Translations under genes and position numbers: made by a program | Notes under the pieces: model-generated | The model's database searches: none | Told to the model about the DNA's origin: nothing | The model's input: the letters and a program-made list of their open reading frames with translations, nothing else | Origin: Gemmatimonadota bacterium | Lineage (GTDB): Bacteria > Gemmatimonadota > Gemmatimonadetes > Gemmatimonadales > GWC2-71-9 | Direction: 5' to 3' | DNA: 40,578 nucleotides | Assembly (NCBI GenBank): GCA_024641745.1 | Contig: JAHECL010000010.1 | Span: forward strand, 1-40,578 | In this document: piece after piece, positions 1 to 40,578 of the stretch | Layout of the letters: the number at the start of each line of letters is the position of its first letter | Numbering within the stretch: position 1 is the stretch's first letter

Positions 1-2
1 GC

Positions 3-3000
3 GAGGGCGCCGGGGCGGGCCGGCCCCCGCTCATCGAGATCCGGAACCTGCGGATTCGCGACGGCACGCTGACGCTCCGGCTCCCGTGGAACGGCCCCGA
101 AGGTGCCGACGCGAGGGCGCGTGACTCGGCGCTGGCGGCGCAACGCGCCGTGCCGGGTCGGGTGATTGCCGAGGGCCCCGACGGGCTGCAGCTGATTCGT
201 CACGTCGACAGTCTCGCGCTCGGGCTCGACCGGCTCACCATCAGCACGCCGGATCGCGCTCCGCTCTCGATGGTGATCGACACCATCGCCGCGCGTGTGA
301 GCGATCCCGGGGTTCGCCTGATGCAGGCTCGTGGCCGGGCGCGGGTGCACGGCGACAGCCTGATCTTCGAGATCACGCGCGGGGCCCTGCCGCAGTCCCG
401 GTTCCAGGGCGCGGGGGTCGTCACCTTCCCCAAGGGTCCGCTGCTCCTCGACCTCGGTCTGCGCTTCAGCGAGCTCGACCTCGTGGACCTCCGCTGGATT
501 TCCCCCGACTTTCCGGCGCTCCACGGCAGGTCGGTCGTGATCGCCAAGTCGGAGGACGCGGTCCGCGCGACGTATACCCTCCAGGAGCTGCACCTCGAGA
601 ACGACACGACGCGGATCGACGGTGAAATGGAGGTGATCACCGATACCCGGCGGGGGCTCGGCGTGCGCGGCATGCGCCTCACGATCGACCGGCTCGACCT
701 CGAGGCCGTCCGCCCCTATCTCGACACCCTGCCGTTACGGGGGAGCCTCTCCGGCCGGGTGGCCGGCACCGGCTTCCTGTCGGACATCAACCTGACGGCG
801 ATGGACGTGCAGGTCACCGACATCGGCGTCCCGGGCGGCGCGACGAGCAGGTTCGTCGGCACGGGCCGGCTGCTGACCGGAGGGGCCGAGGGGCTGACGT
901 TCCGTGGCTTCGCGCTCGCCTCCTCTGACGTGGACCTTCGGACCGTGGAGTTGATGACGCCCACCGTCACGCTCCAGGGTCGTGCGGCGCTCACCGGCAC
1001 GCTCGAAGGTCCCTGGAAGAACGTGCGGTTTACCGGGACGATGCGGCACCAGGACGCCGAACGCCCGCTGAGCGTGGTCAGGGGCTCGATCCGTCTCGAT
1101 ACCCGGCGACTCCTCACGGCGTTCGAGGGGGAAGTGATCCTCGATTCGCTCTCCTTCGAAGGGATCCGCGCCGGCTACCCCACCTTGCCCAGCCTTGGAT
1201 CCCTCCGCGGCCGGGTGCGGCTGGCGGGGACGCTGGAGCGTCTCCTCCTCGATGCCGATGTGTCTGGAGAAGTCGGTGCCCTCCGCCTGGAGGGTCCCGC
1301 CACCGCCGCGCCACCGCACTGGGGCGGCGACTCCCTGCGGATCGACTTCCAGCGCCTCGACCTGAGGGCGCTGCGCGGGACCGGCCCGGCCTCGGATCTT
1401 ACCGGCAGTGTCCTGGTGCAGGGCTCGATCGACAGCCTGCGGGCGCCCGAGGGATCGATCACCGGGGCGCTCGGGCCGGGACGGATCGACCGATTCCGGA
1501 TGGACACCGCCGTCGGTCGCCTGGCCGTCCATGACAGCCTCCTCGAGGTGGACACGCTCGGCGTCCAGTGGCACGGCGGCATGCTGGATGCGCGCGGCAC
1601 CCTCGGCTGGGTGATGCCGCACGAGGGAAGCCTGGACCTGGTGGTGCAGCTCGACAGCCTCCGCTCCCTCGACTCCGTCCTCGTGTCGGCGCTCGGCCTG
1701 GGGCCGGACTCCGTGGAGGCCGGCCTGACCGGACGGGCACGCCTCGACTTTTCGCTTTCGGGGGCGCTCGACTCGCTCGCCGCGTCCGGCTTCGCCGACG
1801 CGAGCGACGTGGAGTTCCGCGGCAGCCGGATCCACTCGCTCTCCGCCACCTTCGGCTGGCTGGGTGGCGCGCGACCCCAGCTGAGCCTGGAGATGCTCGC
1901 CGACACCCTGGCGTCGGGGCGGCTGGTCCTGACCAACGCACGCGCAGGCGCGCTCGGCTGGGCCGATTCCCTGGCGTGGAACAGTTCGTGGGAAGGGGCG
2001 GATGGTTCGGCCTTCGGGGCGGCGGGGCGATACGCGGCGGATGGCCTCGCCCGAATCGTTGCGTTCGACACCCTCTCCATGGCGCTGAGCGGGCACCTGT
2101 GGCGGCTCCTTGCACCGGCGACGGCCACGACCACCGACTCCGGCACGGTACTCTCCCCGCTCGCGCTCGAGGCGGTGGATGGCTCGGGCGCCGTCAACAT
2201 CTCGGGCACCATCCCGGGCGAGCGGCCGGGCGACCTCCGCCTCGACGTCTACGGCCTGGCGCTGGCGGATGTGTCCGGCCTGTTGCGGGGCGACACCACC
2301 GGGGTGAGCGGCTCGATCGGCGCGAACCTCGAGGTCACCGGCACCGCCCGGGCGCCTGTCATCCAGGGGACGGCCTCGCTGGGGGACGCGGTGTTCGGCG
2401 AATTCCGTTCGCCGTTCATGCAGGGCATCCTGCACTACGAGCAGCAGCGGCTCGAGGGCAATCTTTCCATCTGGAAGACGGGCGAGCGCATCCTCGGCAT
2501 CGAAGTGGCGCTCCCGCTGGACCTCGCGCTGGCCTCCGTGCCGCGGCGCCGGCTCGATGGACCGCTGAACATCCGGGCGGTCGCCGACAGCCTCGACCTC
2601 GGCACCTTCGAGGCGTTCACCACCCACCTCCGGCGGGTGTCGGGCCTCCTGACGGCCGATGTGCGTGTCGGCGGAACGTGGGAAGCGCCGCGACTCGCCG
2701 GGTTCCTCACGGTGCGCGACGGGAAGGCCTCGATCCCCGACCTGGGCGTCCGGTACTCCACCATCACGGGAGACGCCCGATTCATGGGGGACTCCCTGGT
2801 GCTCGACTCGCTGCTGCTCCGCAGCGCGCCGGCCGAGGGGAGGCTCCGGACGACAGGCGTGGTCCGCTTCACGCCCCTCACCGACCCGCGGCTCGACCTC
2901 CGGCTGGTCGCCACCGATTTTCTCGCGAGCGACATCCGGAATTTCCTGACGCTTGACGTCAGCGGACGGATGCGGCTGACGGGGCCGTTCAGCACGCCGA

Positions 3001-4025
3001 CACTGACCGGGGGCATGACGGCGAACAGTGGCGCCCTCTACTTCGCCGACCTTGTGTCCAAGGATGTGGTGGATCTCGACGATCCCGAATTCCGCGACCT
3101 CCTCGACCAGCGGTTCCAGCGGATGCTCCAGCGGGGGTACACGACCCGGAACCGGTTCATCGACTCGCTGCGCGTGGAGAAGCTCACGGTCGCCGTGGGT
3201 GACGCCTTCTGGCTTCGTTCCGGCGAGGCGAACATCCAGCTTGGCGGCGAGGTGCAGGTGGACAAGTTGCGGCGTGAGTACCGGGTGGACGGCCGGATGG
3301 ATGCGCTTCGCGGCAACTACACCCTCGCCATCGGGCCGGTCCGTCGGGACTTCACCGTGGAGCGCGGGCGTGTCCGCTTCCTCGGCACGCCGGACCTCAA
3401 TGCCGACCTCGACATCGAGGCGAAGCACACCGTGCGGCCGCTCGACGGCGGCCAGGACATCCCGGTCGTGGCCAAGATCACCGGCACGCTGCAGGAGCCG
3501 AAACTGGAGCTGACGTCCACCGTCCTGCCCCCGATCTCGGAGACGAACCTGGTATCGTACCTGATGTTCCGGCGCCCGGCCTCCAACCTCCAGGCGGCCG
3601 GTGGCGGGGCGGGGGACCAGCAGCAGGCCCTCGACGTCGCCCTGGCGTATGTCTCGAGCGCCGTGACCAGCGAACTGCAGCGCACGCTCGTGACCGACCT
3701 TCGGGTGCCGGTGGACTACATTGAACTCCGCCCCGGCACCGCTGGTGGCGCCTACGGATCGTCCACCGCCACGCAGCTGGCCGCCGGCTGGCAGATCGGG
3801 CGCAAGTCCTTCCTCACCTTCAGCGCCGGCATCTGCACCACGGGCGGGGCCACGAGCTACAAGAACATCGGGGCCAGCTTCGAGTATCGTTTCGCGCGGG
3901 GCTTCCGGTTCCTCGCCAGCTTCGAGCCCTCCGCCACGTGCACCGCGAGCCAGCAGACCGCGCCGATCAGCACCAACGACCGATACCAGGCCGGCCTCGA
4001 CATCCTCTGGGAGCAGGAGTTCTAG
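3..4025 (+). CDS. TamB-domain (AsmA-like) outer-membrane assembly protein, 5' end missing
   Basis: The reading frame is open from base 3, and the codons before the track's GTG at 150 also read like AsmA/TamB sequence (IEIRNLRIRDGTLTLRL). I therefore treat the gene as cut by the left edge; about 1340 residues are visible. The protein is a long series of short beta-rich repeats of the type ..LSGRV.., ..GSLSLDG.. and ..PVIQGTASL, as in the periplasmic beta-taco of TamB-like lipid-transport proteins. The last third matches the TamB C-terminal (DUF490) domain: ADLDIEAKHTVRP, ETNLVSYLMFRRP, then a strand-rich tail ending in a short aromatic LWEQEF. TamB-family proteins span the periplasm and work with a TamA/BamA-type barrel in outer-membrane protein insertion or phospholipid transport. 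No TamA is visible here; it may lie upstream. The lipid kinase starts 2 bases after the stop, so the two are probably co-transcribed. The 1196-residue opposite-strand ORF is a GC artefact. Confidence 0.85.
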   Translation, partial: EGAGAGRPPLIEIRNLRIRDGTLTLRLPWNGPEGADARARDSALAAQRAVPGRVIAEGPDGLQLIRHVDSLALGLDRLTISTPDRAPLSMVIDTIAARVSDPGVRLMQARGRARVHGDSLIFEITRGALPQSRFQGAGVVTFPKGPLLLDLGLRFSELDLVDLRWISPDFPALHGRSVVIAKSEDAVRATYTLQELHLENDTTRIDGEMEVITDTRRGLGVRGMRLTIDRLDLEAVRPYLDTLPLRGSLSGRVAGTGFLSDINLTAMDVQVTDIGVPGGATSRFVGTGRLLTGGAEGLTFRGFALASSDVDLRTVELMTPTVTLQGRAALTGTLEGPWKNVRFTGTMRHQDAERPLSVVRGSIRLDTRRLLTAFEGEVILDSLSFEGIRAGYPTLPSLGSLRGRVRLAGTLERLLLDADVSGEVGALRLEGPATAAPPHWGGDSLRIDFQRLDLRALRGTGPASDLTGSVLVQGSIDSLRAPEGSITGALGPGRIDRFRMDTAVGRLAVHDSLLEVDTLGVQWHGGMLDARGTLGWVMPHEGSLDLVVQLDSLRSLDSVLVSALGLGPDSVEAGLTGRARLDFSLSGALDSLAASGFADASDVEFRGSRIHSLSATFGWLGGARPQLSLEMLADTLASGRLVLTNARAGALGWADSLAWNSSWEGADGSAFGAAGRYAADGLARIVAFDTLSMALSGHLWRLLAPATATTTDSGTVLSPLALEAVDGSGAVNISGTIPGERPGDLRLDVYGLALADVSGLLRGDTTGVSGSIGANLEVTGTARAPVIQGTASLGDAVFGEFRSPFMQGILHYEQQRLEGNLSIWKTGERILGIEVALPLDLALASVPRRRLDGPLNIRAVADSLDLGTFEAFTTHLRRVSGLLTADVRVGGTWEAPRLAGFLTVRDGKASIPDLGVRYSTITGDARFMGDSLVLDSLLLRSAPAEGRLRTTGVVRFTPLTDPRLDLRLVATDFLASDIRNFLTLDVSGRMRLTGPFSTPTLTGGMTANSGALYFADLVSKDVVDLDDPEFRDLLDQRFQRMLQRGYTTRNRFIDSLRVEKLTVAVGDAFWLRSGEANIQLGGEVQVDKLRREYRVDGRMDALRGNYTLAIGPVRRDFTVERGRVRFLGTPDLNADLDIEAKHTVRPLDGGQDIPVVAKITGTLQEPKLELTSTVLPPISETNLVSYLMFRRPASNLQAAGGGAGDQQQALDVALAYVSSAVTSELQRTLVTDLRVPVDYIELRPGTAGGAYGSSTATQLAAGWQIGRKSFLTFSAGICTTGGATSYKNIGASFEYRFARGFRFLASFEPSATCTASQQTAPISTNDRYQAGLDILWEQEF

Positions 4026-4026
4026 C

Positions 4027-4923
4027 GTGTCACGGGCGCTGGTCATCACGAATCCCGCCGCCGCGCGGACGCGACCGAAGACGGTACGCGAGGTGCGGGA
4101 CGTCCTCCGGCGCGGCGGCTGGCAGGTGGAGGTCGTGGCGACGGGCGGGACCGGCGATGCGCGCCGTCTCGCCGCGGAGGCGGTGGCGGCCGGCATGGAT
4201 GCGGTGGCCGTCTTCGGCGGGGACGGCACCACGATGCAGGCGGCATCGTCGCTGGTCGGCACCGATGTGGCGCTCGGGCTGATTCCCGGCGGGACCGGCA
4301 ACCTGCTCGCCGGCAACCTGCGCATCCCCTTCTCCCCGGTCCGCGCCGCCGAAATCCTGGTGCGGGGCCTCTCGCGCCGGCTCGACCTGGGACGGCTGGA
4401 CGCCTCGGGGGATCACCACTACTTCGCCGTGGCATGCGGGGCGGGGTTCGACGCCCGCATCATGGCCGAGACCTCCAGCGCCCTCAAGCAGCGCTGGGGC
4501 GTCGGCGCCTACATCGCGACCTCGCTCCGGCTGGTCAACGAGTTGCGGAACCAGCGGTACCACATCCGGGTCGATGGGGTCGATTACGACGCCAACGCCG
4601 CCGTCCTGCTGGTCGCCAACTGCGCGGAGGTGCTTCCGCCGATCCTGCGGTTCGGCGACGGGGTGCGTCCCGACGACGGCCTCCTGGACGTGGTGGTGCT
4701 CCGGGCGGACAGCCTGAGTGAAGGGGTGCACGCGATCTGGCATTTCCTCCGGCGCGAGGAGGGGCCCGGCTCCCGGGTCGGCCATGTCCGCGGACGTGAA
4801 ATCGAGGTGACCTGCGAGGTCCCGGTCGAGGTCGAGATGGATGGCGACCTCGGGGGGCACACCCCCTTCGCGGTCTCCGTGGTCCCGGGCGCCATCCGCG
4901 TCCTCGTGCCGGAGTTGCCGTGA
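4027..4923 (+). CDS. YegS/DAGK-family lipid kinase
   Basis: This is a diacylglycerol/lipid kinase-like protein of 298 residues, close to the usual 290-320. It shows the nucleotide-binding GGDGT motif at residues 64-68 and the PGGTGN motif at about 87-92, followed by the C-terminal beta-sandwich region (FDARI, then a VANCAEVLPPILRFG stretch, then DGLLDVVVL). I chose GTG at 4027 because it lies just behind the upstream stop and gives the canonical start SRALVITNPAA; the longer track ORF starts inside the TamB gene. Family members phosphorylate membrane lipids such as diacylglycerol or phosphatidylglycerol, usually at the inner membrane face. The exact substrate cannot be read from sequence. The stop overlaps the next start (GTGA), suggesting translational coupling with the histidine kinase. 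Confidence 0.88.
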   Translation: MSRALVITNPAAARTRPKTVREVRDVLRRGGWQVEVVATGGTGDARRLAAEAVAAGMDAVAVFGGDGTTMQAASSLVGTDVALGLIPGGTGNLLAGNLRIPFSPVRAAEILVRGLSRRLDLGRLDASGDHHYFAVACGAGFDARIMAETSSALKQRWGVGAYIATSLRLVNELRNQRYHIRVDGVDYDANAAVLLVANCAEVLPPILRFGDGVRPDDGLLDVVVLRADSLSEGVHAIWHFLRREEGPGSRVGHVRGREIEVTCEVPVEVEMDGDLGGHTPFAVSVVPGAIRVLVPELP

Positions 4924-7844
4924 ACACCTCCTACCGCGGCGGGGCGCTTCCGGCGGATGTGCTGGCCGTCATCGCGGAGGCGACGGCGGGCCTCCTCGAG
5001 CCCGCCTCGCTGTACGAGGTGCTGCGGACGCAGGTGGCCCGTCTCATGGACTGCGACGCGTTCTATGTGGCGCTCTGGGACCCGGCCGCGGAGCATCTCC
5101 GGTTCGTGGCGCACACCGACCGGGGGCAGCGACTCCCGCCGTCCGAGGCGCCGCTCGGGCAGGGCCCGACCAGCTGGGTCGTGCGTCATCGGCGCGTCCT
5201 GGCCCTCGGCGCCCCCGACGTCGAGGAGGTGCCCCGGGGCCGGCCGTTCGGATCCCCCGATGTCAGCCAGTCGGCGGTGCACGCCCCGATGCTGGTCGGG
5301 GACCGGCTCGTCGGCGTGCTCTCCGCCCAATCCTACCGGCGCGATGCCTACGACGAGCATGCGGTGCGCATGCTGGCCGCGATCGCGGTCCACGCCGCCA
5401 TCGCACTCGACGCCGCTCGCACCGCCGACAGCTCGCGCGCGGCGGCTAGGGCGGCGGAGGCGGCGCTGGAAGGGAGCGAGGCGCTGCGCGCCCTGGCGCA
5501 CGACCTCAGCGCGGTTGGAACGCTCGATGCGAGCATCGAACGGGGCCTGCGGGCGGCGCTCGCCGTCACCCGGGCGACCGGCGCGATGATCGCCGGCCGG
5601 CCCGGTGAACAGCTGCCGGGTCTGGTGGTGCTGGGGGCCGTGGGCCGGGAGGCGGGACTCTACCGGGTGGGTGACGTCCTCGGCGAGCGCGACCCGCAGG
5701 TGTCGGTGGCCCGCGTGGGCGAGGCGATGTCCTCTGCCGACCTCGAGTCGGCGCCGGGAGCGGCCCCGGACCCGCGGCGGCCGCGCCCCCACCGTCCAGG
5801 TGCGATGGTGCCGATGCGATCCGGGTCCGTGCTGACCGGCGTCCTGACCGTCACCGGCCCCGACGACCAGTGGCCCCGGCCGGAGGCCCAGGTGCTGTCG
5901 ATGCTCCAGGCGGTGGCCGACCAGGTCGCGGCCGCCATCAACGGGCTCCGGCTCCGCGGTGAGCTCCTGACGCGGCTCGACCAGATCGACGCCCTGGGCA
6001 GGGTGGCCCACGCCCTGACGGGGGTCGATGATGCGGACCGGACCACCCACTTCCTGGCCGAGGAGGGGATGCGCGTGTTCGGCGCCGAGCGCGGCGCGGT
6101 CTTCCTGCTCGACCGCCATGTACAATCCGCCCCCTGCCTGGCCCGGGTCGAGTTGTCGGCGGAGTACGCGAAGGTCTTCGAACGCCAGTTCTTCGCCCTG
6201 CCGGCGGCGCAGCCTATCCTCGAGGGGCGCCCGGTCTTCGTGGAGCACGCCCGTCGCGATCTCGGCACGCCGATGGCCGCCGCGGTCCAGGCCGAGGGCT
6301 ACGCCTCCGCCGCCTTCCTCCCGCTCATCTTTGCCAATGAAACGATCGGGGTGCTGGCCTTCTTTCACGATCGGCCGCGGGAATATGCCGGCGAGGAACG
6401 GCGCCTGGCGGTGGCGTTCTCGGACCAGGCCGCGCTGGCGATCGGCAAGACCCGGCTGTTCGACCTGGTCAACCGCAGCCGGCGGGAGTGGCAGACCGCG
6501 TTCGACGCCGCCGCCACCGGACTCACGATCCTGGACGCCCAGGGACGGATCGTCCGGGCCAACCGGTTCATCGCGGACCTGGCGGACGTCCCCATCACCG
6601 AGATCGTCGGCCGGACCTTTCGCGAACTGTTCGCCAACGCGGGGGAGGGCAGCGGCGATCCGCTCGCCGTCTCGACCGAAACGCGCTCCGCGGTCACCGA
6701 CCTCATCGAGGCCAGGGACGGCCGGTCGCTGGTCCTGACGGCAACCCCCCTCGCGGAGGGGGGGCATGTCGTCGCGGTGGACGACGTCAGCCAGGTGGTC
6801 CGCCTTGAGCAGCGGTTCCGGGCATTGTTCGAGCGGGTTCCGGTCGCCATCTTCACGCTGGATGGCGCCGGCGGGCTCCGGTCCGTGAATCCCGCGGCCC
6901 GCGCGCTGGCCGGATTCGAGGATGCGGCCTCCCGGCTGGCGGACTTCCTCCTGCCGGCCGAACGCGAATATGTCGAGGGACGGCTGTCGAAGGTGCGGGA
7001 GGGGACGCCGCAGGAATTCCTGATGCACCTCCGGCGCCCCGACGGAACGGTCCGCGAAGCCGAGGTGGTGGCGGTGCCGGCCGCCGGCGAGGGGGTGAGC
7101 GCCTCGCTCGTCCTGGCCATCGCGCGGGACGTGACCGACGAGCAGCGCCTCCGCGAGCAGCTCGGGCATTCCGAGAAGCTGGCGGCGCTGGGCAGGCTGG
7201 TGAGCGGCGTGGCGCACGAGCTCAACAACCCGCTGGCGGGCATCAGTGCGCTGGCGCAGGCGCTCATCCTGGACGAGCCGCTCGACGACGGCAGCCGTCG
7301 GGTGGTGGAGGCGATCCGCAGCGAGGCCACGCGCGCCGCGCAGATCGTGACCGACCTGCTGAGCTTCGCCCGGCAGCGCCCCCTGCGGCGGACGGAATTC
7401 GACTTCGCCGCGCTCGTCCGGGCGATCCTCGAGTCGGGTGGCGACCGGCTGGGACGGTGGGTGGTGGACCTGCCACCCGATCTCCCGGCGGTGCACGCCG
7501 ATGCCGACCAGATCCGGCAGGTGATGCTGAACCTGCTCGGCAACGGGGCGCATGCCATGCGGGAGCCGGGCGCGACCGGTTCGATCCGGGCGTGGGTGGA
7601 CGACGAGACGCTCGTGGTCGAGGTCGCGGATACCGGCGCCGGCATTCCGCCCGAGGTCATGGCACGCATCTTCGAGCCCTTCTTCACCACCAAGCCGGTC
7701 GGTGAGGGGACGGGCCTTGGACTGGCCATCTCGCACGGGATCATCCGTGCGCACGGTGGCGACATTCGCGCCGAGAACCGCCCGGGGGGCGGGGCGCGCC
7801 TCTGGTTTGACCTGCCGCGGTCCCCCGCCCGCGGCACGAGGTGA
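4920..7844 (+). CDS. Multi-GAF, multi-PAS sensor histidine kinase
   Basis: The protein has 974 residues and no obvious membrane segment, so it is probably a cytosolic sensor. In order it has about three GAF-like domains (roughly 15-165, 185-335 and 345-500), two PAS-like domains (about 515-635 and 640-740), a HisKA dimerisation domain with HSEKLAALGRLVSGVAHELNNPL (phospho-accepting His near 766), and an HATPase_c domain. The last shows an N box (VMLNLLGNGAHAM), G1 (VADTGAGIP), an F box (FEPFFTTKP) and G2 (GTGLGLAIS). It starts with GTG overlapping the lipid-kinase stop by four bases and ends four bases before the response regulator, its evident partner. GAF domains often bind cyclic nucleotides, haem or other small ligands; the ligand here is unknown. 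The 1107-residue opposite-strand ORF is a shadow. Confidence 0.9.
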   Translation: MNTSYRGGALPADVLAVIAEATAGLLEPASLYEVLRTQVARLMDCDAFYVALWDPAAEHLRFVAHTDRGQRLPPSEAPLGQGPTSWVVRHRRVLALGAPDVEEVPRGRPFGSPDVSQSAVHAPMLVGDRLVGVLSAQSYRRDAYDEHAVRMLAAIAVHAAIALDAARTADSSRAAARAAEAALEGSEALRALAHDLSAVGTLDASIERGLRAALAVTRATGAMIAGRPGEQLPGLVVLGAVGREAGLYRVGDVLGERDPQVSVARVGEAMSSADLESAPGAAPDPRRPRPHRPGAMVPMRSGSVLTGVLTVTGPDDQWPRPEAQVLSMLQAVADQVAAAINGLRLRGELLTRLDQIDALGRVAHALTGVDDADRTTHFLAEEGMRVFGAERGAVFLLDRHVQSAPCLARVELSAEYAKVFERQFFALPAAQPILEGRPVFVEHARRDLGTPMAAAVQAEGYASAAFLPLIFANETIGVLAFFHDRPREYAGEERRLAVAFSDQAALAIGKTRLFDLVNRSRREWQTAFDAAATGLTILDAQGRIVRANRFIADLADVPITEIVGRTFRELFANAGEGSGDPLAVSTETRSAVTDLIEARDGRSLVLTATPLAEGGHVVAVDDVSQVVRLEQRFRALFERVPVAIFTLDGAGGLRSVNPAARALAGFEDAASRLADFLLPAEREYVEGRLSKVREGTPQEFLMHLRRPDGTVREAEVVAVPAAGEGVSASLVLAIARDVTDEQRLREQLGHSEKLAALGRLVSGVAHELNNPLAGISALAQALILDEPLDDGSRRVVEAIRSEATRAAQIVTDLLSFARQRPLRRTEFDFAALVRAILESGGDRLGRWVVDLPPDLPAVHADADQIRQVMLNLLGNGAHAMREPGATGSIRAWVDDETLVVEVADTGAGIPPEVMARIFEPFFTTKPVGEGTGLGLAISHGIIRAHGGDIRAENRPGGGARLWFDLPRSPARGTR

Positions 7845-7848
7845 CACG

Positions 7849-9195
<1,347 letters not shown>

Positions 9196-9206
9196 ACGAG
9201 GGGCTC

Positions 9207-9386
9207 ATGGCCGACATCCACGAACACGACGCGATGACCTGCCGCGCCTGCGGGCGCGAGGAACGTGCGTCCGAGGGCTATCCCTGCGTCGATTGCGGCA
9301 CCTTCATCTGCCTGATCTGCGCCTTCCGCGGGGTGGATCGCTGCGCCGCCTGCCAGGCGAAGCAGCCCAGGGCGGACCAGGCGTGA
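9207..9386 (+). CDS. Small zinc-ribbon protein with four CxxC motifs (59 residues)
   Basis: This gene is too short for the ORF track. The reading frame encodes 59 residues with eight cysteines in four CxxC pairs: TCRAC, PCVDC, ICLIC and RCAAC. That pattern suggests two treble-clef or rubredoxin-like zinc sites. An AGGGG sequence lies five bases before the ATG, and the stop overlaps the GTG of the next gene (GTGA). This tight packing, together with regular third-position GC, supports a real gene. It sits between the sigma-54 regulator (11 bases upstream) and the NlpC/P60 peptidase. The family is not recognised. A role as a small nucleic-acid- or protein-binding adaptor is only a guess. Confidence 0.75.
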   Translation: MADIHEHDAMTCRACGREERASEGYPCVDCGTFICLICAFRGVDRCAACQAKQPRADQA

Positions 9387-10177
9387 GTGCCGTCATCGCC
9401 CGGTCGGCGGTCGCGCCGCTCTTCCGGGAGGCATCGCTCCGGACGGAACAGGTGTCCCAGCTGGCGCTCGGGGAAACGGCGTCGGTGCTGGCCGCCGAGG
9501 AGAGCTGGCTGCGGGTCCGCACCTTCGCCGACGCCTACGAAGGGTGGCTGCACCGCGGGTATGTGCGTGAGTGCAGCGAGCAGGAAGCAGGCCGCTGGCG
9601 GGCGGAGGCCGACGGCTGGTGCACCGGGGCCGAGGTCGAGACGGCGGCCGGGGTGCGTCACCTGCCGGTGCGCGCCCGTGCCGTGCTCGAGCACGGACGC
9701 ATCCGCCTGCCGGACGGCACGTCGGGCGCGCTGCTGCACGGCCACGTCCTGCCGCGCGAGGAACTGGTCCGGTCGGCGTCGGCCGTTCCGGCCGAGGAAT
9801 GGGCGGCCAGGATCTTTGCCGGGGTGCGGTACGAATGGGGCGGGGTGACCGACCAGGGGATCGACTGCTCCGGGCTGGTGCAGACGACCTTTGCCGCCCG
9901 TGGCATCGCGCTGCCGCGCGATTCCTCGGTGCAGGCGGGGGTGGGGACCGAGATCGCGCTGGACGACGTCGTGCCCGGCGACCTGCTCTTCTTCAGCGAG
10001 AACCGCCGGAGCGTCACCCACGTGGCGCTTGCCGCGCGGGATGGCTGCCTCGTGCACTCGACCGTGTCGTGCGGGGGCGTGCTCACCGAACCGTGGACGC
10101 CGGGACACCGCGCCGCCCACCTGCGGGAGGGTTTCGTCACCGCGCGACGGATCGCCGGGGCCACCGCCGCCGCATGA
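9383..10177 (+). CDS. SH3-domain NlpC/P60 (C40) peptidase, probably cytosolic
   Basis: The protein has 264 residues. The N-terminal 60 or so form a bacterial SH3-like domain (TEQVSQLALGETASVLAAEE, then WLRVRTFADAYEGWLHRGYV), a second SH3-like stretch follows, and residues 138-250 form the NlpC/P60 domain. The catalytic Cys 162 is in DCSGL, the catalytic His 213 in VTHVAL, and the third polar residue is probably His 225. YKFC-type enzymes with this layout cut gamma-D-Glu-diamino-acid bonds in murein peptides. No signal peptide or membrane segment is seen, which fits recycling of murein peptides in the cytosol rather than wall hydrolysis. GTG at 9383 was chosen because it overlaps the zinc-ribbon stop and begins right at the SH3 domain. 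Its own stop overlaps the HAD gene (ATGA). Confidence 0.85.
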   Translation: MSAVIARSAVAPLFREASLRTEQVSQLALGETASVLAAEESWLRVRTFADAYEGWLHRGYVRECSEQEAGRWRAEADGWCTGAEVETAAGVRHLPVRARAVLEHGRIRLPDGTSGALLHGHVLPREELVRSASAVPAEEWAARIFAGVRYEWGGVTDQGIDCSGLVQTTFAARGIALPRDSSVQAGVGTEIALDDVVPGDLLFFSENRRSVTHVALAARDGCLVHSTVSCGGVLTEPWTPGHRAAHLREGFVTARRIAGATAAA

Positions 10178-10872
10178 CCCGTGTCCTGGTCCTCTTCGAC
10201 ATCGACGGCACCCTGCTCCTCACGCCGGGGGCCGGGCGCCGGGCCATCACCAGCGCGATGGCGGACCGGATGATCGACAGCGAGGTCTGGCAGCGCATCC
10301 GGTTCGACGGCAAGACCGACCCGCAGATCGTCCGGGAGATGCTCGCGGCGGCGGGAGATGCCGGCGCCGACGACCCGGAGGCGATCGAGGCGATCCTCAC
10401 GCGGTATGTCGACTTGCTGGAGGCGGAGCTGGCACGCACGGCGGGATCGACCCGGCTGCTCCCTGGTGTGTCGGCGCTCCTCGATCGCCTTGACCAGGAG
10501 GCCGACGTCATCCTCGGCCTCCTGACCGGCAACGTGGTGCGCGGGGCAGGGCTCAAGCTGCGCTCCGGCGGGCTCGACCCGGCCCGGTTCCGCGTCGGTG
10601 CGTACGGCTCCGACTCCCCGCATCGTCCCGACCTTCCCGCCATCGCCGTCGAGCGCGCGGCCCCCTTCTTCGGCCAGGTACCCGCCGGCGACATGGTCGT
10701 CATCATCGGCGATACGCCGGCGGATGTCACCTGCGGCAACGCCATCGGCGCCCGGGCGGTCGCCGTGGCGACCGGGAGCTACGACCTCGCCGCGCTGCGG
10801 GCGGCGGGGGCGCGGCACGCCTTCGAGGATCTCGCCGACACCGACACCGTGCTGGAGGCCCTCCTCGGATGA
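10174..10872 (+). CDS. HAD-superfamily hydrolase (phosphoglycolate phosphatase-like)
   Basis: The 232-residue protein has all the HAD motifs. Motif I is FDIDGTLLLT near residue 9 (nucleophile Asp plus general acid Asp), motif II is LGLLTGN, and motif IV is IIGDTPADVTCGNAIG. An alpha-helical C1 cap lies between motifs I and II, as in Gph-type phosphatases. The substrate is not defined by sequence; phosphoglycolate, other sugar phosphates or nucleotides are possible. The ATG at 10174 overlaps the peptidase stop and its TGA overlaps the CYTH gene start, so the gene is translationally coupled on both sides. The track's longer ORF begins inside the peptidase gene. Confidence 0.85.
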   Translation: MTRVLVLFDIDGTLLLTPGAGRRAITSAMADRMIDSEVWQRIRFDGKTDPQIVREMLAAAGDAGADDPEAIEAILTRYVDLLEAELARTAGSTRLLPGVSALLDRLDQEADVILGLLTGNVVRGAGLKLRSGGLDPARFRVGAYGSDSPHRPDLPAIAVERAAPFFGQVPAGDMVVIIGDTPADVTCGNAIGARAVAVATGSYDLAALRAAGARHAFEDLADTDTVLEALLG

Positions 10873-11486
10873 CGGTCGTCTCCCCGGCGGTGCGCGAACT
10901 GGAGGTGAAGGCGGTCATCGCGGACCCCGCGCTGCTGCGGCGCCACATTGTCGAGTCGGGGGCCGAGCCGGTGTTCCGCGGGGTGATGGAGGACCGGATC
11001 TTCGACCGTGATGGGACGCTCCAGGCACGGGACGAGGTCCTGCGGGTGCGCACCTGGCGGCCCGAGGGCGCGCCTGCGCACGCACAGATGGCCTGGAAGG
11101 GACCGACGCGCCGCTCGCCGGAGGGGTACAAGCTGCGCGACGAACTGGAGTTTGCCGTCGAGGGAGACGGGGACGCCGCATCGGCCACACTCTCCGCCCT
11201 GGGCTACGCCGTCGCACGGTCGGTCGATCGATTCGTGGAGGTCTATCGGCTGCAGGAGGCAACGGCCCGGCTCGAATGGTATCCGCGCATGGATGTGCTC
11301 CTGGAGGTGGAAGGCACCCCGGCCGCCATCGAGGCGGCGCTGGCGGTGACCGGACTGCCGCGGGTGGCGTTCGAGCCGGAGCCCCTCGCCGAGTTCGTCC
11401 GGCGGTTCGAGGAGCGCACCGGTGAGGCGGCCGCGCTGGGCGTGGTGGATCTCAAGGGGGGGAGGCCCCAGTGGGAGCGGAGGTAA
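10869..11486 (+). CDS. CYTH-domain protein (class IV adenylate cyclase / triphosphatase fold)
   Basis: The protein has 205 residues. The hallmark ExExK motif is seen as RELEVKA near the N-terminus, followed by alternating basic and acidic strand residues (DEVLRVRTW, then QMAWKGPT, then KLRDELEFAVEG, then ARLEWYPRMDVLLEVEG) typical of the triphosphate tunnel. CYTH proteins include CyaB-type adenylate cyclases, thiamin triphosphatases and inorganic triphosphatases; which activity applies cannot be told here. It overlaps the HAD gene by four bases and the following gene by 16. The pairing of a HAD phosphatase with a CYTH enzyme would suit turnover of small phosphates, but that is inference. Confidence 0.78.
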   Translation: MTVVSPAVRELEVKAVIADPALLRRHIVESGAEPVFRGVMEDRIFDRDGTLQARDEVLRVRTWRPEGAPAHAQMAWKGPTRRSPEGYKLRDELEFAVEGDGDAASATLSALGYAVARSVDRFVEVYRLQEATARLEWYPRMDVLLEVEGTPAAIEAALAVTGLPRVAFEPEPLAEFVRRFEERTGEAAALGVVDLKGGRPQWERR

Positions 11487-12175
11487 TGGAGCCGGTGGTG
11501 CTGCCTGAGCTTGGCCCGGCCCTCGGGCGCCTGGTCCACCCGGCTGCCGCCGTCGGCATCGACGCGCTGCTCGCCCCGGTGCGTCTGGCGCTGGTGACCC
11601 GACTGCTGGCCGCCGCCGGCACGGCGCGGGTGGCGTTGCGAGCCGGGGAGGCCTCCGCCGCCGCCGCGGCACTGGCGCCCGCCGTCTGGGCCGACCTGTG
11701 GGACACTGCCGCGGAAGAGGCGGCCACGCTGCTCATCCAGCGGGTGGATGACCGGATCACGGCGGCGGCGGTTACGGCACGGATGCCCGCCCGGCGGGCC
11801 GACCGCCAGCGCGTCACGCCTTCGGAGCATCGTGCCATTCACGCGCGCCTCGGCGCCGGGGCCGGGGCGATGCTTCGCACCGCGGGCGAGCTCGGGCAGG
11901 TGACTGGCGCGGCGTGGTCCGAGCAGGTGCTCGCGACCGCCCGGCGAATGGAGAGTGCCTGGGCGGCGCTGACCGCGGCCGCCGAGCGTGAACTGGCTGA
12001 ATGGGAGCCGGACATCCAGCTGGTCGCCGCCTGGCGGCGGGCCCGGTGGCCGCTCTGGACCTTCACCGTGGTGGTGCTCGCCGTCGCGCTCTACGCCGGG
12101 CTGATGCTCGGCGGATTCCTGCCGGTACCGGGGCCGCTCTACCCGCTCGCCGAGCTCTGGTGGAACCTCTCGTGA
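11471..12175 (+). CDS. Unknown Ala-rich protein with one C-terminal membrane helix
   Basis: The family is not recognised. The 234 residues are strongly alpha-helical and alanine-rich. A single hydrophobic segment near residues 196-215 (WTFTVVVLAVALYAGLMLGG) lies close to the C-terminus, so the bulk is probably a cytosolic domain held by a tail anchor or one pass. GTG at 11471 is preceded by GGAGG at five bases. A second start, ATG at 11486, also has GGAGG close by and would overlap the CYTH stop by one base, giving 229 residues; I cannot decide between them. The stop overlaps AcpS (GTGA). The context gives little clue beyond belonging to this operon. Confidence 0.65.
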   Translation: MGAEVMEPVVLPELGPALGRLVHPAAAVGIDALLAPVRLALVTRLLAAAGTARVALRAGEASAAAAALAPAVWADLWDTAAEEAATLLIQRVDDRITAAAVTARMPARRADRQRVTPSEHRAIHARLGAGAGAMLRTAGELGQVTGAAWSEQVLATARRMESAWAALTAAAERELAEWEPDIQLVAAWRRARWPLWTFTVVVLAVALYAGLMLGGFLPVPGPLYPLAELWWNLS

Positions 12176-12558
12176 GCGTGACCGGGATGGGGCTGGACAT
12201 CGTCGAGATCGAGCGGGCGCGGTCGATTCTCGATCGGTTCGGCGATCAGGCGCTGCAGCGCTTCCTGACCGGGGACGAACGCGCCTACGTCACGAGCAGG
12301 GCGGATCCCGCGCCCTACTTCGCCGTCCGGGTCGCCGCCAAGGAGGCGGCCTACAAGGCGCTGCAGTCACTCCCCGGCATGCGGGCCGTTGGCTGGCAGG
12401 ACCTGGAGGTGGCCCGCCTCCCCGATGGCCGGCCCCAGCTCCGGCTTCGTGGACTCGCCGCGTCGCTTCCCCCCGAATATGAGCTGCTGCTCTCGCTGAC
12501 CCACACCCACGTGGCGGCGGCAGCGGTGGTCGTCCTCTCGAAGATCAGCCCTAGCTAA
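12172..12558 (+). CDS. acpS: Holo-[acyl-carrier-protein] synthase
   Basis: AcpS moves 4'-phosphopantetheine from CoA to a serine of acyl carrier protein, activating it for fatty-acid synthesis in the cytosol. The protein has 128 residues, close to the usual 120-130. It shows the Mg-binding GMGLDIVEIER at the N-terminus, the signature FAVRVAAKEAAYKAL with its Glu and Lys, and the C-terminal SLTHTHVAAAAVV. GTG at 12172 is used because of its GTGA overlap with the upstream stop; ATG at 12187 (MGLDIVE) is a shorter alternative. This is the last gene of the tightly overlapping chain, and a 44-base spacer separates it from the iron permease. Confidence 0.9.
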   Translation: MSVTGMGLDIVEIERARSILDRFGDQALQRFLTGDERAYVTSRADPAPYFAVRVAAKEAAYKALQSLPGMRAVGWQDLEVARLPDGRPQLRLRGLAASLPPEYELLLSLTHTHVAAAAVVVLSKISPS

Positions 12559-12602
12559 TCCGACCGGCGGGCCCTACTTTCCGGCTTCGCCGACAAAACC
12601 AT

Positions 12603-14729
12603 ATGATAATGATTCTCAATATTGTAACCAGTTCGATCCTCCTCTTCGCCGCTCCCCAGCAGGCGCCGTCCGCGCCGCCGCAGGGCGGGGACCTCGCGCC
12701 GGTGGTGCAGCGCATCGCCACCACGGTGCAGCTCGCGGCGCAGGAATACCGGATCGGTGTCGCCGACGGGCGGGTGGTTTCCCCCGCCGAGGTCGAGGAG
12801 GCCGGACTCTTCCTGGCGGAGGCGCGCCGGACGGCGGAACGCCTGCCGCCTGAAGCTGCCGCATCCACCATCGCGGCCATCGACCGCCTGATTGCCGACG
12901 TCAGCCGGACCGCCGAGCCCGACTCGATCGCGGTGGCGGCGCGTGCCCTCACGGCGGGCCTCGCCGAGCGATACCGGGTGGACGTCGACCAGGTGCCGGC
13001 ATCGGCGCCGGCGCTCGCGCGCGGCGCCCAGGTGTACCAGCAGAACTGCGCCGACTGTCACGGAATCGCGGGCCGGGGGGATGGCCCCGGCGGGCTGGGG
13101 CTGACCCCGCCTCCAGCGGCGCTCAACGACGGCGTCCGGCTGGTGGCGGTCTCCCCGCTCGATTTCTATCGTCGGGTCACCATCGGCGTGGCGGGGACGG
13201 CGATGCCGGCCTACGAGACGCGGCTGAGCGCCGCCGACCGGTGGGCCGCTGCCGCCTACGCCACCCTGCTCCGGTATCCCGCCCCCGCCGGCGAGGTCCC
13301 GGCCGGCCTTCGCGCCTTCGGCACCACGGCGCGGATGACCGATGCCCAGATCGCCGAGGCGCTCGGCACGTCGGTCGAGCGGTCGACCCCGTTGATCGCC
13401 GCCGTCCGGAGCTTCCATGGTCAGGAGTCGGGGGCGGAAGCGGCGGCCGTCTTTGCCGATGTGAACCGGCGGCTCGACACCGTGCTCACGCTCGCGGCGG
13501 CGGGCCAGGCCGAGGCGGCCAGCGGGGCGGCGTTCGAGGCGTACCTGACCTTCGAACAGGTGGAGTCGGGGGTTCGCGCGATCGATCCGGGACTCGCCTC
13601 CCAGCTGGAGGCGGTGTTCGCCACGCTGCGCGGCCGGGCCGGGGGTGGGGCCACGCCGGCGGAACTGAAGACGCTTCGCGCCGAGCTGGCGACCGGTCTC
13701 GCCCGGGCCGAGCTGCTGATCGGAAAGCCGATGACGGGGACCGACCTCTTCGTCCAGTCGTTCGTCATCCTCCTGCGCGAAGGCCTCGAGGCGATCCTGC
13801 TCATCGGCGCCCTGATCGCCTTCCTGGTCAAGACCGGGAACGCGCGCCGTCGACGGGACATCCACGTCGGCGTCGCCGCGGCCGTGGTGGTGAGCCTGCT
13901 GACCGCCGTCGCCTTCGAGACGATCTTCCGCTTCTCGGCGGCGAGCCAGGAGGTGCTCGAGGGCGTCACCATGCTGGTGGCGACGGGCGCTCTCTTCTAC
14001 GTGAGCTACTGGCTGCTGTCGAAGATGGAAGTGGCGAAGTGGAACCGGTTCGTGAAGGGCAAGGTGCAGGACGCCCTGGTGTCGGGCTCGGCGTTCGCCC
14101 TGCCCTCGGTGGCGTTCCTGGCGGTGTACCGCGAGGGCGTGGAGACGGTGCTGTTCTACAAGGCGCTGCTGGTGGCCGGGCCCGCCGGCGGGGCCGTCGT
14201 GCCAGTGGTGCTGGGCATCGCCGCCGCATCGGTGGTGCTCGCCGTGGTCTATGTGCTGATCAATCGCTTCGGGGTCCGCCTGCCGCTCAAGCCGTTCTTC
14301 GGGATCACCAGCGCCTTCCTCTACTACATGGCGTTCGTCTTCCTCGGGAAGGGCATCGCCGAACTCCAGGGTGGCGGCGTGGTACCGATTACGGTGGTGA
14401 GCTGGGCACCACAGATCGAACGGCTGGGGATCTACCGCACGGTGGAGTCGCTCGGGGCCCAGGCGGTGCTGGTGCTGCTGCTCCTCGCCGCCGTCGTCTG
14501 GACCTTCTATCTGGAGCCGCGACGGTTGCGGGTGACGCAGGAACTCGTGCCGGAGCCCGTCGCACCGGGCCGGGAGCCCGGCGTCGCCGAGTCCATCCCA
14601 ATGGCGCCCGCGAGCGGAGTGCCCTTCGAGGTGGACCTGCTCCGTTCGCTTGAGCGGATGGATGCCGACCTGGCCGAGCTGCGTGCGGAGGTGGAGCGGC
14701 TGAAGGCGCGACTGCACGCCCGGCGCTAG
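12603..14729 (+). CDS. Cytochrome c/FTR1-family iron permease
   Basis: The protein has 708 residues. A hydrophobic leader (about 1-17, ending FAA) precedes a helical segment and a cytochrome c domain with the haem motif CADCH at 149-153 and a likely Met ligand in TAMPAY. A helical periplasmic linker (about 235-375) leads to an FTR1 permease domain with roughly seven membrane helices. The two iron-path REXXE motifs are LLREGLEAILLIG and VYREGVETVLFYK. A short coiled coil (RMDADLAELRAEVERLKARL) ends the protein. FTR1 permeases import ferric iron coupled to oxidation of ferrous iron, and the fused haem domain could supply the electron step. Fur control is indicated by the box over the start codon. 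Because that box overlaps the start, the first residues are uncertain: the leader lacks the usual N-terminal Lys or Arg. Confidence 0.9.
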   Translation: MIMILNIVTSSILLFAAPQQAPSAPPQGGDLAPVVQRIATTVQLAAQEYRIGVADGRVVSPAEVEEAGLFLAEARRTAERLPPEAAASTIAAIDRLIADVSRTAEPDSIAVAARALTAGLAERYRVDVDQVPASAPALARGAQVYQQNCADCHGIAGRGDGPGGLGLTPPPAALNDGVRLVAVSPLDFYRRVTIGVAGTAMPAYETRLSAADRWAAAAYATLLRYPAPAGEVPAGLRAFGTTARMTDAQIAEALGTSVERSTPLIAAVRSFHGQESGAEAAAVFADVNRRLDTVLTLAAAGQAEAASGAAFEAYLTFEQVESGVRAIDPGLASQLEAVFATLRGRAGGGATPAELKTLRAELATGLARAELLIGKPMTGTDLFVQSFVILLREGLEAILLIGALIAFLVKTGNARRRRDIHVGVAAAVVVSLLTAVAFETIFRFSAASQEVLEGVTMLVATGALFYVSYWLLSKMEVAKWNRFVKGKVQDALVSGSAFALPSVAFLAVYREGVETVLFYKALLVAGPAGGAVVPVVLGIAAASVVLAVVYVLINRFGVRLPLKPFFGITSAFLYYMAFVFLGKGIAELQGGGVVPITVVSWAPQIERLGIYRTVESLGAQAVLVLLLLAAVVWTFYLEPRRLRVTQELVPEPVAPGREPGVAESIPMAPASGVPFEVDLLRSLERMDADLAELRAEVERLKARLHARR
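12604..12618 (+). promoter_or_regulatory. Fur box over the start of the iron permease gene
   Basis: The 15 bases TGATAATGATTCTCA match the 7-1-7 Fur operator (TGATAATnATTATCA) at 14 of the 15 positions, counting the free central base. Extending one base to the left, the site matches 15 of the 19 positions of the classical GATAATGATAATCATTATC. It is an AT-rich patch in very GC-rich DNA and overlaps the ATG codons at 12603 and 12609. A repressor bound here would block transcription or elongation of the iron permease gene, as expected for iron uptake. TATGAT at 12602-12607 could also serve as a -10 box. Confidence 0.72.
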
Positions 14730-14751
14730 CAGGAGCGGCAGGGGGAGAACG

Positions 14752-14785
14752 GCGAACGGCCCACCGAATTCGGTGGGCCGTTCGC
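14752..14785. terminator. 34-base perfect palindrome, likely two-way terminator
   Basis: This is a perfect 34-base palindrome (arms of 17, starting GCGAACGGCCC) lying 22 bases after the permease stop codon. Folded as RNA it gives a stem of about 15 pairs with a four-base AAUU loop. No strong U tract follows on either strand, so termination would rely on the stem, or on Rho. On the plus strand it would end the iron permease mRNA. On the minus strand it would be the 3' hairpin of the candidate RNA. Confidence 0.6.
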
Positions 14786-14920
14786 ATTGAGAGGTGGTAG
14801 ATCGCCCCCTGAGTTATACGGAGACAGGCCTAAGTGCCTGCTCCAACCCTTCTTCGACCTACCACTTTCTTCTGGAACCAGATTCGGTCCCTTCCTGCTC
14901 AACTACTTAAGCACCATCCG
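14752..14920 (-). ncRNA. Candidate structured small RNA (about 169 nt, minus strand)
   Basis: This fills most of the only gap over 300 bases, which is clearly less GC-rich than its surroundings. Read on the minus strand it folds compactly as a three-way junction. The closing stem pairs GUUGAG(C)AG at 14903-14895 with CUCUCAAU at 14793-14786. Side hairpin P2 is GGGACC-GAAUCU-GGUUCC (14891-14874). The long arm P3 has an 11-pair base stem (14865-14855 with 14804-14794), an internal loop, a five-pair helix (GGGUU/AACUC) and a nine-pair tip with loop ACUUAG and one bulged U. The closing stem abuts both P3 and the palindrome with no spare base. All four non-Watson-Crick pairs are G.U on the minus strand and would be C.A mismatches on the plus strand. 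I do not recognise it as SRP RNA, tmRNA, RNase P RNA or a typical 6S RNA. Confidence 0.55.
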
Positions 14921-14926
14921 TGCCAC

Positions 14927-14954
14927 ATTGTACATCATCGTAAATCACTGTCAA
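14927..14954 (-). promoter_or_regulatory. Sigma-70-type promoter for the candidate RNA
   Basis: On the minus strand there is a perfect -35 TTGACA (14954-14949), a 16-base spacer and a -10 TACAAT (14932-14927; five of six to TATAAT). Transcription should begin near 14920 and read into the structured RNA. The promoter lies just downstream of the lgt terminator, so it appears to be an independent unit. It is the closest match to the sigma-70 consensus that I found in the window. Confidence 0.6.
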
Positions 14955-14985
14955 TTAACCGTTTATGGCGTTTGTAGGGATGGTG

Positions 14986-15029
14986 AAAATCGGCCAGGTT
15001 CGTCAAATTGTTTGACAAATCTGGCCGAT
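14986..15029 (-). terminator. Intrinsic terminator of the 19-gene minus-strand operon
   Basis: Two 19-base arms (14989-15007 and 15011-15029) pair with only two non-Watson-Crick positions around a three-base loop. Reading on the minus strand, the stem is followed by a short T run (GATTTTC). It lies 44 bases after the lgt stop, the right place to end the long operon. The lgt 3' end and the promoter region also share an 11-base inverted repeat (ACTGTCAATTA at 14947, TATTTGACAGT at 15075) with one mismatch, which may be chance. Confidence 0.7.
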
Positions 15030-15073
15030 ACCATTTAACCGATTGTCCCAAAACGACTTGGATTGCTGTCGTG

Positions 15074-15910
15074 CTATTTGACAGTTGGCGTCGGTGTCAG
15101 GGAAAGATACTCCCCAGCGGGTGCTTCACCCGCGCCGCGCAGTCGCGTGAAGACTGCGATGCCCACCAGCAGGAGGACGACGCTCGTCAGCTGGGCCGCC
15201 GTGAATCCGGCGAAGAACCGGTCGTCCTTGGCCCGCACGACCTCGACCAGGAACCGCTCCACCCCTGCCATCATCAGGTAGATGCCGAAGAGGGCACCGG
15301 TCCCCCAGTCCATCTTCCGCAGCTTCCAGAGCATGGTGAACGCGAGAAACATCAGCGTCACCTCGTAGAGCTGCGTCGGGTGGACGGCGAGGAGCGTGGA
15401 CGGATCGGTGCCGGGCGGGAGGGCCACGCCGAAGGCGGCGAGGTTGCCGGCGGTCGTGGGGGGCAGGCCCTCGGGAAATGCGACCGCCCAGGGCAGGGTC
15501 GTGGGGCGGCCGTAGTCGTCGCCGACGAGGAAGCAGCCGACCCGGCCGAGGGCGTACGCCGCGGCGAGGGCGGGCGCCATGATCTGCATCGTCCAGCGGA
15601 CCGGCACCTTCAGCCGCCATCCGTTGATGAGCACGGCGGTGACCCCGCCCAGGAAACCGCCGTACCAGACCAGCCCGCCGCGCGAGAAGAGCGTCCCGCC
15701 GTGGAGCGCCATGTACCAGAGTCGCGCGCCGAGAATGCCGCCGATGAGCGCGGCGATGATGATGTCGGAGGAGTACTCCTTGTTCAGGCTGCGCCGTTCC
15801 AGTTCGAGGGCGATGAGCCACCCGCCCATCAGGAACGCCGCCATCATCATGATGCCGTAGCCGGTGACCTCGAGTGGACCGAGCTGGATATTGAAGGGGT
15901 AGACTGGCAT
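15074..15910 (-). CDS. lgt: Prolipoprotein diacylglyceryl transferase
   Basis: Lgt transfers diacylglycerol from phosphatidylglycerol to the lipobox cysteine of prolipoproteins in the inner membrane. The protein has 278 residues and about seven hydrophobic segments. It has the family motifs RGGLVWYGGFLGG, the signature GRVGCFLVGDDYGRPT with Arg 123, and HPTQLYE near the C-terminus. The E. coli signature reads GRxGNF, with Asn where this protein has Cys 126. From memory, the GCF form also occurs in other phyla, so this may be a variant subfamily rather than a defect. It is the last gene of the long minus-strand operon; 12 bases separate it from tsaD. Confidence 0.88.
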   Translation of the reverse strand: MPVYPFNIQLGPLEVTGYGIMMMAAFLMGGWLIALELERRSLNKEYSSDIIIAALIGGILGARLWYMALHGGTLFSRGGLVWYGGFLGGVTAVLINGWRLKVPVRWTMQIMAPALAAAYALGRVGCFLVGDDYGRPTTLPWAVAFPEGLPPTTAGNLAAFGVALPPGTDPSTLLAVHPTQLYEVTLMFLAFTMLWKLRKMDWGTGALFGIYLMMAGVERFLVEVVRAKDDRFFAGFTAAQLTSVVLLLVGIAVFTRLRGAGEAPAGEYLSLTPTPTVK

Positions 15911-15922
15911 CGTGGCTCCGCC

Positions 15923-16963
15923 TCAGGCGGCAGGTGAGAGTAGTCCGGGGATGGGCAGGCTGTCGCTCGGCTCGAGCTCGGGCCCGCTCCGTTCCCCGCG
16001 GGAGAGCCGCCAGGCCCCGACCGCGGCGATCATCGCCGCATTGTCGGTGTTCAGCCGGGGGGAGGCCACCGCCACCCGGATCCGGCCGCCGAGCCGGTCC
16101 CTGAGGGCGGTGGCGAGCGCCCGGTTGCACGCCACCCCGCCGCCGATCATCGCCAGCGGATAGTCGAGTTCCTCGACCGCGGCCGCCGTCTTCTCGACCA
16201 GCACCTCGATCGCCGCGTCCTGGAAGCCCCGGGCGAGGTCGGCCCGGTCGGCGTCGAGGTCGGTGCTCTGGCGTACCGCGCGGAGGACCGCCGTCTTCAG
16301 GCCGCTGAAGGAGAAGTTCCAGCGATTGGGGCCGTCACCCGACAGGTCTCGCAGGAGGGGGCGCGGGAAGACGAACGTCCCTGCGCGGCCCGTGGCGGCG
16401 AGCCGTTCCAGGGGGGCTCCGCCCGGGTACCCCAGTCCAAGGAGGGTGGCCACCTTGTCGAAGGCCTCGCCGGCGGCATCGTCGAGCGTCTGGCCGAGGA
16501 GGCGATACGCTCCCCACGCCGGCACGTCGAGCAGCAGGGTGTGGCCCCCGCTCACGAGGAGCCCGACGAAGGGAGGGGCGAAGGTCGGGTCCTCCAGCGC
16601 GGGGGCGAAGAGATGCCCCTCCATGTGGTGGACGCCGATGAGCGGCTTGCCGGTGGACCAGGCAAGCGTCTTCCCGTACATCAACCCCACCAGCAAGGCA
16701 CCCACCAGGCCCGGACCCGCCGTCACCGCGATGGCGTCGATCCCGTCGAGGGTGATGCCGGCTTCCGCGAGCGCGCGGTCGACGACCGGCTCGATGGCGG
16801 TGAGATGTGCCCGGCTGGCCAGCTCCGGCACCACCCCGCCGAAGACCTGGTGCACGTCCTGCGACAGGATCACGACGCCCTCGAGCACCGGGCGGCCGGC
16901 GTCGAGCCGCACCACCGCCGCGGAGGTTTCATCGCAGGAGGTCTCGATCCCGAGGACGCGCAT
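15923..16963 (-). CDS. tsaD: tRNA N6-adenosine threonylcarbamoyltransferase
   Basis: TsaD transfers threonylcarbamoyl from threonylcarbamoyl-AMP to A37 of ANN-decoding tRNAs, with TsaB and TsaE as partners. The protein has 346 residues, the usual length, and starts MRVLGIETSCDETSAAVV, the canonical ASKHA phosphate-binding start. The metal-binding HHMEGHL motif, LLVSGGHT, and the GEAFDKVATLLGLGYPGG and IGGGVACN stretches are all present. I chose ATG at 16963 from this conserved start; the track ORF continues back through the thioredoxin gene. It lies between the thioredoxin-like gene (11-base gap) and lgt. Confidence 0.93.
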   Translation of the reverse strand: MRVLGIETSCDETSAAVVRLDAGRPVLEGVVILSQDVHQVFGGVVPELASRAHLTAIEPVVDRALAEAGITLDGIDAIAVTAGPGLVGALLVGLMYGKTLAWSTGKPLIGVHHMEGHLFAPALEDPTFAPPFVGLLVSGGHTLLLDVPAWGAYRLLGQTLDDAAGEAFDKVATLLGLGYPGGAPLERLAATGRAGTFVFPRPLLRDLSGDGPNRWNFSFSGLKTAVLRAVRQSTDLDADRADLARGFQDAAIEVLVEKTAAAVEELDYPLAMIGGGVACNRALATALRDRLGGRIRVAVASPRLNTDNAAMIAAVGAWRLSRGERSGPELEPSDSLPIPGLLSPAA

Positions 16964-16974
16964 CCGCCGTCGGC

Positions 16975-17511
16975 TCAGCTCTGCTGCTCGAGCAGCCGCT
17001 CGATCAGGTCGCGGTTGAGCTTGGCGCTCCAGTCGTGGGCGCCCATGATCCGCTTCACGATCCGGCCCTCGCGATCGAGGAGGAAGCTCTCGGGGACGCC
17101 GGTCGTCTGGTAGTCGCGCTGGATCAACCCGCTCCGATCCTGCAGGATGTCGAAGGTCAGGCCGAAGCTGGCGGCGAACGCCTTCACCGCCTCCGGATCG
17201 TCCTCGTCGATGCTGACCGCCGCCACCTTGAACCCGCGCGGCGCGAGTTCCTTGTACGCGGCCTCCATCGAGGGCATCTCCTCCCGGCAGGGGGCGCACC
17301 ACGTCGCCCAGATGTTGACCAGCGTCACCTGCCCGGCGTAATGCTCCCGCAGGGAGATGGAGTCCCCGGTGGTGAGGTTCATCACCCGGAAGTCGGGCGC
17401 CTGCTTCCCCACGGCGACGCCGTAGGAGTCGGGGCTGTTCTTGACCAGCGCCACCGCGCCCGCCACCATGGCCACCACGATCAACCCGACGATCCACCAC
17501 TGCTTGGACAT
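16975..17511 (-). CDS. TlpA/ResA-type membrane-anchored thioredoxin
   Basis: The protein has 178 residues. An uncleaved N-terminal membrane helix (WWIVGLIVVAMVAGAVALV) is followed by a periplasmic thioredoxin fold with the active site WATWCAPC, the cis-Pro region TTGVPESFLLD and the AhpC/TSA-like insert SIDEDDPEAVKAF. Members of this family reduce periplasmic disulfides, often the CxxCH cysteines of apocytochrome c before haem attachment. That would suit the organism's c-type cytochromes, such as the iron permease fusion, but the client is inferred. ATG at 17511 was chosen because AAGGAAG lies about eight bases upstream and MSKQWW leads directly into the helix; the track start at 17544 overlaps rpe. 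Confidence 0.88.
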   Translation of the reverse strand: MSKQWWIVGLIVVAMVAGAVALVKNSPDSYGVAVGKQAPDFRVMNLTTGDSISLREHYAGQVTLVNIWATWCAPCREEMPSMEAAYKELAPRGFKVAAVSIDEDDPEAVKAFAASFGLTFDILQDRSGLIQRDYQTTGVPESFLLDREGRIVKRIMGAHDWSAKLNRDLIERLLEQQS

Positions 17512-17525
17512 ATAGTCGTCTTCCT

Positions 17526-18191
17526 TCAGGCCCGTGCCGAGCACAGGCGATGGAGTTCACTGACGGCGGTGCGGACATCCGCGGCGCCAAAGACGGCGGT
17601 ACCGGCCACGAAGGTGTCGGCACCGGCGGCTCGCACCTCGGCGATGTTGGCCGCGGTGACGCCGCCGTCCACCTCGAGGCGCGCCGGGGAGCGCCGCGCA
17701 TCGAGCAGCGCCCGAACCCGGCGGATCTTGTCGGTGGCCCCGGGAAGGTAGGACTGCCCCCCGAAGCCCGGGTTCACCGACATCACGAGCACGAGGTCGA
17801 GGTCGGGCACCACCTCCTCGATCATCGCGAGCGGCGTGGACGGATTCAGCACCAGGCCCGCCAGCATCCCCCGTTCCCGCACCGCCGCCAGGTGCCGCTG
17901 GACGTGCACGGTGGCCTCGGGGTGGAAGGAGAAGAGGTTCGCGCCGGCGGCGGCGTAGTCGTCGATGTACCGCTCGGGATGTTCCACCATCAGGTGGACG
18001 TCGATGGGGCAGTCGGTGATCCGCCGGAGGGCCCGGATCATCGGGGCGCCGAAGGTGAGGTTCGGGACGAAGTGCCCGTCCATCACGTCCACGTGCATCC
18101 ACTCGGCGCCGCCCGCCAGGGCGGCCTCGACCTGCTCACGCAGGCGGGAGAGGTCGGCACTCAGGACGCTGGGAGCAATGATCGGGTTCAC
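17526..18191 (-). CDS. rpe: Ribulose-phosphate 3-epimerase
   Basis: Rpe interconverts ribulose 5-phosphate and xylulose 5-phosphate in the pentose phosphate pathway (cytosol). The protein has 221 residues, the usual length. TIM-barrel motifs are complete: IAPSVLSADLSRL at the start, MHVDVMDGHFVPN, the metal His in IDVHLMVEHPE, VMSVNPGFGGQ, and the second Asp with the phosphate site in LEVDGGVTAAN. GTG at 18191 overlaps the PASTA gene stop (GTGA) and gives the conserved start. The ORF-track start is far upstream, inside the PASTA gene. Confidence 0.94.
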   Translation of the reverse strand: MNPIIAPSVLSADLSRLREQVEAALAGGAEWMHVDVMDGHFVPNLTFGAPMIRALRRITDCPIDVHLMVEHPERYIDDYAAAGANLFSFHPEATVHVQRHLAAVRERGMLAGLVLNPSTPLAMIEEVVPDLDLVLVMSVNPGFGGQSYLPGATDKIRRVRALLDARRSPARLEVDGGVTAANIAEVRAAGADTFVAGTAVFGAADVRTAVSELHRLCSARA

Positions 18192-18940
18192 GGGGTCCTC
18201 ACCAGGGTCAGGTCGACGCGACTCCGTCTGGGCAGGCGCACGCCGGGGTTGGGTCGCTGGCTCAGCACCGCGCCGGGGCGGGAGCCGGGCCGGTCGTCGT
18301 ACCGCACGAAGCCCACCAGGAGGCCGATCGCTTCCAGTCGCTCGGCGGCCTGGTCGCGGGTCAGCCCCAGCAGGGCCGGCACCTGAATATCGGCGGGACC
18401 GCGGCTCACGACCAGCGTCACTGATTCGCCCGGTCGGCGGACGGTGCCGATGCCCGGTCGCGTGGCAAGCACGGTCCCGGGGGAGCTCAGGCCGGCGACG
18501 GAGTCGATGCTGCCGATTCGGAAGCCCGCCTCCCCGATCACCGCCGTTGCCAGGGCGGCGTCGAGATTCACCACATCCGGAACGACCGACCCCTCCGGAC
18601 CGGTGCTCACCGTCAATCGAATCACCGCCGAGCGCGGCAGATCCATCTCGGGGGGCGGGTCCTGCCAGGTGACGATTCCCCCCAGGGCGGTGGGGTGGTG
18701 GACTTCGGCTTCCCGCCGCACCCGGAACCCCGCCGCCTCGAGCGTGGCCTCCGCGGAGGAATACGGCTGTCCGAGCACGCTCGGCACCGTGACCGTCCCG
18801 TCCCCGCCGGGTACCGGGAAGAACACCACCGCCGCAATCAGGTACCCGAGCAGGGAGGCACCGGCCACGACGGCCAGTCCGACCAGGAACCGTCGGCTGA
18901 CGAACGGCGTGCCCTCCGGGGTGTGGCGGCGGACCCTCAT
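18188..18940 (-). CDS. PASTA-repeat membrane protein
   Basis: The protein has 250 residues. A short basic cytosolic start is followed by one membrane helix (about residues 18-42) and three PASTA domains (about 48-112, 113-180 and 181-248), each with the typical VPDVVNLDAALATAVIGEAGF pattern. PASTA domains bind muropeptides or beta-lactams and usually form the outside part of Ser/Thr kinases and PBPs, but no kinase or transpeptidase domain is attached here. It could be a murein-sensing or scaffold protein. The start overlaps the rsmB stop (ATGA) and the stop overlaps rpe. Confidence 0.87.
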   Translation of the reverse strand: MRVRRHTPEGTPFVSRRFLVGLAVVAGASLLGYLIAAVVFFPVPGGDGTVTVPSVLGQPYSSAEATLEAAGFRVRREAEVHHPTALGGIVTWQDPPPEMDLPRSAVIRLTVSTGPEGSVVPDVVNLDAALATAVIGEAGFRIGSIDSVAGLSSPGTVLATRPGIGTVRRPGESVTLVVSRGPADIQVPALLGLTRDQAAERLEAIGLLVGFVRYDDRPGSRPGAVLSQRPNPGVRLPRRSRVDLTLVRTP

Positions 18941-20244
18941 CGGCCCCGCCGCAGGCGCGCCGCGAAGGCGCCATCGGTCCCGTGTCGCTGCGGGAGGAGG
19001 GTCAGGTCGCCGTCAGCCGAGAGGCATTCGGGGGGCACCGTGCGCGAAGGCTCGCGCTGAAACTCGGGGTGCTCTGAGAGAAAACGCGCCACCTGCTCCT
19101 CATTCTCTTCGGGTTCCAGCGAACATGTGGCGTAAACTAACAGGCCACCGGGCCGGACCGCCGGGGCCACTCCCGCGAGGAGGATGGCCTGGGTCCGGGC
19201 CAGTTCGCGGAGCGCCTCGGGGGTGACGCGGAGCCGGGCGTCGGGGTGGCGGGCAAAGGTGCCGGTCCCGAGGCAGGGGGCGTCGAGCAGGACGCCGTCC
19301 ACCGGCCTGACCGGGGGACTTCCGGCGTCGGCCACGACGATGAATTCCCGTCCGCTGCCGGCGCGACGGAGGTTCTCACCGAGGCGCGTTCCGCGCCGGC
19401 GATTGCGCTCGGCGGCCACCAGCCGGCCGGCGCTCCGGCCGATGGCGATCGCCTTGCCGCCCGGCGCCGCACAGGCGTCGAGCACCGTGCCGTCGCGGGG
19501 GAAGTCGGCGAACCGGGCCACCAGCGCCTGCGCGGCGTCCTGCACGAAGAACGCCCCCTCGGCGTAGCCGGGCAGGTCGGCGGGCCGGGTCGTGTCCACC
19601 ACCAGGCCGGCGCCAAACGGCGCCGGCCTGTTCGTCACGCCGGCCGCGTCGAGTCGTTCCCGCAGGGCGGTCAGGTCCTCGCGGGCCGCCTGCAGGATGA
19701 GCGGGGGCCGTCCGTTGTTCCAGCGCAGCAGCGCTTCCGTCCCGTCCACGCCGAATCGTGCCACCCATCCCGCCACCAGCCATTCGGGATGTGTGTGGGC
19801 GCGCGCCAGGGTGGCCACGGGGTCCGCCGATTCGACCAGCGGGCCCGGCGGCACCTCGCGGGTGAGCCGGCGGAGCACGGCGTTCACGAATCCTGCCGGT
19901 TTCTGGCCCGCGATCTCCCGTGCGAGGTCGACGGAGGTGCTCACGGCGGCGTGCGCGGGGATGCGGTCGAGCTCAAGAAGCTGGTAGGCGCCGAGTCGGA
20001 GGAGGTCGCGGAGGGGAGGGGACACCGAATCCCAGCCGAGCCGGATCAGGCGGGCGAGCCGGTCATCCAGCGCGTCCTGGGTGCGGAGGACACCGCCCGC
20101 CAGTTCGTGCGCCAGCCGACGGTCGGCATCGGAGAGGCCGTCGATGGCGCCGGTCAGTGCGGCGTCGAAGGGACGGCCATCGCGGACGTCGCGGAGGATG
20201 GTGAGCGCGGCGCGCCGCGCCTCGACACCGACGGGCTGGTTCAG
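18937..20244 (-). CDS. rsmB: 16S rRNA (cytosine-967-C5)-methyltransferase RsmB
   Basis: RsmB methylates C967 of 16S rRNA. An N-terminal NusB-like domain is followed by a SAM-dependent domain with DACAAPGGK (SAM site), the catalytic cysteine in DAPCLGTG and the second cysteine in YATCSLEPEENE. The start is odd. The natural beginning of the NusB-like domain (LNQPVGVEARRAALTILRDV) has no ATG, GTG or TTG nearby, but a CTG at 20244 overlaps the thiG stop as CTGA and would give 435 residues, very close to E. coli RsmB. The only conventional start is GTG at 20352, 112 bases inside thiG, which would add an Arg/Pro-rich tail of 36 residues. I favour the CTG, with the start unproven. Confidence 0.9.
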   Translation of the reverse strand: MNQPVGVEARRAALTILRDVRDGRPFDAALTGAIDGLSDADRRLAHELAGGVLRTQDALDDRLARLIRLGWDSVSPPLRDLLRLGAYQLLELDRIPAHAAVSTSVDLAREIAGQKPAGFVNAVLRRLTREVPPGPLVESADPVATLARAHTHPEWLVAGWVARFGVDGTEALLRWNNGRPPLILQAAREDLTALRERLDAAGVTNRPAPFGAGLVVDTTRPADLPGYAEGAFFVQDAAQALVARFADFPRDGTVLDACAAPGGKAIAIGRSAGRLVAAERNRRRGTRLGENLRRAGSGREFIVVADAGSPPVRPVDGVLLDAPCLGTGTFARHPDARLRVTPEALRELARTQAILLAGVAPAVRPGGLLVYATCSLEPEENEEQVARFLSEHPEFQREPSRTVPPECLSADGDLTLLPQRHGTDGAFAARLRRGR

Positions 20245-21050
20245 CGCAGCATCCCGGTCGTGGGGCTGGAGGGGATGGCGGTCTCGCGGCGGGGCATCCG
20301 GCCGGCGCGCCAGGCGGCGCGGCCGGCTTCCACCGCGTGCCGCATCGCCCACGCCATGAGCACCGGATCCGCCGCCTCGGCGAGGGCGGTGTTCATGAGG
20401 ATGCCGTCGACGCCCTGTTCCATGGTGACGCAGGCGTCGCTCGCGGTGCCGACACCGGCGTCGACGATGACCGGGACGGAGAGCCGGCTCTTGATGGTGC
20501 GGATGGAGTAGGGGTTCAGGAGCCCGAGGCCGCTGCCGATCGGCGAGGCGAGCGGCATGACCGCGGCACAGCCCGCCTCCTCGAGGCGGAGGGCGGTGAT
20601 CAGGTCGTCATTGGTGTAGGCCAGGACCTTGAACCCTTCCTTCACCAGCGTGCGGGTGGCCACCAGCAGCCCGTCGGTATCGGGAAGGAGGGTCTCCTTG
20701 TCGCCGATCACCTCGAGCTTGATGAATTCGTTGAATCCCGCCTCGCGGGCCAGCCGGGCGTAGCGGACGGCCTCGTCGGCGGTGTAGCAGCCGGCCGTGT
20801 TGGCCAGGAGGAAGTACCGGTTGGCGGGGAGGTGGTAGAGGACCCCCTGTTCCCTGGTGCGATCGAGGTCCACCCGGCGCACCGCCACCGTCACGACGTC
20901 CGCTCCGGAGGCGTCGATGGCACGCACCATTTCGGCGTTGTCCTTGTACTTGCCGGTGCCAACGAGGAGGCGGGAGGTGAACGACTGCCCGCCGATGAGG
21001 AGGGGGGTGTCGGCGGTGTGCGCGGTGACGTCGGGAGCGGTGTTTGACAT
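20241..21050 (-). CDS. thiG: Thiazole synthase
   Basis: ThiG builds the thiazole phosphate ring of thiamin from deoxyxylulose 5-phosphate, dehydroglycine and the thiocarboxylate of ThiS. The protein has 269 residues. The Schiff-base lysine is in FIKLEVIGD (about residue 111). The phosphate-binding stretches MPLASPIGSGLGL, VIVDAGVGTASDA and MNTALAEAADPV are intact, as is the C-terminal RRETAIPSSPTTG. ThiS lies 25 bases upstream and a TenI-like gene precedes that, forming a small thiazole module inside the long operon. ThiF, ThiO/ThiH and ThiD are not in the window. Confidence 0.95.
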   Translation of the reverse strand: MSNTAPDVTAHTADTPLLIGGQSFTSRLLVGTGKYKDNAEMVRAIDASGADVVTVAVRRVDLDRTREQGVLYHLPANRYFLLANTAGCYTADEAVRYARLAREAGFNEFIKLEVIGDKETLLPDTDGLLVATRTLVKEGFKVLAYTNDDLITALRLEEAGCAAVMPLASPIGSGLGLLNPYSIRTIKSRLSVPVIVDAGVGTASDACVTMEQGVDGILMNTALAEAADPVLMAWAMRHAVEAGRAAWRAGRMPRRETAIPSSPTTGMLR

Positions 21051-21075
21051 GCGGGGAAAGATAATGGCGCGGCCG

Positions 21076-21279
21076 CTACCCGCCGCCCACGAAGTGCACC
21101 AGCTCGATCACATCTCCCTCGGCCACCGGCGTCTCGGCCAGCTGGGGGCGGCGGACAATCGCGCGGTTCTGCTCCACCACCACCGTCCGCGGGTCGAGGC
21201 CGAGGTGGTCCAGCAGGCCGGCCAGGGTGAGGGAGCCGGGGACCTGCCGGGGGTCACCGTTCAGCGCGATGGAAATCAT
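21076..21279 (-). CDS. thiS: Sulfur-carrier protein ThiS
   Basis: This ubiquitin-like sulfur carrier of 67 residues ends in the required Gly-Gly (HFVGGG), which becomes a thiocarboxylate that donates sulfur to ThiG. The start MISIALNGDPRQVPGSLTLAGLLDHLGL and the later GDVIELVHFVGGG are typical. ATG at 21279 overlaps the tenI stop (ATGA); ATG at 21285 (adding MP) is also possible. The track start at 21348 lies deep inside the upstream gene. There are three terminal glycines, so the mature end is GG at the extreme C-terminus. Confidence 0.92.
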   Translation of the reverse strand: MISIALNGDPRQVPGSLTLAGLLDHLGLDPRTVVVEQNRAIVRRPQLAETPVAEGDVIELVHFVGGG

Positions 21280-21905
21280 CGGCATTCGTCGCCACTCCAC
21301 GGTTCCAGCATCCCCATCCCCGCCGCGTACGGATCCTTCGCCTGCCACAGCGCCCTGATCGCCGCCACTCCCCAGGCGCCGGCGTCCTTCACCGACTGCG
21401 CCCGCTCGGGTGTGATGCCGCCGATGGCGATCACCGGGCGGCCCAGCGCGGCCGTCTCGGAGAGCACGGACAGGCCGAGCCCCGGGTGGCCGGGATGCGA
21501 AGGCGTCTCGAAGATCCAGCCGAGCAGCAGGTAGTCGGCGCCCTCCTCGATCGCGGCGCGTGCCTGGTCGACGCCGTGCACCGATCGGCCGATCCAGCCG
21601 GGGCCGAGGACCGTGCGTGCGTCCGCCACGGAGAGGTCGGCCGCGCCGAGTTGCACCCCCTGCGCACCCACCGCCCGGGCCAGGTCCGGTCGCCCATTGA
21701 TGATGACGGCCGCTTCCGCCGGGGACGCCAGCGACATGAACCGCTCGGCGCTCTTCGCGAGGAAGGCGCCAGTACGGTGTCTTCCCCGCACATGGAGCGC
21801 CGCCGCCGGGCCGATGGCGGCGATCGCCGCGGCGCCGATGCCGACGTCGGCGTCGGCCAGGACCGTGTCGTCGGTGATGGCGTGCAACCGCGGCAGCGGC
21901 CTCAC
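21276..21905 (-). CDS. tenI: TenI-like thiazole tautomerase (ThiE/TenI family)
   Basis: The 209-residue TIM-barrel protein belongs to the ThiE/TenI family, but its active-site pattern is that of TenI. It has GRSVH with His 110, as in the catalytic SVH of Bacillus TenI. It has NGR where ThiE has the metal-binding NDR. It also lacks the ThiE lysine after GxIFxT (here GWIFETPSHPG). TenI aromatises the thiazole tautomer made by ThiG, which fits its place right before thiS-thiG. Automatic annotation would probably call it thiamine-phosphate synthase. If the call is right, a separate ThiE must exist elsewhere. The start overlaps the fmt stop by four bases. Confidence 0.8.
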   Translation of the reverse strand: MRPLPRLHAITDDTVLADADVGIGAAAIAAIGPAAALHVRGRHRTGAFLAKSAERFMSLASPAEAAVIINGRPDLARAVGAQGVQLGAADLSVADARTVLGPGWIGRSVHGVDQARAAIEEGADYLLLGWIFETPSHPGHPGLGLSVLSETAALGRPVIAIGGITPERAQSVKDAGAWGVAAIRALWQAKDPYAAGMGMLEPWSGDECR

Positions 21906-22825
21906 GCCAGGCGGTCCCCGACGGAGAGCGGCCGTCCCCGCAGCCAGTCCGCCGCCGCCAGTCGCTTCCCTCCGGCTGCCTTGACCTCGGCCACCTGCAC
22001 CGCGCCGTCTCCGCAGGCCACGATCAGCGCCGGCGTGGCTTCCAGTACCACACCCGGTGCCCCTCGACCCTCGGTGAGCCGTGGCGTGAAGAGCTTCAGC
22101 TCACCGGCCGGGCCCTCGGACCACGCCCCCGGCCATGGATCGAAGGCGCGGAGGTGGAGCGCCACATCCACCGCCGACTTCTCCCATGGCACCCGGGCTG
22201 CGGGCCGGTCGATCTTGGGGGCGAAGGTCGCCTCCGCGGCCCGCTGCGGCTCCGCGGGCAGCTTGCCGCCTTCGAGCGCGTCCACCACTTCGAGCAGCGC
22301 TTCCGCCCCAAGTTCCGCCAGCCGCAACGTCAGGGATTCCGCCGTGTCCTCCGTCCCGATCGGCAGCTCCCGGCGCAGGTACACCGGCCCGCTGTCGAGT
22401 CCCGCCTCCATCTGCATGATGCTGACGCCCGTCGCCCGATCGCCGTGCAGGATCGCGGCCTGGATCGGCGCCGCGCCGCGCCACCGCGGCAGGAGCGACG
22501 CGTGCACGTTGATCATGCCCCGCGTCGGGATGGCCAGGATGTCGGGCTTGAGGAGGTGGCCGTAGGCGGCCACCACGCCGAGTTCGGCGTTGTGGTGCCG
22601 CAGCGTGGCGGCGAAGAGATCGCCGACGGGGCGTTCGGGCTGGAGGACCTCGAGACCGGCGGCGATCGCCGCGACCTTGACGGGGGGAGCCACGAGCTTC
22701 GAGCGGGAGCGGCCATGGGGACGGTCGGGCTGGGTCACCACGGCGACGACGTCGTGTCCGCCGCGGCGGAGGGTGTCGAGCGAGGGCACGGCGAAGTCCG
22801 GCGTGCCGAAGAAGACGATGCGCAT
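21902..22825 (-). CDS. fmt: Methionyl-tRNA formyltransferase
   Basis: Fmt formylates initiator Met-tRNA in the cytosol. The protein has 307 residues, the usual length. It starts MRIVFFGTPDFAVPSL. The catalytic residues are Asn 106 and His 108 in NVHASLLPRWRGAAPIQ and the Asp in MEAGLDSGPV; the C-terminal anticodon/acceptor-binding domain is intact. Its ATG shares one base with the def stop (TGATG), and its stop overlaps tenI. The def-fmt pairing is widespread and joins N-formylation to its removal. Confidence 0.95.
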   Translation of the reverse strand: MRIVFFGTPDFAVPSLDTLRRGGHDVVAVVTQPDRPHGRSRSKLVAPPVKVAAIAAGLEVLQPERPVGDLFAATLRHHNAELGVVAAYGHLLKPDILAIPTRGMINVHASLLPRWRGAAPIQAAILHGDRATGVSIMQMEAGLDSGPVYLRRELPIGTEDTAESLTLRLAELGAEALLEVVDALEGGKLPAEPQRAAEATFAPKIDRPAARVPWEKSAVDVALHLRAFDPWPGAWSEGPAGELKLFTPRLTEGRGAPGVVLEATPALIVACGDGAVQVAEVKAAGGKRLAAADWLRGRPLSVGDRLA

Positions 22826-23361
22826 CAGCCGGTCCGGCCGGAGGGCCGCGCGACCTCCCGCAGGAGGCTCTCGCCCTCCTTGTGCTCGCGGCGGTACTTC
22901 CGGACCAGCAGCCGACGCTTCAGCGGGCTCAGCCGGTCGAGGAAGAGGATGCCGTCGAGATGGTCGATCTCGTGCTGGATGGCGCGGGCCAGCAGGCCAT
23001 CGGCCTCGAGGCGATACGGCTTGCCGTCACGGCCGGTGGCTTCCAGGACGATGCGCTCGGGCCGGGTGACTTCGGCGTAGACGTCCGGGATCGAGAGGCA
23101 GCCCTCTTCCTCGCCGGCCTTGCCCGATGCCTCGGCGATGACCGGGTTGATCATGGCGATGCGTGCCCCTTCCGCATCCACCACGGCGATGCGGATGGCC
23201 TGCCCGATCTGGTTGGCCGCCAGCCCGACCCCCTCGGCGGCATCCATCGTCTCGTACATGCTGTCCACCAGCTGGCGCACCGCATCGGTGACCTCGACGA
23301 CCGGCGCCGAGGCCTCCCGGAGGACCGGGGAGCCGAGGAGATGGATGGGCAGGACGGACAT
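22825..23361 (-). CDS. def: Peptide deformylase
   Basis: Def removes the N-formyl group from nascent proteins. The protein has 178 residues. The three conserved motifs are present: GVGLAANQIG, EGCLSIP (metal Cys) and QHEIDHLDG (two metal His and catalytic Glu). ATG at 23361 shares a base with the yajC stop (TAATG). The 383-residue track ORF extends back through yajC into tgt and is not the real start. The C-terminal extension is short and basic (RRLLVRKYRREHKEGESL). Confidence 0.95.
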   Translation of the reverse strand: MSVLPIHLLGSPVLREASAPVVEVTDAVRQLVDSMYETMDAAEGVGLAANQIGQAIRIAVVDAEGARIAMINPVIAEASGKAGEEEGCLSIPDVYAEVTRPERIVLEATGRDGKPYRLEADGLLARAIQHEIDHLDGILFLDRLSPLKRRLLVRKYRREHKEGESLLREVARPSGRTG

Positions 23362-23680
23362 TACGCCCCTGGGGTCTGCGCGGCCTGGTCGCCGACCTGC
23401 ACGATGCGCGCGCGGTGGACCACGACGACGCTTTCGCCGCTTTCGATGGTCACCTCGTCGTCCTTGATCCCCTTGACCTTGCCCATCAGGCCGCCGGAGG
23501 TGATGACGGTGTCGTTCTTCTTGAGGGCCTCGAGCATGGCGGCGTGCTTCTTCCTCGCCTGGGACTGCGGCCGCAGGATGAGGAAGTAGAAGACGGCGCC
23601 GATCAGGCCGATCTGCAGCAGGAGGATCGACATGCCACCGGACTGGCCGCCAGCAGGGGCCATGAAGAGCATAGCGTGCA

Positions 23681-23681
<1 letters not shown>
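23361..23681 (-). CDS. yajC: Preprotein translocase subunit YajC
   Basis: YajC is a small SecDF-associated inner-membrane protein. The 106 residues contain one membrane helix (SILLLQIGLIGAVFYFLIL) followed at once by the diagnostic RPQSQARKKHAAMLEALKKNDTVITSGGLMGKV. ATG at 23681 shares a base with the tgt stop (TGATG), so I prefer it over the track start at 23717; internal Met residues offer slightly shorter forms. SecD and SecF, often found next to yajC, are not in the window. Confidence 0.93.
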
Positions 23682-25870
<2,189 letters not shown>

Positions 25871-25881
<11 letters not shown>

Positions 25882-26899
25882 AAATCGTGGCCTGCCCAGG
25901 CGGCGGCGTGATGCCGAAGCGGCGATAGGCGTTGGCGGTGGCGCAGCGTCCCCGCGGCGTCCGCTCGAGGAAGCCCTGCTGGATGAGGTACGGTTCGTAG
26001 ACCTCCTCCAGCGTCCCGCTGTCCTCGCCGACCGCCACCGCCAGCGTGTTCAGGCCGACGGGCCCGCCGTCGAACTTCTCGATCAGCGTCGTCAGGATGC
26101 GGGCGTCCATGTCGTCGAGCCCGAACTCGTCGACGTTGAGGCGGGCCAGGGCGTCGCGGGCCACCTGGCCGGTGATGGTCCCGTCGGCCCGCACCTGGGC
26201 GTAGTCCCGCACCCGCCGCAGCAGCCGGTTGGCCACCCGCGGGGTGCCGCGGCTCCGCCTGGCGATCTCGAGACCGCCCTCGGCGTCGGTGGGGACCTGC
26301 AGCAGGGACGCGGAGCGCATCACGATCCGCTCGAGGTCGTCCGGCGGGTAGAAGTTGAGCCGCTCGACCATGCCGAACCGGGCGCGCATCGGCGGAGTCA
26401 GGAGGCCGAACCGTGTCGTGGCGCCGACGAGCGTGAAGCGCTCCAGCGTCATCGGGATTGTCTGGGCGTTCGGGCCGTCGGCGATCCGCACGTCCACCCG
26501 GAAGTCCTCCATCGCCGAGTAGAGAAACTCCTCCAGCGCGGGGCGCATCCGGTGGATCTCGTCGATGAAGAGGATGTCGCCAGGGCCGAGCGTGGTGAGG
26601 AGCCCCACCAGGTCCCCGGCCTTCTCGAGCACCGGTCCCGACGAGGTGCGGAGCTGGACCCCCATCTCGCGGGCCATGAGCATCGCGAGGGTGGTCTTGC
26701 CGAGGCCGGGGGGGCCGAAGAAGAGGGTGTGGTCGAGCGCCTCGCCCCGGCCCCGCGCCGCATCCATCGCGATCTGGAGCGACGCCTTGACCTGCTCCTG
26801 CCCGACAAACTCATCGAGCCGCGAGGGACGGAGCGCCGCTTCGGCGCCGGTTTCCTCCGGGAGGGCGTCCGGGGTGGTGACTTCGAGCCGCTGGGCCAT
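25871..26899 (-). CDS. ruvB: Holliday junction branch-migration helicase RuvB
   Basis: RuvB is the AAA+ motor of the RuvAB branch-migration complex. The 342 residues include [19 protein letters not shown], Walker [10 protein letters not shown], Walker B FIDEIHRM, sensor [18 protein letters not shown], the arginine-finger region and the winged-helix C-terminus ([17 protein letters not shown]). ATG at 26899 was chosen because it precedes the conserved start; the track ORF runs back into the upstream zinc-ribbon gene. It lies 17 bases downstream of that small gene. Confidence 0.96.
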
Positions 26900-26916
26900 G
26901 GCGTCGGTGCGCGGGG

Positions 26917-27090
26917 CTAGCTGGCCCGTGCCAGCCAGCGGACGGTGGTCTCGCCCGGCACGAGGGCGTGCCTGGCGCGGCAGGTCACGCACCGGTCGGT
27001 GGCTTCATCGAGCGTGTACGGCACGAGCTTGCGGTTGGTGGATCCGCAGCGGGTGCATTCCCACTCCGCGGTCCGGGCAGTGACGGTCAT
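26917..27090 (-). CDS. Small zinc-ribbon protein between ruvA and ruvB (57 residues)
   Basis: This gene is absent from the ORF track because it is short. The 57 residues contain two CxxC pairs, CTRC and CVTC, about 23 residues apart, as in a single zinc ribbon. The end is hydrophobic and basic ([11 protein letters not shown]). The ATG overlaps the ruvA stop by four bases (ATGA), with GGAGG nearby (GGGAGGAAGCCC before the ATG), so it is very probably translated. The family is not recognised. Its place inside the ruvCAB set is unusual, and a link to nucleic-acid binding is only suggested by the fold and context. Confidence 0.75.
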
Positions 27091-27692
27091 CCTGGGCTTC
27101 CTCCCTTGCCGGCGGTCAGGCGCTGGAGCGCCCGCCGCACGATGAGTGACGTATCGCCGGTCTCGCCGGCCTGCAGGACCGCGCGCACCGCCTCTTCCGC
27201 GGCGGACGTCGGATACCCGAGGCCGGTGAGCGCGCTGACCGAGGCCTGGTCGGGGCGTGCCGCTGCCGGCTCGGCCGCCACCGGCAGGTCCGCAAACCGG
27301 TCCCGAAGCTCCAGGACCAGACGTTCGGCCTTCTTCTTCCCGATGCCGGTCACGCTGCCGAGCGCGGCCAGGTCGTTGGTGAGCACCGCGCGCACGGCGC
27401 GGTCGGGGCCCAGCGTCGAGAGGACCGCGAGCGCCAGCCGCGGACCCACGCCGCTGGCGGTCAGCAGCCGCCGAAAGACCACGCGCTCGCTGGCAGTGTC
27501 GAATCCCACCAGCAGCCAGGCCTCTTCCCGGACCACCAGCTCCGTGAAGAGATGGATGGTGCCGCCGGGCGCCGGCATCCGACCGAGCACGCCGAGGGGG
27601 ACCAGCACTTCGTAGAAGACGCCGCCGGTCGTCTCGATCGTCACGAGGTCGAGGTCGACGCTCGCCACCGCCCCCCGCACCGCGCCGATCAT
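27087..27692 (-). CDS. ruvA: Holliday junction DNA-binding protein RuvA
   Basis: RuvA binds four-way junctions and loads RuvB. The protein has 201 residues in three domains: an N-terminal OB fold (MIGAVRGAVASVDLDLVTIETTGG), two helix-hairpin-helix motifs (LLTASGVGPRLALAVLSTL and LGSVTGIGKKKAERLVLEL), and the C-terminal RuvB-binding domain (VSALTGLGYPTSAAEEAVRAV). ATG at 27692 overlaps the ruvC stop (ATGA), and its own stop overlaps the small zinc-ribbon gene. Confidence 0.95.
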   Translation of the reverse strand: MIGAVRGAVASVDLDLVTIETTGGVFYEVLVPLGVLGRMPAPGGTIHLFTELVVREEAWLLVGFDTASERVVFRRLLTASGVGPRLALAVLSTLGPDRAVRAVLTNDLAALGSVTGIGKKKAERLVLELRDRFADLPVAAEPAAARPDQASVSALTGLGYPTSAAEEAVRAVLQAGETGDTSLIVRRALQRLTAGKGGSPG

Positions 27693-28198
27693 GCGACCTG
27701 CCCCCGGCGCGCGCGCGCCGCCGTTCCCCCCGCGAGGAGGTGATGCGCCAGCGCGATGGCCACGCCGTCCGCGGCGTCGGCGGGGGCCGGCGGGGCGCTG
27801 AGGCGGAGCAGCTGGGCCACCATGTACCCGACCTGCTCCTTGGCCGCCGCTCCGCGGCCGACCACCGTCTTCTTCACGAGGGCAGGGGGATACTCGCCGA
27901 TCGGTATGCCCGCGTCCTCGACCGTCAGCAGGATGACGCCGCGCGCGTGTGACAGCACCACGGTGGTCCGCACGTTCTTGCCGTAGAACACATCCTCGAC
28001 GGCCACCGCGTCGGGGCGGTGGCGCTCCAGCAACTCGACCACCCCGTCCCGGATCGCCCGCAGCCGGACCGGCAGCGGGTCGCGCGCGGGCGTGCGGACC
28101 ACGCCGCACTCGACCAGCCGGACCCGGGATCCCGGGCCGGCGTCGATGACGCCGTAGCCGGTGACGGCGGTGCCGGGGTCGATGCCGAGGATGATCAC
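27689..28198 (-). CDS. ruvC: Holliday junction resolvase RuvC
   Basis: RuvC cuts Holliday junctions. The protein has 169 residues with the RNase H-like acidic residues in place: Asp 7 (LGIDPGTAVTGYG), Glu 68 (AVEDVFYGKN), and Asp 141 with Asp 144 (ADAADGVAIALAHH). The start ATG at 28198 is conserved. It lies 10 bases after yebC and overlaps ruvA. The yebC-ruvC-ruvA-ruvB order is common among bacteria. Confidence 0.96.
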   Translation of the reverse strand: MIILGIDPGTAVTGYGVIDAGPGSRVRLVECGVVRTPARDPLPVRLRAIRDGVVELLERHRPDAVAVEDVFYGKNVRTTVVLSHARGVILLTVEDAGIPIGEYPPALVKKTVVGRGAAAKEQVGYMVAQLLRLSAPPAPADAADGVAIALAHHLLAGGTAARARRGQVA

Positions 28199-28208
28199 GG
28201 GCGGGCGG

Positions 28209-28955
28209 TCAGCCGGCCGCCTCGGCCATCTCGGAGTCGATGTCGAAGTTGGAGAAGACCTTCGAGACGTCGTCCAGGTCTTCCAGCGCCTCGATGAGCT
28301 TGAGGAGCGACTCTGCGTCGGCCCCCTCGACCTTCACGGTGTTCTGCGGCACCATCGCGAGCTCCGACTCCTGGATGGCGACGCCCCGCGCGCGCAGCGC
28401 ATCCTGCACGGCGTGAAATGCGGCGGGCGAGGTGGAGAGGATGAACTGGTCGCCTTCCCGCGTGAAGTCTTCCGCACCGGCTTCGAGCGCCGCTTCGAGC
28501 GTCGCCTCTTCCGACAGGCCGGTGGCGTCGAGGTAGAGCTGGCCTTTCCGGGTGAACATCCAGGCGACCGAGTTGGTGGCGCCGAGGTTGCCGCCGTTCC
28601 GGCTCATGGCATGGCGGATGTCGGCCACCGTGCGGTGGGGGTTGTCGGTGGTGCCCTCGATGAAGAGCGCCGCGCCGCCCGGCCCGTATCCCTCGTAGGC
28701 CACCTCTTCGAGGTTTCCTCCCTCGAGCTCGCCGGTCCCCTTCTTGACGGCCCGGTCGATGTTTTCGGCCGGCATGTTGACGGCCTTGGCGGCGTCGATC
28801 GCGGTGCGCAGCCGCGGGTTGCCTCCCGGGTCGCCGCCGCCGAACTTGGCGGCGATGGTGATTTCCCGGATGACCTTGGTCCACGACGAGGCCCGGCGGG
28901 AGTCGGTGACCGCCTTTTTCCGCTTGATTTGCTTCCACTTGCTGTGACCAGCCAT
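28209..28955 (-). CDS. yebC: YebC/PmpR-family protein
   Basis: The protein has 248 residues and starts with the invariant MAGHSKWKQIKRKKAVTD. It contains the three-domain YebC fold (NPRLRTAIDAAKAVNMPAENIDRAVKKGTG, then YEGYGPGG, then NGGNLGATNSVAWMF). YebC proteins were long described as DNA-binding transcription factors, and some have more recently been linked to ribosome rescue at proline stretches; the role here is not shown. I chose ATG at 28955, preceded by GGAG at seven bases, over the track ATG at 28967. It is the first gene of the 19-gene minus operon. Confidence 0.93.
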   Translation of the reverse strand: MAGHSKWKQIKRKKAVTDSRRASSWTKVIREITIAAKFGGGDPGGNPRLRTAIDAAKAVNMPAENIDRAVKKGTGELEGGNLEEVAYEGYGPGGAALFIEGTTDNPHRTVADIRHAMSRNGGNLGATNSVAWMFTRKGQLYLDATGLSEEATLEAALEAGAEDFTREGDQFILSTSPAAFHAVQDALRARGVAIQESELAMVPQNTVKVEGADAESLLKLIEALEDLDDVSKVFSNFDIDSEMAEAAG

Positions 28956-28986
28956 GCCCGGCTCCATCGGGAGGATTCAGACCCCA

Positions 28987-29015
28987 AGGATAGTCTCTGG
29001 GTACCCCACCGGCAA
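28987..29015 (-). promoter_or_regulatory. Promoter of the yebC-ruv-...-lgt operon
   Basis: On the minus strand, -35 TTGCCG (29015-29010) and -10 TATCCT (28992-28987) are separated by exactly 17 bases. Transcription would begin near 28980, giving a leader of about 25 bases before the yebC ATG. It is the only good promoter I found upstream of the long run. Confidence 0.5.
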
Positions 29016-29024
29016 CGCATCCGC

Positions 29025-29054
29025 TTGACCTTGGCCGTGCCGACCCGCTAAGCT
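29025..29054 (+). promoter_or_regulatory. Promoter of the small lipoprotein gene
   Basis: -35 TTGACC (29025-29030), an 18-base spacer and -10 TAAGCT (29049-29054; TAnnnT class). The ATG lies only nine bases after the -10, so the mRNA would have a leader of about three bases or none. No ribosome-binding site precedes the start. Confidence 0.45.
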
Positions 29055-29063
29055 CCTCCCCCT

Positions 29064-29480
29064 ATGCGCACCCTGACTGTTGCACTCGCTCTCGTGACCC
29101 TCGCGGCCTGCTCGCCGGACTCCTCGAAGGAGATCGCGACGGTGGCGGAAGTCCTGCCCGGACTGCCCCTCCCGCCCGCCGCACGGGTCGTGGCCCGGGC
29201 CGGGACGCCGGAGGCCCTCCAGATCACCTTCCAGAGCATGATGCCGGCCGACTCCCTTACGGACTACTACCGGGGCATCCTGTCGACCGGCCCGTGGACG
29301 CTGCAGAGCGACATGCAGGACGCCGAGGGCGCCGCCGTCCTCTACGCCACGCGGGAGGGCCCGCCGATCTGGGTCCGGATCACCCGCACGGTGGGGGCCC
29401 CCGGATCGACGGTGCAGGTGAACGGGGCGGTCAAGAAGGAGCAGGGGAAGCCGGGCGCCAAGGTGGTGACGCCGGGGTGA
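29064..29480 (+). CDS. Small predicted lipoprotein, unknown function
   Basis: The protein has 138 residues. A type-II signal peptide is clear: basic start MRT, hydrophobic core LTVALALVTL and lipobox LAAC with Cys 16, followed by SPDSS. The serine-rich +2/+3 residues do not match the Asp+2 inner-membrane rule, so outer-membrane sorting is possible. The mature part has alternating strands and helices (ADSLTDYYRGILSTGPWTLQ resembles the small alpha-beta domain seen in several uncharacterised secreted proteins). The family is not recognised. It is a single-gene unit with its own promoter and terminator. Confidence 0.72.
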   Translation: MRTLTVALALVTLAACSPDSSKEIATVAEVLPGLPLPPAARVVARAGTPEALQITFQSMMPADSLTDYYRGILSTGPWTLQSDMQDAEGAAVLYATREGPPIWVRITRTVGAPGSTVQVNGAVKKEQGKPGAKVVTPG

Positions 29481-29504
29481 ACCGGGCGCCGGATCAGGAA
29501 GGAA

Positions 29505-30635
29505 TCAGCGCCCCGGCTCGTCCGGGGCGTTTTCGTGTCCGCCCTCCGCGAGGAGCGCCTCGATCGATCCCTTCATCCGCTCCGAGGCGTGCCCGTCGAG
29601 CTGGTGGAAGAGGTGGTCCCGCTCGCGGTCCTGGGCGGACTGCATGGCCGCGGTCGGCGCGAGGGCGCGATCGATCGCGTCACCGAGGTCCTCGGGGCGG
29701 GCCACATGGACGAAGGCGTCCTTCAGGAACGACCGGTTGTCCTCCCCGAGGAGCGGCATCCCGTCGCTGTGCTTGAGCCGGTCGCCCGGCAGGTCGTAGA
29801 TGATCCCGGTCTTGCCGAGGGCCAGGAAGTCGAACACGGTGCTGGACGCCTCGCTGAGCAGGGTGTCGGCGGCCGCCATCCAGGGCACGATGTTGTACTC
29901 CTCCATCGGCACCAGCAGGCTGTGGGGGTAGCGCCTGACCCGCCGCTCGAAGATGCGGTGCTGCTCGTGCGGCGCGTACTTTCCCATCCAGCTGTAGTGG
30001 TGGAGCTTCACGACGAGGTTGCAGCGATCCCGCGTCGCCTCGAAGATCGCGTCCTTCACGTCGTAGAGGCAGGTCGGCTTGTAGGTGGGGGCGAAGAGGA
30101 CCGTCGGCTTGCCGGGATCGAGGCCGCGCGCCGACAGGAAGGCCGCGCGGTCGTCGTACCGGCCCTGGAGGATGCCGTCGAGCTTGGGCAGGCCCACCAC
30201 CCGCACCTCGCTCCGCCCCAGCTGCCCCGACTCGAGGATCTTCTCCTCGCGGTAGCGCCCCTCCACGTAGATCTGGTACCTGGTGTCGCGGTGCTGGGCG
30301 AGGTTGCGGTAGAGGATCGTCTTGATCCCGGTGCCGTGATTGAGGAAGCAGAGGAGGGTCTTCCCGTAGGCGGCGGCGTCCCGGATGGTGTCGCCGGCGA
30401 TCACCACGTCGAAGCCGCGCTTCTCGGTGGTGAACCGGTACCCCTGCCGCACCCACTGGTCCACGATGGGCGGCCGGTAGGGCAGGTTGAAGATCCCCCA
30501 GCGGCGGATCCGCTCCTCGTCCAGGGCGAAGCGGACGTCGTACCGGTCGTCGGCCAGGAACTGCTCGATGACGGGGTCGAACGCCGCCTTGTGGTACACG
30601 AAGCCGATCTTGAACAGCAGGCGAGTGCGGGCCAT
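29505..30635 (-). CDS. CDP-glycerol glycerophosphotransferase-family protein
   Basis: The protein has 376 residues and resembles the catalytic part of TagB/TagF-type enzymes (Glyphos_transf). The diagnostic stretches are FLNHGTGIKTILYRN, VVGLPKLDGIL, TVLFAPTYKPTCLYDV, LVVKLHHYSWM and LLSEASSTVFDFLALGKTGIIYDLPGDR. Relatives transfer glycerol- or ribitol-phosphate from a CDP-activated donor onto a glycan. It has no membrane helix and probably acts peripherally at the inner membrane. A CDP-inositol-type nucleotidyltransferase lies 13 bases upstream and could make its donor. Last gene of the minus glycan operon; its 3' end contains the lipoprotein terminator. Acceptor and polyol are unknown. Confidence 0.78.
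   Translation of the reverse strand: MARTRLLFKIGFVYHKAAFDPVIEQFLADDRYDVRFALDEERIRRWGIFNLPYRPPIVDQWVRQGYRFTTEKRGFDVVIAGDTIRDAAAYGKTLLCFLNHGTGIKTILYRNLAQHRDTRYQIYVEGRYREEKILESGQLGRSEVRVVGLPKLDGILQGRYDDRAAFLSARGLDPGKPTVLFAPTYKPTCLYDVKDAIFEATRDRCNLVVKLHHYSWMGKYAPHEQHRIFERRVRRYPHSLLVPMEEYNIVPWMAAADTLLSEASSTVFDFLALGKTGIIYDLPGDRLKHSDGMPLLGEDNRSFLKDAFVHVARPEDLGDAIDRALAPTAAMQSAQDRERDHLFHQLDGHASERMKGSIEALLAEGGHENAPDEPGR
29509..29533 (+). terminator. Intrinsic terminator of the lipoprotein gene
   Basis: Stem CGCCCCGG/CCGGGGCG (29509-29516 and 29522-29529) with loop CTCGT is followed by a TTTT run, 28 bases past the lipoprotein stop. It lies inside the last codons of the convergent minus-strand gene, so that protein's PDEPGR end is written by the terminator stem. 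Confidence 0.78.
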
Positions 30636-30648
30636 GGGCCGGCGTTCC

Positions 30649-31365
30649 TCAGGCGAAGGTGGCCCGCCGGGTCAGGGCGTGCTGGTAGCTCTCGGGGGTG
30701 TCGATGTCGAGCCAGGCGGCGCCGGCCGGGAGGGGGACGGTGCCGAACCCCGGCCCGTGCACGAGTTCCCGCACGCCATCGGAAATCCCCTCGCGTCCCT
30801 GTGAGACGGCGGCATCCAGCGCGGCCCGGAACCGCTGGTCGAGCCGGAAGACCCCGCAGTCGAGCACGTCGTACCGGGTCAGGTCCTTCCCGATCTCGGC
30901 GATGCGGTCGCCCTCCCGCTGGACCTTGGTCGCGTCGGGCAGGTCGAAGCATTCGTCGATGCGGGGATCCACCAGCAGGAGGTTCAGCCCCGGCGGCGCG
31001 TCGCGCATGGCGGCGAGCGCGGCGGGACTGACCACATGGTCGGCCATCGAGAGGATGACCGGCTCCTCCGGGGCCAGGTGTTCCAGTGCGCGCAGCACTG
31101 AAATGCCGTTGCCGCGGTGCCACTCCGGGTTGTCCAGCAGGTCCACCGCCATGCCGAAGTTGGCATGCGCCCGCAGATGCTGCGCGATCAGGTCGCCCCG
31201 ATACCCCGTCACCACCACGAACTCACGGATCCCGACGGCAGCGAAGTTTGCCAGGATGGCGGACATGATCGAGCCGTCCCCGAACGGGAGGAGGGTCTTC
31301 GGTTCCCGCCCCGTCGTTTCCCAGAGCCGGCTGCTCTGTCCCGCGGCAGTGATGATGGCTTTCAT
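30649..31365 (-). CDS. Nucleotidyltransferase resembling inositol-1-phosphate cytidylyltransferase
   Basis: The protein has 238 residues with the nucleotidyltransferase A fold. The start MKAIITAAGQSSRLWETTGREPKTLLPFG holds the NTP-binding loop and lysine. The second metal site is SMADHVVSP. The middle part DATKVQREGDRIAEIGKDLTRYDVLDCGVFRLD and the LDIDTPESYQHAL end follow the pattern of archaeal/bacterial CDP-inositol-forming enzymes more closely than LicC or RmlA. It would make a CDP-activated polyol (CDP-inositol best guess). Other CDP- or GDP-sugars remain possible. The start overlaps the upstream gene by four bases, and the CDP-glycerophosphotransferase-like gene follows. Confidence 0.72.
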   Translation of the reverse strand: MKAIITAAGQSSRLWETTGREPKTLLPFGDGSIMSAILANFAAVGIREFVVVTGYRGDLIAQHLRAHANFGMAVDLLDNPEWHRGNGISVLRALEHLAPEEPVILSMADHVVSPAALAAMRDAPPGLNLLLVDPRIDECFDLPDATKVQREGDRIAEIGKDLTRYDVLDCGVFRLDQRFRAALDAAVSQGREGISDGVRELVHGPGFGTVPLPAGAAWLDIDTPESYQHALTRRATFA

Positions 31366-31760
31366 GAGACGGAACTTCGCGCCACCCGGGCGGCCAGCGC
31401 AATCGCGTCGCCGGCCTCCGCCCCGAGCGTGTCCCTCGCCGGGGCCACGAGCTGGGTCAGTGCTTGCGCCGCGGAGGTGGCCTCCCCGGCGTGGAGCTGG
31501 GCCATCGACGCCGTGAGCGCCCGGCGCAGCGGGGCCGGAAGGGTCAGGCTCGCCAGGCGCCGCTCGAGTGCCACCGTCCGGCGGCGACGGGCCCGATCAG
31601 GGAGGGGCGGGTTCAGGCTCAGGTCGAGCGCCACACGCACGGTGAGCCAGAGCGCGAAGACGCCGTCCCGCTTCGGTCCTCGTGCGGTCCGGACGAGGAG
31701 CTCGGCGAGCGCGACCGCCGCTGGTTCCCAGGGGCGGGCCAGGGGACCGGTGTCGGTCAT
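31362..31760 (-). CDS. Unknown helical protein in the glycan operon (132 residues)
   Basis: The family is not recognised. The 132 residues are Ala/Leu/Arg-rich and predicted helical, with no membrane segment, signal or known motif. ATG at 31760 overlaps the upstream glycosyltransferase stop (ATGA), and the stop overlaps the nucleotidyltransferase start (ATGA). This is strong evidence that the frame is real and translated together with both neighbours. The track's 167-residue version extends back into the glycosyltransferase gene. Confidence 0.65.
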   Translation of the reverse strand: MTDTGPLARPWEPAAVALAELLVRTARGPKRDGVFALWLTVRVALDLSLNPPLPDRARRRRTVALERRLASLTLPAPLRRALTASMAQLHAGEATSAAQALTQLVAPARDTLGAEAGDAIALAARVARSSVS

Positions 31761-32788
31761 CTGCCTCCCAGGCTCGTGGCGGCGCGCAGCACCTGTTCCG
31801 GCGTGATGGTGCGGAGGCAGTCGTGGTGCCCCAGGGGACAGGCGGGACCACCCATCCGGCTGCACGGCCGGCAGGGGAGGTCACGCTGCAGCACCTCGGA
31901 CCGCGCCTGGTACGGAAAGAAGCCGAAGGCCTTCACCGTCGGGCCGAAGAGCGCCACGACCGGCGTCCCGACCCCGGTGGCCATGTGCATGACGCCAGTG
32001 TCGCCCGACACCAGGACGCGGCACCGCGCCAGCAGCGCTCCGGTCCCCTGCAGGCCGAACTTCCCCGCGGCCAGCACCGCCGCCGGCGAGACCCTGGCCA
32101 CCGTGGCCGCAGCGGCGGCGTCCTCCGGCCCTCCGACGACCACCACCCGGTTTCCCTCGACGCCAAGCGTGCGGGCCAGCGTCATCCAGTACTCCAGCGG
32201 CCAGCGCTTCGTCGCATGGGCAGCCCCCGGCGCCAGGGCGATCACTGCCCGTCCCTCGGGCATGCCCGCCGCCGCCAGGAACGCGTCCGCCTCGTCCCGC
32301 GCTGCCGCGGAGAGCGCAAACTCCGGGGGACCTCCGTCGGGCCGCACGTCAAGGCCGGCGGCCGCCTCGAAATACCGCTCCGGCACTGGCGGTGTGCCCC
32401 GCGGATACCGGTTCCGCTTGGTCAGGACCAGGAGCCCGCGGGCCACCGGCCGCTTGGAGTACCCCCCCCACCGGCCGGGCAGCAGCACCCGCAGCGATCG
32501 GCTGCGGAGGCTTCCGTGGAGGTCGAGCCGGTGGGTGTAATCGGCGGGGCGGAGCCGGGCGGCCAGGCTGGCCAGCGATTCCCCGGCCTCCGGCGCCAGC
32601 ACGGCGTCGAGGTGCGGGTTGTCGGCGAGCAACGGGGTGAAGGGGGCCTTGGTGAGCGCGTCGATCCGCGCCCCGGGGTGACGCAGGCGCAGGGCGCGGA
32701 TCAGCGGCGTCGTGAGGAGAATGTCGCCGATCGAGCTGAAGCGCACCAGGAGGATGCGTGGGGCGCCGCCGGGGGTGGTGTGAGGCAC
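31757..32788 (-). CDS. Glycosyltransferase family 9 (heptosyltransferase-like)
   Basis: The protein has 343 residues in two Rossmann-like domains. It starts with ILLVRFSSIGDILLTTPLIRAL, typical of GT9, and the ADP-sugar-binding region SGDTGVMHMATGVGTPVVALFGPT is intact; ALAPGAAHATKRWPLEYW is the usual nucleotide loop. GT9 enzymes add heptose (or other sugars) to the lipopolysaccharide inner core at the cytosolic face of the inner membrane. GTG at 32788 begins just before the conserved start; the track's 869-residue ORF runs antisense through the regulator gene and is not real upstream of this point. A C-rich segment (CRPCSRMGGPACPLGHHDCLRTI) near the end is common in this family. First gene of the minus glycan operon. 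Confidence 0.85.
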   Translation of the reverse strand: MPHTTPGGAPRILLVRFSSIGDILLTTPLIRALRLRHPGARIDALTKAPFTPLLADNPHLDAVLAPEAGESLASLAARLRPADYTHRLDLHGSLRSRSLRVLLPGRWGGYSKRPVARGLLVLTKRNRYPRGTPPVPERYFEAAAGLDVRPDGGPPEFALSAAARDEADAFLAAAGMPEGRAVIALAPGAAHATKRWPLEYWMTLARTLGVEGNRVVVVGGPEDAAAAATVARVSPAAVLAAGKFGLQGTGALLARCRVLVSGDTGVMHMATGVGTPVVALFGPTVKAFGFFPYQARSEVLQRDLPCRPCSRMGGPACPLGHHDCLRTITPEQVLRAATSLGGR

Positions 32789-32863
32789 GCGGGAATGTAG
32801 GCCGCGCCGCCGGAGGTCGCCAGCGCGTTGTGCCGCGCCGCGAGCGGCGGTTAGGTTTGGGGC
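32789..32863. promoter_or_regulatory. Divergent promoter region between GT9 and PorX-like genes
   Basis: For the plus strand, -35 TTGTGC (32828-32833), an 18-base spacer and -10 TAGGTT (32852-32857) lie so that transcription would begin at the A of the ATG at 32864, a leaderless mRNA. For the minus strand, TACATT (32799-32794) is a -10 candidate five bases before the GTG at 32788, also pointing to a leaderless start, but without a convincing -35. Confidence 0.4.
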
Positions 32864-34429
32864 ATGCCGCGTCCCAAGAGCATCCTGTGGGTCGACGACG
32901 AGGTCGAGAGCCTCACGTCGCACATCCTCTTCCTCGAGGAGCACGGCTTCCACGTCGACAAATCGCCGCATGGGGATGACGCCCTCGTGATGCTCCAGCG
33001 CCAGGCGTACGGGGTGGTGCTCCTCGACGAACAGATGCCGGGCCGCCGGGGGCTGGAGATCTTCCAGGCCATCCGCGCGCTCGACCACTCGATGCCGGTG
33101 GTGATGGTCACCAAGAGCGAGGAGCAGGAGACGCTCAAGGACGCCATCGGCGCCGAGATCAGCGATTACCTCATCAAGCCGGTCAACCCGCGGCAGATCC
33201 TCTCGGTCGTCACCCGGCTGCTGGAGGGGGACCGCATCCGCCAGCAGCGGCTCTCCCGCGACTTCGCCACCCGCTTCCGCGAGCTCGACACCCGCCGCGG
33301 GCAGGGGATGGCGTGGCGGGAGTGGGTGGAGCTGATCGTGGAACTCGCCGAGTGGGAGGTCAAGCTCGGCCGGGCCGACGAGCCGGGGCTGCAGGACGCC
33401 CTGCGCACCCTCCAGGATTCCCTGCGGGCCGACTTCGCGAAGTTCCTCGGGCGGCACTACGGGGCCTGGCTCGACGGCTCCGAGGAGGACCGGCCGGCGC
33501 TTTCGGTGGACATCGTCGCGGAGTTCGTGCGGCCGACGCTCGACGCCACCGGCAAGGCGCTGCTGGTGGTGGTGGACTGTCTCCGCCTCGACCAGTGGGC
33601 GATGATCCGCCCGCTGGTGGCGACCCGCTTCGACATCGAGACGGCGCATTACTTCAGCATCCTGCCGACCGCCACGCCGTACGCGCGGAACGCCATCTTC
33701 AGCGGCCTCTTTCCCAATGAACTGGCCACGCGGCACCCGGAATGGTGGAAGACCGAGGAGGACGCGGGCCTCAACGCGCACGAGAAGGAGCTGCTCGAGG
33801 AGCACCTGCAGCAGATCACCGGACGGGCGGTGCCGGTCCGCTACGAGAAGGTGTTCACCGCCGCCGACGGCGAGGGACTCCTGCGGCGCCTGCCCGCGCA
33901 CCTCGCCCAGGATGGGGTGACGGCGCTGGTCTTCAACTTCATCGACCAGCTGACCCACGGCCGGACCGAGAACTCCACGCTCTTCGAGGTGGCGCGCGAC
34001 ACCGAGGCGCTGCGCAACCTGACCCGCACCTGGTTCGAGCGGTCGCCGCTGTGGGACGCCCTGCGAGAGGCGGAGCGGCGCAACGTCCCGGTCCTGCTCA
34101 CCACCGATCACGGCTCCATTCACTGCCACACGCCGGCCACGGTGTTTGCCCGCCGGGACACCACGAGCCACCTCCGGTACAAGTTCGGAGAGGACCTGCG
34201 CGCGGAGGATGCTGACGCGGCGCTGGTGGTGGACGACCTCGAGCGGTTCGGGCTCCCGGCGCGCACGCCCGGCACCCGCCTCCTGCTGGCCACCGGTGAC
34301 CGCTTCTTCGTCTATCCCACCAAGCTGCGCGAGTACCAGAACCGCTACCGGGGCGCCTTCCTGCACGGCGGCGTCTCGCCGGAAGAGGTCGTCCTGCCGA
34401 TCACCCTCCTGACACCCCGGCGGGCCTGA
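32864..34429 (+). CDS. porX: PorX-like response regulator with PglZ domain
   Basis: The protein has 521 residues. The receiver domain (1-122) has the acidic pair at 11-12, phospho-acceptor Asp 55 (VVLLDEQMPG) and Lys 105 (IKP). A helical linker follows. From about 210 there is a PglZ/alkaline-phosphatase-superfamily domain with metal-binding residues likely at Asp 238 (VVDCLRLDQW), Thr in SILPTATPYARN (about 269-271), Asp 361 with His 365 (FNFIDQLTHG), and Asp 415 with His 416 (TTDHGSIHCHTP). This layout is that of PorX, the type IX secretion regulator of Bacteroidota, which also degrades small nucleotides or oligonucleotides. It heads a run of ABC exporter and glycosyltransferase genes. No porY or T9SS gene is visible. 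The mRNA is probably leaderless. Confidence 0.85.
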   Translation: MPRPKSILWVDDEVESLTSHILFLEEHGFHVDKSPHGDDALVMLQRQAYGVVLLDEQMPGRRGLEIFQAIRALDHSMPVVMVTKSEEQETLKDAIGAEISDYLIKPVNPRQILSVVTRLLEGDRIRQQRLSRDFATRFRELDTRRGQGMAWREWVELIVELAEWEVKLGRADEPGLQDALRTLQDSLRADFAKFLGRHYGAWLDGSEEDRPALSVDIVAEFVRPTLDATGKALLVVVDCLRLDQWAMIRPLVATRFDIETAHYFSILPTATPYARNAIFSGLFPNELATRHPEWWKTEEDAGLNAHEKELLEEHLQQITGRAVPVRYEKVFTAADGEGLLRRLPAHLAQDGVTALVFNFIDQLTHGRTENSTLFEVARDTEALRNLTRTWFERSPLWDALREAERRNVPVLLTTDHGSIHCHTPATVFARRDTTSHLRYKFGEDLRAEDADAALVVDDLERFGLPARTPGTRLLLATGDRFFVYPTKLREYQNRYRGAFLHGGVSPEEVVLPITLLTPRRA

Positions 34430-34431
34430 CC

Positions 34432-36252
34432 GTGCGGACCGAGATGCGCCTGTTGCGGCAGGTGCGCCCCTACCGGCCTCAGTTCATCCTCGCGATGGTC
34501 ACGTCGGCGCTCGCCTCCCTCCTCGACGGCGTCACCGTGGTGGTCCTGATCCCGCTGCTCCGGGTGCTCTTCGGCACCACCGGACAGTTCGGGGCGTCGG
34601 GATCGGAGGCGCTGACCCGTTTCACCAACTGGTTGCTTGGACCGCTGATCCAGGGGGTCCCGACCAACGTCGCGGTCGCCCGGCTGCTCGGGGTGCTCGT
34701 GGCCGGCCTGATCCTCCGCAATGTGTTGGCCTACGCCACCACCCAGCTCCAGGTGGCGGTGCAGGAGGGGCTGGTGCGGGACCTGCGCGCCGCGCTGTTC
34801 GAGAACCTCCTGAAGCTGGACCTCGGATATTTCCAGCGCACCCGGCAGGGGCAGATCCTCGCGTCGATCACCACCGAGGTCGACGGCGTCAAGGAGGTGG
34901 TGACCGCGGCGCTGATGCGGCTCTTCCAGAGCCTGGTCAAGATCGCGACGATCCTGGTGCTGATGAGCCAGATCAGCGGGCGCCTGATGATCCTCACGCT
35001 GACCACCGCCCCCATTCTCGTGCTCGGGCTGCGGTTCGTGCTGGTGCGCCTCCGCCGCCACGCCAGGGCCCGGACCCAGGACCGCGGCATCATCACGTCG
35101 ATGCTGGCCGAACAGGTCGGCGCGGTGAAGCTCATCCGGGCGTACGGTGAGGAGCAGCGGCAGATCGCACGGCTGACGGACCAATTGACCCGCTACCGCA
35201 CCAAGGTGCTCCGGACCTCGCGCTATGCCTCGCTGACCGGGCCGATGAGCGAGATCTTCGGCGGGCTGCTCGTCATCCTGATCATCGTTGCCGCCACCAC
35301 CCCGGCGCTGATCGGTGGCGTGCCGCTGGCGCCCGAGGCGGCCATCGCCTTCCTCGTCGCGTCGCTCCAGCTCACCTCGCCCATCAAGGCCATCTCGCAG
35401 TACCCGGCCCTGATGGCGGTGGCGATGGCCAGCGCCGACCGGGTCTATTCCGTGCTCGACGAGCCGGCGTCCGACGTCGACGGGCCGGACGACGTGCCGT
35501 TGTCGTTTACCCGCGACATCGTCTTCGACCGCATCTCCTTCCGGTACGGCACCGACGCCTCGGTGCTGACCGACGTCTCGTTCCGGTTGCCGAAGGGGGA
35601 GGTGCTCGCGATCGTCGGACCGTCGGGGGCCGGCAAGACCACGCTGGTGGATCTCCTCCCCCGGTTCAACGAGCCGACCAGCGGCGAGATCTTCATCGAT
35701 GGCGTCCCGCTCAGCACCATCCAGCGCTCCTCCCTCCGGGCCGGGCTCGGCGTGGTCAGCCAGGACACCGTCCTGCTCAATGACACGGTGCACGGCAACA
35801 TTGCCTTCGGCTCGCCGGGCGCGACCCGGGCGCAGGTCGAGGCCGCCGCGCGGGCGGCCAACGCTGCCGACTTCGTGGCCGGCCTGCCGCAGGGGTACGA
35901 GACCGTGCTCGGGGAGCGGGGGACCCGGCTGTCCGGCGGGCAGCGCCAGCGGATCAGCATCGCCCGCGCCCTCCTGCGCGACCCGCCGATCCTGATTCTG
36001 GACGAAGCCACGAGCGCACTCGACACCGAGTCGGAACGGCTGGTGCAGGAGGCGATCGAGCGGCTGATGCAGGACCGCACCGTGCTCGTCATCGCGCACC
36101 GGCTCGCCACGGTGCGCCACGCCGACCAGATCCTGGTGCTGAGCGACGGTCGCGTCGTCGAGCAGGGGGCCCACGCGGCGCTGATCGCCCGCGACGGCCT
36201 CTATCGCCGCCTGCACGACCTGCAGTTCCGGGACCCGGAGCCGGTGGCGTGA
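34432..36252 (+). CDS. ABC exporter, fused membrane and ATPase domains (MsbA-like)
   Basis: The protein has 606 residues. An N-terminal six-helix membrane domain (about 1-320) is followed by a nucleotide-binding domain (about 350-590) with Walker A GPSGAGKTT, Q loop VVSQDTVLLND, signature LSGGQRQR, Walker B ILILDEATSALD and the H-loop VIAHRLATV. All catalytic residues look intact, so it should work as a homodimer. MsbA-type exporters flip lipid A-core or other lipid-linked glycans, which suits the glycosyltransferases around it. GTG at 34432, two bases after the regulator stop, is used; ATG at 34444 is an alternative. Confidence 0.9.
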   Translation: MRTEMRLLRQVRPYRPQFILAMVTSALASLLDGVTVVVLIPLLRVLFGTTGQFGASGSEALTRFTNWLLGPLIQGVPTNVAVARLLGVLVAGLILRNVLAYATTQLQVAVQEGLVRDLRAALFENLLKLDLGYFQRTRQGQILASITTEVDGVKEVVTAALMRLFQSLVKIATILVLMSQISGRLMILTLTTAPILVLGLRFVLVRLRRHARARTQDRGIITSMLAEQVGAVKLIRAYGEEQRQIARLTDQLTRYRTKVLRTSRYASLTGPMSEIFGGLLVILIIVAATTPALIGGVPLAPEAAIAFLVASLQLTSPIKAISQYPALMAVAMASADRVYSVLDEPASDVDGPDDVPLSFTRDIVFDRISFRYGTDASVLTDVSFRLPKGEVLAIVGPSGAGKTTLVDLLPRFNEPTSGEIFIDGVPLSTIQRSSLRAGLGVVSQDTVLLNDTVHGNIAFGSPGATRAQVEAAARAANAADFVAGLPQGYETVLGERGTRLSGGQRQRISIARALLRDPPILILDEATSALDTESERLVQEAIERLMQDRTVLVIAHRLATVRHADQILVLSDGRVVEQGAHAALIARDGLYRRLHDLQFRDPEPVA

Positions 36253-37229
36253 CGCGGGTGCTGGTGGTGGCCTCGTACGACGACGCCCTGAACGCGCACT
36301 CCGCCCAGCGGGAGCGGGCCCTGGAACGGCACGGCCAGACGGTCACGCGGTTCGACCTCGAGGCCCGGCCGGGCCTGCTCACCCGGCTGCGCGGCGGCGA
36401 CCTCGTCAGCCGGCTGGATCGCGAGCTCGAAGTCGGGGCGCCCGACGTGGTGCTCGTCGTTCGGGGGGAGGCGCTCTCCGAACAGGCGATCCTCCGGCTG
36501 CGGCGGGATCACCCCGGCACCTGGGTCCACTGGGTGCCCGACGACCTGCACGGACTCGCGATCGTGCAGCACGCCCTCCCTGCCTACGACATGGTCTTCG
36601 CCGCCGGCACCGACGTCGCGGACGCCCTGCGCGCCTCGCTGACGGTGCCGGTCCACTACCTTCCCCTTGCCGCCGACCCATCGGTCTACAAGCCGATGCG
36701 CTCGCGGGACCAGTACCGCGCCAATGTCGTTTTCGCGGGGACGGCCACTCCCCGCCGCGAGCAGCTGCTCGGCGAGCTGGTGGAGTTCGGGCTGGCACTC
36801 TGGGGGCCGGGATGGCGGCGCACGTCGCTGCGGGACTACTGTCGCGGGGAACAGCTGGACACCGAGAACTTCGTGCGCGCCTACGCCGGCGCCTCCGTCG
36901 CGGTGAACATCCACCGGTCCGCCGACGCGGAGCCGGCGGTCGTCGAGCGCGGGGTGAACCAGCGGACCTTCGAGGTGGCGGCCATCGGCGTGCCGCAGGT
37001 GGTCGACTTCCGCGGGGACCTCGACGCGCTCGTCGTGGACCGGCGGGAACTGCTGGTGTACCGCTCGGTCCAGGAGATGCGCGCGCTGGTGGAGGCGGCG
37101 CTCCAGGATCCCGCCGCCGCCGACACGGTGGCGCGCGCCGGCCGGCAGCGCGTGCTGCAGGAACACACGTACATGCATCGACTCAAGCGCCTGCTGGACG
37201 TGGTGCGGGAGTCGGGAAAGCGCGCATGA
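36249..37229 (+). CDS. CgeB-family glycosyltransferase
   Basis: The protein has 326 residues and a GT-B-like fold of the CgeB/Glyco_trans_1_2 type. Seen are VLVVASYDDALNAHSAQRER at the start, WVHWVPDDLHGL, YLPLAADPSVYKP, NVVFAGTATPRREQLL and the C-terminal AYAGASVAVNIHRSADAEP, VNQRTFEVAAIGVPQVVDF block. CgeB relatives glycosylate surface or spore structures; donor and acceptor are unknown. The GTG start overlaps the ABC exporter stop (GTGA), so the two are translationally coupled. Confidence 0.8.
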   Translation: MTRVLVVASYDDALNAHSAQRERALERHGQTVTRFDLEARPGLLTRLRGGDLVSRLDRELEVGAPDVVLVVRGEALSEQAILRLRRDHPGTWVHWVPDDLHGLAIVQHALPAYDMVFAAGTDVADALRASLTVPVHYLPLAADPSVYKPMRSRDQYRANVVFAGTATPRREQLLGELVEFGLALWGPGWRRTSLRDYCRGEQLDTENFVRAYAGASVAVNIHRSADAEPAVVERGVNQRTFEVAAIGVPQVVDFRGDLDALVVDRRELLVYRSVQEMRALVEAALQDPAAADTVARAGRQRVLQEHTYMHRLKRLLDVVRESGKRA

Positions 37230-37233
37230 GGAG

Positions 37234-37992
37234 ATGAACGTCCCGTCCCGGGTACCAGTGACCGTCGTCATCCCGACGCGCAACGAGGCGGAGAACATCG
37301 CCGACTGCCTGGCGAGCGCCGCGTTCGCGGACGACGTCATCGTGGCGGACGGCGGCTCCACCGACGACACCGTCGCGCTGGCCCGGGCGGCCGGCGCCAC
37401 GGTGCTGGAGCGGACGGGGCCCACGATCGCCGCGCAGCGGAACGCCGCCATTGCGGTCGCGCGGAACCGGTGGGTGCTCGCCGTGGACGCCGACGAGCGG
37501 ATCACCCCGGAGCTGGCCGCCGAGCTTCCCGGCGTCCTCGCCGCCCCCCTGCACGCCGCCTACCGCGTCCGCTGCCGGAATTTCTATCTTGGCGTCGAAC
37601 AGACCCGCGGCGGCTGGTCGCGTGATTGGCATGTCCGGCTCTTCCCCCGCGAACGGCGGTTTGTCGAGCGGCGGCTGCACGAGGGCCTCGAGCCGATCGA
37701 GGACGTTGGCGAACTGCAGGGGACGCTGATTCACCATCCCTACCGGTCGCTCGCTCACCACATCGAGAAGATCCATCGTTACGCCCAGTGGGGAGCCGAC
37801 GACCTCTTCGAACGGGGCCGGCGCGCGCGGTGGTCCGATCTCGCCATTCGTCCCGCGTGGCGCTTCGTCCAGTCCTACGTCTTCGAGGGGGCAATCCGGA
37901 ATGGACGCCGTGGGCTGGTCCAGTCTCTCCTCGGCGGCTATTCCGGGTTCCTCAAGTATGCGCACCTGTGGGCGAAGGAAGAGGAGTCGTGA
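37234..37992 (+). CDS. Glycosyltransferase family 2 (WaaE/KdtX-like)
   Basis: The protein has 252 residues with a GT-A fold: VTVVIPTRNEAENIADCL at the start, DDVIVADGGSTDDTV and the DxD-like AVDADERI, followed by RLFPRERRFVERRLHEGL and the HHPYRSLAHHIEKIHRYAQWGADDL region seen in lipopolysaccharide-core beta-1,4-glucosyltransferases. No membrane helix is present. The ATG follows the CgeB stop by four bases; GGAG sits almost against it, an unusually short spacing. It probably extends a core or surface oligosaccharide. Confidence 0.85.
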   Translation: MNVPSRVPVTVVIPTRNEAENIADCLASAAFADDVIVADGGSTDDTVALARAAGATVLERTGPTIAAQRNAAIAVARNRWVLAVDADERITPELAAELPGVLAAPLHAAYRVRCRNFYLGVEQTRGGWSRDWHVRLFPRERRFVERRLHEGLEPIEDVGELQGTLIHHPYRSLAHHIEKIHRYAQWGADDLFERGRRARWSDLAIRPAWRFVQSYVFEGAIRNGRRGLVQSLLGGYSGFLKYAHLWAKEEES

Positions 37993-38014
37993 GCCGAGTG
38001 AGGAGGCCACGGCG

Positions 38015-39208
38015 GTGACCCCTCGGCCGCACCTCCTCACCTGCCTCGATTTCCCGCCCCTGGGAGGGGGCATCGCCCGGTTCATGGATGAACTGGCGCG
38101 GAAATACCCTCCCGCACAGCTGATTGTCTCGACCGGGGGTGGCCCGGGCGCGGCCGCCTCCGACGCCACATACCCGAATCGCATCGACCGGCTCCCCATC
38201 GATGCGTCGCACCTGAAGCGACCCTGGTCGGTGGTCCGCTGGAGCTCGCGCGTGGTGGCGCTCGCCCGGGAAACGAATGCGGAGTTTGCGTGGTGCGGCA
38301 ACCTCCGGCCTGCCGGGTACCCCGTCTGGTGGGCGCACCGACGGCTCGGCCTCCCCTACGGCATCCTCCTCTACGGCCACGACCTCCTCTCCACCCGGAC
38401 ACGCACCCGCTCCACATCGTTCAAGGCGGGCCAGGCGCGCGCGGTGCTCGGCAACGCCTCCGTCATCGTGGCCATCAGCGCCTATACCGAACAGCTCTGC
38501 GCCGACTACCTCGAGGAGCTGGGCATCGGTGAGGCGCGTGCGCGGCTCCGCCGGGTGCCGCTTGGCACCGACCCCGACCGGTTCCGGCCCGGACTGGATA
38601 CGTCGGATGTCCGGCGAAAGCACGGGTTGCCCGACGGCGGGCGCTGGCTGGTCACCGTGGCTCGCCTCACCCCCCACAAGGGCTTCGACACTGCACTCAG
38701 GGCACTCGCCGCACTCGGTCCCGGCTACGAGGATGTGCGCTACCTCGCGATCGGCTCTGGTGGCCAGGAGCGCGAGCTGCGGCGCCTGGCGGAGGACCTT
38801 GGACTGTCGGAGCGGTTCCACTTGCTGCAGGGGGTGGGCGACGCCGATCTCCCGGTCCTCTACAACGTCGGGACGGTCTATCTCGGGCTGTCGCGCGTCA
38901 TCGGCCAGCAGGTGGAGGGCTTTGGCATTTCGCTCATTGAGGCGTCGGCCTCGGGGCTCCCCGTGATCGGTGGCCGGAGCGGTGGGGTCGAGGACGCAGT
39001 GCGGGAAGGGGAGACGGGGTTGCTGGTCGATCCGGAGGATGTCGGGGCGGTGGCCGTACTGGTCCGGGGGCTCCTGACCGATCGAGAAGAGGCTGCCCGG
39101 CTCGGAGCGGGTGGTCGGGCTGCTGCGGAGTCCTACTTCAACTGGACGCGGGTGACGACGGACTTGCGGCGATTGGCAGCGGCTGGTCGCCCATCCACTC
39201 CCCGGTGA
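38015..39208 (+). CDS. Glycosyltransferase family 4
   Basis: The protein has 397 residues with a GT-B fold. The N-terminal domain has DFPPLGGGIARFMDELAR, and the C-terminal donor-binding domain has VARLTPHKGFDTALRAL, then LQGVGDADLPVLYNVGTVYL and the diagnostic EGFGISLIEASASGLPVIGGRSGGVEDAVREGETGLLVDPED (the EX7E region). GTG at 38015 is preceded by AGGAGG at eight bases; the track start at 37901 is inside the GT2 gene. Its last 71 bases overlap the 3' end of the patatin gene on the opposite strand. Sugar donor unknown. Confidence 0.88.
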   Translation: MTPRPHLLTCLDFPPLGGGIARFMDELARKYPPAQLIVSTGGGPGAAASDATYPNRIDRLPIDASHLKRPWSVVRWSSRVVALARETNAEFAWCGNLRPAGYPVWWAHRRLGLPYGILLYGHDLLSTRTRTRSTSFKAGQARAVLGNASVIVAISAYTEQLCADYLEELGIGEARARLRRVPLGTDPDRFRPGLDTSDVRRKHGLPDGGRWLVTVARLTPHKGFDTALRALAALGPGYEDVRYLAIGSGGQERELRRLAEDLGLSERFHLLQGVGDADLPVLYNVGTVYLGLSRVIGQQVEGFGISLIEASASGLPVIGGRSGGVEDAVREGETGLLVDPEDVGAVAVLVRGLLTDREEAARLGAGGRAAAESYFNWTRVTTDLRRLAAAGRPSTPR

Positions 39209-40253
39209 CGGGGCGGGCGCTGATGGCCCAGGTCGGGCAGTTCCGGATGTAGATCCCGTCGAGCGGCGACCAGGCCTGCCGGGGCGCCACCACCTCCGCC
39301 TTGCCCAGCGCATCCATCTGGAAGATCCCCGGCGCCTTCAGGGCGCACGCGCCGCACCCGATGCAGCGGCCCCGGTCCACGTGGATCCGGACCGGCGTCT
39401 TCGGGAAGATCCCCTCCTCTGGTGCCTCGAGCAGGCGCAGCAGCTCCGGAATCAGCTGCCGCATCGTCCGGTATCCCTCCGCCATCAGCTCCTGCGTCCG
39501 GTCGAACACGAACATCGGGTAGTCCTCGACCCGCGGATGCACCAGCAGCAGCGGGGGCGTCCGCCACTGGCGGAGGGTCCGCTCCAGCATCGTCTGCATC
39601 ACGATCTCGAGGCCCCGCGCGTAGGTCCAGGCGAACCCCGACTTCTCCACCTCCGACCGGAGCGCCATCGAGGCGCTGACATCGACGGCGACGATGGGGC
39701 CGGCCCCGCAGACGGTGGCGGCCTTCACGGGCAGGTTGTCCGCGACCGCGCCGTCGACGTACCAGCGTCCGGCGATTTCCCGCGGGGGAAGGATGCCGGG
39801 CAGGGCGCAGGAGGCGAAGACGGCGTCGGCCACCCGCACGTACCGCAGCCCCGGCAGGCCCCAGAGCACCTGCATGCCGGAGTTGATGTCCACGGTGTTC
39901 ACGATCAGCGGGTGTGTCAGCTCGTCGAACGTCTTGTCGCCCACCATGTCGTCGATCAGCCGGTCCAGCGGCTCATGACGGTAGACCGCGGGCGACTGCA
40001 TCCGCTTGAACGCCATGTCGGCGTGCGCCACCTGAAAGACATCCTTCCGCTTCAGGCGCAGGGCCCGCTCCCGCATGAACTCCACCGACCGGCCCGCCGC
40101 CCAGGCCGCCGCGATCAGCGACCCGATGCTCGATCCGACCACCCCGGACGGGCGGAGCCCGGCCTCCTCGAGTGCCTGCAGCACGCCGATGTGGGCCAGC
40201 CCCTTGAGGCCGCCGCCGCCGAGGACGAGGCTGAAATTTCTGGGGGAGGACAT
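39138..40253 (-). CDS. Patatin-like phospholipase fused to a C-terminal ferredoxin domain
   Basis: The protein has 371 residues. The patatin domain (about 8-200) has the oxyanion loop LGGGGLKG, the catalytic Ser 42 in GSSIG and the catalytic Asp 167 in DGA. Close to the C-terminus (about 285-345) is a single-cluster ferredoxin domain with Cys 297, 300, 303 (RCIGCGAC) and Cys 339 followed by Pro (NCP), enough for one [4Fe-4S] cluster. ATG at 40253 was chosen: it begins the conserved SPRNFSLVLGGGG and a -10 TATATT (40265-40260) lies six bases upstream, pointing to a leaderless mRNA. The track's longer start is on the far side of this promoter. The last codons overlap the GT4 gene by 71 bases. 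Confidence 0.85.
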   Translation of the reverse strand: MSSPRNFSLVLGGGGLKGLAHIGVLQALEEAGLRPSGVVGSSIGSLIAAAWAAGRSVEFMRERALRLKRKDVFQVAHADMAFKRMQSPAVYRHEPLDRLIDDMVGDKTFDELTHPLIVNTVDINSGMQVLWGLPGLRYVRVADAVFASCALPGILPPREIAGRWYVDGAVADNLPVKAATVCGAGPIVAVDVSASMALRSEVEKSGFAWTYARGLEIVMQTMLERTLRQWRTPPLLLVHPRVEDYPMFVFDRTQELMAEGYRTMRQLIPELLRLLEAPEEGIFPKTPVRIHVDRGRCIGCGACALKAPGIFQMDALGKAEVVAPRQAWSPLDGIYIRNCPTWAISARPVTGEWMGDQPLPIAASPSSPASS

Positions 40254-40294
40254 GCCCGAAATATAATGACCCTCCTTCCTTGCTATCTTGGTAA
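40254..40294. promoter_or_regulatory. Compact divergent promoter between patatin and permease genes
   Basis: Only 41 bases separate two divergent start codons. On the minus strand TATATT (40265-40260) is six bases before the patatin ATG; on the plus strand TATCTT (40284-40289) is five bases before the permease ATG. Both are TAnnnT -10 boxes, and both mRNAs would be leaderless. No clear -35 box is visible for either, so other factors may help. Confidence 0.42.
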
Positions 40295-40578
40295 ATGCCC
40301 TCGCCCCTCGCCGCCCCCTTCCGGCGCGACCGCTTCTTCCAGCTCGGCCTCGTCCTCGTCGCGCTGGTCGTCGGGGCGGCACTCCTGGCCCCGCTGGTCA
40401 CCTCGGGCGGCCCCTACCAGGGCGACCCCGCCACCTCCTATCTCCTGCCGCCGAGCCTCGGCCACCTGCTCGGCACCGACACGCAGGGCAGGGATGTGCT
40501 GACCCGGGTCATCTACGGGGCCCGGATTTCCCTCGCGGTGGGCATCATCAGCCAGGTGGTTGCCAGCCTCCTCGGCGT
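40295..40578 (+). CDS. Dipeptide/oligopeptide ABC permease (DppC/OppC type), 3' end missing
   Basis: The visible 94 codons start MPSPLAAPFRRDRFFQ, enter a membrane helix (LGLVLVALVVGAALLAPLV) and then the diagnostic HLLGTDTQGRDVLTRVIYGARISLAVGI of the inner-membrane permease OppC/DppC, which pairs with an OppB/DppB-type partner to import peptides or nickel. The frame runs off the right edge. It is absent from the ORF track in this frame because it has no stop in the window. It is divergent from the patatin gene. Confidence 0.85.
   Translation, partial: MPSPLAAPFRRDRFFQLGLVLVALVVGAALLAPLVTSGGPYQGDPATSYLLPPSLGHLLGTDTQGRDVLTRVIYGARISLAVGIISQVVASLLG

Follow-up and report, generated by a model that had tools for sequence, protein, structure and literature searches.

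What does the gap between the genes lgt and FTR1 encode in the window, i.e. the whole 40,578-nucleotide stretch of Gemmatimonadota DNA analysed here? The genes flanking this gap are the following.

15074-15910, minus strand: lgt, the same-strand neighbour
12603-14729, plus strand: gene for an FTR1 iron permease with a cytochrome c domain, the convergent neighbour in most genera

An earlier note had proposed that two convergent operons are separated here by a new structured RNA, which is made from the minus strand and has a promoter of its own. As described below, this proposal is backed by covariation, by synteny and by the absence of a match in Rfam. The gap holding the RNA is indeed AT-richer than its surroundings (51% G+C, against 71% for the window overall). 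That the region could not be matched to a known RNA family was borne out by the Rfam scan, which was empty: the Rfam 15 covariance models gave nothing at the gathering threshold and only chance matches at E<=10.

Several signals had been described on the minus strand, and they were found where they had been placed. The sigma-70-like boxes TTGACA (14954-14949) and TACAAT (14932-14927) are separated by 16 nt and give 11 of 12 matches; shuffled sequences are expected to hold 0.2 such sites. The 34-nt palindrome lies at 14752-14785. Region 14750-14925 of the minus strand folds at -90.5 kcal/mol, compared with a mean of -58.5 for dinucleotide shuffles, none of which (0/200) was as low (z = -7.3). 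This value is owed partly to the terminator palindrome, and the conserved hairpin alone has a z of about -4. For the hairpin alone the two strands are about equally significant (z -4.2 for the plus strand and -4.1 for the minus strand). The strand assignment is based not on energy but on the promoters, the position of the terminator and the conserved G-U pairs, which can form on the minus strand alone; the non-Watson-Crick pairs of the stems are all G-U on this strand, as had been claimed.

Comparison with related genomes gives the following anatomy for the RNA.

14745-14899, minus strand: predicted transcript of ~150 nt, with a start predicted 26 nt downstream of where the -24 box begins and a predicted end after the terminator hairpin
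14874-14891, minus strand: P0, a short variable 5' hairpin, predicted in every copy
14794-14865, minus strand: conserved hairpin, consisting of P1 (11 bp), an invariant internal loop, P2 and P3
14850-14854, minus strand: AAGAA on the 5' side of the internal loop, invariant in 25 copies
14805-14810, minus strand: 3' side of the internal loop, AGGGGG, within the invariant ACUCAGGGGGCG, invariant in 25 copies
14752-14785, minus strand: terminator-type hairpin of 15 bp with a loop of 4, present in 23/23 copies, mean z -6.2

The conserved layout is thus, from 5' to 3', the small variable hairpin P0, an A-rich linker, a hairpin of 73 nt, a short linker and the terminator hairpin. The covariance-model match in the window runs from 14868 to 14790 on the minus strand, and the blastn matches among 100 relatives cover only minus 14868 to ~14755, which corresponds to the long hairpin plus the terminator. 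Over 23 leaders P0 has a mean z of -1.55, and it reaches p<=0.05 individually in 7 of them. The T tract of the window's terminator is poor and fails a simple T-run test, several relatives having better ones; the terminator hairpin is probably shared with the convergent FTR1 gene. A three-way junction had also been described. Its closing stem is part of the minimum-energy fold of the window but is specific to that fold: relatives keep only the long hairpin (14865-14794), P0 and the terminator hairpin. The stem then called P2 is P0 in the present nomenclature.

The earlier note had advised searching related genomes for compensatory changes in the stems, and these are present. In 25 copies, 99.5% of the pair cells contain a standard pair, and 10 of the 24 hairpin pairs show two-sided compensatory changes (73 cells). 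This level of covariation was reached by none of 500 shuffles, and slid pairings were only 33-47% paired. Because the shuffle control of pair counts leaves relatedness in place, it is the slid control and the clade-wide swaps that carry weight; in genus g35, P1 changes from GUGGUAGGUCG/CGAUCUACCAC to GUCCCAGGACG/CGUUCUGGGAC. The internal loop behaves in the opposite way to the stems, its letters AAGAA and AGGGGG being 100% identical in all 25 copies, whereas the lgt proteins of the family are only ~55-67% identical to that of the window. The copies are 76-80 nt long and differ by non-multiples of three, and every frame has stops in some copies, observations that weigh against protein coding on either strand. 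A reading frame conserved on the plus strand would have counted against the RNA; none is conserved on that strand or on the minus strand, and the view that the gap contains no convincing gene stands. Judged from these sequence comparisons, the hairpin is under selection as an RNA with an invariant purine internal loop, and we consider it almost certain that it belongs to a real conserved RNA gene.

Two promoter-like elements precede the RNA in the window.

14910-14925, minus strand: sigma-54 (RpoN) -24/-12 element TGGCAC-GGATG-GTGCT, assigned by comparison
14927-14954, minus strand: sigma-70-like site TTGACA-16-TACAAT, a possible accessory promoter confined to this copy and absent in sister species G001

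A sequence of the form YGGCAY-N5-BTGC is present in 16 of the 16 copies outside g35 for which upstream sequence is available, the window included. These copies come from eight genera, and the element starts 49-60 nt before P1; it has the TGGCAY form, one copy having CGGCAC. In 460 kb, counting both strands of these loci, the same pattern turns up 22 times, most of these copies being among the occurrences, so that the chance rate is at most ~0.0005 per copy. In the window alone there are two such sites, which is no excess; the case for sigma-54 rests on the comparison. The -12 box of the window is GTGCT and not TTGCT. In the sigma-54 copies the predicted leader before the hairpin is 31 +/- 2.6 nt. 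The rpoN gene was found in G000 and in 91 of the 102 genomes of the family. None of the g35 copies has the sigma-54 site, and all of them have a TTGACA-17-TANNNT-type site (TTGACG in one copy) that predicts nearly the same leader of ~31 nt; the exception is a single g35 copy, with 43 nt. These data make it very probable that the copies outside g35 are under sigma-54 control.

The sigma-70-like boxes of the window had been taken as the promoter of the RNA, with a start near 14920. This assignment is not supported for the family, as the boxes are absent in G001 and the copies outside g35 share the sigma-54 site. The start is predicted near 14899 instead, because 14925-14910, which had been assigned to the 5' part of the RNA and of the three-way junction, fits a sigma-54 -24/-12 element better; the start implied by the sigma-70-like site would fall inside this element, ~20 nt earlier than that of the family. 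The sigma-70-like site may be an accessory promoter, by analogy with that of E. coli glmY (PMC6075780), or it may be due to chance. Further upstream, at 14984-15030 of the window and in locus L002, the lgt terminator of genus g1 encloses an inner palindrome of the form TTGTCAAA-N4-TTTGACGA. It lies about 80-100 nt before the -24 box. TYGAC is similarly placed in several genera; this recurrence is weak and limited to a subset of copies, where it lies ~80 nt upstream of the -24 box. The inner palindrome is a possible candidate for an activator site.

How widespread is the RNA? With the covariance model it was detected in 27 of 102 genomes and in 9 of the 41 genera of the Gemmatimonadales family to which the window belongs. 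One copy per genome is the rule; in G124 the same score was obtained on two contig ends, and other second matches were weak. As the model search detected no copy in the remaining 32 genera, the RNA is dispensable. Samples of the phylum and the class gave no match outside the family in the model search, whose strict filters could miss distant copies. A search for the exact core pattern in 84,980 genomes retrieved Gemmatimonadales/Gemmatimonadetes MAGs and two chance matches, in Kapaibacterium and Kocuria, in which the P1 stem is missing; the single core-pattern match in viral contigs was also a chance one. A laxer model search of 33 non-carriers produced weak matches only, and those inspected were unrelated palindromes. 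For instance, genome G125 (genus g13) holds many repeat palindromes of the GGTCGAAGGTCGAA type (e.g. in L042, L139 and L141) that give weak model matches; it has no RNA at its lgt locus, and the palindromes are probably an unrelated repeat family. A divergent copy of 40 bits is located at 6742-6816 (minus strand) of L092 (G027, genus g26). It retains P1, CAGGGGGCG and the sigma-54 site, but other sequence takes the place of GAAGAAGGGU on the 5' side and of the apical part. Two recent surveys of structured noncoding RNAs in bacteria make no mention of Gemmatimonadota in their main text, and the papers searched describe no small RNA of this phylum. We regard the RNA as a new family, confined to part of one Gemmatimonadales family and, in kind, a sigma-54-controlled small RNA (sRNA).

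What might such an RNA do? We assign a probability of roughly 0.5 to the reading that it is a sigma-54-controlled, trans-acting regulatory sRNA that is independent of Hfq and works by protein binding at the internal loop. A trans-acting regulatory RNA is the most likely kind because the gene has its own promoter, a terminator hairpin, a convergent downstream gene and a fixed locus. Sigma-54 promoters need an activator that responds to a signal, and the sigma-54 promoter implies one here. An enhancer-binding protein would sense the signal and switch on transcription by the sigma-54 polymerase, yielding the ~150-nt RNA. This RNA would act in trans without Hfq. Its working surface would be the internal loop (AAGAA/AGGGGG), with a protein as the most likely binding partner, and the RNA would serve as a decoy or co-regulator in the manner of GlmY/RapZ or CrcZ/Hfq, not as a long antisense RNA. 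At about even odds, protein binding is favoured over long antisense pairing because the loop is invariant within a strong stem, Hfq was undetected and no 11-nt complement recurs. Hfq was found in 0 of 16 genomes of the family by a search that does find it in control genomes, and in 9 carrier genomes no perfect 11-nt complement of the 3' side of the loop recurs beyond the gene itself.

CrcZ and Qrr are sigma-54-dependent sRNAs activated by an enhancer-binding protein. The present RNA shares their promoter logic, but Hfq is undetected here and there is no Rfam match. CrcZ acts on the protein Hfq (PMC4063720). The likeness to GlmY/GlmZ of Enterobacteriaceae lies in a structured intergenic sRNA with both sigma-54 and sigma-70 control; the differences are the absence of a match to the Rfam GlmY/GlmZ models, the other phylum and the absence of qseEGF neighbours. 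Dual sigma-54 and sigma-70 control of E. coli glmY is described in PMC6075780 (Reichenbach 2009, cited there and in PMC8745638), and GlmY works by binding RapZ as a decoy (PMC7073468). With both GlmY/GlmZ and CrcZ, promoter logic and the proposed protein-directed action are shared, and no homology was found.

A more far-reaching version is tentative, with the odds against it. It holds that this Hfq-independent family had its control rewired as a unit, sigma-54 in eight genera versus sigma-70 in one, with the start kept ~31 nt off the hairpin, and that the partner of the invariant loop is a protein for which no control by an RNA decoy has been described yet. If true, the sigma-factor difference with a kept start would be a clean natural example of rewired control of an RNA gene. 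The family also provides a small regulatory RNA that lends itself to testing: its promoter type is predicted, its locus is fixed and its invariant loop can be mutated. Gemmatimonadota are common in soil as a phylum, and neither Hfq nor 6S RNA was detectable in the 16 genomes examined.

The main rival to protein binding, which we consider doubtful, is an Hfq-free trans-acting sRNA that pairs with mRNAs through short seeds in the G-rich internal loop or in an A-rich or CU-rich linker. The anatomy (~150 nt, with a promoter of its own and a terminator hairpin) is typical of an intergenic sRNA, a CUCU/CUCC linker frequently precedes the terminator, and a seed may need no more than 6-8 nt, a length below the reach of the 11-nt complement search. 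However, the invariant letters lie within the internal loop of a strong stem and not on an open strand, the linkers are variable, and neither Hfq nor a recurring 11-nt complement was detected (see above). An invariant loop flanked by covarying stems also resembles an aptamer. The loop could bind a small molecule, the RNA being either a free sensor or, given the terminator hairpin closely downstream, a riboswitch-like attenuator; this is unlikely, as most copies have no downstream gene on the same strand, the next gene being convergent, and the terminator showed no alternative pairing.

The RNA always lies ~60-215 nt 3' of lgt on the same strand, and in g35 it begins ~65 nt past the lgt stop codon. 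It might in principle be an element of the lgt 3'-UTR or its terminator region, whose sole role is to stabilise or terminate the lgt mRNA. This is quite improbable: in g1 and several other genera terminator-type hairpins separate lgt from the promoter, every copy has a promoter element at a near-fixed distance, and non-carriers manage without the RNA. A divergent 6S RNA (RF00013), or another housekeeping RNA missed by Rfam, is very improbable. The RNA is a stand-alone gene with a bubble inside a hairpin, as in 6S RNA, and 6S RNA was found in 0 of 16 genomes of the family by a search that finds it in control genomes. In contrast to 6S RNA, however, it is much shorter, its bubble is of 5x6 purines, short and unlike the large 6S bubble, its distribution is patchy, with most genera of the family lacking a detected copy, and there is no RF00013 match, Rfam being blank even at E<=10 apart from chance matches. 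Finally, a non-functional inverted repeat or mobile palindrome, of which the unrelated palindromes behind weak model matches in G125 and elsewhere are examples, has next to no chance of explaining a sequence with, as a rule, one copy per genome, an orthologous position, compensatory changes and invariant loops.

Wherever the flanks of a copy are usable, lgt is followed directly on its 3' side by the RNA gene, and FTR1 usually faces the latter. At four g13 loci (L079, L081, L091 and L095) an RraA-like gene, with a Pfam match in L079, is located between the RNA gene and FTR1. In several genera lacking the RNA, lgt almost abuts the FTR1 gene, with nothing in between. In the lgt tree all carriers fall in one half of the family (SH-aLRT 99), and at least 6 changes are required to explain their distribution. 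One gain followed by several losses is plausible, though not proven. In L099 (G053, genus g33) the lgt stop codon is directly followed by a sequence, GGCCCACCACCTCCCAGACGAACGCCCGCC..., that resembles the P1 3' arm plus the terminator; the promoter and the rest of the hairpin are missing, and the sequence has probably been left behind by a deletion in the RNA gene.

Follow-up and report, generated by a model that had tools for sequence, protein, structure and literature searches.

A patatin-family hydrolase domain joined to a single-cluster ferredoxin domain in one order of Gemmatimonadota

The window analyzed here, a stretch of 40,578 nucleotides from a Gemmatimonadota contig, carries close to its end a gene that encodes a patatin domain and a [4Fe-4S] ferredoxin domain in one open reading frame (Table 1). 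Among the genomes of Gemmatimonadota, this fusion is a derived trait of one order, most members of which make the fused protein. We tentatively propose that the protein is a cytoplasmic lipid acyl hydrolase that gained a docked ferredoxin once in the ancestor of this order and whose cluster serves as a status switch. No description of a patatin-ferredoxin fusion was found in the literature, and the architecture may be listed in InterPro.

The initial annotation had read the frame as such a fusion with an intact catalytic dyad and four intact cluster cysteines, and both Pfam matches exceeded their cut-offs, with Ser42, Asp167, Cys297, Cys300, Cys303 and Cys339 exactly at the positions given. 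The Patatin match (PF01734) covers residues 9-179 with an E value of 1.9e-37 and 129.7 bits against a curated cut-off of 27.7, and the patatin motif set is complete, comprising the GSSIG motif with Ser42, the DGA motif with Asp167 and a glycine-rich oxyanion loop, GGGGLKG, at residues 12-18. In the C-terminal part, Fer4_15 matched residues 290-324 (E 6.3e-8; 31.3 bits against a cut-off of 24.5) and Fer4_13 matched with an E value of 3e-7 (33.6 against 22.4 bits), and the ligand pattern CxxCxxC...CP is present with all four cysteines. The protein is thus predicted, from its sequence, to act as a patatin-family lipid acyl hydrolase, and it is probably cytoplasmic, with no signal peptide evident. 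The claim of a single frame held but that of a single start did not, as the frame is also open 5' of the ATG as far as a GTG at 40382, which would give a 414-aa version. The ATG at 40253 is the likely start because the starts of relatives sit near it.

Table 1 The patatin-ferredoxin fusion gene, its parts and its neighbors in the window
Feature	Position	Strand	Remarks
Group-1 glycosyltransferase gene	37901..39208	+	Convergent; 71-bp overlap with the 3' end of the fusion gene, which is unconserved
Patatin-ferredoxin fusion gene	39138..40253	minus	371 aa; ATG at 40253, stop ends at 39138
Single-cluster [4Fe-4S] ferredoxin domain, residues 286-348	39210..39398	minus	Pfam and structure matches
Cys339 of CP motif, putative cluster ligand 4	39237..39239	minus	Invariant, 72/72
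Cys303, putative cluster ligand 3	39345..39347	minus	Invariant, 72/72
Cys300, putative cluster ligand 2	39354..39356	minus	Invariant, 72/72
Cys297, putative cluster ligand 1	39363..39365	minus	Invariant, 72/72
Linker, residues 281-286	39396..39413	minus	Order consensus GxxPRR
Patatin fold, residues 1-279	39417..40253	minus	Pfam and structure matches; closest solved structure PlpD
Pfam patatin core, residues 9-179	39717-40229	minus	PF01734
Asp167 of catalytic dyad, DGA motif	39753..39755	minus	Invariant, 72/72
GxSxG nucleophile motif, GSSIG	40122..40136	minus	Ser42 codon 40128-40130
Divergent intergenic region, 41 bp, shared with the oppC-type permease gene	40254..40294		Lacks the palindrome of the sister families
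Start of OppC-type permease gene, which runs past the end of the window	40295..40578	+	Divergent; neighbor conserved in family f1

When 298 Gemmatimonadota genomes were searched, 131 strong matches were obtained (E below 1e-55; counted by hand), which fall into three families of the same order, namely 48 in f1, 80 in f2 (Gemmatimonadaceae) and 3 in f3. The fusion is present in Gemmatimonas aurantiaca T-27 (G019, L099), in Pseudogemmatithrix spongiicola 318 (G129, L098) and in a genome that fits Gemmatirosa kalamazoonensis (G080, L096). A single-sequence scan of contigs found three near relatives, all from Gemmatimonadota and 62-64% identical, and a plasmid search matched only the patatin half, with no record spanning 80% of the fusion protein. 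Neighborhoods were retrieved for 80 genomes, and 72 fused proteins were aligned. Ser42, Asp167 and all four cysteines are invariant in these 72, with a spacing of 34-36 residues from Cys303 to Cys339 throughout. Pro340 of the CP motif is kept in 71 of them, the sole exception (L103, G073) having His after the fourth cysteine (QCHAEAI), and a W-S-P motif is conserved ahead of this cysteine. In 15 close pairs (Nei-Gojobori), the patatin part had a dN/dS of about 0.03-0.22 and the ferredoxin part one of 0-0.35, indicating that both domains are maintained by purifying selection, while the last 23 residues of the protein are unconserved (6.7% identity).

All but four of the strong matches extend to residue 345 or further; two of the four end early (G211 and G245) and two contain in-frame stops, after residue 69 in G133 (L075) and before the ferredoxin part in G214 (L076), these two copies being presumably either pseudogenes or assembly errors. 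The stops in G133 and G214 are what could be cited for regarding the fusion as an assembly or frameshift artefact that joined two genes, but in about 127 genomes the frame runs uninterrupted across both parts, the cysteines are invariant in the 72 aligned members, and the fusion is found on finished single-contig chromosomes. Comparison of the domains of relatives, which the initial annotation had called for, showed the one-frame fusion to be conserved across dozens of genera of the order in independent assemblies, which rules out an artefact, a frameshift or a chance joining for all practical purposes; the sequencing error once considered is not its source. Within the order, the two parts do not occur as separate genes, and what the sister families have is the patatin alone, without the ferredoxin. 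Some members of the order, including f1 genera g4, g5, g7, g26 and g29 and f2 genus g33, lack the fused gene and have a single-domain patatin as the best match, likely owing to lineage-specific loss. As several lineages have only this single-domain paralogue, the fused gene is dispensable.

An AlphaFold2 model built from the 72-row alignment was confident (mean pLDDT 92.4, pTM 0.89) and comprised two domains. In Foldseek comparisons, solved ferredoxins aligned to the C-terminal part alone and patatins to the remainder; no structure among the matches was annotated as both patatin and ferredoxin, and a structure search against viral models returned patatin matches only. The solved patatin most similar to the protein, in sequence (E 9e-24) as well as in fold (TMt 0.86, 27% identity), is the patatin domain of Pseudomonas aeruginosa PlpD (PDB 5fqu/5fya), which shares the Ser-Asp dyad. 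PlpD carries POTRA and beta-barrel domains of its own, through which it is exported. In contrast, the 371-aa fusion protein has no POTRA or beta-barrel Pfam domain and has a C-terminal ferredoxin instead, which places it outside type V-d/PlpD. The best NCBIfam match was to the stand-alone bacterial RssA-type patatins (NF007623), but its 88.1 bits are far below the equivalog cut-off of 272, and RssA itself has no ferredoxin domain. The C-terminal part has the ferredoxin fold, its match to Thermotoga maritima ferredoxin 1vjw having a TMt of 0.87, an rmsd of 2.0 and 39% identity. The single-cluster ferredoxins of T. maritima (1vjw/1rof; Fer4_13/Fer4_15) have the same CxxCxxC...CP ligands but are free-standing, whereas the domain described here is joined to a hydrolase and bears the W-S-P motif.

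In the linker, Pro284 is invariant and Gly281 near-invariant across the order, and this conservation suggests that the ferredoxin half is rigidly docked, a fixed arrangement to which the high pTM together with the invariant proline also points. The fixed position suggested by this proline and by the confident packing of the domains would suit a purely structural cluster, with the ferredoxin fold serving as a rigid clamp or as a membrane- or substrate-docking element and taking part in neither sensing nor electron transfer. Some DNA-repair enzymes contain structural Fe-S clusters. The hydrolase chemistry requires no electrons and no redox-partner gene recurs beside the fused gene, which also agree with such a role. 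However, unfused relatives with the same dyad do without a ferredoxin domain, and a full ferredoxin fold with its CP motif has been kept, which is beyond the needs of a clamp. We rank this reading second and consider it rather unlikely.

The structure matches also include ferredoxins that partner P450s, namely Fdx of Mycobacterium tuberculosis and ferredoxins of Rhodopseudomonas palustris. This likeness to electron-transfer ferredoxins and the retention of the four ligands together with the CP motif would fit an electron carrier, where the patatin half positions the ferredoxin at the membrane or frees an acyl substrate and the ferredoxin half supplies electrons to an oxidoreductase distinct from the fusion protein, such as a P450 or an enzyme that reduces lipid peroxides. 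Yet the neighborhoods examined have no recurring gene for a reductase, a P450 or another electron acceptor beside the fused gene, and this possibility, ranked third, seems unlikely to us.

The origin of the fusion was examined with an IQ-TREE phylogeny of 78 patatin domains, 38 of them from fused proteins. The 38 fused rows are set apart from all others by one branch (support 95/70), which recurs in 97% of bootstrap trees, and a single fusion event therefore suffices. Nearest to them are two long-branched sequences of family f9, followed by a clade of unfused patatins linked to suf genes and a clade of paralogues; the fused and the suf-linked unfused genes are likely strictly orthologous, the root among the neighboring clades not being fixed by the tree. 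Five patatin residues are invariant or near-invariant only in the fused clade, namely Phe73, Arg84 (in place of Gly), Trp131 (in place of Phe), Asn173 and Phe207, and their distribution suggests co-adaptation.

The suf-linked unfused patatins belong to families f4-f6, the last of which is probably Longimicrobiaceae; one of the genomes (G032) fits Longimicrobium terrae. They are 35-38% identical to the window protein and share its dyad but have no ferredoxin domain, and no separate ferredoxin gene of the fused type was seen beside them in the neighborhoods. In all 12 retrieved f4-f6 loci, the patatin gene is divergent from a sufC-sufB-sufD operon, and sufC and the SufB/D-type genes are followed, where contig and stretch allow, by Rieske and sufS genes. 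Representatives of sufC, sufB and sufD exceeded their NCBIfam cut-offs, the Rieske gene was confirmed by Pfam, and the sufS representative, a fragment at the end of a stretch, scored just below its NCBIfam cut-off. The other flank of the patatin gene varies among these genomes; what is conserved in the locus is thus its position next to suf. Three further f6 loci have an ABC-ATPase motif in the same position, a motif absent there from two f7 and three f9 loci.

The gap between sufC and the patatin gene contains a conserved palindrome with the consensus TTATCAAGAATGATTCTTnnTATCA in 12/12 sister-family loci (L107-L118). The 8-mer AATGATTC occurs in every one of these gaps, whereas in shuffles no 8-mer exceeded 5, and with one mismatch allowed the palindrome core has one to four matches per genome in six f4-f6 genomes. 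In two of the six (G251 and G116), a second copy lies between P-type ATPase and acetyl-CoA-synthetase-like genes. The palindrome looks similar to a 7-1-7 box of the Fur family and is a possible Fur/PerR-family operator of suf. It is nearer to sufC than to the patatin gene and may serve suf alone. Transfer of the palindrome to the fused gene was considered and rejected, nothing with fewer than 3 mismatches being found upstream of any fused gene; a AAGAATGATTCTT site is absent from the contig of the window with up to 2 mismatches allowed.

The fused gene itself lies far from suf: among 17 fusion-bearing genomes checked, sufB was always either on a different contig or at a distance of more than 380 kb. 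In f2, 23 of the 27 loci (L079-L105) have acnA, encoding aconitase, no more than about 3 kb from the fused gene, mostly downstream and on the same strand in 21 of the 23, with gaps of 9 bp to 2.8 kb. In f1, the neighbors are oppC, a class V aminotransferase gene and glycosyltransferase genes; the aminotransferases were considered as cysteine desulfurases, and the SufS, CsdA and kynureninase models all scored below cut-off. The suf adjacency in f4-f6 and the acnA adjacency in f2 tie the patatin to iron-sulfur physiology, a link at which gene neighborhoods within one phylum hint. The same adjacencies could be explained if the lipase acted within iron-sulfur assembly or repair, with the ferredoxin half as a docking or cluster-transfer module, for example by clearing oxidized acyl groups near Suf or aconitase. 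Against this stand the observation of the adjacency in only one phylum and the inconstant acnA gap and strand, and we regard it as improbable.

The initial annotation had raised the idea of a redox-gated phospholipase, which the suf linkage of the unfused patatins and the invariant residues of the linker would favor indirectly. The status switch is placed first because hydrolysis by the dyad needs no electrons, no redox partner recurs and several patatin lipases are gated by partners. Patatin lipases are often controlled by partner proteins, such as Rab5, ubiquitin and ABHD5 (PMC12871566), a precedent that counts in favor of the switch. It is also consistent with the invariant dyad and cysteines under purifying selection on both domains, with the confident model matching PlpD and the T. 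maritima ferredoxin, with Pro284 and the clade-specific patatin residues as signs of co-adaptation, and with the single origin, the palindrome-bearing suf linkage and the acnA proximity. On the other side, the fused gene is distant from suf and dispensable, being missing from some members of the order, the palindrome may not concern the patatin at all, and the glycosyltransferase and permease neighbors in f1 are unrelated to iron-sulfur metabolism.

As a mechanism, we suggest that in the ancestor of the order a patatin hydrolase would have gained a C-terminal single-cluster ferredoxin domain once, with the cluster bound by the four cysteines and taking no part in catalysis. Reduction, oxidation or loss of the cluster might then alter access to the active site, so that membrane-lipid turnover would follow iron-sulfur or oxidative stress. 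The sister families might achieve this coupling through transcription, the patatin gene being placed across the suf operator, a route that the fusion would have exchanged for direct sensing. In its fullest form, that of an order-wide phospholipase that senses redox or cluster status, is gated by its iron-sulfur cluster, evolved from a suf-adjacent patatin and couples membrane remodelling to iron-sulfur homeostasis, the proposal is doubtful.

Where the control of a patatin lipase is understood, the switch is a protein partner or a nucleotide, and an iron-sulfur switch, if true, would be a new mode of control for these enzymes and a direct, testable link from membrane lipid turnover to iron-sulfur or oxidative stress. 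The CBASS effectors CapV and CapE have the patatin fold in common with the fusion protein but are switched by a cyclic nucleotide, whereas the cluster is the proposed switch here. The match to the CBASS cGAMP-activated phospholipase model (NF041079) reached 64.9 bits against a cut-off of 200, and no cyclic-nucleotide system was seen adjoining the fused gene. Moreover, the suf linkage in the sister families suggests that the patatin takes part in iron-sulfur physiology even when unfused, a role that would be new to the family.

Two other genes were noted. At 32864-34429 (+) in the window, a response regulator is fused to a PglZ domain, presumably a PorX-like architecture, beside an ABC exporter and glycosyltransferases, and in several f1 genomes this gene (cluster c33) is conserved in the vicinity of the fusion. 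In addition, the source genome (2.67 Mb, 228 contigs) has another patatin-like gene (L004, L006) on a second contig (G000:C223), a 747-aa open frame about 3 kb from sufB.
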